From positions 1 through 39,424 of IMG/VR virus record IMGVR_UViG_3300020457_000025: a stretch of 39,424 nucleotides of DNA, one strand, 5' to 3'. Below are positions 1 through 39,424 of the stretch, one piece after another (within the stretch, counting starts at the first letter, position 1; the number at the start of each line of letters is the position of its first letter). A model generated the notes under the pieces. It made no database searches. It was not told the origin of the DNA and was given only the letters and a program-made list of their open reading frames with translations. Source of the stretch: a virus. The translations under genes and the position numbers were made by a program.

Positions 1-338
1 CCTACTGTTGGGGCAGAGCCACTTATGGCATCCCCTTGGAAAAAATTTTGGCTGAAACTAAAAGAATTTCCTGCGGTTTTTTGAGTTACTTCTAATGATG
101 GAATTGCACCAACTCCTGAACTGATAGTCAATGAACCAAGGCCATCACTAACGGCACTTCCTCCTGAAGGCGTGTAACTCGTATCCACACCTGATCCGCT
201 TACTGAATAACTCGAACCTAGCCTCGTTGTTTGCGTTGCTGGTGCGTTTACTTTTAAAGCCGTTGATTTTGAAATTGTGTGATGAATATCGGCACTAGCT
301 GGTGATGCTAGTAGGAAAAGAATTAGTAGTCGTTTCAT
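1..338 (-). CDS. Secreted protein, partial at window edge
   Basis: This minus-strand reading frame stays open for 112 codons from an ATG at 338 and runs off the left edge, so the C-terminus is missing. The first 16 residues (MKRLLILFLLASPASA) form a clear Sec signal peptide with an Ala-x-Ala cleavage site. The mature part is rich in Ser, Thr, Gly and Val, as in extracellular beta-structured proteins. Its start overlaps the stop of the upstream gene as ATGA, so the two are probably translationally coupled. I do not recognise a family. Being cotranscribed with a holin-like gene, it could act in the periplasm or envelope late in infection, but that is inference. Confidence 0.75.
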   Translation of the reverse strand, partial: MKRLLILFLLASPASADIHHTISKSTALKVNAPATQTTRLGSSYSVSGSGVDTSYTPSGGSAVSDGLGSLTISSGVGAIPSLEVTQKTAGNSFSFSQNFFQGDAISGSAPTV

Positions 339-790
339 GTTGTCTCCAAGCGACCACTAATAGGGTCTACAGGTTTGTTTGTGATTGGATCAATCTTTGG
401 CTTGTCGGCTCTGATCTCAATGGGTTGAATGATTCTTACAACAGTTTCCGCACAGTTGTTGCCACTTCCACTACCATTCTGGCCTTCCCCATTTTCCCTT
501 TTCTTCTTTTTGCTCATACCTCCTATCGAAATACCATAAGAAGCAAGTAGATTTCCGAGGAGTCCAGCAGAATAGGTCGCATCTATACGTTGTTCAGGTA
601 TCTCCATCCCAAACATTTTTGGGGGTAATTTTATGTACGCAAGAGAAATTATCGCCAAGCACCACAAGGTCAAACTCGCTCTCACGACATTTGATATATA
701 AAACATGATCATCTCCTGGTATTCAGGAGTATCATCCTCTTCTTCAGTTTTAATTACTTCTTTTTCTTTTGGTGGGGCGGTTGTTGCCAT
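335..790 (-). CDS. Small membrane protein, holin candidate
   Basis: The 151-residue protein has an acidic N-terminus, a long hydrophobic segment at about residues 27-53 and a second, weaker one at about 72-92. A KKKKR cluster follows, then a hydrophilic, Gly/Ser-rich C-terminal tail. Two membrane segments followed by a basic patch fit a two-segment (class II type) holin like T7 gp17.5, and the place near the terminase genes fits too. The C-terminal tail is longer than in typical holins and no sequence signature proves the call. The ATG at 790 has no Shine-Dalgarno sequence and sits 10 bases from the inverted-repeat motif at 801-814. It could instead be a structural membrane protein. Confidence 0.5.
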   Translation of the reverse strand: MATTAPPKEKEVIKTEEEDDTPEYQEMIMFYISNVVRASLTLWCLAIISLAYIKLPPKMFGMEIPEQRIDATYSAGLLGNLLASYGISIGGMSKKKKRENGEGQNGSGSGNNCAETVVRIIQPIEIRADKPKIDPITNKPVDPISGRLETT

Positions 791-800
791 GTGCGAAACT

Positions 801-814
801 TTGCATAGATGCAG
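801..814. promoter_or_regulatory. TGCA-N4-TGCA inverted repeat (copy 1)
   Basis: The sequence TTGCATAGATGCAG is a 5-base inverted repeat with a 4-base spacer. It lies in the 63-base gap between the divergent holin-like gene (start 790, minus) and the small terminase (start 854, plus). The near-palindrome could serve both directions. It belongs to a family of such sites spread over the window. Confidence 0.5.
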
Positions 815-853
815 ACTTAGTTTAGTATCTAATTGTTAAGTAACAATCAAGTT

Positions 854-1126
854 ATGAAAAATGACGCTGAAAATCTAGCTGAACTTCAAACTTTGACGAT
901 AGAAACAGTTATTGATCGTATAAAAAAAGGTAGTTACGACAAGGATGGAAATCCTGTTCCTGTATCAAATGATGACCTTAGATTAGCTGCTCAATTACTT
1001 AAACAAAACAACATTACTGCCAACCTTGCAGAAGCAGATAGTGAAAAATTAAAAGCAACAATGGCTAAAAAATTAGATTTTTCTACAGTCAGGAAAAAGT
1101 TAGAGAATAATATTGCTACCGCCTGA
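854..1126 (+). CDS. Terminase small subunit (T7 gp18-like)
   Basis: The protein has 90 residues when started at the ATG at 854; an upstream TTG at 833 in frame is less likely. It is mostly helical, with a segment around residues 40-60 (DDLRLAAQLLKQNNIT) that resembles the conserved helix of T7-like DNA-packaging small subunits, and its length matches T7 gp18 (89 residues). The small subunit recognises concatemer DNA and regulates the large terminase. Unusually, it lies on the plus strand while the large subunit lies on the minus strand, and their 3' ends overlap by 11 bases. The assignment rests on length, composition and neighbourhood, not on a decisive motif. Confidence 0.6.
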   Translation: MKNDAENLAELQTLTIETVIDRIKKGSYDKDGNPVPVSNDDLRLAAQLLKQNNITANLAEADSEKLKATMAKKLDFSTVRKKLENNIATA

Positions 1127-2924
1127 TACCACCATACGCACCTGATCTTCTTTGTGGCTTAAATCCACAGGCTAAATCATCTAATCCTGCACCAGTTTCA
1201 TCAAACCAAGCATCTCTTATTAGATCATCAAGTTCTTCTTGGCGTTCCCTTTTCTGTCTTAACTGATCTTGTGCAGCAGCTTCAGTGAAATATTTAATTC
1301 CTAAGCTAAGGGCATCAATTTTATCGTCGAATAACAAGCTTCCACGGTCCGTCGTTATCCTTGACATTTCATAGAGCAAGCTTCTTTGATGTCCTGATTC
1401 TGGATCACGTTCAGCCGTTGCATAATCTTTTTTTACTACATCTGTGCTGACAATCATTCGATGTTGTTGAATTAACGGTGCAAGAGTATCAACAATTCTC
1501 CTCTCCTTTTGGATGCTGACTCTAACTTCTTCGATTCCAACAGGATAAATTTTATTCATTACTGGCTGCAATAAAGCTGTGAACATTCCATCACCCATAT
1601 TTGATTCAGCTACCACTTGAGTTACATTCCATTTCTTTGCAACTTTCGCTAATAGCTGTAAAACCTCAACTTCATATCCCCTGGTCGTACCACCACTTTC
1701 TAAAACAAAGAAATTACCATTCAGTTCTGCTATGCAAGCCCAAGCTAACTGGTCGCTGCCCCTCCCACTTGGGTCAATCGAAAGCACACAGCGCCACTCA
1801 TCTTTCGTCGGTATCCACCCGTTAACAGCCGCAGGGCGGTGGTAATAACGATCAGCCCCCATTCCTACACAAATCAAATTCTGAATCCTTAAATCAGGAC
1901 TATTACCCCATATCACAATTTCAGGTAAAGCTTTCCCATCTAAATCCATCACGATCAAATCACTTAATCGGATTGGATAACGATCAAGAGTACTTAAACG
2001 ACAATTCAACTGAAACTGCAATTGAACTGCTGATCTTGTCATCCTTGTTTCACGCTTTAATAATTCCTCATGCCCAAAGCGTTCAGGATCAGTTGGATTT
2101 CCAGCTACTTCTGGATTCTCTTCAACAGTCGATGCAATATCAGGTGCTAAAAATCCTTCATAACAATCCCATTGCTCATCATCTTTTGGATTTGGAAACC
2201 TCGCAGGCCAAAAACGAATCGCGTAATCCCTTTCCCTCACTAGCTTTAGGTAAAGTGAACTCTCAAGGTGGGGCGTTCCTAAGTATCTAATTTGCCTTGG
2301 GAAGATTTGTTTCTTTCCTCCCATCGTGTAATCCCTTTCAGCCTTTGGATCAAAACCAGGATCATCTGGTTTAATAATCGCTTCTAATTCTGTTACCGCC
2401 TGCGCTAATCTTTCCTGCTTTAACGGTGTAATTGAATTATTTAAAGTCTCAATATCATCTGGCAGCGCCAAAGTACAACGCTTTCCAGTCAAACTTGGAC
2501 TTAAAATCCCAACCGTTCTTACACTGGGACTCTGATCAATAACAGCAGGCCCAACATCAAATGCTTTAAAACTTGATCTCCCATCTGGTCTTGGTTCTAA
2601 ACATCTCAAAATATCAACGTCCCGAATACATCTAGCCATAAATGTCGCTACCTCCTCTGCTTTCTCAGCAGTCGCAGCAGGAATCAATATCTTTTCAGTA
2701 AATGGGTCATGCCTTAAACGCCACAAAGCATAAGCACCGCTTTCAAATGATTTACCCAACCCACGATACGCAGTTGTAATGCAACGATCTGGCCCATTCT
2801 CTAACCATTCCGCTACAGATAATTGCCTCAACGTCGGAGTATCAGCTAACCCTAATTCCCTTAACAAGTAACAAAGGAAATTTTTAAAAGGCCACAATTC
2901 TTCCGGTAATGGTTCCCAATTCAT
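1116..2924 (-). CDS. Terminase large subunit (T7 gp19-like)
   Basis: This packaging ATPase and nuclease has 602 residues, close to T7 gp19 (586). Visible motifs, numbered from the ATG at 2924, are a Walker A-like AYRGLGKS (52-59), a Walker B TLALPDDIE (151-159), and nuclease-domain acidic motifs SIDPSGRGSD (382-391) and VVAESNMGDG (437-446), with a later DDKIDAL. A TTG at 2978 would add 18 residues. I prefer 2924 because the homologous N-terminus starts there and AGAGGGG lies about 10 bases upstream. That binding site is buried in a hairpin (2928-2971). The 3' end is antisense to the end of the small-subunit gene. Confidence 0.95.
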   Translation of the reverse strand: MNWEPLPEELWPFKNFLCYLLRELGLADTPTLRQLSVAEWLENGPDRCITTAYRGLGKSFESGAYALWRLRHDPFTEKILIPAATAEKAEEVATFMARCIRDVDILRCLEPRPDGRSSFKAFDVGPAVIDQSPSVRTVGILSPSLTGKRCTLALPDDIETLNNSITPLKQERLAQAVTELEAIIKPDDPGFDPKAERDYTMGGKKQIFPRQIRYLGTPHLESSLYLKLVRERDYAIRFWPARFPNPKDDEQWDCYEGFLAPDIASTVEENPEVAGNPTDPERFGHEELLKRETRMTRSAVQLQFQLNCRLSTLDRYPIRLSDLIVMDLDGKALPEIVIWGNSPDLRIQNLICVGMGADRYYHRPAAVNGWIPTKDEWRCVLSIDPSGRGSDQLAWACIAELNGNFFVLESGGTTRGYEVEVLQLLAKVAKKWNVTQVVAESNMGDGMFTALLQPVMNKIYPVGIEEVRVSIQKERRIVDTLAPLIQQHRMIVSTDVVKKDYATAERDPESGHQRSLLYEMSRITTDRGSLLFDDKIDALSLGIKYFTEAAAQDQLRQKRERQEELDDLIRDAWFDETGAGLDDLACGFKPQRRSGAYGGIRR

Positions 2925-2927
2925 AAA

Positions 2928-2971
2928 CAAAGCCCCTCTGCTTGTACTGACACACGAACAGAGAGGCTTTG
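2928..2971 (-). promoter_or_regulatory. Hairpin over the terL ribosome binding site
   Basis: Bases 2928-2940 and 2959-2971 form a 13-base inverted repeat with one mismatch and an 18-base loop. In the minus-strand transcript the 3' arm contains GAGGGG, the apparent Shine-Dalgarno sequence of the large terminase, and the stem ends four bases from the ATG. Folding would hide the binding site. It is seen directly; its role in translational control is inference. Confidence 0.55.
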
Positions 2972-2973
2972 CC

Positions 2974-2987
2974 AACAACCACCAACC
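2974..2987 (+). repeat. 14-base repeat AACAACCACCAACC (copy 1)
   Basis: The same 14 bases recur exactly at 7919-7932 and as 13 bases at 4288-4300. Here the minus-strand transcript leading into terL reads GGTTGGTGGTTGTTGG, four GG runs that could form a two-tetrad G-quadruplex immediately before the ribosome-site hairpin. Confidence 0.5.
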
Positions 2988-3004
2988 ATTACGGCTAGTG
3001 AGCT

Positions 3005-3022
3005 TTCCAGTACCACCTGGAA
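3005..3022. promoter_or_regulatory. Inverted repeat TTCCAG-N6-CTGGAA
   Basis: A perfect 6-base inverted repeat with a 6-base spacer lies between the 59-residue gene and terL. It could be an operator or a small RNA hairpin in the leftward transcript. No U-tract follows, so a terminator is unlikely. Confidence 0.35.
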
Positions 3023-3035
3023 TAGCATTTGTATT

Positions 3036-3215
3036 CTAACCCTCATCCACACTATCGGCTTCTACTTCCTCTTTGACCTCTTCTTTAACTTCTTCAACTT
3101 TCTTTGCAACAGTTCCGTCTTTTGCGGCCTTTGCTTTCTCATATTCAGCAACAGGTACATCACTCCCATATCTCTGTATCCCTAACCTCATTCTCTCTTC
3201 GTTTGATACATACAT
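3036..3215 (-). CDS. Small charged protein, unknown function
   Basis: A 59-residue minus-strand frame starts at the ATG at 3215. AAGGA lies about 10 bases upstream as a plausible ribosome binding site. The N-terminal half (MYVSNEERMRLGIQRYGSDV) is mixed; the C-terminal half is a highly charged Lys/Glu helix ending in an acidic tail. It sits 34 bases after the winged-helix gene and upstream of terL, so all three probably share a leftward transcript. The size and packaging context would also allow a terminase accessory role, but no family is recognised. Confidence 0.6.
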   Translation of the reverse strand: MYVSNEERMRLGIQRYGSDVPVAEYEKAKAAKDGTVAKKVEEVKEEVKEEVEADSVDEG

Positions 3216-3249
3216 GGGTGCAATCCTTAGTTCTGATACTCACTATATT

Positions 3250-3624
3250 TCACAATTCGTTTATTGCCTCCTCAAATTGATTTTGTAAATATCCTCGCCT
3301 CTTTACTCCCCCTACACTCGCAAAATGTGGATTCAATAAAAAGTACACATCCCCACTCCTTTTTTCCCTAACTCTCACAACTAACAACTCCTTCTTTAAC
3401 CTTCCCAACGACATTACACATACAGAATCTTTGATATTCAATTTCTTCGCTAATGCCCTCGCAGTTAACCTCACTCTCCCCGTCCTCCAGTTCATTTCAC
3501 TAATTAACCCCACATATACAGCCATATCCCTTAACTCCAATCTCCTCTCACTTATTAACCCAAATACATTCTCAAACTCTTCCTGATGAAGCATAACAAA
3601 ATTCTCGAATCCATTAGACTGCAT
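3250..3624 (-). CDS. Winged-helix protein, RepL-like
   Basis: This 124-residue protein has the pattern of plasmid/phage RepL-type winged helices. A helical N-terminus (about 20-45) is followed by an HTH in RLTARALAKKLNIKDSVCVMSLGRL (about 53-77, split here by reading) and a wing that ends in VYFLLNPHFASVGG (about 93-106). The NP..ASVGG ending resembles RepL proteins, which start plasmid replication; related phage proteins may act as regulators. AAGGAGGT lies seven bases before the ATG at 3624, a strong ribosome site. It reads away from the 690-base control region, the classic position for a repressor or initiator acting on that region. Which of the two roles applies cannot be decided from sequence. 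Confidence 0.65.
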   Translation of the reverse strand: MQSNGFENFVMLHQEEFENVFGLISERRLELRDMAVYVGLISEMNWRTGRVRLTARALAKKLNIKDSVCVMSLGRLKKELLVVRVREKRSGDVYFLLNPHFASVGGVKRRGYLQNQFEEAINEL

Positions 3625-3714
3625 TAGTCAGACCTCCTTGCTTCTGACGAGTCCCCTAACCCTAGGGTCACTCCTGATTGGTGTTTGCGAAACGGCCCAG
3701 TCAGGGGAGGGGAT

Positions 3715-3744
3715 CTTATATTGGTAAAGTGAATCATACATCAA
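3715..3744 (-). promoter_or_regulatory. Sigma70-type promoter candidate, leftward
   Basis: On the minus strand TTGATG (3739-3744) and TATAAG (3715-3720) are separated by 18 bases, about 90 bases before the RepL-like gene. Matches to the -35 and -10 consensus are 4/6 and 5/6. It would be read by host RNA polymerase. Confidence 0.45.
3717..3727. promoter_or_regulatory. Repeat TATAYTGGTAA, copy 1
   Basis: TATATTGGTAA here recurs as TATACTGGTAA at 3802-3812 in the same orientation, 85 bases apart. This copy overlaps the -10 of the leftward promoter candidate; the second overlaps the rightward one. Paired 11-base sites over two divergent promoters suggest an operator, but two copies are weak evidence. 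Confidence 0.35.
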
Positions 3745-3786
3745 CACACCTGCATTTCAACTCCCTTCACATTTATCTACTTTGAC

Positions 3787-3815
3787 TTGCACTATGATCT
3801 CTATACTGGTAACAA
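3787..3815 (+). promoter_or_regulatory. Rightward promoter candidate with repeat copy 2
   Basis: TTGCAC (3787-3792) and TAACAA (3810-3815) are 17 bases apart. TTGACT (3782-3787) and TATACT (3802-3807) are also present, but only 14 bases apart. The second TATAYTGGTAA copy (3802-3812) lies over this site. A start near 3822 would give a short transcript ending at the terminator at 3892-3928. Confidence 0.35.
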
Positions 3816-3819
3816 TAAA

Positions 3820-3928
3820 AACGTAGGACAGCCCCACACCTACAAACCGAAGAAAATAATCAATACTATCTAATCTCCTCACACAAAAATTGACTCAGGG
3901 TTCTCACACTACCCTGGGTCTTTTTTTT
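3820..3928 (+). ncRNA. Putative short terminated RNA
   Basis: The stretch between the rightward promoter candidate and a strong intrinsic terminator is about 110 bases and has no open reading frame of note. It begins with a small hairpin (GTAGG 3823-3827 with CCTAC 3839-3843), continues as an A/C-rich unpaired stretch and ends in the terminator stem. This is the architecture of a small regulatory RNA or an attenuated leader. Transcription is not proven; the promoter half is the weak part. Confidence 0.4.
3892..3928 (+). terminator. Rho-independent terminator
   Basis: GACTCAGGGT (3892-3901) pairs with ACCCTGGGTC (3911-3920), 10 pairs with one G-U, around a 9-base loop. Eight T residues follow (3921-3928). 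This is the clearest intrinsic terminator in the window, yet no protein gene lies upstream of it on the plus strand. Confidence 0.85.
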
Positions 3929-4228
3929 CCATTTTTACCTCGCATTTTGTGATGGGTACCCTACGCTCGGCGTCCAAGGGTTCCCCCTTGACCCCCTTCA
4001 AGAAATCATAGAAAAACAAAAAAAAGATCAAAAGAATCAATAAAAAATGGCTAAGGGGGGAGGGGGGCTATATCTATCTAGTGACTGACTGAGTACTCAG
4101 AAGATTATCAATCCGATGGCTAAGGAATGAAGGGTTGTGAAGTGGTCAGGGTGAAGTGTGAAGGGATGCAGAGAAGGCGTGAGAGAGTGATATTTGTTAC
4201 AGATAGAGAGTTTGCCTAATCCCTTTAC
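3929..4228. other. Non-coding region, possible replication origin
   Basis: No gene is supported here. In order it holds GGGTACCC near 3955, a perfect 6-base hairpin with a TTCC loop (3975-3990), a C-rich stretch, an A-rich segment of about 45 bases (4004-4048), a GGGGGGAGGGGGG tract (4055-4067), a 12-base palindrome CTGAGTACTCAG (4089-4100) and a purine/G-rich stretch to about 4190. Strand-asymmetric C/G tracts around an AT-rich segment next to a RepL-like gene suggest an origin or control region. That is inference only. Confidence 0.35.
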
Positions 4229-4244
4229 TTGCCATCGGTGGCAA
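4229..4244. promoter_or_regulatory. Palindrome TTGCCA-TCGG-TGGCAA
   Basis: A perfect 6-base inverted repeat with a 4-base spacer, the same geometry as the TGCA sites but a different core. It lies about 85 bases before the first rightward early gene and could be an operator or RNA hairpin. Confidence 0.4.
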
Positions 4245-4270
4245 TCAGTGATAATAATAAGAACACTGCA

Positions 4271-4284
4271 TTACACCAGTGCAG
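4271..4284. promoter_or_regulatory. TGCA-N4-TGCA inverted repeat (copy 2)
   Basis: TTACACCAGTGCAG has one mismatch in the left arm relative to the family. It lies 31 bases before the ATG of the antirestriction gene and heads the early operon. A near-identical but more degenerate copy is at 9211-9224. Confidence 0.45.
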
Positions 4285-4287
4285 AAC

Positions 4288-4300
4288 AACAACCACCAAC
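4288..4300 (+). repeat. AACAACCACCAAC repeat (copy 2)
   Basis: Thirteen of the 14 bases of the repeat found at 2974 and 7919. Here and at 7919 it is a CA-rich, probably unstructured leader just before a gene start that lacks a Shine-Dalgarno sequence. Confidence 0.5.
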
Positions 4301-4315
4301 AACTTATTAAGTCTT

Positions 4316-5257
4316 ATGGCTACTAAAGAACGAACAAAGAAGGCTACAAAGCCAACACCAGAGGAGAAACTCTGTGGGGAATTAATCGAACTAATGGAAA
4401 AGGGAAAGAATCCTTGGAGAAAAGAATGGGAAAGCAAGAATGATGGAAGACACCAAAACTTAATAACAGGAAACTTTTATCATGGTGGCAATGTGGCATT
4501 GCTTGAGATGTACGCAATGTGTAGGAACTATGATGAAGCTTTATGGTTAGGTGCTAAACAGGGAATTGATAAAGGGTTAACGATTAAGAAAGGAAGTAAA
4601 GCGGTTTATATAACCAGACCACAGTTGAACGCTAGGGAAGTGGAAGACAAGAATGGCAAGCCAAAGCTAGACAATAATGGTAATCCTGTTATTGCAGCCT
4701 GGACATCTTATAAGCCTTGCCCAGTGTTTCATGTTTCATGCTTCGAAGGTGAAGGGTTAGAAGAGATGAAGAAGAAAGCACTAGGAGAAGAACAAGCCAG
4801 GAATGAGGAACCAAAGCGCCTAGAAGATTGTGAAAACGCTGCCAAGGCATATCACAAGCAAGAGAAGCTTGAGACGCTTTGGATGGGCAGTAGGGCTTGT
4901 TATAAGCCAACTAGGGACCAGATAAACATGCCTGAGAGAAAGTTATTTGATAACAGTGAAGCCTTATACAGTACTTGGTTCCATGAAATGGTACACAGCA
5001 CCGGACATAGCAGTAGACTTAATAGATTAAAGTCTACAAGCTTTGGAAGTAGTGAATATGCCAAAGAAGAATTAGTTGCAGAGTTAGGCGCTTTTCTTAT
5101 TTGTCATAGGTTGCAAATTAGTTCCAATACAACTAACCACGCGGCTTATCTTCAGTCTTGGATTAGCTCACTTAAGCAAGACCCTAAATATCTCTTTAAA
5201 GCGCTAGGAAAGGCAACAAGCGCAGTAAATAGAATCTTAGGAAGTGAGGTTAAGTAA
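4316..5257 (+). CDS. ArdC-type antirestriction protein with zincin domain
   Basis: The 313-residue protein combines an N-terminal ArdC-type ssDNA-binding domain (about 15-150; it contains NPWRKEWESKN and a GNFYHGGN-like segment) with a C-terminal zincin-like metallopeptidase domain. The zinc motif HEMVHSTGH is intact at 223-231, followed by the helix EELVAELGAFL that supplies the usual acidic ligand. ArdC proteins from plasmids protect incoming DNA from host restriction. As the first gene of the early operon it would act just after entry. I chose the ATG at 4316 because the 29 upstream codons from 4229 cover a palindrome and a regulatory motif. The substrate, if it is a protease, is unknown. 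Confidence 0.85.
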   Translation: MATKERTKKATKPTPEEKLCGELIELMEKGKNPWRKEWESKNDGRHQNLITGNFYHGGNVALLEMYAMCRNYDEALWLGAKQGIDKGLTIKKGSKAVYITRPQLNAREVEDKNGKPKLDNNGNPVIAAWTSYKPCPVFHVSCFEGEGLEEMKKKALGEEQARNEEPKRLEDCENAAKAYHKQEKLETLWMGSRACYKPTRDQINMPERKLFDNSEALYSTWFHEMVHSTGHSSRLNRLKSTSFGSSEYAKEELVAELGAFLICHRLQISSNTTNHAAYLQSWISSLKQDPKYLFKALGKATSAVNRILGSEVK

Positions 5258-5458
5258 ATGAAAAAATTATTTAAAGATATCAAGATCGGGGAAAGCTTTA
5301 CTTATGAGCTTTTCCCTAATCAATATGTAGCTGCTTACAAAGTATCTACTAGGACTGCTGATATGCATTTAGGGGATAAAGTATGGCAAAAAACCTACAT
5401 AGGATATAGAGAAGAATTAAATACAGGTGCAGTTGTATTTGATAGTGAGGAATTATAA
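5258..5458 (+). CDS. Small phage protein, unknown function
   Basis: A 66-residue protein begins on the base after the ArdC stop, with GAGG about 11 bases upstream. The opening KLFKDIKIGESFTY and the alternating hydrophobic pattern suggest a small beta-barrel-like fold often seen in short phage early proteins. No function is recognised; its position suggests coordinated early expression with the antirestriction gene. Confidence 0.7.
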   Translation: MKKLFKDIKIGESFTYELFPNQYVAAYKVSTRTADMHLGDKVWQKTYIGYREELNTGAVVFDSEEL

Positions 5459-5460
5459 AA

Positions 5461-5721
5461 ATGAATAAAACTAATACATATAAAGAACGCTTTAACTCAG
5501 CCTTAAAAAGGGCTGAGAAGGCGTGGTCAACGCTAGGAGATAAAGCCGATGATGATCTTATTTGTACTTATAACGATCTAGAAAGAGCCAAAGAAAATGA
5601 TTATAAGACACAAATTAGAAAGCTAACTTTAATGGATGAACAAATAGATTTTTATAAACAGATTGTAAAAGATAGAGAACAAGAAAAGAAGGCATATTTA
5701 GAAAGATACGAAGTTAATTAA
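5461..5721 (+). CDS. Small helical protein, unknown function
   Basis: The protein has 86 residues, is rich in Lys, Glu and Asp, and is predicted by its heptad-like pattern to be helical or coiled-coil. It starts two bases after the preceding stop with GAGGA upstream. The reading frame continues past its TAA for 79 more sense codons (5722-5958), so readthrough or a split gene is possible. Confidence 0.65.
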   Translation: MNKTNTYKERFNSALKRAEKAWSTLGDKADDDLICTYNDLERAKENDYKTQIRKLTLMDEQIDFYKQIVKDREQEKKAYLERYEVN

Positions 5722-5802
5722 TCTATCCTTGAAGCCTTCTTAAATAGTGGGCTTCATGGATGGCTTAAATGTCATCTATTCAACAACTACCAACCGTTTA
5801 AA

Positions 5803-5961
5803 ATGCCTAATGAATTGAATAAAAAGGGTGAATACTACCAAGGGTATTTAATGCCTGAAAAGTTTTCAAGATGGCTTGATTCTTGCCCTCTAAATTGGCA
5901 AATGGTCAGTATTGAAAAGGATAGAGGAACTTATATGTTTTTTGTTGAAGATAGCGAATAA
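5803..5961 (+). CDS. Short protein in frame behind the previous stop
   Basis: From the first ATG (5803) the frame encodes 52 residues (MPNELNKKGEYYQGYLMPEK at the start, three Trp/Cys-rich turns after). The frame is open back to 5722, directly after the TAA of the upstream gene and in the same frame. The 27 upstream codons look protein-like (Trp, Phe, Leu-rich) but contain no ATG, GTG or TTG. Possible readings are an unusual start such as ATC at 5725, readthrough of the TAA, or a gene whose 5' part was damaged. No family is recognised. Confidence 0.45.
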   Translation: MPNELNKKGEYYQGYLMPEKFSRWLDSCPLNWQMVSIEKDRGTYMFFVEDSE

Positions 5962-6126
5962 ATGGTACATCATCCAATACAAAATGTTTATTATCCAGTT
6001 AGAACTAATTGGATTAATAAAATAAATAAAACTACTAAAGAAAAGATTTATCTAGCTCAAAAGAGAATAGATGAACTAACTAAACTTATTAATTTTTGGA
6101 GAACAAATTCTCATGGCAAATCTTGA
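5962..6126 (+). CDS. Small protein, unknown function
   Basis: A 54-residue frame begins on the base after the preceding stop and overlaps the next gene by 14 bases. The N-terminus (MVHHPIQNVYYPVRTNW) is aromatic; the rest is a Lys-rich helix (about 22-46). The tight packing supports it being a real gene. No function is recognised. Confidence 0.55.
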   Translation: MVHHPIQNVYYPVRTNWINKINKTTKEKIYLAQKRIDELTKLINFWRTNSHGKS

Positions 6127-6361
6127 TCAAATGCTTGATAAAAAAACAGGCATCCTTGAAATGAATTTAAGTGAATTAAGCTTCCTTAAATATTATTGTG
6201 ATCTAGTCAGTAAAAACTACGGCTTAAAGGAACTAAAGGAAACTAATGAGCATGGATACAACGCAGTCAAGAAAGTAAACAAGTTATATAAAAAGATGGA
6301 AAGTGATCAGCGAAAGATGATTGATACAGTTCAAAAGTTACAGGAGGTTTGTAATGGATAA
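6113..6361 (+). CDS. Small helical protein, unknown function
   Basis: The protein has 82 residues and is almost entirely helical, with Leu/Lys-rich heptads in the C-terminal half that suggest a coiled coil. TTGGAGA lies upstream of the ATG. It overlaps both neighbours, as in a compact early operon. No family is recognised. Confidence 0.65.
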   Translation: MANLDQMLDKKTGILEMNLSELSFLKYYCDLVSKNYGLKELKETNEHGYNAVKKVNKLYKKMESDQRKMIDTVQKLQEVCNG

Positions 6362-6497
6362 GAACCAATTACGAATAGAAGAAATCAACTTGCCTGATCC
6401 TGATAAAGCCGCTATTTATGCGGCTCAGGAAGACGCATGGTTTCATCATCTAACCGACCAATTCCCAGAACCATTAAAGGAGGTAAAAAATGACTAA
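6354..6497 (+). CDS. Very small acidic protein, unknown function
   Basis: A 47-residue frame (MDKNQLRIEEINLPDPDKAA at the start) follows a strong AGGAGG ribosome site six bases upstream. It overlaps the previous gene by 8 and the next by 8 bases. The net charge is negative, which is common among phage proteins that inhibit host enzymes, but that is only suggestive. Confidence 0.6.
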   Translation: MDKNQLRIEEINLPDPDKAAIYAAQEDAWFHHLTDQFPEPLKEVKND

Positions 6498-6774
6498 GGA
6501 TAAAATAGATTTTGATGAACTTGGCTATCAGTTAGCGAGGTCTAGGCAACTATCTCAAGGGGATAGAATGAATGTAATGGAAGCGTTAGCTACCTTTGCC
6601 CAAAGAATGAGTACCTTAACTAAAGAAGTAAAGACACTATTTAAATTAATTCATCAATTAAAAGAGAATCAGGAAACGATAGCGAAAGCTCTTAACCATG
6701 TCTTGATCCATGCTGAAAATAAAGAGCTATGGATTGAAATTTCTAAGGAGGAGGAAGATGCAAAGAGTCTTTAA
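6490..6774 (+). CDS. Small helical protein, unknown function
   Basis: The protein has 94 residues and starts after AAGGAGGT, a near-perfect ribosome site. The centre (about 25-85) reads as a coiled coil. It overlaps the next gene by 17 bases. No family is recognised. Confidence 0.7.
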   Translation: MTKDKIDFDELGYQLARSRQLSQGDRMNVMEALATFAQRMSTLTKEVKTLFKLIHQLKENQETIAKALNHVLIHAENKELWIEISKEEEDAKSL

Positions 6775-6967
6775 ATCTGACGCTGAGATTGATTTAAATA
6801 GGTGTGCAAATGCCTTAGAAAAACTGGTTGAAATTGCTATCGAAAAACGAAGGCATGAAATCAGAGTACATAAAGAAGAAAAGGCAGCGAAAAAGGAATC
6901 CAGTCAGGAACGAGGTCTAGCAACGAACCCTAAACGCAAACCAAAAGCAAAGGAGGTTAAAAAATGA
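6758..6967 (+). CDS. Small basic protein, unknown function
   Basis: Starting at the ATG at 6758, behind AAGGAGGAGG, the protein has 69 residues. An in-frame start at 6710 is less likely because it lacks such a site. The C-terminal half is strongly basic (Lys/Arg with KRKPKAK), suggesting contact with nucleic acid. Its stop overlaps the ATG of the MarR-like gene as ATGA, so the two are probably coupled. Confidence 0.6.
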   Translation: MQRVFKSDAEIDLNRCANALEKLVEIAIEKRRHEIRVHKEEKAAKKESSQERGLATNPKRKPKAKEVKK

Positions 6968-7311
6968 ATAACACTTTTAAATTTGCATCTTTTTTAAGTG
7001 AGTTCAGGAAAAGAAATAAGATAATCACTACTACACAGGTGGAGGCATTGTTATTTGTCGCTTCAGGTGTTGATAACATCTCTGATTTAACTTCAATAAT
7101 GCTTGATGAAAAAGGTGAATCTATGCCTCTTACAACAGTTACAAGAGTGATTCATTATTTATCAGGAAGAGGTCGTTATTGCAAAGGGAAATGGATTAAC
7201 CAAGGGGGGGAACCATTGATACAACGAAGGGAACACCCACACAAACGAGGTTATCAATTGATACTAACCGATGTAGGTAAAGATCTAATTGGTAACTACT
7301 TGTCTGACTAG
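6964..7311 (+). CDS. MarR-like winged-helix regulator
   Basis: The 115-residue protein fits a MarR-type winged helix. It has an N-terminal helix (TTTQVEALLFVAS, about 22-34), a recognition-helix region PLTTVTRVIHYLSG (about 57-70) and a long wing ending in GYQLILTDVGKDLI, where MarR proteins have a basic wing followed by LT..G. It is shorter than classic MarR (about 140), lacking most of one dimerisation helix. AAAGGAGGT precedes the ATG. The palindromic TGCA sites of this window are plausible operators for it or for the similar protein at 7599; that is inference. Confidence 0.65.
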   Translation: MNNTFKFASFLSEFRKRNKIITTTQVEALLFVASGVDNISDLTSIMLDEKGESMPLTTVTRVIHYLSGRGRYCKGKWINQGGEPLIQRREHPHKRGYQLILTDVGKDLIGNYLSD

Positions 7312-7598
7312 CTGTTCTATTTTGTATATGTGCAGATATAAGCTAACAAGGTCTTGTTTCCTAGGGATAGGCGACACACTTAAGTATAAACGAACTTCGC
7401 AAACAATTGAATGGCAACAGAACTTTTATTGAGTGTCACCATACCTCTTAAAAGTGGCTACAAGGAGTTTAATCTCTTCGCTTCGTATGGTTTTCAAAAA
7501 GCTTTCAAACAATTAAGCAATGGACACAAGGCACAAAAGCAGGTTAAATTTGATCTGCAAAGCTGCATATCTCCTAGGGCCAGGAGGCACTACAACGG
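7312..7598. other. Gap between the two MarR-like genes
   Basis: The 287 bases hold one copy of the TGCA inverted repeat (7322-7335), a short hairpin AACAAGGTCTTGTT just after it, and no supported gene. A 105-codon frame from 7411 runs through it but overlaps the next gene in another frame and is not convincing. Confidence 0.4.
7322..7335. promoter_or_regulatory. TGCA-N4-TGCA inverted repeat (copy 3)
   Basis: TTGTATATGTGCAG differs from the consensus in the left arm, but as RNA the arms still pair through two G-U pairs. It heads the MarR-integrase segment, 263 bases before the MarR-like start. Confidence 0.45.
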
Positions 7599-7916
7599 AT
7601 GGATCTATTTGAATTGGAGAAGGGTCTTGAAGCCTTTGCCACTATTAATCCGACAGGGATGCCGCTACATCATGTTCAGGTGTTTATCTTTGTTTGTCAG
7701 AACGAGGGATGCACCTATTCAGAGATAGAAGAAGCATTAAACCTGACTAATTCAACAGTGAGCAGAACTATTAATGCTTTAGGCGAAACTCATAGAAAAG
7801 GATATAAAGGCTTTGAATTATTAGAGGTACAACCTGACCCAGAAGAAGGCCGACGCTTTTGTGTTTGGCTAAAACCTAAAGGCAAAGCATTAAAACGTCA
7901 GCTAGACAAAATTTAA
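7599..7916 (+). CDS. MarR-like winged-helix regulator
   Basis: The protein has 105 residues. An N-terminal helix contains HHVQVFIFVCQNEGC (about 24-38). An HTH follows, with YSEIEEALNLTNSTVSRTIN (about 40-59), and then a wing FELLEVQPDPEEGRRFCVWLKPKG, the pattern of MarR regulators. AGGAGG lies 12 bases upstream of the ATG, rather far. The integrase starts 26 bases after its stop, so it may govern the integrase or a lysogeny decision. Similar MarR-like genes sit upstream of the integrase/polymerase in other marine podophages, as far as I recall. Confidence 0.7.
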   Translation: MDLFELEKGLEAFATINPTGMPLHHVQVFIFVCQNEGCTYSEIEEALNLTNSTVSRTINALGETHRKGYKGFELLEVQPDPEEGRRFCVWLKPKGKALKRQLDKI

Positions 7917-7918
7917 AC

Positions 7919-7932
7919 AACAACCACCAACC
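7919..7932 (+). repeat. 14-base repeat AACAACCACCAACC (copy 3)
   Basis: An exact copy of the repeat at 2974, placed 10 bases before the integrase ATG, which has no Shine-Dalgarno sequence. It may be a CA-rich translation-enhancing leader. Confidence 0.5.
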
Positions 7933-7942
7933 AAACTGAATC

Positions 7943-8950
7943 ATGCTAGGAACTATCCGTAAAGCCCAGAAGGGCTATGTCGTTGATGTCACTATCAATG
8001 GCGCTAGAAGAAAAACAAGTTGCAAGACAAAACAAGACGCACTTGCAAAACAAAAAGAATTTAACGAGTTATTTAAAAAGAAAGCTCAAAGAAAATCACC
8101 AGTAAAACTGCATATAACTTTGATTGAGGCACAAAGGTTAGCGCAACAAACAGTATGGAAAGATCTTGCTTCACTTAAGACTTGTATTGGTGGAAGTAAT
8201 CAAATTATTAGATTCTTTGGTCCTGATTTTTTATTAAAGGATATTGACGCAACCCAGTGGAATGATTTTAGAGAAGATCAATTATCTGAGGACAGACAAC
8301 CTACAACAGTTAATAAGAAAACGACTTATTTAAAAGGGATGATTGGCGCTGCCATTACCTTTGGTCATTTAAAAGAATATCCAGTATTGCCACCAAACTT
8401 AAAAGATGTAAAAAGACCTAAGAGAGTATTTTCAGAAGAGGAAGAAGCTTTCTTTATTAAATACTGGACTCAGTGCGGTTATATACAGTTGGTTGATTTA
8501 TTCAAATGGTCATTAGATATGTGTACGAGGTGGGGAGAATCTCTAAGGGTAAAAGTTAAACATGTAAATTTAAAAACCAAAGAAGTCCTTATTCATAAGT
8601 CAAAGAATGGAGAACCTAGAACTGTTCCTATGACAGATAGAGCGTATCAAGCGATTAAGCCCTGGGTAGAGGGTAAAAGAAAGAATGATTATGTATGGAG
8701 AGATGAGATTACTTATCACATTTTAAGAAGATTAATCAAAGAAGTTAAAAGAGAAATGGATATGGAAGAGGACAAGCGATTGACTTGGCATTGCACCAGG
8801 CATACTTGTGCCACAAAATTGGCAAAGAAAGGTGTTCCTCTATTAGAAATAAAACAATTTGGAGGATGGAGAAGTATTGCAGCAGTGCAAGTTTATTTAC
8901 ATACAAATACTATGGCTTTAAGTCGTTGCGTTGAGGCTCTTGAAAGTTAA
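7943..8950 (+). CDS. int: Tyrosine recombinase, phage integrase
   Basis: This 335-residue tyrosine recombinase carries a full catalytic set: Arg196 (in CTRWGE), a Lys near 219 in the HKSKNGEPRTVPM hairpin, His283 and Arg286 (WHCTRH), Trp309 (GGWRS) in the place of the usual second His, and the nucleophile Tyr318 (VYLH). The N-terminal part holds the arm- and core-binding regions. It would catalyse site-specific integration and, with a directionality factor not seen here, excision. Its stop codon abuts the 3' end of a tRNA-Leu gene, the expected attachment site, and the RNA polymerase follows, as in cyanophage P-SSP7. The key residues give no sign of decay. Confidence 0.95.
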   Translation: MLGTIRKAQKGYVVDVTINGARRKTSCKTKQDALAKQKEFNELFKKKAQRKSPVKLHITLIEAQRLAQQTVWKDLASLKTCIGGSNQIIRFFGPDFLLKDIDATQWNDFREDQLSEDRQPTTVNKKTTYLKGMIGAAITFGHLKEYPVLPPNLKDVKRPKRVFSEEEEAFFIKYWTQCGYIQLVDLFKWSLDMCTRWGESLRVKVKHVNLKTKEVLIHKSKNGEPRTVPMTDRAYQAIKPWVEGKRKNDYVWRDEITYHILRRLIKEVKREMDMEEDKRLTWHCTRHTCATKLAKKGVPLLEIKQFGGWRSIAAVQVYLHTNTMALSRCVEALES

Positions 8951-9036
8951 TACCAGCGACGAGACTTGAACTCGTACGATCATTGCTGATCTCAGGATTT
9001 TAAGTCCTGTGTGTCTACCAATTCCACCACGCTGGC
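8951..9036 (-). tRNA. tRNA-Leu (UAA), complete; probable attP
   Basis: The minus strand folds into a full class II tRNA of 86 bases. It has a 7-pair acceptor stem (one G-U), the D-arm segment GGTGGAATTGGTAGACAC, a 5-pair anticodon stem CAGGA/TCCTG around CTTAAAA (anticodon TAA), and a 5-pair variable arm GATCA/TGATC with a GCAA loop. The T arm is ACGAG/CTCGT around TTCAAGT, and the discriminator base is A. CCA is not encoded and there is no intron. It lies flush against the integrase stop, so it is likely the attachment site. It may also work as a tRNA, since Leu TTA codons are very common in this genome. Confidence 0.93.
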
Positions 9037-9107
9037 AAGTGGTTTTTACAATCCTATAACCCTAGGTGAAACTTGCCCACAATCATGCGTCTACCAAGAC
9101 CAAATTT

Positions 9108-9135
9108 TTGCACTTTTTACTCCATGATCTACAAT
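9108..9135 (+). promoter_or_regulatory. Host-type promoter candidate before RNA polymerase
   Basis: TTGCAC (9108-9113) and TACAAT (9130-9135) are 16 bases apart; matches to consensus are 3/6 and 5/6. A phage polymerase gene needs host transcription first, which fits the position. Confidence 0.4.
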
Positions 9136-9210
9136 CAAAATAACGAAAGCCCTTCAGTACCAGTCAGTGTTCTCGATGAAACCACCAGACTTAAAATCCG
9201 ATGGAGACCA

Positions 9211-9224
9211 TTCCACCAGTGCAA
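9211..9224. promoter_or_regulatory. Degenerate TGCA-type site (possible copy 4)
   Basis: TTCCACCAGTGCAA shares 12 of 14 bases with the copy at 4271-4284, and the flanks agree too, but its left arm does not pair. It lies 65 bases before the polymerase start. Confidence 0.25.
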
Positions 9225-9288
9225 AGTAGTTCCAAAACCTAGTGTTTCAGGGGAAAATAAGGGCGATACACAGGTAGAGAATAAATAA

Positions 9289-11706
9289 GTGGAAAAGGAG
9301 GTAAAAAAGGAGGAATACGACGCAAATTTTCCATCCACCGAAACCATTTCGCTACAGAAAAAGCGTGAGATTAGAGAGAAAGAAAATGCTAAATGGAAAG
9401 CAATTAATGACCGAGCAAAATTAAAAGCTCAGGGCAATGAAAGTGTTACTGAGTATGGAAGAGTTTTATTTAATGAGAACGCTGAAAAGATATCAATTGG
9501 ATTAGGAATATTATTAGAAGATCTTCTAGAAAATCCACATAAACCTGGGCCACATTTTGCTGCATGGCCTTTGCTTTTACATGTAACAAATAGAGGACCA
9601 AGAACTATATCTTCAATTGCTTTAAGTGTGGTACTAGACACTATTAGCGCTAGACCTTATGAAAAGGATTTAGCTAAAGGGATAGGCCGAGCACTAGAGG
9701 ATGAGTTAAGGGCAGGGAAAGTTGAGAAGATGAACCCTCACTTGATGCGTTTAATCAAGAAGAAGAAGGGGCCAAAAGCTTTAAGTAACAAAAGAATATT
9801 GCAGCAGCTACGGATTGAGGATGAAAGTTGGACTGCAATTCAAAAGCAAGAGGTCGGAGGATTATTACTTCAGGTCATTGTTACTCATACAAATTTGATT
9901 GAGATTTTGCCTTTAAGTAACAAGGGAAAGATCAAAACGATTGTTGATGCAACAGAAGCAACGCAGGAAATTATTAAAAGGAACCCACCAAGACCAACAC
10001 CAATAAGAAGGCTGCCTTTATTAATTAAGCCTAAGCCTTGTTGGACAATGTATAGGAAAGGAGAGAACAAACCATTTATTAGATCAAGAAATGATATTGA
10101 TTACATAACTGAGAAAGATTTAAGGGTAATCAAAAAGCCAGTCCATCACTTAGAGGGACAAGCACTAGCAATCGACAAAAGGATGGTGGATGATATGAGA
10201 ACTGCGTGGGACTGCAATATTCGTGGGTTATTTCCAGTCCAACGTGACCCCAAAGAAGAGCCTGTACCACCAACAGAACATATAGGATCAAAAGCATATA
10301 AAAATTATGTAAAAGAGAGATGGGCAGCACAAAAAGACCGCAACAATGGTGCAGGAATTAGAAATAAAATTGAACAGGACATAAGGGAATTAGAAGAGGT
10401 CGCAGGACGTATTGTTTACAACCAATATTTCGCAGATCAAAGGGGAAGAGTCTACACATTGAATAAACTTGCAACACATCAAGGACCAGACTGGTCTAAG
10501 GCTTGTATTGATTTTGCTAAAGGTAAACGCTGTAGTGAAGAGGGTTTTTCATGGTTATTAATAGCAGCAGCAGGACATTATGGAATCAATGATCTATGGC
10601 TAGAACGACATAAGTGGGGAGAAGATCATATCAAACAGATGTGTGCGGTAGCTGAAGCGCCGTTTGACCGTCTTGAGTTATGGAGAGATGCAAAAGATAA
10701 GTGGCAATATCTACAGCTATGCAGGGCTGTTAAAAAACAGATAGATAATCCCAATAGTATTTCTAGATGTCCAATCAGATTAGATCAATGTTGCAGTGGT
10801 GTCGCAATCTCAAGCATGTTGACTGGAGATTACAAATTAGCGTCATGGACAAATTGCGTTGGTGACAGAAAGAGCGATCTATATCAAGTCGTTGCTGATC
10901 ATGTTCACTTGGAAGTTACTAAAGATCTACAAAGCAATCCAACAAAAAAGAAATTTGCAGAACTTTGGCTTGAATATGGGATAGATAGATCGTTAATGAA
11001 ACTCCCCTGTATGACTGCAATATATGGGGCGCAATACTTAGGACTTGTTGATTATTTAGTTGCAAGATTAGAAGAGAAAGCCCCAGATAAAATGGTTTAT
11101 GATTGGCAACATCATTACCTTGGTCCAGCCTGTTACTTAGCAAAGATAATTAAATCTTCATTGGATTATTATTTGAACTCAAGCTTCAAATTGCAGGAAT
11201 GGTTGAAGCTAGTTGCAAAAAAAGTCTTAGAACAGAATAAAAAAATTAGATGGACTTCACCAGTTGGCTGGCCTATTGAATTAGGTGATGAAATCGACCC
11301 AAGGAAGAGCGTTTACTCGTTAACAAGAGGAAAAAGAAGATGGACACCTTGGAACGAATATGAAAATAAAGATCTTTTTTCTGCTCGGATTACCAAGCGC
11401 TCAATTATGGCTAACACCATCACTAGCTTTGATGCTGCAATATGTCTCCAAGTCATCTCCACATGTAGTGCAAAAAACGTGCAAATCCTTACAAACCATG
11501 ACTGTTTCGCAACAATTCCAACCGATGCTGAGTACTTACATCAGTTACTTTTGAAGCAACTTGGAACAACATTTAAACAGAAATGGTTAAAGAAAATAAG
11601 GAGTGAAATCATTGCTAACACTGGTATTGAGAGTATAGATGGGCCACCAAGAGCAGCTACATTCTGTTGCCTTAACCCTGGAGAAAATTCATACGCTTAT
11701 TCTTAG
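9289..11706 (+). CDS. T7-like single-subunit RNA polymerase
   Basis: The 805-residue enzyme (T7: 883) transcribes the phage genome from phage-specific promoters. Catalytic residues are in place: Asp499 in LDQCCSG (T7 Asp537), Arg567/Lys571/Tyr579 in RSLMKLPCMTAIYG with exactly the T7 spacing (Arg627/Lys631/Tyr639), and Asp738 in NHDCFATIP (T7 Asp812). The C-terminus ends in SYAYS, resembling the aromatic T7 foot. The start is a GTG directly after an in-frame TAA. AAGGAGG falls inside the first codons, so a slightly later start cannot be excluded. It lies after the integrase and tRNA and before the SSB, as in other marine T7-like phages. Confidence 0.95.
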   Translation: MEKEVKKEEYDANFPSTETISLQKKREIREKENAKWKAINDRAKLKAQGNESVTEYGRVLFNENAEKISIGLGILLEDLLENPHKPGPHFAAWPLLLHVTNRGPRTISSIALSVVLDTISARPYEKDLAKGIGRALEDELRAGKVEKMNPHLMRLIKKKKGPKALSNKRILQQLRIEDESWTAIQKQEVGGLLLQVIVTHTNLIEILPLSNKGKIKTIVDATEATQEIIKRNPPRPTPIRRLPLLIKPKPCWTMYRKGENKPFIRSRNDIDYITEKDLRVIKKPVHHLEGQALAIDKRMVDDMRTAWDCNIRGLFPVQRDPKEEPVPPTEHIGSKAYKNYVKERWAAQKDRNNGAGIRNKIEQDIRELEEVAGRIVYNQYFADQRGRVYTLNKLATHQGPDWSKACIDFAKGKRCSEEGFSWLLIAAAGHYGINDLWLERHKWGEDHIKQMCAVAEAPFDRLELWRDAKDKWQYLQLCRAVKKQIDNPNSISRCPIRLDQCCSGVAISSMLTGDYKLASWTNCVGDRKSDLYQVVADHVHLEVTKDLQSNPTKKKFAELWLEYGIDRSLMKLPCMTAIYGAQYLGLVDYLVARLEEKAPDKMVYDWQHHYLGPACYLAKIIKSSLDYYLNSSFKLQEWLKLVAKKVLEQNKKIRWTSPVGWPIELGDEIDPRKSVYSLTRGKRRWTPWNEYENKDLFSARITKRSIMANTITSFDAAICLQVISTCSAKNVQILTNHDCFATIPTDAEYLHQLLLKQLGTTFKQKWLKKIRSEIIANTGIESIDGPPRAATFCCLNPGENSYAYS

Positions 11707-11712
11707 CCCCCT

Positions 11713-11740
11713 TGCGTCGCCAAATCCTAGGCGTTACGCT
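11713..11740 (+). promoter_or_regulatory. Hairpin between RNA polymerase and ssb
   Basis: GCGTCGCC and GGCGTTACGC pair as eight base pairs with a two-base bulge around an 8-base loop, just after the polymerase stop. The TGCA motif follows within 10 bases. No T-tract follows, so transcript processing or stabilisation is more likely than termination. Confidence 0.4.
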
Positions 11741-11747
11741 TAGAACT

Positions 11748-11761
11748 CTGCATACATACAG
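11748..11761. promoter_or_regulatory. TGCA-N4-TGCA inverted repeat (copy 5)
   Basis: CTGCATACATACAG has one mismatch in the right arm. It ends only 5 bases before the ATG of ssb, which lacks a Shine-Dalgarno sequence. Confidence 0.5.
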
Positions 11762-11766
11762 AACAA

Positions 11767-12390
11767 ATGCCACAATCTTTGGTTACTCCAAAAGGAGAAT
11801 CAGTCTTCGCTTGTGTTTTAGGTCTTCCAAGATTAAACAAATACAGCAATGAAAATGAATGGACTATGGGGATGCGCTGGAAGCCAGAAGATTGCGAATA
11901 TTTAAGAACCAAAATTGATGAAGAATTTACAGAAGCTCATGGCAAAAAGAAAGGTAGGTTGCCTTACGACTTTGAAGCCTATGAAAATGAAAATGGAGAT
12001 AAAATTGAAACTGGTTATATAAAATTCAAATTCAAAAGAAAGGAAAAAAGCAACAAAGGTGAATTATTAGGCGCACCGAAAGTAGTTGACGCAAACCTAA
12101 GACCTTGGGATCAAGGAAAGCTTATTGGAAATGGAAGTATCGTCAAAGTTTCCTTTTCTATTTTCCCTTATAACAAAGGTGGATTAGGTGTTTCATTATT
12201 TTTAAAAGGTGTTCAGGTTCTTAAGCACGTTGAATACGATCCTGATGCAGATGCCTTTAGCGTTGACCCAGAATTTGCTGATGACGTAACAGATTTTGAA
12301 GCAGTAGGTACACCGTCTTCATTGAATGTTGACTCTTCCAATGTTCAGGAACAACTCAACAAAGTTAATCAAGAGGACATTCCATTTTGA
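11767..12390 (+). CDS. Single-stranded DNA-binding protein (T7 gp2.5-like)
   Basis: The 207-residue protein has the length and position of T7 gp2.5 (232). A beta-rich OB-fold core covers about residues 10-155, with LGLPRLNKYSNEN near the start, and an acidic linker follows (about 155-185). The last seven residues are NQEDIPF. T7 gp2.5 also ends in an acidic tail with a terminal Phe, but the DIPF ending matches bacterial SSB, where it docks host replication and repair proteins. It would coat ssDNA in replication and recombination. Its stop overlaps the TTG start of the resolvase gene. Confidence 0.85.
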   Translation: MPQSLVTPKGESVFACVLGLPRLNKYSNENEWTMGMRWKPEDCEYLRTKIDEEFTEAHGKKKGRLPYDFEAYENENGDKIETGYIKFKFKRKEKSNKGELLGAPKVVDANLRPWDQGKLIGNGSIVKVSFSIFPYNKGGLGVSLFLKGVQVLKHVEYDPDADAFSVDPEFADDVTDFEAVGTPSSLNVDSSNVQEQLNKVNQEDIPF

Positions 12391-12761
12391 TTAAAGATAG
12401 TGTCGCAGAATTTACTTTTTATGTTCCTTTAAAGAGTAAAGAAAGACCTCGCTTTGGCGTGAAAAAAGGTAAGCCTATGCCTCCATATATGTCCAAAGAA
12501 TATAAACAATGGCAGGCAGATTTAAAAGCACAAATGAGGGAGTGGTGGACTGCACCTCCCTTAGAAAGGGTTAAACAAGTTACCCTCCATTTCGGTGGCC
12601 CCGCAAGGCATGACGGCGATAACTTATGTGGCGCTGTTTTAGATGCTGGCAAAGGGATTATTTGGTCTGATGACCGAGTAAGCATCATGCCTCATGGCGT
12701 TTGGATATGGAGTAAAACTAAACCTAAAGACTCGTACATTCATTTACAGGTTACTTACTAA
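12387..12761 (+). CDS. RusA-type Holliday junction resolvase
   Basis: The 124-residue protein shows the RusA pattern: PLKSKERPRFG near the N-terminus, a Tyr/Trp-containing middle, then RHDGDNLCGAVLDAG (about 71-85) and IIWSDDRVS (about 87-95). These supply the acidic catalytic residues Asp-x-Asp-Asn, a second Asp and the final Asp pair. RusA dimers cut four-way junctions. Here the enzyme takes the place of T7 endonuclease I (gp3) and would resolve branched or concatemeric DNA before packaging. It starts with TTG overlapping the ssb stop (TTGA). Confidence 0.85.
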   Translation: MIKDSVAEFTFYVPLKSKERPRFGVKKGKPMPPYMSKEYKQWQADLKAQMREWWTAPPLERVKQVTLHFGGPARHDGDNLCGAVLDAGKGIIWSDDRVSIMPHGVWIWSKTKPKDSYIHLQVTY

Positions 12762-13327
12762 TGCAATGCCCAAAATGTAAAAAAACAAATACCAAAGTAA
12801 TGGAAACTCGTAAACACGCAGAGTGTGATATGAGGGTCAGGATGTGCTTGGACTGTAGTTTTAAATTCTCAACGCTGGAACGTGTTTGCGTATCTGTTGG
12901 TGAGCCTTTCGGAGTCTGTGAAGTAAGCCCAATTCAACCAAACAAGGTTAAAAGAGCAAGAGTCGCAGCACTTCCTTCAGGTGAAAAATATGTAGCCAAG
13001 GAGGACGCTGAAGTTTTAGATGGCATCTCTATAGATGTTCGACCATTGATCTGTAAATGGTGGAATGAAAGCAGATGGCTTAAGCAAAAGAGTAAAGCTG
13101 TTTGGTCAAGAGATGCTTTTACTTTGAGTGTTCAACGATTATATGGATTGCCTTCTTACTTACAAGAGGAATTAGCGAAGGCTGGCATTGAGCATGGGTG
13201 GCAAGCTTTAAAACTTAGCTACTTAAATCATGCACCAGAGCCAACACCTAACCCAGGAGGAGGCTTAGCTCCTAAAGATCCAGCCATGAATGAGGCAGTA
13301 AGGGAATGGCAAAACAAAGCAAGTTAA
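12761..13327 (+). CDS. Zinc-ribbon protein, possible replication organiser
   Basis: The protein has 188 residues. The N-terminus is an NrdR-like zinc ribbon, with CPKCKKTNTKVMETR and CLDCSFKFSTLERV giving a CxxC...CxxC pair, but the NrdR ATP-cone is absent. The C-terminal half contains WWNESRWLKQKSKAVWSRDA and ELAKAGIEHGWQALKL (about 137-152). The latter resembles the gW.gL ending common in phage replisome-organiser proteins. It overlaps the resolvase gene by one base. I infer a role in loading host replication proteins because polymerase and primase-helicase are missing at this locus. A simple transcription regulator remains possible. Confidence 0.5.
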   Translation: MQCPKCKKTNTKVMETRKHAECDMRVRMCLDCSFKFSTLERVCVSVGEPFGVCEVSPIQPNKVKRARVAALPSGEKYVAKEDAEVLDGISIDVRPLICKWWNESRWLKQKSKAVWSRDAFTLSVQRLYGLPSYLQEELAKAGIEHGWQALKLSYLNHAPEPTPNPGGGLAPKDPAMNEAVREWQNKAS

Positions 13328-13752
13328 GCATCCAGACATTCTTAGCAGCGTCGGAAATGATAGCTGCACACTTAAGAATTAAAGAGGCTGATCGTTGGTC
13401 GGCTCAAATATCTCAACTAAAATTTGTCTCCTTTACTCAAGCCTACCCAGAAGTAAGTCAAGAACAATTTTTATGGGCTTCTGAGCAGTTTGTTCAGACA
13501 ACAACCAATAAAGATTTTCTGCGCTATCCCACTTGGGATGAGTTGATGACTTTTCTTTACAGACTTGAGAACGGAAAACCTAATAGAAGTTGGGGATTCA
13601 AAGAAACACTACCTCCCATGTGTCAACCTGTGCCAAATCAATTGGCCTTAATGCCACCTAAGCCAGTATCTAACTATGAACCACCCGACAAAGAGAACAA
13701 ACAAGCTTACAAAACTTTTAAGGCTAACCGAGCGCTCAAAGGAGGGAACTGA
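13306..13752 (+). CDS. Possible helicase-loader-like protein
   Basis: The 148-residue protein has a helical N-terminal domain: two helices, then FVSFTQAYPEVSQEQFLWASEQFV and KDFLRYPTWDELMTFLYRL (about 72-90). An FP/YPTw-E pattern after paired helices recalls small helicase loader proteins such as phage SPP1 gp39. The C-terminal third is Pro-rich and probably disordered, with a basic end. It overlaps its neighbours (22 bases upstream, 1 downstream), so it is cotranscribed with the zinc-ribbon gene. The similarity is my reading of the pattern and needs a profile search. Confidence 0.4.
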   Translation: MAKQSKLSIQTFLAASEMIAAHLRIKEADRWSAQISQLKFVSFTQAYPEVSQEQFLWASEQFVQTTTNKDFLRYPTWDELMTFLYRLENGKPNRSWGFKETLPPMCQPVPNQLALMPPKPVSNYEPPDKENKQAYKTFKANRALKGGN

Positions 13753-13973
13753 TGGACAAGTTAATCGACGATTCCCAGTTAATAAAAATTTTAGAACGTG
13801 GGCTTCTCAGTGGGAAGTGGTCTATCGCTCAATTCAATAAGGGGAAAACGAATGGAAGAATACCAAGCGATAAATTTTTAGAAGAACATCCAGAATTTCA
13901 AGACTTTACTTTTAGAGATCTAAAAACATTTAATGAACAACATGGGAAAAACAATTCCAGCTACCTCTCGTGA
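13752..13973 (+). CDS. Small protein, unknown function
   Basis: A 73-residue protein with GGAGGG ahead of the ATG. It is mixed helical, with a basic patch (FNKGKTNGRIPSDKF, about 28-42) that could form an HTH-like turn. The start overlaps the previous stop by one base. No family is recognised. Confidence 0.6.
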   Translation: MDKLIDDSQLIKILERGLLSGKWSIAQFNKGKTNGRIPSDKFLEEHPEFQDFTFRDLKTFNEQHGKNNSSYLS

Positions 13974-14151
13974 TCCTTTCTTGGGTGATTACAAACATTA
14001 TCGTGTGCGATATAACTCACCTAAAATGAGATTTGGAAGTTGTGAAAAGATATACACTGCATTGAATCCAGCCGATGCAAAAAGAAAAGCAGTTGCCGAA
14101 CTTTCTAAAGATCATCCAAACGTAAGAGTTATGGTTGTAGGAGAAAGATGA
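13942..14151 (+). CDS. Small protein, unknown function
   Basis: A protein of 69 residues from the ATG at 13942, or 72 from the ATG at 13933. It overlaps the previous gene by about 30-40 bases in another frame. Alternating beta and helix elements (HYRVRYNSPKMRF; NPADAKRKAVAELSKDHPNV; VRVMVVGER) suggest a compact alpha/beta fold. The exonuclease follows after one base. Confidence 0.6.
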   Translation: MGKTIPATSRDPFLGDYKHYRVRYNSPKMRFGSCEKIYTALNPADAKRKAVAELSKDHPNVRVMVVGER

Positions 14152-14152
14152 T

Positions 14153-14899
14153 ATGAAAATGGCACTAATTGATGCAGAATTATTCTCTATTAAAGCTGCA
14201 TTTGCAACAGAAAATTATACATTATGGGATCCAGAAAATCACCCTGATACATGGCATTACACCATTGATTATCAAGAGGCATTAGCTAATTTTACTGATC
14301 AGTTACATACAATTAATGAATTACTACCTGATTACGGATTAGTTCTTTGTTGGGGAAAAGGTAAGAGCTTTCGTTATGACGTTTGGGATACCTACAAAAG
14401 TGATAGGAAAAAGAAATTAAGATCAATTCCAGCAGGCTACGCAGAGTTTAAAAAGAAACTGCAAGATAAATTTCCTTCTGCTGCTTTAGAGGGAATTGAA
14501 GGTGATGATGTGATGGGTGTTTTGTATTGTGAAAATGATGTGATTGTTTCTGAAGATAAGGACATGTTGACTATCCCTGGTCTGCATCTCAGAGGTGGAG
14601 AATTAATAGAAGTAACAAAATATTCAGCCGATCATGCTTTCTTTACACAAGTCTTATCAGGAGATGCAACAGATTCTTATCCAGGCTTAAAAAAATGTGG
14701 AAAGGTTGGTGCTAGTAAAATTCTTGCTAAGTGTAAGAATGAAAATGATATGTGGCACAGCGTTTTAGCTGCTTATGAGAAGGCAGGATTTGATGAAAGA
14801 TTTGCTTTAAGTCAAGCAAGATGCGCTCGAATATTAAGGCAAGGAGAATACAACTTAAAAACTAATACTCCCCTAATTTGGAATCCACCGATAAACTGA
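14153..14899 (+). CDS. 5'-3' exonuclease, FEN type (T7 gp6-like)
   Basis: The 248-residue nuclease shows the FEN/PIN metal sites in order: LIDAE (about 5-9), YKSDRKKK (about 82-89), EGIEGDDVMG (about 114-123), SEDKDML (about 134-140) and GDATDSYPGL followed by GKVGASKIL (about 173-195), the last a helix-hairpin-helix DNA contact. T7 gp6 has about 300 residues and degrades host DNA, removes RNA primers and helps make concatemers. In T7-like phages it follows the DNA polymerase; here it follows four genes of other kinds. Confidence 0.9.
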   Translation: MKMALIDAELFSIKAAFATENYTLWDPENHPDTWHYTIDYQEALANFTDQLHTINELLPDYGLVLCWGKGKSFRYDVWDTYKSDRKKKLRSIPAGYAEFKKKLQDKFPSAALEGIEGDDVMGVLYCENDVIVSEDKDMLTIPGLHLRGGELIEVTKYSADHAFFTQVLSGDATDSYPGLKKCGKVGASKILAKCKNENDMWHSVLAAYEKAGFDERFALSQARCARILRQGEYNLKTNTPLIWNPPIN

Positions 14900-14906
14900 T
14901 ATTGTT

Positions 14907-14920
14907 CTGCATAGTTGCAG
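14907..14920. promoter_or_regulatory. TGCA-N4-TGCA inverted repeat (copy 6)
   Basis: CTGCATAGTTGCAG is a perfect 5-base inverted repeat with a 4-base spacer, preceded by TTGTT as at the copy at 19000. It touches the GTG start of the next gene at 14921. Confidence 0.55.
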
Positions 14921-15106
14921 GTGTTTGAGCCTCTTGTTACTGAAGCTTTAATCAAGAAATTAGAGGATACTTTTCCAAGTAATCCTCTTAGGTCTATGAC
15001 CCATAGAGAACTTGATGTAATGATCGGACAACAAGAGGTAGTCGCCTATTTAAAAATGCTTCTAGATGAGCAAAAAACAGCCGACGTAAACTTGGAGGTG
15101 AGCTAA
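14921..15106 (+). CDS. Small conserved-looking protein, unknown function
   Basis: From a GTG at 14921 the protein has 61 residues; a TTG at 14915 would start inside the inverted repeat. The sequence is helical, with MTHRELDVMIGQQEVVAYLK (about 26-45 of the shorter form). Small proteins of this type sit between exonuclease and structural genes in marine T7-like phages. No function is known to me. It is the first gene of the virion module and has no Shine-Dalgarno sequence. Confidence 0.6.
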   Translation: MFEPLVTEALIKKLEDTFPSNPLRSMTHRELDVMIGQQEVVAYLKMLLDEQKTADVNLEVS

Positions 15107-15523
15107 ATGTGTAACGGCGGTGGTGGTGGCACCACAATTACAATGCCTGATACGTCTGCATACGATTCTCAACTTGATACTCAAATCATGTTGATGCAGC
15201 AGCAGCAGCAAAATACTGGGACGTTATTACAAAGTCAATTAAGTCAAGCACAGTTAGATAATCAGAATCTTTTATCAAGTATCAAAGATTTTAAAATATC
15301 AGCAGCAAAAGATGTCAGCGCTAATGCTGCAAGGATGTCTCAATTAATAGGCGCACCACCTCCTGATAAAACTGCAAAAGCTCCAGTTGTAGGAAGAGAT
15401 AGAGACAAAACTAAAAACAAAAAGAAGGGAAAGAAAAGCTTGCGTGTTGACAGGGTTAGTCAAAAGAAAACATCAACAAAGAAAAGCTCTGGTACGGGCT
15501 TGAACACCACTATTAAATACTAA
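15107..15523 (+). CDS. MCN-family protein 1, putative virion protein
   Basis: The 138-residue protein opens with MCNGGGGGTTITMP. A Gln-rich helical middle follows (about 25-75, with a run of five Gln), then a Lys-rich segment, and the end is SSGTGLNTTIKY. GGAGGTGAG precedes the ATG. It is the first of three tandem genes that share the MCN start and an SG-x-G-(V/L)-N ending. T7 keeps small virion/ejection proteins (gp6.7, gp7.3) at this point before the portal, so a similar role is plausible. A Cys at position 2 is odd for a cytoplasmic protein. Confidence 0.6.
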   Translation: MCNGGGGGTTITMPDTSAYDSQLDTQIMLMQQQQQNTGTLLQSQLSQAQLDNQNLLSSIKDFKISAAKDVSANAARMSQLIGAPPPDKTAKAPVVGRDRDKTKNKKKGKKSLRVDRVSQKKTSTKKSSGTGLNTTIKY

Positions 15524-15527
15524 AACC

Positions 15528-15944
15528 ATGTGCAACATTTTCGGAAAACCAAAGATGCCTGAGATTGTTTATCAAGGGCCAAGCCAAGAAGAACTGGATG
15601 CAAACCAAGCCAAGCTGGATTTGTTTATTGAAAACTCTGAAAAGCAAAACAAAACCTTTACTGATGCTTTACAGGTTCAGATAGATAATGCAGCAGCAAC
15701 GACTAAAACGCTAACCGACGAACTTGCAGCCTTAAAAACATCTCATCAAAATACTGTGGCTAGTTATTCAGGTCCAGCAGCAGGACAAACATACGCTGTT
15801 ACCACGAAACAAACTGATCCTGAAAATGCACAGACAACAACAACAATTAAACCAAAGAAAAAAGATAAAAATAAATCAACTTTAAAAGTAAGTCAAAACT
15901 CCGTTCAGAACACTTCTGGTAGCGGCGTTAACGTAGGAGTTTAA
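15528..15944 (+). CDS. MCN-family protein 2, putative virion protein
   Basis: The 138-residue protein starts MCNIFGKPKMPEIVYQGPSQ and has a long helical middle (about 20-85). A Lys-rich region follows, then the ending VQNTSGSGVNVGV, like those of its neighbours. It is probably a diverged duplicate of the flanking MCN genes. The VYQGPSQ segment resembles small coiled-coil proteins before the portal in other podophages. Confidence 0.6.
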   Translation: MCNIFGKPKMPEIVYQGPSQEELDANQAKLDLFIENSEKQNKTFTDALQVQIDNAAATTKTLTDELAALKTSHQNTVASYSGPAAGQTYAVTTKQTDPENAQTTTTIKPKKKDKNKSTLKVSQNSVQNTSGSGVNVGV

Positions 15945-15946
15945 CC

Positions 15947-16435
15947 ATGTGCAACGGACAGCAAAAAGTCAACAAGGCAGCCGCCGAAGAGCAGGCAAGG
16001 CTAGATGAGATTGCCAAGCAGAGGCAGTTAGAGAATGAACGAATAGCAGAACAACGTAAGATCGCTCTTCAGAATCAAGCAGATCAATACGATGCTTTAC
16101 TAAAACAACAAACGCTAATTGAAGCCGAGCAAGCAAAGCAACAAGCTGATTTCTTACAAGCCAAGAAAGATCAGGAGGCTGCACATGCCGCAGAATTGGC
16201 GAGCGCACAAGCCGCCGCCGCCGAAAGGCAGAAACAGGCACAGATGCAAGAAGCGGCACAAAGATCTTTAAGTGTTTTAGGTAGTAGAGACGTAGGCCAA
16301 CAAGGGCCAACTGCAAAAATAAATAACAAGAAAGGTGTATTCCAACAAGCTAGATATGACTCACCTACTAAAAACCTAAGCGTCGGTTCAACTAAAAAAA
16401 CTAGCGGCGTGGGTGTCAACCTTGGAGGTAAATGA
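15947..16435 (+). CDS. MCN-family protein 3, putative virion protein
   Basis: The 162-residue protein starts MCNGQQKVNKAAAEEQARLD and is one long Ala/Gln/Glu coiled coil to about residue 110, ending in KKTSGVGVNLGGK. It is the third tandem copy and overlaps the portal start as ATGA. TAGGAG lies upstream of the ATG. A coiled-coil rod fits a role in the internal core or in tail assembly, by analogy with T7 gp7.3; that is inference. Confidence 0.6.
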   Translation: MCNGQQKVNKAAAEEQARLDEIAKQRQLENERIAEQRKIALQNQADQYDALLKQQTLIEAEQAKQQADFLQAKKDQEAAHAAELASAQAAAAERQKQAQMQEAAQRSLSVLGSRDVGQQGPTAKINNKKGVFQQARYDSPTKNLSVGSTKKTSGVGVNLGGK

Positions 16436-18072
16436 ACATGAAGTATTCATCATCTGGTAAATGTGCAGAGCTATATAGAAAACTTGAATCCGAAAGGAAT
16501 AGCAATATTGAAACTGGCAATGAATGTGCAAGCTTAACGCTTCCATATTTGATGCAAGATACAGATGGATTTGGTCAGAAGGAAAAGAAGATCAATAACC
16601 AATGGAATGGAGTGGGCCAAAAAGGAACACAGACAATTGTTGCCAAATTACTTTTATCTTTGCTGCCACCAACTGAACAGATATTTAGATTTACTATTGA
16701 TGAAATTGAATATGCAAAGAATCAGCAGCAGTTAGCAGAGGCAGGCGCACCCCCAGAGGAGTTAGCAAAACAGAAAACAGATTTCGATTTGGCGTTAGCA
16801 AGATTAGAAAGAGTCTTGTTAAACGATATGGAAACGAGCAATGACAGATTGGCAATACAAGAAGCTCTAACTCAATTAGTTGTTTACGGAAATGCTCTGA
16901 TTTATATCGAAGAGAATGGCTTGCAATGTTTTCCTCTTTCAAGATATGTATTGAAGAGAGATTCAATTGGCAACCCTCTTCAAATCATTGTCTGCGAAAA
17001 GATAGCAAAGCAAGCATTACCAGAGGCAGCACAAGAATTATTGAAGGAAGAAGATGGAGAAGTGAAAGGGATTGTTGATGGTAGAGATGACTCTGATTAT
17101 CAAAATGATGTTGAGGTTTTCACCAATGTCTACTGGGAAGGGAATACTGTCCATTGGTATCAAGAAATAAAAGGGGCAGAGATTCCAGGGCAAAGAGGAT
17201 CAGCACCCAAAGATCAAAGTCCCTGGCTTCCATTGCGTATGTATAGAACCCAAGGAGAAAGTTATGCGCCTAGTTATATAGAAGCTGCATGTATGGCTGA
17301 TCTGAAAACAGCCGAGGCTTTAAGTCAAGCAATCACAGAAGGCGCATTGATCGCAGCACAGACAAAACACCTTGTTAAACCTAGTAGTGTTGTTAATCCT
17401 AAGAAGCTCGCGGAGGCCGCAAACGGCAGTTTCCTGGCAGGAAATCCTGATGACGTTTTTACAATTAGAACCGATAAAGGAAACGACATGCAAGTGGCCC
17501 TTCAGAGCTTGGCAACTGTAGAAGCAAGACTATCTCAAAGCTTCATGCTCCAAAATCCGAGGGACGCAGAAAGAGTGACAGCCGAGGAAATCAGAATATT
17601 AGAAAGAGAGATATCTGCAAATCTCGGTTCTATCTTTTCAATTTTAAGTCAAGAATTAATACGTCCATACATAGCAAGAAAGTTAGTTCTACTTACTAAG
17701 AGAGGGAAGATACCTGTACTTCCTAATAAGCTTGTTAAGCCTGTACTTTCTGTAGGACTACGAGCATTAGGGCGTTCAAATGATCTTGAAAAGACTGCAA
17801 GATTTATGCAGATCCTTCAGCAAAGTATCGGGCCAGAGGGAATTGCAATGTATGTCGATACGAGTGAGTTGATAAGGAGACTAGCTTCATCAATGGGGAT
17901 GGAACTTAACGGTCTAGTAAAAACTGATGAGCAGATTGAACAAGAAAAACAACAAGCAGAACAACAGGCAATGATGCAACAAGCAATGCAGTCGGGCATG
18001 GCTGACCCTCAAAAGTTAGCTAATGCTGCTGCTACAACTCAGGAACTTTCACAACCTACTGAACAACAATGA
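16432..18072 (+). CDS. Portal protein (T7 gp8-like)
   Basis: The 546-residue protein (T7 gp8: 536) forms the 12-subunit ring at one capsid vertex through which DNA passes. Family features include the N-terminal NECASLTLPYLM, the segment LLSLLPPTEQIFRF (about 73-86), the region MYRTQGESYAPSYIEAACMADLKT (about 265-288, read in parts) and the helical SQSFMLQNPRDAERVTAEEI (about 369-388). The C-terminus is Gln-rich, the usual barrel/crown tail. GGAGG precedes the start. Scaffold follows with an ATGA overlap. Confidence 0.93.
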   Translation: MNMKYSSSGKCAELYRKLESERNSNIETGNECASLTLPYLMQDTDGFGQKEKKINNQWNGVGQKGTQTIVAKLLLSLLPPTEQIFRFTIDEIEYAKNQQQLAEAGAPPEELAKQKTDFDLALARLERVLLNDMETSNDRLAIQEALTQLVVYGNALIYIEENGLQCFPLSRYVLKRDSIGNPLQIIVCEKIAKQALPEAAQELLKEEDGEVKGIVDGRDDSDYQNDVEVFTNVYWEGNTVHWYQEIKGAEIPGQRGSAPKDQSPWLPLRMYRTQGESYAPSYIEAACMADLKTAEALSQAITEGALIAAQTKHLVKPSSVVNPKKLAEAANGSFLAGNPDDVFTIRTDKGNDMQVALQSLATVEARLSQSFMLQNPRDAERVTAEEIRILEREISANLGSIFSILSQELIRPYIARKLVLLTKRGKIPVLPNKLVKPVLSVGLRALGRSNDLEKTARFMQILQQSIGPEGIAMYVDTSELIRRLASSMGMELNGLVKTDEQIEQEKQQAEQQAMMQQAMQSGMADPQKLANAAATTQELSQPTEQQ

Positions 18073-18974
18073 CCACCACTCCAGGCCCAGAAGTAAAAGA
18101 TATGCTCGGTCCAGGGCAGGAAGATATCTTTGATGACTTTGTTAAAGAAGTTGAAGAGCAACAGGCAAATATCAACCAACCTGAAACTCAAGATCAAACT
18201 GAAACCAATGAAGAATTAATTGGTGGAAAGTTTAAATCTACGGATGATTTATTAAAGGCTTATCAAGAAGCTGAACGCAAACTCAGCGAAGGCAAGCAGG
18301 AAACCCAAGAGTCACAAGCTCCTGATAACTGGCCTGAGAAGCCTGAAGAATACACAAGAGAACTTGGTATAGAGTTTTACGGGGAAGACGTTACTAACGC
18401 CTTGGAGAAGGCAGAGGTGAACCCTGTTGAAATGTCTAGCAAGTTTTGGTCAGGGCAAAATGTAGATAAAGAGATTGATGCCCTAGTTGATAAAGGTGGT
18501 ATCCCTAGAAAATTAGTTGATGCTTATTTACAAGGCAGAACTAAACAAGAAACACCACAGCAACAACAAGCAGAAGCACCAGGGCTAAATAAAGCTGATG
18601 CAGATAACATTATTAATTCAGTTGGAGGCGAACAATCATTCAATCAAATGACTGAGTGGATGAGAAATGGAGGTATTAACGAAACAGAATTAGCAACATA
18701 TAACATGCTTGTAGACGGAGGGAATTTACAAGTCGCTGAAAGTGCTGTAAGAAATATGATGAATAAATTTAAAGGAATAAATGATGAGCCAAAATTAATA
18801 TCAGGCGGCACATCATCTGGTGCTGATGTATTTAATTCAAAGGATCAAGCAATAGCAGCTATATCAGCAATAGATAAACAAACAGGTAGAAGAAAATATG
18901 ACGTAGATCCTAAGTATAGAAAATGGGTTGAGACAACAATGGAAAGATCACCATTAACTGAATACGACTTTTAA
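18069..18974 (+). CDS. Scaffolding protein (T7 gp9-like)
   Basis: The 301-residue protein (T7 gp9: 307) is acidic, Gln-rich and low in complexity, between portal and capsid genes. It contains GGKFKSTDDLLKAYQEAERK (about 52-71), a common scaffold element, and a C-terminal helical part ending in RKWVETTMERSPLTEYDF. It guides procapsid assembly and leaves before maturation. There is no ribosome site, so translation probably couples to the portal gene. Confidence 0.88.
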   Translation: MTTTPGPEVKDMLGPGQEDIFDDFVKEVEEQQANINQPETQDQTETNEELIGGKFKSTDDLLKAYQEAERKLSEGKQETQESQAPDNWPEKPEEYTRELGIEFYGEDVTNALEKAEVNPVEMSSKFWSGQNVDKEIDALVDKGGIPRKLVDAYLQGRTKQETPQQQQAEAPGLNKADADNIINSVGGEQSFNQMTEWMRNGGINETELATYNMLVDGGNLQVAESAVRNMMNKFKGINDEPKLISGGTSSGADVFNSKDQAIAAISAIDKQTGRRKYDVDPKYRKWVETTMERSPLTEYDF

Positions 18975-18999
18975 CGCTATTATTTTTGCATGAGTTGTT

Positions 19000-19013
19000 C
19001 TGCACTTGTGCAG
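19000..19013. promoter_or_regulatory. TGCA-N4-TGCA inverted repeat (copy 7)
   Basis: CTGCACTTGTGCAG is a perfect inverted repeat, preceded by TTGTT as at 14907. It lies 75 bases before the capsid gene and is followed at once by the hairpin at 19014-19048. Confidence 0.55.
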
Positions 19014-19048
19014 TTAATTAAGCCTCTTGCGGGAGATAACTTAATTAA
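19014..19048 (+). promoter_or_regulatory. Hairpin in the capsid gene leader
   Basis: TTAATTAAG (19014-19022) and CTTAATTAA (19040-19048) form a perfect 9-base stem around a 17-base loop that itself contains CTC/GAG. It would sit at the 5' end of capsid mRNA if transcription starts at the adjacent motif, and could stabilise this abundant message, as RNase III-processed ends do in T7. The role is inferred. Confidence 0.5.
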
Positions 19049-19088
19049 TCAAACAAAGAAAGACACTCACCTATAAAAAAATAGTCAA

Positions 19089-20096
19089 ATGGCTAATGCC
19101 AGTTTAGACCGTTTAGGTCAAATTAAAGGCGCAAATGCTGTAGACGCTCTCTTTCTCAAACTGGGAATTAGTGAGCTTCTTTCAGCCTTCGAGCGCAATT
19201 GTGTATTTAAAGGTAAAGTAAAAGAACGGACCATATCAGGCGGCAAATCAGCAGCCTTCCCCGTTTCTGGACGCGCTTCGGCGGCCTATCACGTACCTGG
19301 TTCGCCAATATTAGGGGCAACAAATAGCCCTGGAGATAGAAACGAACAGGTCATTAATTTAGATGGATTGTTAATAGCCGATCAGGTTATTTACGACCTA
19401 GATAGGTTAATGAATTATTATGAGGAAAGGTCTGATATCACTAATCAGTTGGGCCTTGCTCTTGCTTACGAATGGGATAAAAGAGCCGCTAGAGTTCTCT
19501 ATGCAGCAGCGAACACTTCGACAGAACCACTGGCGAAGACTATTAACGCTAATCGCACAGGACATACAGCGACACTTTCATCTGGTTATGCAGCAGCTAC
19601 CAAGAACGCTAAGGGTGATGAGCTAATTGAAAAGATTAGTTCTATCAAGGTTGAGATGCAAAAAGCTGATGTTCCAACTGAGAACTTAGTTTGCGTTGTT
19701 GGCCCTGACGAGTACGATTTCTTACTTGACTCCACTAGAGCAATCAACACTGATTTCAACAGTGGTGGCGGTGAGAATGGATCATTTGCAGGAGGACGTG
19801 TATTGCGTGTTAAGGGTATTGATGTTCACATGTCAAACCATGTAACCCAAGCCTCTTATACGAATGGCACTTATGACAAAAACGCTGCTTATCAGCAGGA
19901 TTTGTCTAAGAATAAAGCAATCGTGTTCCATAGAGACGCAATCGGTGTGCTGACTTTAAAATCACCGAGTTTACAGGTCACACCTGAAGGCTCATCTTTT
20001 AATGTCATGTACCAAGCAAGCCTCATGGTTGCTCGTATGGCTATTGGTATGAATGTACTGAGAGCCGAGTGTGCAGGTGTAATCGAAATCCCATAG
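19089..20096 (+). CDS. Major capsid protein (T7 gp10-like)
   Basis: The 335-residue HK97-fold capsid protein (T7 gp10A: 345) forms the shell. Family features are the early FLKLGISELLSAFERNCVFKG (about 19-39, read in parts), the E-loop-like ISGGKSAAFPVSGRASAAYH, the helix YDLDRLMNYYEERSDITNQL and the core CVVGPDEYDFLLDS. No ribosome site is visible. Its own motif and hairpin leader and a following terminator (20123) would give a separate abundant message. Confidence 0.95.
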   Translation: MANASLDRLGQIKGANAVDALFLKLGISELLSAFERNCVFKGKVKERTISGGKSAAFPVSGRASAAYHVPGSPILGATNSPGDRNEQVINLDGLLIADQVIYDLDRLMNYYEERSDITNQLGLALAYEWDKRAARVLYAAANTSTEPLAKTINANRTGHTATLSSGYAAATKNAKGDELIEKISSIKVEMQKADVPTENLVCVVGPDEYDFLLDSTRAINTDFNSGGGENGSFAGGRVLRVKGIDVHMSNHVTQASYTNGTYDKNAAYQQDLSKNKAIVFHRDAIGVLTLKSPSLQVTPEGSSFNVMYQASLMVARMAIGMNVLRAECAGVIEIP

Positions 20097-20122
20097 ATTA
20101 TTACTAGCAGAGGTACTAATTT

Positions 20123-20156
20123 CCCCTGATTTTGTTCAGTCAGGGGACTTTCTTCT
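20123..20156 (+). terminator. Hairpin after the capsid gene
   Basis: CCCCTGA (20123-20129) pairs with TCAGGGG (20140-20146) around a 10-base loop, followed by the pyrimidine-rich ACTTTCTTCT. This matches the T7 layout, where a terminator follows gene 10. The T-tract is interrupted, so termination may be partial. Confidence 0.65.
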
Positions 20157-20162
20157 AAATAA

Positions 20163-20191
20163 CCGATAAGATGAAGATTGCATGTGTGCAG
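20163..20191 (+). promoter_or_regulatory. Extended TGCA motif (copy 8), late promoter candidate
   Basis: The core TTGCATGTGTGCAG (20178-20191) is preceded by CCGATAAGAT. The same arrangement, CCGATAAGAT-N9-ATGTGTGCAG with identical total length, occurs at 33914-33942 before the tail fibre. It ends 10 bases before the gp11 ATG. The shared size and end sequences favour a promoter. Confidence 0.55.
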
Positions 20192-20201
20192 TCTTTTTTT
20201 T

Positions 20202-20861
20202 ATGGGATTAGCCAATCAATCAAAAGCACCAGGGAGAACCACACTTTTAGAAGCTGTAAATATCTGTCTTCAAAATATTGGTGAGCAACCTGTCAACAGT
20301 TTAGAAACTCAGCAAGTAGTAGAAGCTGCAATGGCTGAGAAGACAATCCTAGAGTTTTTCAAAGAAGGACAGACAAGAGGATGGAGCTGGAACACCGAGT
20401 ATGAATATGAATTTTCAAAGAACGTAGATAATCAAATTATTGTTCCTGATAACCTCGTCAGCTTTAGTACTGATCCCTATGAATGGGATGGTCGTTTCAT
20501 CGTCAGAGGAACCAAGGTATATGACAGAGAAAAAAGAACTTACATTATTCCTGATGATGTAGCGAAAACTATTAAGGCAGATACCATTTGGCTTTTACCT
20601 TGGGATGAATGTCCAGAAGTTTTCAATAGGTGGACAACTATAAGATCTGCAAGAGTCTTTAGTGATCGTGTCTTAGCAGATGACGCAATCTTTAAGTACA
20701 CAGCACTAGACGAACAAGGGGCGTTAATTGAATTGCAACGAATTGAGATAGAACAATCACAACCCAATAGCCTTACAGGTGGTCCAGGGCTAATCCCAGG
20801 AAGAACTTATTCAGCAGGCTATGGATTACTAGGAAGAAGGAGAGGATATATAGATGGCTAA
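20202..20861 (+). CDS. Tail tubular protein A (T7 gp11-like)
   Basis: The 219-residue protein (T7 gp11: 196) forms the ring between portal and nozzle. It begins MGLANQSKAPGRTTLLEAVN and has the conserved early segment VNICLQNIGEQPVNSLE. The C-terminus is a Gly/Tyr-rich tail. A TTG start at 20178 lies inside the regulatory motif, so the ATG at 20202 is preferred. It overlaps gp12 by 8 bases. Confidence 0.92.
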   Translation: MGLANQSKAPGRTTLLEAVNICLQNIGEQPVNSLETQQVVEAAMAEKTILEFFKEGQTRGWSWNTEYEYEFSKNVDNQIIVPDNLVSFSTDPYEWDGRFIVRGTKVYDREKRTYIIPDDVAKTIKADTIWLLPWDECPEVFNRWTTIRSARVFSDRVLADDAIFKYTALDEQGALIELQRIEIEQSQPNSLTGGPGLIPGRTYSAGYGLLGRRRGYIDG

Positions 20862-23364
20862 TCTTGCTTCTTATACAATCCCTAATTTAATACAGGGAAC
20901 TTCTTTACAACCTGACGGACAACGAGATCCATCTCAGGGAGAAAAACAAATCAATGGGATGAGTTCTTTAACAGAAGGACTTAGGAAAAGAGAAGGTACA
21001 AAGTGCATAGCCAAAGTAGCAACATCAACTTATGGAGATGTTTACTTCCATCAAATCCTGCGTGACTCAGGTGAAAAATATTTAGTTGTTATTGGTAAAA
21101 CTGCTATCAAGGTTTACGACTTAGATGGAAACGAGAAGACAGTCAACCCTGCTACTAATGCTTACAACTATTTCAATTCTGTTGTCAGTTCAAAGCTAGA
21201 TATAAGAGCAGCAACGATAGCCGACTTTACGTTCATAAGTAATACAAAAGCCATACCTGCTATGACTAGCGATACGGCTCCTGCTACTTCTCGACCTAAT
21301 GCACATGAAGCATTGGTTTGGATTAAGGCCGCTAACTACGGTCAGTCCTACGTCGTAAACGTCAATGGAACTGAAGTAACAGTAGACACTGCTGTTGCTC
21401 CTGTCGTGGTTTCAGGTAGTTCATCAACAGAACACCGAATTGATACATCAACAATTGCAGAGAATGTAAAGACAGGTTTAGGAAGTATTTCAGGGGTAAC
21501 GATCACGAGGAAAGGAAGTGTATTACATCTGACTTCTGCTAATGCAATTACTGTTGCTGCTAAATGTGCTAGAGCAAATGCTGATATAACTGCAATAACG
21601 AATGAAGTACAGGTCTTTACTGAGCTTCCAACAATTGCACCCGAAGGTTATCAAGTTGAAATCGTAGGAGATCCAGGGAATAACTTTGATGATTACCATG
21701 TGGAATTTGTTCCTCGAACTGGTGCTGGAACTTTTGGAGAAGGCTCATGGCAAGAGTGTGTCAGCCCAGGAGATCAATACAAGATTGACAAGGCAACAAT
21801 GCCTCATGTCCTTGTTCGATTAGCTAATGGTCAGTTCCACTTTGGGCCTGCTGACGGAAGCACCGTAGGCGGAACCAAGATCCCAGAATGGGGAGAAAGA
21901 ACATGTGGTGATACAGATAGCGCACCAGACCCAAGCTTTATTGGCTATCCGATTCAGGACATTTTTATTTATAAAGGAAGACTTGGAGTATTAGCCGATG
22001 AATATATAATTTTAAGCCGAGCAAAAGAGTTCTTCAGTTTCTTCCCAGAGACAGTAACTACTGTTTTAGATTCTGATCCAATAGACTTACAAGCTAGTAA
22101 TAACAAAGTGTCAATTCTTAGGTATGCAGTGGCATATCAGGATGAGTTGATTGTATTTTCTGATCAAATTCAATTTAGATTTAATGCAGCAGAAACCATA
22201 CTTTCTCCTAAAAGTGCAGTTATTACCGTATTAACTCAATATGAAATAGACATTCAATGTAGACCTGTTCCTGTAGCTGGATCAATAATCTTCTGCCAAG
22301 CAAATGGATTATGGAGTAGCTTCCGAGAGTTTTCAGTTAAAGGTGCTGGTAGTGCTTTAGTTGCTGATGCTTCTGATTTAACAAGTTATGTTAGTAGTTA
22401 TATTCCTTCTGAAGTTTATAAATTAACAACGAACGATACTGGTAATTCTTGGTTCGCTTTATCTAGCAAAGCTGGCTATACAAATCGAATTTATGTTTAT
22501 AAATACTTTTACAGAAACCAAGGAGAAGGATCAGAAAGAGCACAAAGCAGTTGGTCTTATTGGGAGCTAAATGGCACAAATAAAATTCTTCAAATTTTGT
22601 GTGTAGAAGAAACTATTTTTCTTTTAGCTGAATATGGAAATGATGTATGGCTAGAAAAACTTGCAGTCTCAGATCGTCTAAGTGATGTATCACCAAAACC
22701 ATATCCATTTTTATTAGACAGGCAAATCTCAACCACAACGGACACACCTACTGCCTTACGTGTTCCTAGTGGAACTTATAACGCAATAACAAAGAAGACG
22801 ACTTGGACCTTAACTTATACTGCTGCTGCTAAAACTGAGGCTTGGTCTGGTTATGACACATCAAGTAACGGTGGTGTCTTATTAGGGTCAACAACAAGCG
22901 GAAATCAAATAGTTGCAGATGGTGATTGGTCTGGTTCTCCTATTTATTTTGGGGAACCTTTTAATTTTGTTTATAGATTTACTAAGTTTAAAAACTATAA
23001 AGAAATAGGTGGCGGTAAAGCTGCAAGTAATACAGAGAGGACACAGGTAAGACATGCAAAGATTCGATACCACGAAACCTATTATTTTGAAATTCATGTC
23101 ATGGCTGAAAGGCGTGAATCAGCAATTTATAAATATGACAACACAACTATTCGAGTTAGAAATTCTTTATTAGGCAGTGAACTTCCTGTCGGTGGATTTG
23201 GCGAAAACGAAGATAGATACCATGAAGGTGTTTTCAGGATTCCAATAAATTCAAAAGGCGAAAACTGTATTGTCGAAATTCATAACGACACAATCCATCC
23301 ATGTAAATTTAGTACTTGTGAATGGGTGGCATTGATTACAAGCCAAGCAAGAGGTTTACAATGA
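20854..23364 (+). CDS. Tail tubular protein B (T7 gp12-like)
   Basis: The 836-residue nozzle protein (T7 gp12: 794) has the family opening SYTIPNLIQGTSLQPDGQRDP (positions 5-25, in parts) with GMSSLTEGLRKREGT. The central beta-propeller segments include FIGYPIQDIFIYKGRLGVLA and EFFSFFPETV. It forms the hexameric tail tip that holds the fibres. GGAGAGGA lies upstream. It ends with an ATGA overlap with the gp13-like gene. Confidence 0.95.
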   Translation: MANLASYTIPNLIQGTSLQPDGQRDPSQGEKQINGMSSLTEGLRKREGTKCIAKVATSTYGDVYFHQILRDSGEKYLVVIGKTAIKVYDLDGNEKTVNPATNAYNYFNSVVSSKLDIRAATIADFTFISNTKAIPAMTSDTAPATSRPNAHEALVWIKAANYGQSYVVNVNGTEVTVDTAVAPVVVSGSSSTEHRIDTSTIAENVKTGLGSISGVTITRKGSVLHLTSANAITVAAKCARANADITAITNEVQVFTELPTIAPEGYQVEIVGDPGNNFDDYHVEFVPRTGAGTFGEGSWQECVSPGDQYKIDKATMPHVLVRLANGQFHFGPADGSTVGGTKIPEWGERTCGDTDSAPDPSFIGYPIQDIFIYKGRLGVLADEYIILSRAKEFFSFFPETVTTVLDSDPIDLQASNNKVSILRYAVAYQDELIVFSDQIQFRFNAAETILSPKSAVITVLTQYEIDIQCRPVPVAGSIIFCQANGLWSSFREFSVKGAGSALVADASDLTSYVSSYIPSEVYKLTTNDTGNSWFALSSKAGYTNRIYVYKYFYRNQGEGSERAQSSWSYWELNGTNKILQILCVEETIFLLAEYGNDVWLEKLAVSDRLSDVSPKPYPFLLDRQISTTTDTPTALRVPSGTYNAITKKTTWTLTYTAAAKTEAWSGYDTSSNGGVLLGSTTSGNQIVADGDWSGSPIYFGEPFNFVYRFTKFKNYKEIGGGKAASNTERTQVRHAKIRYHETYYFEIHVMAERRESAIYKYDNTTIRVRNSLLGSELPVGGFGENEDRYHEGVFRIPINSKGENCIVEIHNDTIHPCKFSTCEWVALITSQARGLQ

Positions 23365-23807
23365 AGTGGGCTAGACCAACTCCTGCAAGAGTGGAGTTTA
23401 TATCTAATAATGTAAGGAAACAAGATGAAAGGGAAGTGTTCTATAGTCATGGCATAACTGGTAAAGAGGCTGTGTTAGCAAGTTGGAAACAAAGTGAAAT
23501 TTGTTGTTGCATAGATGGAGATAATGATTTGCCTGTAGGGATATGTGGCGTTAATAATTCTTTGATCTGGTTATTAGGAACTGAAGAATTATTTTCAACT
23601 TCCAGCCATCGAAGACAGTTCATTCGTGGTGGTCGCAAATGGGTAGATGGCTTAATCAGTGACGGCAATGATTTCTTGCATAACTGGGCTTTGTATTCCA
23701 ATGCGACAAGTATTCGATGGTTAAAACATCTGGGCTTCACGGTTGATACGCCAGCACCTATGGGGCAAAACGCACAGTTGTTTAGCCACTTCTGGAGGAA
23801 AGCTTAA
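23361..23807 (+). CDS. Internal/assembly protein (T7 gp13-like, GNAT-like)
   Basis: The 148-residue protein sits exactly where T7 gp13 (138 residues) lies, between gp12 and gp14. The central GVNNSLIWLLGTEELFSTSS and HRRQFIRGGRKWVDGL and the end LGFTVDTPAPMGQNAQLFSHF recall the acetyltransferase-like fold of this family, although acetyl-CoA binding is not proven. T7 gp13 is needed for proper gp14 incorporation. The ATG at 23361 overlaps the gp12 stop. Confidence 0.8.
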   Translation: MKWARPTPARVEFISNNVRKQDEREVFYSHGITGKEAVLASWKQSEICCCIDGDNDLPVGICGVNNSLIWLLGTEELFSTSSHRRQFIRGGRKWVDGLISDGNDFLHNWALYSNATSIRWLKHLGFTVDTPAPMGQNAQLFSHFWRKA

Positions 23808-24625
23808 TGGTTGCAATCACAGGGCCAATGATGCTTGCTGGTGCTCAAACGGGCCTAGGAATAGCACAGTCAATCTTTGGATTTAACGCACAAAAACAGG
23901 ATTATCTAAATAAGAAAGCTTTTCAGGATGCCAATGGTAAGTTTGCTTCTTGGCAGGCTGGCTTCAATTCCAAGCTGCAAGACGCAAATAAGCAACATAA
24001 CTTTTGGAAAGAGACAGTCAACTACAACAGTCAACTTTCCTATGTCAACTCACTTAAAAATGTTGAGCTAAGAAAATCAATAAGGCAAGCCGAAGTCGTA
24101 GCAGAAACTAGAGCAGCAGCAGGCGCAGCTTTTGTAGCAGATAGTCAAGCAATTAGCGATCAGTATCAAGAAGTTTCCATGCAAGATGCTTTTGCAACAA
24201 AGCAATACAGATGGAGGGCATTGCAAGCTAGAGCTTCAGTACAAGCAATGGGTTCGGAAGGCAATTCTGTAGATCGAATCGTCAATGATTACTCAAGACA
24301 GCAAGGAGATTATGAGGCAATGCAGCAGATTAATGAACAACTTAGAACAAGACAATATACAAGGACACAAGCGGCACAAGTCGCTCAATATATAAGTCGA
24401 TGGAATAGTCAGCAGTTCTATGAAGAACAGCCATACATAGATCCAATACCTCCATTTAGTCCATTGCCTACTTTGATTACTCCTAGTGGCCCAACCATGA
24501 CTGGGGCAGGCCCATCAATGGGTGCAGCAATCCTTAATGCTGGCTCTGCTGTCTTAGGTGGCGTTAGTACGTACTACGACATGACTAACAAAGCAAACAC
24601 ATTAAAAGCCCTAAAAAACTCATAA
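23807..24625 (+). CDS. Internal virion protein (T7 gp14-like)
   Basis: The 272-residue protein is longer than T7 gp14 (196). It has an N-terminal hydrophobic Gly/Ala stretch (about 3-25), then a helical, Gln/Ala-rich body with YRWRALQARASVQAMGSEGN (about 131-150) and NDYSRQQGDY, and a Pro-rich C-terminus (PYIDPIPPFSPLP). gp14 is ejected at infection and forms the outer-membrane part of the DNA channel. TGGAGGAA precedes the start. The family assignment comes from order and composition. Confidence 0.82.
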   Translation: MVAITGPMMLAGAQTGLGIAQSIFGFNAQKQDYLNKKAFQDANGKFASWQAGFNSKLQDANKQHNFWKETVNYNSQLSYVNSLKNVELRKSIRQAEVVAETRAAAGAAFVADSQAISDQYQEVSMQDAFATKQYRWRALQARASVQAMGSEGNSVDRIVNDYSRQQGDYEAMQQINEQLRTRQYTRTQAAQVAQYISRWNSQQFYEEQPYIDPIPPFSPLPTLITPSGPTMTGAGPSMGAAILNAGSAVLGGVSTYYDMTNKANTLKALKNS

Positions 24626-24628
24626 GAA

Positions 24629-27409
24629 ATGGCTAAAGAAAAACAACTCCCTTTCGGGCAAATAACACCAGTAGCAAAGCCTTTAGGTTCTTTCATTGTT
24701 CCTGGTCAAAAGCAAACAGCAGGGGCAGCAAAGCCATCAATGATTGGTAGCGTTCCACAAATCGCTGCTATTCAAAAAGGAAGTCAAGGAAATGTTCAGG
24801 GATATAACCAGTTCCAACAATTAGCACAAGCATTAGGGCCGTTCACTCAACAGCTAGTGAAAGCAGGCGGAGCCGTATATGAAAACTATGCGAGAACAAA
24901 TATGCAAAAAGGGATGCAGAACGCCCCTGAATTTCTAGAAGCTAAAAATCAATTAGCCATTGCAAAGCTTAGTCTGCAAGAACAACAAGAAAAAGGTGCT
25001 GCTGATTCTATTTCTGCTATTGATGTTTTAAGAAAAACAGATCCAGACGCAGCAGCTTTATTAGAAGTAACCAACCCTTGGAGATTAACTGGACGTAGAA
25101 AATATTTATCTCAGATGTTGGCTAGTGAAATAGATAATAAGTTTGATGATTACCTAAATAATAATTCACTTGAATTATCAAAGTTGCCTACTGATCATCC
25201 GAAGATTGCTGAGATACAGACTACATTGATGAATGAGTTGGATGATAAATATGGATTAACTGGTGATGAGCCTGAGTATTTACGATATGTTATTTCAGCA
25301 GAAAATAAAGCTGTAGATAAGTTTAGAGATGATCACGAAAAAATATATAATGAAGCAGTTGATCAAAGTACATTTGAGACTGCAACAGCAGCATTTAAAC
25401 TAGACCTTAGCAATGTACTTAAAGAAGGAATAACATACACTGATCCTGAAACTCTGGAAATAATAAATGTCCCTGTAGATGATCCTAAATTTCCATTCTT
25501 AGCAGGAGAACACTTAACAGCTTTATTAGACGATAAGTTAAAACTTTTATCAGGCAAAAGAAGACAAGATGTTTTAAAGAAACTCTTTGAGGAAGTAGTT
25601 CCTACCTATTCATCTGATCCAATTGCTCAACAAGCTTTGGGGTTTATAAAAGGTGGAAGTCAACAAGACGATCCTGAAAAAAGACCATACCTATTTCAAA
25701 CAATGGGTTATAAATTACTTGAGATGAGAAATGAGGGTTTAGAAGCTCAAAATGATGCAATTGAACTAGAGGAAAAAACAAAAGAATTATCACTAGATAA
25801 TGCCTGGTTTGCAGAAGGTGGGCCAGGGCAACAAATACCAGGAACAGAAGCTTATAAAGAAAGTCTTACTAAATTTTATGAAGTAGCAAAATCAATAAAC
25901 TATAGAGATATAGATAAATATATTGTTGATAGAAATACAGATTACTCTGGATTAGTAGGCTTATTACAAGCACCTAATAAAGAAGATATTAGTAATTTCA
26001 AAGAGAAGCTAAGAACCCTTGAGCCAGAGGTTTTTGAAGGGGGGAGAAGAGAACTTTTTGAAGAGATTAAAAAGTTTGCATTACCAATGAATGATGGAGG
26101 CAGATTAGAAAATGCCTTAATTCAAATAGTTAATGATAGACAAAAGTATTTAGCTAAAAACCCACCAGCTTTAAATCAGGTGATTAATCAAAGATTGCCT
26201 GAAATTATGGATTCAAAAATAAAACCACCAAACTTAGGAAGTGGTGGCATTTTCGGAAGTTATATGGACGCAATTAACGCAACAGGTAACACAAAAGCAA
26301 TCAAATTTAGTAATCAAGTTAAAAGAGGAGTTTCAAAAATATTTAAGCAGAAACAAAGAGAGTGGTTTAAAGATAATCCAGAACCGTTCATGCCTGAATC
26401 AGTCGCAATAGATTTAGTTAATGACTCATTTGAGGAATTTATTGATTCAGAGCAATACACAAAAATATATGACGCGGCAACAAAAAAACCTGACAAACCA
26501 CCTAAAGCACCAGATCCCGAACAAGTCAAAAAAGACTCAAGAAATCAACCAGTAGGAATGGTTGGTTCAGAGAATGTTCCTGATCGTGTTGTTAAAAGAT
26601 ATAGAGAGCGCCCAGTGCTAAATGCTACTTGGCTTTATAGCGAATTAAAAAATCTAAACGAGGGTAAAGAATTTAGCCCTCAACTACTACAGTTTGCCGA
26701 GAGAGCAAAAACATCACCACATCGTTACTTATTAGAACAGATCAGATTTTATAGAGGGCCAAATGATGAATATACTTTTGATCCTGATGGTTCGGTAAGG
26801 AAATATTTAGAAGGCTTTGTCAATAACAAAAAATCAACCGATCAAGCCTCATTGACTTTTTTCAATAAAGCAATGGCTAGTGCTGTTTCACCAGGACCAG
26901 GCGATTGGATGCTCAATATGTTGTTTGGCGGCCCAGCTTATGCACAGCCTATGTCAACGGCAACTGGACTAACAGAAGGAGATAACAACCAAAGATTTCA
27001 AGCTGCTGTTAATTTAGCCACTAAACTTGGGGCTAAATATCCTGAAGCGGTAGCTGCTCAGTTTGCACAAGAATCAGATTTTGGCAGGAAGCCAAGTGGT
27101 ACAAATAACTTCTTTGGATTAAAAGCATTGCCTGGAAGTAAAGGCAGTTTAGTTAACACAGAAGAAGATGATGCTAGTGGTAAATCAAAGAAAGTTAAAG
27201 CTAATTTTATTAACTTTGATACCCCTGAAGCATCCTTTAAATATTTAATAGATAAGTGGTATAAGGACTATAAAAGTTTTACAGGAGTAGAATCAGGTAA
27301 GAACATAAAAGAAGTTACTAATCTATTGCAGCAACAGGGTTACGCTACTGACCCTAATTATTCAAAAGGTCTTCAAGCTCTTGTCCAAGAGTATTCTTTA
27401 GGAGGTTAA
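24629..27409 (+). CDS. Internal virion protein (gp15-like) with glucosaminidase
   Basis: The 926-residue protein occupies the gp15 slot (T7: 747). The first 740 residues are helical and Lys/Glu-rich, like an internal core protein. Residues about 785-925 add a FlgJ/glucosaminidase-type peptidoglycan hydrolase: AAQFAQESDFGRKPSGTNNF with catalytic Glu815, then FFGLKA, the FDTPEASFKYLIDKWY helix and a GYATDPNYSKGL ending. Ejected into the periplasm it would cut cell-wall glycan to let DNA pass. In T7 the wall-cutting domain is instead the lytic transglycosylase at the N-terminus of gp16. Confidence 0.85.
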   Translation: MAKEKQLPFGQITPVAKPLGSFIVPGQKQTAGAAKPSMIGSVPQIAAIQKGSQGNVQGYNQFQQLAQALGPFTQQLVKAGGAVYENYARTNMQKGMQNAPEFLEAKNQLAIAKLSLQEQQEKGAADSISAIDVLRKTDPDAAALLEVTNPWRLTGRRKYLSQMLASEIDNKFDDYLNNNSLELSKLPTDHPKIAEIQTTLMNELDDKYGLTGDEPEYLRYVISAENKAVDKFRDDHEKIYNEAVDQSTFETATAAFKLDLSNVLKEGITYTDPETLEIINVPVDDPKFPFLAGEHLTALLDDKLKLLSGKRRQDVLKKLFEEVVPTYSSDPIAQQALGFIKGGSQQDDPEKRPYLFQTMGYKLLEMRNEGLEAQNDAIELEEKTKELSLDNAWFAEGGPGQQIPGTEAYKESLTKFYEVAKSINYRDIDKYIVDRNTDYSGLVGLLQAPNKEDISNFKEKLRTLEPEVFEGGRRELFEEIKKFALPMNDGGRLENALIQIVNDRQKYLAKNPPALNQVINQRLPEIMDSKIKPPNLGSGGIFGSYMDAINATGNTKAIKFSNQVKRGVSKIFKQKQREWFKDNPEPFMPESVAIDLVNDSFEEFIDSEQYTKIYDAATKKPDKPPKAPDPEQVKKDSRNQPVGMVGSENVPDRVVKRYRERPVLNATWLYSELKNLNEGKEFSPQLLQFAERAKTSPHRYLLEQIRFYRGPNDEYTFDPDGSVRKYLEGFVNNKKSTDQASLTFFNKAMASAVSPGPGDWMLNMLFGGPAYAQPMSTATGLTEGDNNQRFQAAVNLATKLGAKYPEAVAAQFAQESDFGRKPSGTNNFFGLKALPGSKGSLVNTEEDDASGKSKKVKANFINFDTPEASFKYLIDKWYKDYKSFTGVESGKNIKEVTNLLQQQGYATDPNYSKGLQALVQEYSLGG

Positions 27410-27411
27410 TC

Positions 27412-30400
27412 ATGTCACTATTTAATTTAAAACCATTTGAGAAAGATGAGCTTCAAGATATGAAGCCTGCTGAAATAGATTTTGCAGAAAGAAGAGAGAA
27501 ATCAATTGAAAGAGCAGAAGAAGACGCTGGTGTATTAAAGCCGTTAGTTCAGTTCTATAACGTAGGAACCTCTCCTGACATGAACTTAGGTGCAGGAATG
27601 GGAGGAGTTGTTAATGGAGTTAGTAAACTTACCAACTCACTAGGAGATGTTTTATTCAAAAACAAAAGAGGTAGCAACCCTTTTATGTCATTCATGGAAG
27701 GGATGTTAGTTGAAGGTGAACTTGGGAATAGAGGCGATCAAGTAGATACTTCTGATGCTTGGCTGATTTCTGATGAGGTAAGACGATCATTTAGGAAGCC
27801 AATGATAGATGGACAGAAAGGCGGCTTTGTATCAGGAGAAAATCAAGGCGTTACCCCTGCTGATGAATTTGGCTTGATGATGTCAGGCGAAATAACTGGT
27901 GAGGCTATAGGTATTGGACTTGGATATGGAATTTTAAAGAACTTAAAAAGAACAGCTTTCTTTGCTCATAATGCAAGGAGATTTAGAAATACTAAATTAG
28001 CTAAAGACCTTGCTGTTACAGCACAAAGAACAGACAGGGTAGGGAAGTTAACTAGGGCAGGAATCAAAGGAACTACCTTTACAGCAGAGGCAGGCTTTGA
28101 GCAGTTCTGGGCTAGTCCTTTTCTTGACCATGACAATGGAAACTTCCTAGATGTATTTCCTGAAAGCGATTTTCTTCAGTTATTAGGGCAACAAGAAGAG
28201 GGTGATAATTATTTAACAAAATTTGGGAAGAGTATTCCAGCTAATACGTTTGCAGTACTACCTGTTCTTGGTTTTTCAGCAGCAGTCAAGCCATTAAGAA
28301 AAGCCATGCTTAGTGGCAATTTTGATTGGATTGATGAACTTGGCAAAGCAGAGATCGAACCATACCTACCTCATATCGATACTCCTGATTATTTGGCTTT
28401 ACCCCCATACAGGAAAGGTGGCTCATTGGTTCCTTCTGAGGCTGGCCCAATTACTCCAGCAGCAAAAGGTGGGGCAATGGTTCAAACCCCTGGTGGACCT
28501 ATAACTAAATACGATTCAGCTATCAGCAGAAGTCTTGACGAACAGACTCAAATAAATCAAGTCAAGGAACAAAGGGAACGCCTAAAGAATATGGGCTTGA
28601 CTGAAGTTGGAGATGGGAACCAACTTGAATTAACAGTAGGCAAAGTTGTAGAGCCAGAAGTCAAACTTGCTATAGATAGCATAAGAAAACAGAGAAATGC
28701 ACTTATAAAACGAGCAGCAGAAACAGGAGAAGACCTATCAAAAGAATTTGACGAATTAGATATAAGACAGCAACAAGTCTTAGATCAAGGCTTAAGTGGA
28801 TCAGCAGATCCAGAGTTGTTAGGAACACAAAAACAACTAGAACTTCCTGATCCAAGACCAGAGGTAGACACTTATCTCGCAAACTTAGATGAGCTTAGTG
28901 ATCAGCAATTAAGGACTCTCTATGGAGAAGTATCAGGACCAGAAAGAGCTAGACAACAAGCAGCATTACTACAAGAAGAATCACAAAAAATTGCTGCTAT
29001 CGAAGCGAAATTAGCTGAGATACAAGAGAAGATAGCTCTTGGTAAAGATAAGGGCGGATATACAGCCGTAGGAGGGAAACGACAACTAAACAAAGTCCAA
29101 GCAGAATTAGAAGCAGCACAGCAAAACCTCGACAGATTAAAGGAAAGAAATCAACCTAGCCGTCCATTAGTAGGCGATCAACTTAAGTTAGTTTTAGATG
29201 AAGGTGTTTCACCAGACTCGCCAGCATCAAGAGGTGATTGGTCTGATAAAGACTTTGATTTTCAAAGAAGAGCTTTAGCTGATGAAGAAGGATTAAATCG
29301 TTTTATTGCAGCGCTTGATCGTGCCTTTGGACATGAATGGATAGATCAGCCAGTAGAAAGAATTGGAGATATGTTGAATGTTTTAAATCTTGGAAAAGTA
29401 TTAACTGAAGAAAGTGTTAAAAAAGCAGGAAGAGATATAAGCGCTCTAACCCCATTAGCAAGAGAACTACTTAAGAAAGCAAGGGAACTGAAGAAGAAAG
29501 GAATAAAAATCAAGACTGAGCCAAAGACAAAAATACAACCACCAAGCGGAGAGCAAGTTACTTATTACAGAGAGCTTTTATCTGAGCTTGGAAGAGATGA
29601 TTTAAGACAAATCGCTTCCCCTTCTAATAGTCCAGAAGTTGCTGCAATTGTTAAACAAAGAACAGGTCGTAGGGTTTGGTCAGCCAAGAAGCAGGACATT
29701 ATCAATGCTTTTGTTGAGTATTACGAGAAATCGGGAAGATTTATAGAGCTAACTGAAGCAAGACAACTTGATTTAGATCTTGGCGATACACGTTCTACAA
29801 CACCTTTAACAAGATTGATTGATGAAGATGGTGTGGCAAGTGTTCAACCAACTGGGGAATACATTCCTAGAGGGATGGGTTCTGATGCTAGGGAATCAAT
29901 GAAAGCAAGTATTTTAAGAATTGCTATCGAGAATGGGGAGATTCAAGCACCAAGAACACCATTACCAGAATCACCAATAACTAACTTCAATCAAGGTTCA
30001 TTTATTGATGATTTATTAACTGATGAATCAGGTCAAATGTCATTGCTATATGCGACTGACCAACTACCTACATATAAAGCAGGCGGTAAGAACAAAGGCT
30101 CACTTATAGAAGAAATGAGATTGAGATATGAATATCTACTAAAAGATGAGTATGGAAAGAAAGCTATTAGAGATGCAGAGTTGGCTTATGAAGGATGGGA
30201 CACAATGACATGGGAACAAAAGAAAGCACGACTTGGTGGAGGAAATGTATTTGATCCAGAGCTAGAAATTAAACAACCAAGAGATCCAAAAACTTATGGA
30301 GGAGAAGGTGTAACTAGACCAGCACCAAATAAATTTAAAGGAAAATTAGACTATTCATCTATTGAGCCAACACCTCCTAGACAACCTAAAAGGCCACCTA

Positions 30401-30603
30401 CTGCCTGGACTCCTGATGGCCCAGTGCCAAAGGAGGTAGCAGATAAACCCAAACCACCAGAGGTGAAAAAAGCAGAGAGAAAAGTTGACACTACTCGCAC
30501 TAAAGAGATCAACTCAAACAGCACACAAAGAAAACTAGATCTCGCTGCTCTTCGCAAACAGCGTGAAGACTTACTAAACAATTCCAAGGGAGCTAACTGC
30601 TAA
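27412..30603 (+). CDS. Internal core protein, gp16-like part 1
   Basis: The 1063-residue protein follows the gp15-like gene with AGGAGG upstream. It has a Gly-rich amphipathic region (about 53-75), helical segments with aromatic clusters, a coiled coil (about 505-585, IEAKLAEIQEKIALGKDK) and a basic Pro-rich C-terminus (about 980-1050). No transglycosylase motif is evident. Together with the next gene it occupies the slot of T7 gp16 (1318 residues), the largest ejection protein. The assignment rests on position and size. Confidence 0.7.
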   Translation: MSLFNLKPFEKDELQDMKPAEIDFAERREKSIERAEEDAGVLKPLVQFYNVGTSPDMNLGAGMGGVVNGVSKLTNSLGDVLFKNKRGSNPFMSFMEGMLVEGELGNRGDQVDTSDAWLISDEVRRSFRKPMIDGQKGGFVSGENQGVTPADEFGLMMSGEITGEAIGIGLGYGILKNLKRTAFFAHNARRFRNTKLAKDLAVTAQRTDRVGKLTRAGIKGTTFTAEAGFEQFWASPFLDHDNGNFLDVFPESDFLQLLGQQEEGDNYLTKFGKSIPANTFAVLPVLGFSAAVKPLRKAMLSGNFDWIDELGKAEIEPYLPHIDTPDYLALPPYRKGGSLVPSEAGPITPAAKGGAMVQTPGGPITKYDSAISRSLDEQTQINQVKEQRERLKNMGLTEVGDGNQLELTVGKVVEPEVKLAIDSIRKQRNALIKRAAETGEDLSKEFDELDIRQQQVLDQGLSGSADPELLGTQKQLELPDPRPEVDTYLANLDELSDQQLRTLYGEVSGPERARQQAALLQEESQKIAAIEAKLAEIQEKIALGKDKGGYTAVGGKRQLNKVQAELEAAQQNLDRLKERNQPSRPLVGDQLKLVLDEGVSPDSPASRGDWSDKDFDFQRRALADEEGLNRFIAALDRAFGHEWIDQPVERIGDMLNVLNLGKVLTEESVKKAGRDISALTPLARELLKKARELKKKGIKIKTEPKTKIQPPSGEQVTYYRELLSELGRDDLRQIASPSNSPEVAAIVKQRTGRRVWSAKKQDIINAFVEYYEKSGRFIELTEARQLDLDLGDTRSTTPLTRLIDEDGVASVQPTGEYIPRGMGSDARESMKASILRIAIENGEIQAPRTPLPESPITNFNQGSFIDDLLTDESGQMSLLYATDQLPTYKAGGKNKGSLIEEMRLRYEYLLKDEYGKKAIRDAELAYEGWDTMTWEQKKARLGGGNVFDPELEIKQPRDPKTYGGEGVTRPAPNKFKGKLDYSSIEPTPPRQPKRPPTAWTPDGPVPKEVADKPKPPEVKKAERKVDTTRTKEINSNSTQRKLDLAALRKQREDLLNNSKGANC

Positions 30604-33600
30604 TGACTGATTGCAACAACATCAACAATAGCCTTGATGCGATTGACAAAGAGATCAAACGCTTAGAGGCACTAGAAGCTAAAGAATTAGCTGAACTTCA
30701 ATCAATCAAAAGCAAAGGCACGACCAAAGGAGTCAAGCGAACGCTTAAAGATTTTGAAGGAAATGATATGACGATTAATAGCAAGGATTATTGGGAACAA
30801 GTAGAGAAAGACAATATTGCTAGGGGAGGTGATGACATCCAAAACCTAGTAAAAGAGGGCTTTACGAAAGCTATAAAGCCAAAAGGTTCTACAGGCAGAA
30901 TGATTAATTATGGTCAAATCCCACCAACAGAAGAGAACCTTGCAGGCTTGTTAGAGGTCTTAGGGCTAAGGAGAACATCGACTAAGAAGGGTGTTGAATT
31001 AATGCGTCCATTTACGCAACAACAAGCATCACAAGCAGCTATTTCCATTGCACAGACAGAAGGCGGCAACCCTGTTGCTTTAGGGCAGATGTTGAAAAAT
31101 AAGCTTAGAGGGATAGATCAATTACCAGTCAATGTCTATACAGCAGCGAGATTTAGAAGAGAAACATCAATGGCATACGCTGATGCTTTAGATGAAATTT
31201 CCGAGCTAATTGAAATAGGTGGAGTCACACCACAGAAGCAAGGAGAACTTGCAAACATTGGAAAATGGGCGCATTTTTTTGAACAGATAGACGCACAAGC
31301 CAGAAGAAAATTAGGTCAAGCATTTAAGAGTTATCAATTTGACGATGAAGGGGCTATGAGAACTTTAGATTTTGAAAAAGATGTTGCTGCTCTGACTTGG
31401 GATGATGTGACTGGAGGTAGCTTACTTGCTCAAGTTGCTGAACATATTGCTAAGGGTGATGTTCAAAAATTAAAAGAAATTGCTAGAGCAAAACGGTTAG
31501 GTGGATTATTAGAAGCACCTCTCAACAGACCTGAATTCTGGACACAAGTTCACATAATGAATCAGTACAGGAAAGATGGATTATTTAGCGCAATTGGTTC
31601 TTGGGCAATACGAAACCCTGCCTCAACAGCAGTTAGCTTTTGGTATGGCATGACAGATATTGTTGAAGGTGCATTGCGTGTTGGCGTTAAGGATGAGCTA
31701 AAAGCGTTTGGTTTAGCGAGCAGAGCCGTTCTTGACGCTCAAGGACAAGCTTTTAAAAATGCTAGGGATGCTTTCACTCAAGGAATTGCAAGAATGGGAG
31801 GAAGGAATGTAAAAGAAATATCACCTCAGATATTGTCAGAAAACAAAGCATTTGTAGAAGCTACCTTCGATAAAAGCTATAACTTAGTTTTCGGAGAAGA
31901 GAAGACATCAAATCCACTTACTTACGCTCTTGCTCTTAATAACTTAATCAATGCTTCTTGGCGAAATGTACTAGGCCATGCAGTAGAAAGAACAGCAGCA
32001 AAAGCAGGAATAGAGGAGGCAGTAACTACTGGATATTTACCAAGCTTTAGAGCTTTAAATTATTTCGATGAATGGTTAAGGACAACTTCTTTTACATGGA
32101 AAACCAAGCATGAAGCAGCTCTTAGATCATTAGATGAAGGAAATGAACTTGTAAGAAATGGAATATTAGACGCTAAAGATCTAGATCAATTTGTCATTCA
32201 AAATTCAGAAGAACTTACAGAAAATGCTTTATTTAGTGGACAGATGACTGACGAAGATTTAATCAAACTTAGAAGAGAAATAGGAGTGAACTTAGGAGAA
32301 AATATGGATAATGCGACCTTAAGATTAAAGATGTTTAATGATCTCAAAGGTGTTCCAAACCTAGCGGATGAGTTTGGAAAGATGGGTAAAGTTAGAGGTG
32401 ATGATGTTACTTTTACAAAGCAAAGAAAAGATCCATTTAATGTTGGAGTCTCTATAGCTCGTAAACAGCCAGCAGTTGAATTTGTACTTCCTGTTTGGCG
32501 TGTCCTATCTAATAGTTTTATGTGGGGATTGAAAGCAGATTTTCAAGCTAACTTAGCAAAATTGGCAATAGATGAAGTAAGAGCAAGAAAAGGAAAAATA
32601 ACAGCAGCAGATTTAAGACAACAAAGGGCCAATACTATTGTTGCAACTGGAATGATGGGCGCTTCTTATGCTATGTGGCAAATGGGTATTGCAAAAGGTA
32701 ATCTATCATTTAACAAAGAAGAAAGAGATAGACGAATAAAAAACGGGGAGATTCCTTATTCAATAAATGGTATTGGATTATCTAGTTCAGGGAAAGGAGT
32801 TGATTTTACAGATGTTTTCTTTACAAATATAAATGTATTAAAAGCATGGGATGAGGGATTGATTGACACTCCAGACTTCAACGAATTTATGTTGAAAATG
32901 GGCAAAGCTTATATTGGCCAACTCGAAAATAAAATGGGTATGTATCAGATTATCAATGCTGGTAATTTAATTAGTAGTGAAGGTGAAAGAGGTAATGCCT
33001 TAAAATGGTTTGCTCAATCTGGTAATGGATTATTCCCTCTCGGCCCTTCAGGATTATTGGGTAATGTTGCAAGAGGCTTTAGAGATCCTAGTGAACAGGT
33101 TGTACTCAGAAGATTTCCTTCAGCACAAGAATTAAGAGCAATTGAAGCAGATCCTCTTTATATACAACTTGCACCAGTTTTAAATGCTTTGCAGCAAATA
33201 AATGAACAATCAAATAAAAATATTCCAGTAATGAATCAAATATTTAAAGCACCAACTATTAACAAGGATTGGAAATGGCAAAAGATAGAAAGACCTTTGG
33301 GATTACCACTAGATAATGCAACCCCATTCATGCCAATTAAACAGCCTAAAGATCCTTTGTATGAATGGGAAAAATTGCATGGTTTTGGAATGAAACCACG
33401 CCCTAATTATCAAGTTGCTGGTATCACAATGTTGAACGATGAAGAATACATCTATAGAGAACACATGGGAACAGTTGTTGCTGAACAGCCTGCTTACAAC
33501 GTCATAGGGCCAAAATCACAAACAATTATGGGTGATATTGATAAGTATGTGCAGGGTAGAAATTTAATTGATGCTTTAAGAAAATTAAGCACAGATTTTG

Positions 33601-33887
33601 AATATAACCAAAAACTCAAAGAGTCATATAGCCCTAGCTTGACTGCAAAATACAATCAAAACAAAACACTAGGAAGAAGAACACAAGGCATTGGCAATGA
33701 AATATCAAAAGAAATCTACGAACCCTATAACGCAATTGTTAGTTACTACGACAAGCTTGGAATCTTACACATGTATAACAATTCACCAACCTTTAAAAAG
33801 AGGTATGACGCAATGATTGATGAACGTGACAGAAAGATTCAACTATTCATAGAACAAGAAACCTCGCTAGGAGTAGGCAGACAGTAA
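30603..33887 (+). CDS. Internal core protein, gp16-like part 2
   Basis: The 1094-residue protein overlaps the previous stop by one base (TAATG), with GGGAG upstream. A short N-terminal coiled coil (about 8-40) precedes large helical domains. Segments such as TGYLPSFRALNYFDEWLRTT and QPAVEFVLPVWRVLSNSFMW resemble membrane-associated internal virion proteins that thread across the inner membrane. T7 has one gp16; here the job appears split over two large proteins. A hairpin and a promoter-like motif follow the stop. Confidence 0.72.
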   Translation: MTDCNNINNSLDAIDKEIKRLEALEAKELAELQSIKSKGTTKGVKRTLKDFEGNDMTINSKDYWEQVEKDNIARGGDDIQNLVKEGFTKAIKPKGSTGRMINYGQIPPTEENLAGLLEVLGLRRTSTKKGVELMRPFTQQQASQAAISIAQTEGGNPVALGQMLKNKLRGIDQLPVNVYTAARFRRETSMAYADALDEISELIEIGGVTPQKQGELANIGKWAHFFEQIDAQARRKLGQAFKSYQFDDEGAMRTLDFEKDVAALTWDDVTGGSLLAQVAEHIAKGDVQKLKEIARAKRLGGLLEAPLNRPEFWTQVHIMNQYRKDGLFSAIGSWAIRNPASTAVSFWYGMTDIVEGALRVGVKDELKAFGLASRAVLDAQGQAFKNARDAFTQGIARMGGRNVKEISPQILSENKAFVEATFDKSYNLVFGEEKTSNPLTYALALNNLINASWRNVLGHAVERTAAKAGIEEAVTTGYLPSFRALNYFDEWLRTTSFTWKTKHEAALRSLDEGNELVRNGILDAKDLDQFVIQNSEELTENALFSGQMTDEDLIKLRREIGVNLGENMDNATLRLKMFNDLKGVPNLADEFGKMGKVRGDDVTFTKQRKDPFNVGVSIARKQPAVEFVLPVWRVLSNSFMWGLKADFQANLAKLAIDEVRARKGKITAADLRQQRANTIVATGMMGASYAMWQMGIAKGNLSFNKEERDRRIKNGEIPYSINGIGLSSSGKGVDFTDVFFTNINVLKAWDEGLIDTPDFNEFMLKMGKAYIGQLENKMGMYQIINAGNLISSEGERGNALKWFAQSGNGLFPLGPSGLLGNVARGFRDPSEQVVLRRFPSAQELRAIEADPLYIQLAPVLNALQQINEQSNKNIPVMNQIFKAPTINKDWKWQKIERPLGLPLDNATPFMPIKQPKDPLYEWEKLHGFGMKPRPNYQVAGITMLNDEEYIYREHMGTVVAEQPAYNVIGPKSQTIMGDIDKYVQGRNLIDALRKLSTDFEYNQKLKESYSPSLTAKYNQNKTLGRRTQGIGNEISKEIYEPYNAIVSYYDKLGILHMYNNSPTFKKRYDAMIDERDRKIQLFIEQETSLGVGRQ

Positions 33888-33897
33888 AGGAAAACTG

Positions 33898-33920
33898 TTA
33901 TCGGACTGAAAATCCGATAA
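33898..33920 (+). promoter_or_regulatory. Perfect hairpin before the tail fibre gene
   Basis: TTATCGGA and TCCGATAA form an 8-base perfect stem around a 7-base loop, just after the previous stop. There is no T-tract. Its right arm overlaps the CCGATAAGAT element of the adjacent motif, so it may be a processing site or part of the promoter region. Confidence 0.5.
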
Positions 33921-33942
33921 GATATGAACTACATGTGTGCAG
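33914..33942 (+). promoter_or_regulatory. Extended TGCA motif (copy 9), late promoter candidate
   Basis: The core CTACATGTGTGCAG (33929-33942) and upstream CCGATAAGAT repeat the arrangement found before gp11 at 20163-20191. It ends 7 bases before the GTG start of the tail fibre gene. Confidence 0.55.
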
Positions 33943-33949
33943 ATGAAAA

Positions 33950-36900
33950 GTGCCTCTTTCTTATACGACTGCTCAAGGAGACGGTAATCAAGCAGTATTT
34001 AATTTCACTTGGGATTATTTACTGAAATCGCATGTAAAGGTTTATATAGACAGAGATATTATTGCTGACACGGGAACCCTTCAAACTGATGGTGTTCACT
34101 ACTCTTGGTCAGGCGCAAAGCAAATAACTTTTTCAACCGCACCTACAAATAGTCAAGTAGTACATATAGAAAGACATACACCAAATACTTCTCAAATAGC
34201 ACCTTGGTCTGATGGTTCAAATTTAACAGCAGAGGCACTAAATAATGCAGACCTGCAGAACTTATTTGTCGTACAAGAGCAGCAAGACAGAAATGATCTA
34301 GGAGCAACCGAAGCTCGGACAGCAACAAATAATTCTGCCTCGGCAACTGCAACAGCAAACGCAGCGCAGGCGACAGCAAACGCAGCCTTGGCCCGCAGTG
34401 GGGGCACCATGACTGGTGATATCGTCATGGGTGGCAATAGAATTACAGGTTTAACTAATCCTGCTAGTGGTAGTGAGCCAGTTATTAAAAGCTACTTTGA
34501 AGCACAATCTTGGGATACCACAACAGAGACAATTGACAGTACAGAAACATGGGCTGGAAATAATTCCAATATTGCAACTACAGCAGCGATTGATGGCCGT
34601 ATAGATAGCAAGATTGATACAGCTATTGAAGGAGATGTACTAGCTGGTACTGATTTAACTAAGACCCAAACAGGCGGTCAGGTAACTCTTAATCATAGTG
34701 TTACAGGTGCGTCTTCAGTAAACAATGCAAATGGTGTTGTCCTTCAAGATTTAACGATCAACCCTAGAGGGCATATCACGGGTCATGCAAGTATTGATTT
34801 AGATACTCGCTATTACACCGAAGTAGAATTAGATGCTGGTCAATTAGACGATAGATATTACACAGAAACAGAATTATTAAATAATGGTGTTTTAGATGGT
34901 CGTTATTTCACTCAAACTGCAGCAGACGCAAGATATTACAACTTAGCTAGTGGAGAAGAGATTCAATCAGGTGAAACCTGGGCTGCTGCTGATAATAAGA
35001 TTGCAACTACAGCAGCGATTGACGCAAGAATAATTGACTTGGTTGATGACGTTGGTGGCTTTGATATTATCGCTGACGAATCAAGTTTCCCTAACAGCAA
35101 TCCTCAAGGATCAACAGGTCAGTCTGCTGTTATAAGCATTAAAGCAGTCTCACAGAATTTAACTCCTAGCGGGGGTACAATCTCAATTGCAAACGGAAAT
35201 TTAGCCAATAACGCAACTATTACAATTACTGGAGTAGGAACAACTACTATTCCTTCAGGGTTTGGTTTATTAGTTGAGTCAACTTCTACTGAACATACAT
35301 ATACATTTCACAGAATTGTTCCAAAAGCTACAGAGGTTACAACAGTTGCTTCAAATATAAGTGCCGTATCAGGTGTTCATTCAAATATAACAAACATTAA
35401 TGCAGTAAATAACAATGAAAGTAATATTAATGCAGTAAATAATAATTCAACAAATATTAATGCAGTAGCTGGAAATCAGACAAATATTAATGCAGTAAAT
35501 AACAATTCTAGCAACATTAATGCAGCCGTAGCGAATGCAACAAATATAAATTTAACGTCTCAAAATATTAATAATGTCAACAATGTGGGTACAAATATTA
35601 CAAAAGTAAATCAAGTAAGTACAAGCGTTGGCGGGAATCAAACTTTTACAATAACAGTACAAAACGTAAGTGGATCTAATTACTTTTTTGTAGATGGCAA
35701 ACAAACAGCAACATTAAACTTAGCTAGAAACTTTACTTATACATTTGATGTTTCAGATTCTACAAACTCAGGACACCCATTAAGATTTAAAGATGGAAGT
35801 GGTAATTCATATACGACAGGAGTTACAACGAACAATACAGAAGGAAGCTCTGGCGCAACTGTAGTTATTGCAGTAGCAAGTAATGCTCCTAACTCTCTCC
35901 GTTATTACTGCACAGCACATGGAAATGGCATGGGTAATACCATTGCTGTGATTGATGATGATATTGGAACTGTAGCCGCAAATCTTTCAAACATAAATAC
36001 GGTTGGAGGCGCAATCTCAAATGTTAATAACGTAGGTGGATCAATAACAAATGTTAATACAGTCGCAACCAATCTTGCAGACGTTAGTAATTATGCAGAT
36101 CGCTATCAAATAGCATCTTCAGATCCTTCAACTAGAGCAGATTCAAGTTCACTGCAAGAGGGAGATCAATATTTCAATACAACGTCAGATGTTTTAAAAG
36201 TCTATGACGGTAGTAACTGGAACACAGGTGTTACTGATACAACAGGTTTTGCTGTATCAACAGGACAAACTTTCACAGGAAATGTTGGTGTTCCAGCCGC
36301 AACTAACGGTGCACCTGGACTCTTTATTGCTGGTGATACTGACACAGGTATTTACAGCCCTGGAACAAACCTATTAGCAATAACAGCTAGTGGAACAAAA
36401 GTTCTTGAGGCAGGGTCGAGTGGAATAACTGTAACGGGAACAGTAGCAGCAACTTCATTTACTGGAGATGGTTCGAGTCTAAGTGGAATTAATACAGATT
36501 TAGTTGCTGATACAACTCCACAGCTAGGAGGCAACTTAGATGTAAATGCTAAGAATATTTTGTTTGGCGATAGCTCTGATGGTACCTCTGATGACGCTTT
36601 AAAATTTGGTGCTGGTACAGACCTAACTATCTATTCAGATGGAACCCAAGGAATCTTTGATGGTGATATTCAATTTAAGGGGGCAGGGAAAAATATTGAA
36701 TGGGACAAATCAGCTAATGATCTTATTTTCAAAGCGGCAGGTGGGGTATCTGGTAAAGCACACTGGGGTGCTGGTGGAAGTAGCTATGCGAATTTACAAA
36801 TATACATGGACACTTCGGGAGCAATAATCTCGACTTCACATGCACGTCTACAATTATCAGCTTATAACAGTCAAGATATACTTATTTCGTCTAGCAAGAA

Positions 36901-39424
36901 TATTGATTTTATAAACAATACAGGTACAACTAACTACTACATGAGGTGTTTGGAGAAATCAGGCAGTGATCAATGTGTAGAACTTTATTATGGTAATACT
37001 CCAAGCAAGCGACTAGAAACCACAAGTGCAGGGGTCACAATTACGGGTACAGCAACAGCGACTACCTTTAGTGGTTCGGGTGCTTCTTTAACGAATATTC
37101 CAGCAGCAAATTTAACAGGGACACTTCCCGCAATTAGCGGTGGGAATTTAATCAACGTCAACGCAACAACTCTTGACACTCTTGATAGCAGTCAGTTCTT
37201 AAGATCTGATCAAAGCGACACAATAAATGGTGTCTTAACTGTTAATACCAGTTCCAATGAAGCACTTGTTGTATCTGGCCCATCTGCTCCCTATATAAGA
37301 CTGAGAGACAACACTAATGCAGCTAGAGCTTATTGGCAGTACTCAGGTGGAGACGTGTGGTTCTGGAATGAGTACCGAGGGCAAGGTTTAAAATTAAGTA
37401 CTCAACCTTATTTTTATCACGGTAGTGCTTATAGAGAAATTATTCACCAAAACAACGTAGGTTCTGGTGGTGCGTTAAGTGGTAGTACTGTTTATTTAAA
37501 CAAGCTCTACGCAACCCATGGTGTTGGCGTACATAACTCTGGTTGGAATTACTTTGAAAGTACAACTTCTGGTCTTTATTGGAATGGCGGTAGTGCTGGT
37601 GGTTGGCACATATACCCAAGTGATACTAATTACATGCGGATGAGATCTGGTGCGTCGCATCAGGTTGGATTAGAAATGAAGACATCTGATAATGTTACTA
37701 GAGGTTATGTCTACGCTAACAATTCTACTCAAATTGGTTTTTTAAATAATTCTCAATCTTGGATTCTTAGATGTGATAGCGGTAAAGACACAACATTCTT
37801 TGGTGCTGCGTATCCTTACGCTAACAACAGTTATAACTTAGGTACATCTAGCTATAAATGGGCACAAGTTCATGCAACTACATTCCACGGTGATGGTTCA
37901 AACCTAACAAACCTCCCTGCTGGTGGTGCTGCATTTACGGCTACTGCTAGTGGTGCTTTGGCTGCTAATAAGGCTGTAATGGTTAATTCAAATGGAACTG
38001 TTACGCAGATAGATACAACTACTACTGCTAAAGGTATTAACACAAGCACGATGAACCCAAGCGGCCAATGGCAGAGACATTGGAATAGGAGTGGGCAGTT
38101 AACTGGTGGAGATATGTGCTATGACCTAACCCACGATAAAATCGTCCTTGTTGATGGACAAGGATTTGAGGCGTCATTGATGCACGTATATACCAATGGA
38201 AGGTTGAACGGTTCAATAAGTTGGACAAGTTTAAACGTCAGTACTTCAGGTGGAATGGAATTTATGCCAAAAAATATTTATAGCCCTGATAATGGATTAG
38301 TGCTTTGTGTTCTTGGAGCGTATGACGTAGGGCAAGTAAAACTAATTGAACCTACTGGAGCTAGTGGGGTTCAAACTTTTGGTATGAATATAAGCAGTGG
38401 TCATGTCTTTAGAAATACCAATGGTGGTGCAAGGTATTGTGGTGGTTGTTACGATACTAACGTCAATAAATTTATAATTTGTTATGCCGATTCTACTAAT
38501 AGTTATAGAGGTTATATAAGAACAGTAACCGTATCAGGTACAAACTCAAGTGCTTCTGTTTCGTTTGGATCGGAAACACAATTTGAAAGTTCTGATGTTA
38601 GATACTGTAAATTAGTTTTCGATGAAAACGCTAATAGAAGTTATCTAGTTTATACAAAAACTAATAACACTATTTATTATAGATATATAACAGTAAGCGG
38701 AACAAATATAACTCTAGGCTCACAGCAAACGGTTACGAGTGGATTCACAAGTCAACATTATATGCAAGGGTCTACACCCGTTTATAACTCTACAGATAAT
38801 ATTCTCGTAGTTGGTTATGCAAGTAACAACGGTTACTGGAGAGGATGGAGAGCAATTGCTGGCACTCCAGGAAGTTCCTCTATTTCATGGGGAAGCTCTG
38901 GCATGGCTTCTGGTACTACTGAAACCCAAATGAATGGAGATATGGCTTGGGATGGAAAAGCTAATCAATTCTGGTGCTGTTATAGATCTTATCCTGGTAG
39001 TGGAACATATCTAAAGGGTAATAAATTCACAGTTAACACCAGCACCTTGGCAATTTCTCAAGGAGCAGATTTTGATGACACCAGTTATTACAACCAAGAC
39101 AAATGCGTTATGCTCACTAATCCGAAAGAGAGTACTTATTGTGCTGAAGGGGTTGTATGGGTGAATTACAACGCAGGCAGCAATGGTCATACCTACAGTT
39201 TTATATCTACAGATACGAAGTCTAATTTACCTGGCCCAAACTACTTTGTTGGATTCCCTAAACAAGCATATAGCAACGGTCAAACAGCCACTATTCAAAC
39301 TTATGGCTCTGTTGTTGAAGGTTTCTCTGGCTTGAAACCAGGTTGGCCCTACTTTGTTCAGACAAATGGCGGTGTTGGTCTATCTACAAGTAATAGTCAA
39401 CAATGGCCTATTGGTGATGGGTTC
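33950..39424 (+). CDS. Giant tail fibre protein (gp17-like), partial
   Basis: The frame is open for 1825 codons from a GTG at 33950 to the window edge (T7 gp17: 553). Residues 1-150 are the T7 tail-fibre attachment domain (LSYTTAQGDGNQAVFNFTWD at the start), then an Ala-rich coiled coil. Two copies of an ETWA...IATTAAID module lie near 200 and 340. An NINAV decapeptide-like repeat follows (about 464-550). A cupredoxin-like domain spans about 564-667, with copper-type ligands His609, Cys654, His657 and Met661. Three DGSxLxxI/L modules end near 845, 1050 and 1325. Beta-rich propeller-like repeats fill 1365 to the end. The distal part should bind the host surface. Confidence 0.92.
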   Translation, partial: MPLSYTTAQGDGNQAVFNFTWDYLLKSHVKVYIDRDIIADTGTLQTDGVHYSWSGAKQITFSTAPTNSQVVHIERHTPNTSQIAPWSDGSNLTAEALNNADLQNLFVVQEQQDRNDLGATEARTATNNSASATATANAAQATANAALARSGGTMTGDIVMGGNRITGLTNPASGSEPVIKSYFEAQSWDTTTETIDSTETWAGNNSNIATTAAIDGRIDSKIDTAIEGDVLAGTDLTKTQTGGQVTLNHSVTGASSVNNANGVVLQDLTINPRGHITGHASIDLDTRYYTEVELDAGQLDDRYYTETELLNNGVLDGRYFTQTAADARYYNLASGEEIQSGETWAAADNKIATTAAIDARIIDLVDDVGGFDIIADESSFPNSNPQGSTGQSAVISIKAVSQNLTPSGGTISIANGNLANNATITITGVGTTTIPSGFGLLVESTSTEHTYTFHRIVPKATEVTTVASNISAVSGVHSNITNINAVNNNESNINAVNNNSTNINAVAGNQTNINAVNNNSSNINAAVANATNINLTSQNINNVNNVGTNITKVNQVSTSVGGNQTFTITVQNVSGSNYFFVDGKQTATLNLARNFTYTFDVSDSTNSGHPLRFKDGSGNSYTTGVTTNNTEGSSGATVVIAVASNAPNSLRYYCTAHGNGMGNTIAVIDDDIGTVAANLSNINTVGGAISNVNNVGGSITNVNTVATNLADVSNYADRYQIASSDPSTRADSSSLQEGDQYFNTTSDVLKVYDGSNWNTGVTDTTGFAVSTGQTFTGNVGVPAATNGAPGLFIAGDTDTGIYSPGTNLLAITASGTKVLEAGSSGITVTGTVAATSFTGDGSSLSGINTDLVADTTPQLGGNLDVNAKNILFGDSSDGTSDDALKFGAGTDLTIYSDGTQGIFDGDIQFKGAGKNIEWDKSANDLIFKAAGGVSGKAHWGAGGSSYANLQIYMDTSGAIISTSHARLQLSAYNSQDILISSSKNIDFINNTGTTNYYMRCLEKSGSDQCVELYYGNTPSKRLETTSAGVTITGTATATTFSGSGASLTNIPAANLTGTLPAISGGNLINVNATTLDTLDSSQFLRSDQSDTINGVLTVNTSSNEALVVSGPSAPYIRLRDNTNAARAYWQYSGGDVWFWNEYRGQGLKLSTQPYFYHGSAYREIIHQNNVGSGGALSGSTVYLNKLYATHGVGVHNSGWNYFESTTSGLYWNGGSAGGWHIYPSDTNYMRMRSGASHQVGLEMKTSDNVTRGYVYANNSTQIGFLNNSQSWILRCDSGKDTTFFGAAYPYANNSYNLGTSSYKWAQVHATTFHGDGSNLTNLPAGGAAFTATASGALAANKAVMVNSNGTVTQIDTTTTAKGINTSTMNPSGQWQRHWNRSGQLTGGDMCYDLTHDKIVLVDGQGFEASLMHVYTNGRLNGSISWTSLNVSTSGGMEFMPKNIYSPDNGLVLCVLGAYDVGQVKLIEPTGASGVQTFGMNISSGHVFRNTNGGARYCGGCYDTNVNKFIICYADSTNSYRGYIRTVTVSGTNSSASVSFGSETQFESSDVRYCKLVFDENANRSYLVYTKTNNTIYYRYITVSGTNITLGSQQTVTSGFTSQHYMQGSTPVYNSTDNILVVGYASNNGYWRGWRAIAGTPGSSSISWGSSGMASGTTETQMNGDMAWDGKANQFWCCYRSYPGSGTYLKGNKFTVNTSTLAISQGADFDDTSYYNQDKCVMLTNPKESTYCAEGVVWVNYNAGSNGHTYSFISTDTKSNLPGPNYFVGFPKQAYSNGQTATIQTYGSVVEGFSGLKPGWPYFVQTNGGVGLSTSNSQQWPIGDGF

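Follow-up and report, generated by a model that had tools for sequence, protein, structure and literature searches.

How does a T7-like phage copy its DNA when the place of the T7 replication genes is taken by four short ORFs? This question is raised by the window, i.e., the whole stretch of viral DNA analyzed (an IMG/VR record of 39,424 bp, incomplete at both termini). The T7 replisome is a self-contained four-protein machine. The window preserves the T7 order of a T7-type single-subunit RNA polymerase (RNAP; 9289-11706, plus strand; PF00940, E 6e-49; PHROG 414, E 1e-108), a gp2.5-type single-stranded DNA-binding protein (SSB; 11767-12390, plus strand; PHROG 112, E 7e-18), a RusA Holliday-junction resolvase (12387-12761, plus strand; PF05866, E 5e-9) and, at the gp6 position, a 5'-3' exonuclease (14153-14899, plus strand; PF02739, E 2.5e-11; PHROG 107, E 8e-46); the profile matches agreed with the coordinates and T7 order that a preliminary description of this DNA had assigned to SSB, RusA and exonuclease. 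Downstream of the exonuclease are portal, scaffold, capsid, tail tubular A/B and T7-type tail fibre genes, while TerS (PF11123) sits at 833-1126 and TerL lies on the minus strand. Of the features that mark T7-like phages (Autographiviridae), the single-subunit RNAP and the T7-type virion and packaging genes were therefore present, and the gp4 plus gp5 replisome gave zero matches in the window and in the relatives that share its replication slot.

Between RusA and the exonuclease, all on the plus strand, lie genes for proteins of 188 aa (12761-13327), 148 aa (13306-13752; overlapping the former by 22 bp) and 73 aa (13752-13973), followed by an ORF of 69-72 aa (13933-14151) that was found in close relatives only (11 loci) and falls outside the conserved core. 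None of the four matched a polymerase, primase or helicase in Pfam or PHROGs, as the preliminary description had claimed from the absence of such motifs. In six-frame searches, DNA_pol_A was found neither in the window nor in any of 29 related records, and DNA_pol_B in none of 24. The DnaB_C helicase profile matched 2 of the 29 related records, exactly the gp4-bearing S31-C1 and S37-C6, and Toprim_2 matched three of 24, gp4-bearing ones only, and not the window; these matches in gp4 carriers serve as a built-in positive control for the searches. The exonuclease likewise carried no DNA_pol_A match and thus lacks a polymerase domain. In the isolate S-SRP02, the gene annotated as "DNA polymerase I" (22389-23129) is the exonuclease alone, with DNA_pol_A unmatched anywhere in that record; the S-SRP02 paper labels the exonuclease a DNA polymerase and uses this "DNA polymerase" gene in a concatenated tree, does not mention primase/helicase and leaves the missing enzymes undiscussed (PMC8790148).

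A polymerase or helicase gene lying beyond the ends of the window, which the preliminary description had named as a finding that would overturn its claim, was ruled out by longer and complete genomes. A close relative of 41,954 bp (G002; ~81-90% identical along its length) reaches past the start of the window, and its genes there are tail-fibre and small unknown genes; moreover, the S-SRP02 deposit is a complete circular genome, that of S38-C3 is also complete, and none of the three held either enzyme. Since G002 covers the ends and the other two are complete, the absence is not an artefact of a truncated window. The window and 27 near-full-length relatives, the completely sequenced isolate S-SRP02 among them, encode neither DNA polymerase nor primase-helicase, confirming the absence and extending it across a lineage.

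Might a highly diverged replicase or helicase still hide in some protein of the lineage? Several proteins are without a family match (e.g., those of 1063 and 1094 aa), and the authors describing the MPP-C cyanopodoviruses could not exclude the same for their own phages (PMC9860041). Yet the DNA_pol_A, DNA_pol_B, DnaB_C and Toprim profiles that came back empty do detect the gp4 relatives, and the large unknowns fall in the virion block, where they match S-SRP02 genes; the large ORFs of the window sit amid tail and internal-virion genes, the final one being the T7-type tail fibre. The slot proteins are small, and structure prediction, proposed for all proteins in the preliminary description, gave neither a polymerase nor a P-loop fold for the two of 188 and 148 aa. 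A hidden enzyme is therefore very improbable. Two further sets of candidates were rejected: the large ORFs listed in the wider slots of some relatives looked like accessory genes or out-of-frame ORFs, and two ORFs of 392-444 aa in the SSB-to-zinc-ribbon interval of other relatives had no Pfam match above noise.

What stands in the slot is a conserved unit. Homologues of the 188- and 148-aa proteins occurred on more than 100 viral contigs, with 95 distinct proteins in the 148-aa family. Among 119 complete slots, all but one (118) had the gene encoding the 188-aa protein, which carries a zinc ribbon, directly 5' of the 148-aa gene; the 73-aa partner was present in 111 of these 119 but in none of 15 complete gp4 slots; RusA, on the other hand, is missing from some distant cassette members. 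After gp4 was added as a separate query (contributing 80 loci), the 148-aa protein was found at 152 loci, gp4 at 83 and both at none, these being counts of loci, some sharing one contig, in related genomes and hence not independent events. In the RNAP tree the gp4-bearing sisters formed one clade (support 100), and a single change divides the cassette type from the gp4 type, with either direction of swap fitting the tree. Thus a conserved three-gene cassette stands one-for-one where gp4 would be, and such replacement in the same slot suggests an essential role in replication rather than an accessory one.

The 188-aa protein combines an NrdR-type zinc ribbon (PF22811 in 56 of 57 family members; E 2e-9 against an NrdR structure) with a modeled helical C-terminal domain. 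The ATP-cone expected of NrdR repressors was not matched in the 188-aa protein, only the ribbon. In several family members the C-terminal domain aligned with the C-terminal region of PHROG 678 ("replication initiation O-like") at sub-threshold values (E 0.003-0.19), and the window's own copy gave no match to this profile. Neither lambda P nor lambda O, each taken as a single sequence, was matched in profile comparisons, and tblastn for relatives of this domain outside the lineage returned nothing convincing. These alignments weakly suggest an O-like adaptor and make the protein a candidate initiator. The length of the ribbon protein varies with its neighbor: it was 63-121 aa in 17 gp4 loci (a bare ribbon), and mostly 157-279 aa alongside the 148-aa protein, the difference being due to the additional helical domain.

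For the 148-aa protein, which had no Pfam match, a confident model was obtained (pLDDT 90.6). Foldseek against the PDB returned four hits, among them the SPP1 helicase loader G39P (1NO1; TMt 0.55, E 6.7); among the best 50 hits in BFVD, two were named G39P, six "replisome organizer" and one putative helicase, all at E >0.9 and with no background rate to set them against. Outside its own family no fold hit was significant (E 0.9-8.6), but the same function recurs among these individually insignificant hits, and for this reason we read the protein, weakly but repeatedly indicated as it is, as a candidate G39P-like loader of host DnaB, a reading to which its mutual exclusion with gp4 also contributes. 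The term "loader-like" in the preliminary description thus finds some backing in the fold comparison, at scores below threshold.

In their mode of action the two proteins would resemble lambda O/P or SPP1 G38P/G39P, without membership of either family being established. Like those pairs, the cassette has adjoining, overlapping genes for a putative initiator and loader, with a weak O-like C-terminal match and a weak G39P fold match. It differs in having a zinc ribbon in place of the winged-helix origin-binding domain, in showing no homology to lambda P or O detectable by sequence, and in sitting within the genome of a T7-like phage that encodes its own RNAP. Furthermore, SPP1 supplies its own helicase, while the window has none.

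The cassette could instead take over or block the host: the 148-aa protein would sequester DnaB, while recombination or R-loops (via the exonuclease, SSB, RusA and host PriA) initiate replication with any parts of the host replisome that happen to be free. The phage does retain exonuclease, SSB and RusA, the structure library describes SPP1 G39P as a helicase loader/inhibitor, and the search for an origin came back empty: three regions examined for iterons yielded no convincing ones, and no DnaA boxes were found. This alternative is nonetheless unlikely in our view, as it sits poorly with the one-for-one swap of the cassette with gp4 in the same slot and with an O-like extension that the ribbon protein has only beside the loader.

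A second line of evidence for borrowing of the host replisome came from the SSB. The window's SSB has the T7 gp2.5 fold type, and its C-terminus is EDIPF (12373-12387, plus strand). Bacterial SSBs end in DDDIPF-like sequences, onto which DnaG and other proteins dock (PMC5872125). A C-terminal [DE][DE][IVLMA]P[FWY] was present in 75 of 88 distinct cassette-phage SSBs, several of the remaining 13 being near variants, against an expectation of 0.05 when the last 12 residues were shuffled. The motif was found in 0 of 16 SSBs of the gp4-bearing sisters and in 0 of 41 from the polymerase-bearing HTVC201P lineage, where TDF-type tails occur. The pattern was set after the first tails were viewed; the 41 SSBs of the polymerase lineage were fetched afterwards and are therefore the cleaner control. 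Fisher values for these comparisons were 3e-11 and 1e-22, both overstating independence because the SSBs come from related genomes that share descent. The SSBs of two Cyanobium MAGs that also hold cassette relatives end in DEEVPF and EEEVPF. By their sequence, most T7-type SSBs of cassette phages thus carry a bacterial-type docking tip, a new finding.

Tip and cassette may, on the other hand, be unrelated markers of one lineage, the tip serving contacts in repair or recombination rather than replication. Both track the same clade and are hence confounded, and the bacterial tip is reported to bind repair proteins too. However, the tip is kept in widely diverged members with varied residues, which argues for selection on the motif, and it is absent from sisters having their own primase-helicase, so that we regard mere co-inheritance as quite improbable.

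Comparison with known phages placed the window in the S-SRP02 lineage: its RNAP and TerL group with those of S-SRP02 and the cassette occupies its slot. Synechococcus phage S-SRP02 (MW822601) and S38-C3 (AP013548), whose TerL proteins are 78% and 62% identical to that of the window, respectively, have homologues of the 188-, 148- and 73-aa proteins in the slot and, like the window, an integrase, RNAP and T7-like virion genes without polymerase or gp4. The lineage has cyanobacterial hosts at least in part. Unlike the window, S-SRP02 carries a KilA-N gene and, at the position of the window's ArdC, a weakly clamp-like gene (10903-11607); a sliding clamp as a core part was rejected, this gene being found in five of 31 records with no PDB match. 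The sister clade of S31-C1 (AP013547) and S37-C6 (AP013546) likewise lacks DNA polymerase and has a bare NrdR ribbon in the slot, but keeps the gp4 primase-helicase and lacks the loader, the 73-aa protein and the SSB tip. Pelagibacter phage HTVC201P, a polymerase-bearing T7-like marine relative, shares the order RNAP, SSB, endonuclease and an early region with MarR and integrase, but has both gp4 and DNA polymerase.

The preliminary description had compared the window with the MPP-C lineage, and the comparison fails on one main point. Like the window, MPP-C phages are T7-like marine cyanophages without DNA polymerase, but they count primase/helicase among their nine core genes (PMC9860041), as in P-SCSP1u (4724-6343). 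Since MPP-C keeps this enzyme and the window lacks it, the window is not a member; MPP-C also has a smaller genome, a TerL 41% identical to that of the window and an SSB-position protein ending in FEEEF.

We therefore consider it probable that host DnaB, DnaG and DNA polymerase III replicate the phage DNA, recruited by the initiator-loader pair of the cassette and by the SSB tip. A hand-over to the host replisome had already been suggested in the preliminary description, and the exclusion between cassette and gp4, together with the SSB tip, makes it the best-supported reading of a function that is inferred. We infer the following biochemical steps: i) the zinc-ribbon protein, possibly aided by a 124-aa winged-helix protein encoded elsewhere, would bind a phage origin, perhaps one opened through transcription by the phage RNAP; ii) its O-like C-terminal domain would recruit the 148-aa G39P-like loader, which, assisted by the 73-aa protein, would bring and load host DnaB; iii) the phage SSB would cover the unwound strand and, via its EDIPF tip, dock host partners of SSB, be they DnaG, the clamp loader or restart proteins; iv) the phage exonuclease and RusA would take out primers and resolve junctions. 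Bacterial helicases are known to be hijacked by phage loaders through a shared site; on DnaB, the LH-DH module serves DnaC, lambda P and DciA alike (PMC9912922). S-SRP02, with the same gene set, grows lytically with a burst of ~50 (PMC8790148). The stronger claim, which we hold at somewhat better than even, is that a widespread T7-like lineage gave up the entire T7 replisome in exchange for a cassette of three genes recruiting the host helicase (an initiator that joins a zinc ribbon to an O-like adaptor, a loader of a new G39P-like family, and their small partner), and that the SSB tip makes DnaG and Pol III treat viral single strands as the host's.

A common T7-like lineage that keeps its RNAP without replication enzymes, with a clean exchange against gp4-bearing sisters, is a natural experiment on the switch from autonomous to host-borrowed replication. 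Mimicry of the bacterial SSB tip makes for a specific hypothesis of docking, one for which an isolate is at hand (S-SRP02, on Synechococcus SR-C1). Surveys that use polymerase or primase-helicase as marker genes overlook such phages. Moreover, ORF29 of S-SRP02, highlighted in its paper as among the most recruited hypothetical genes (PMC8790148), gains a suggested function.

The 124-aa winged-helix protein (3250-3624, minus strand) had weak RepL and MarR matches and was present in 21 of 21 cassette records but in none of four gp4-bearing ones. Its identification as TerS was ruled out, since TerS sits elsewhere, and we tentatively regard this conserved protein as a candidate for origin binding or a regulatory role.

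Four distant cassette phages (L137, L140, L143 and L146) lacked RusA, and in each of them an ORF of 380-445 aa, of unknown family, lay between the SSB and zinc-ribbon genes (8667-10001, 4983-6161, 8700-10001 and 7169-8314, respectively). In several gp4-bearing sister loci (L172-L177), the primase-helicase was split into two ORFs of about 106-113 and 420 aa.

The 5'-3' exonuclease (~245 aa) was labelled "DNA polymerase I" in the records of both S-SRP02 (MW822601; 22389-23129), a complete isolate of the window's lineage, and the gp4-bearing S37-C6 (AP013546; 20750-21481); the concatenated tree of the S-SRP02 paper included a "DNA polymerase" gene (PMC8790148). A 234-aa protein of S-SRP02 (10903-11607) was annotated as DNA polymerase III beta but gave no more than a weak clamp match; this clamp-like protein was found in five of 31 related records and was absent from the window.

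By single-sequence search, the 124-aa winged-helix protein of the window (3250-3624, minus strand) was found in all 21 cassette records but in none of the four gp4-bearing records, and S37-C6 encoded a different winged-helix-like protein at that position. The early region of the window was headed by an ArdC-type antirestriction gene (4229-5257; ArdcN plus zincin-like metallopeptidase), while S-SRP02 carried another gene in its place.

DnaA-box-like sites (TTWTNCACA) were mildly depleted across the whole window (one observed versus 5.7 expected by shuffling). Directly after the integrase lay a complete tRNA-Leu(TAA) gene (8950-9037, minus strand), and part of its anticodon arm recurred about 170 bp away as an inverted copy of 17 nt (9183-9199); together these may constitute an attachment site.
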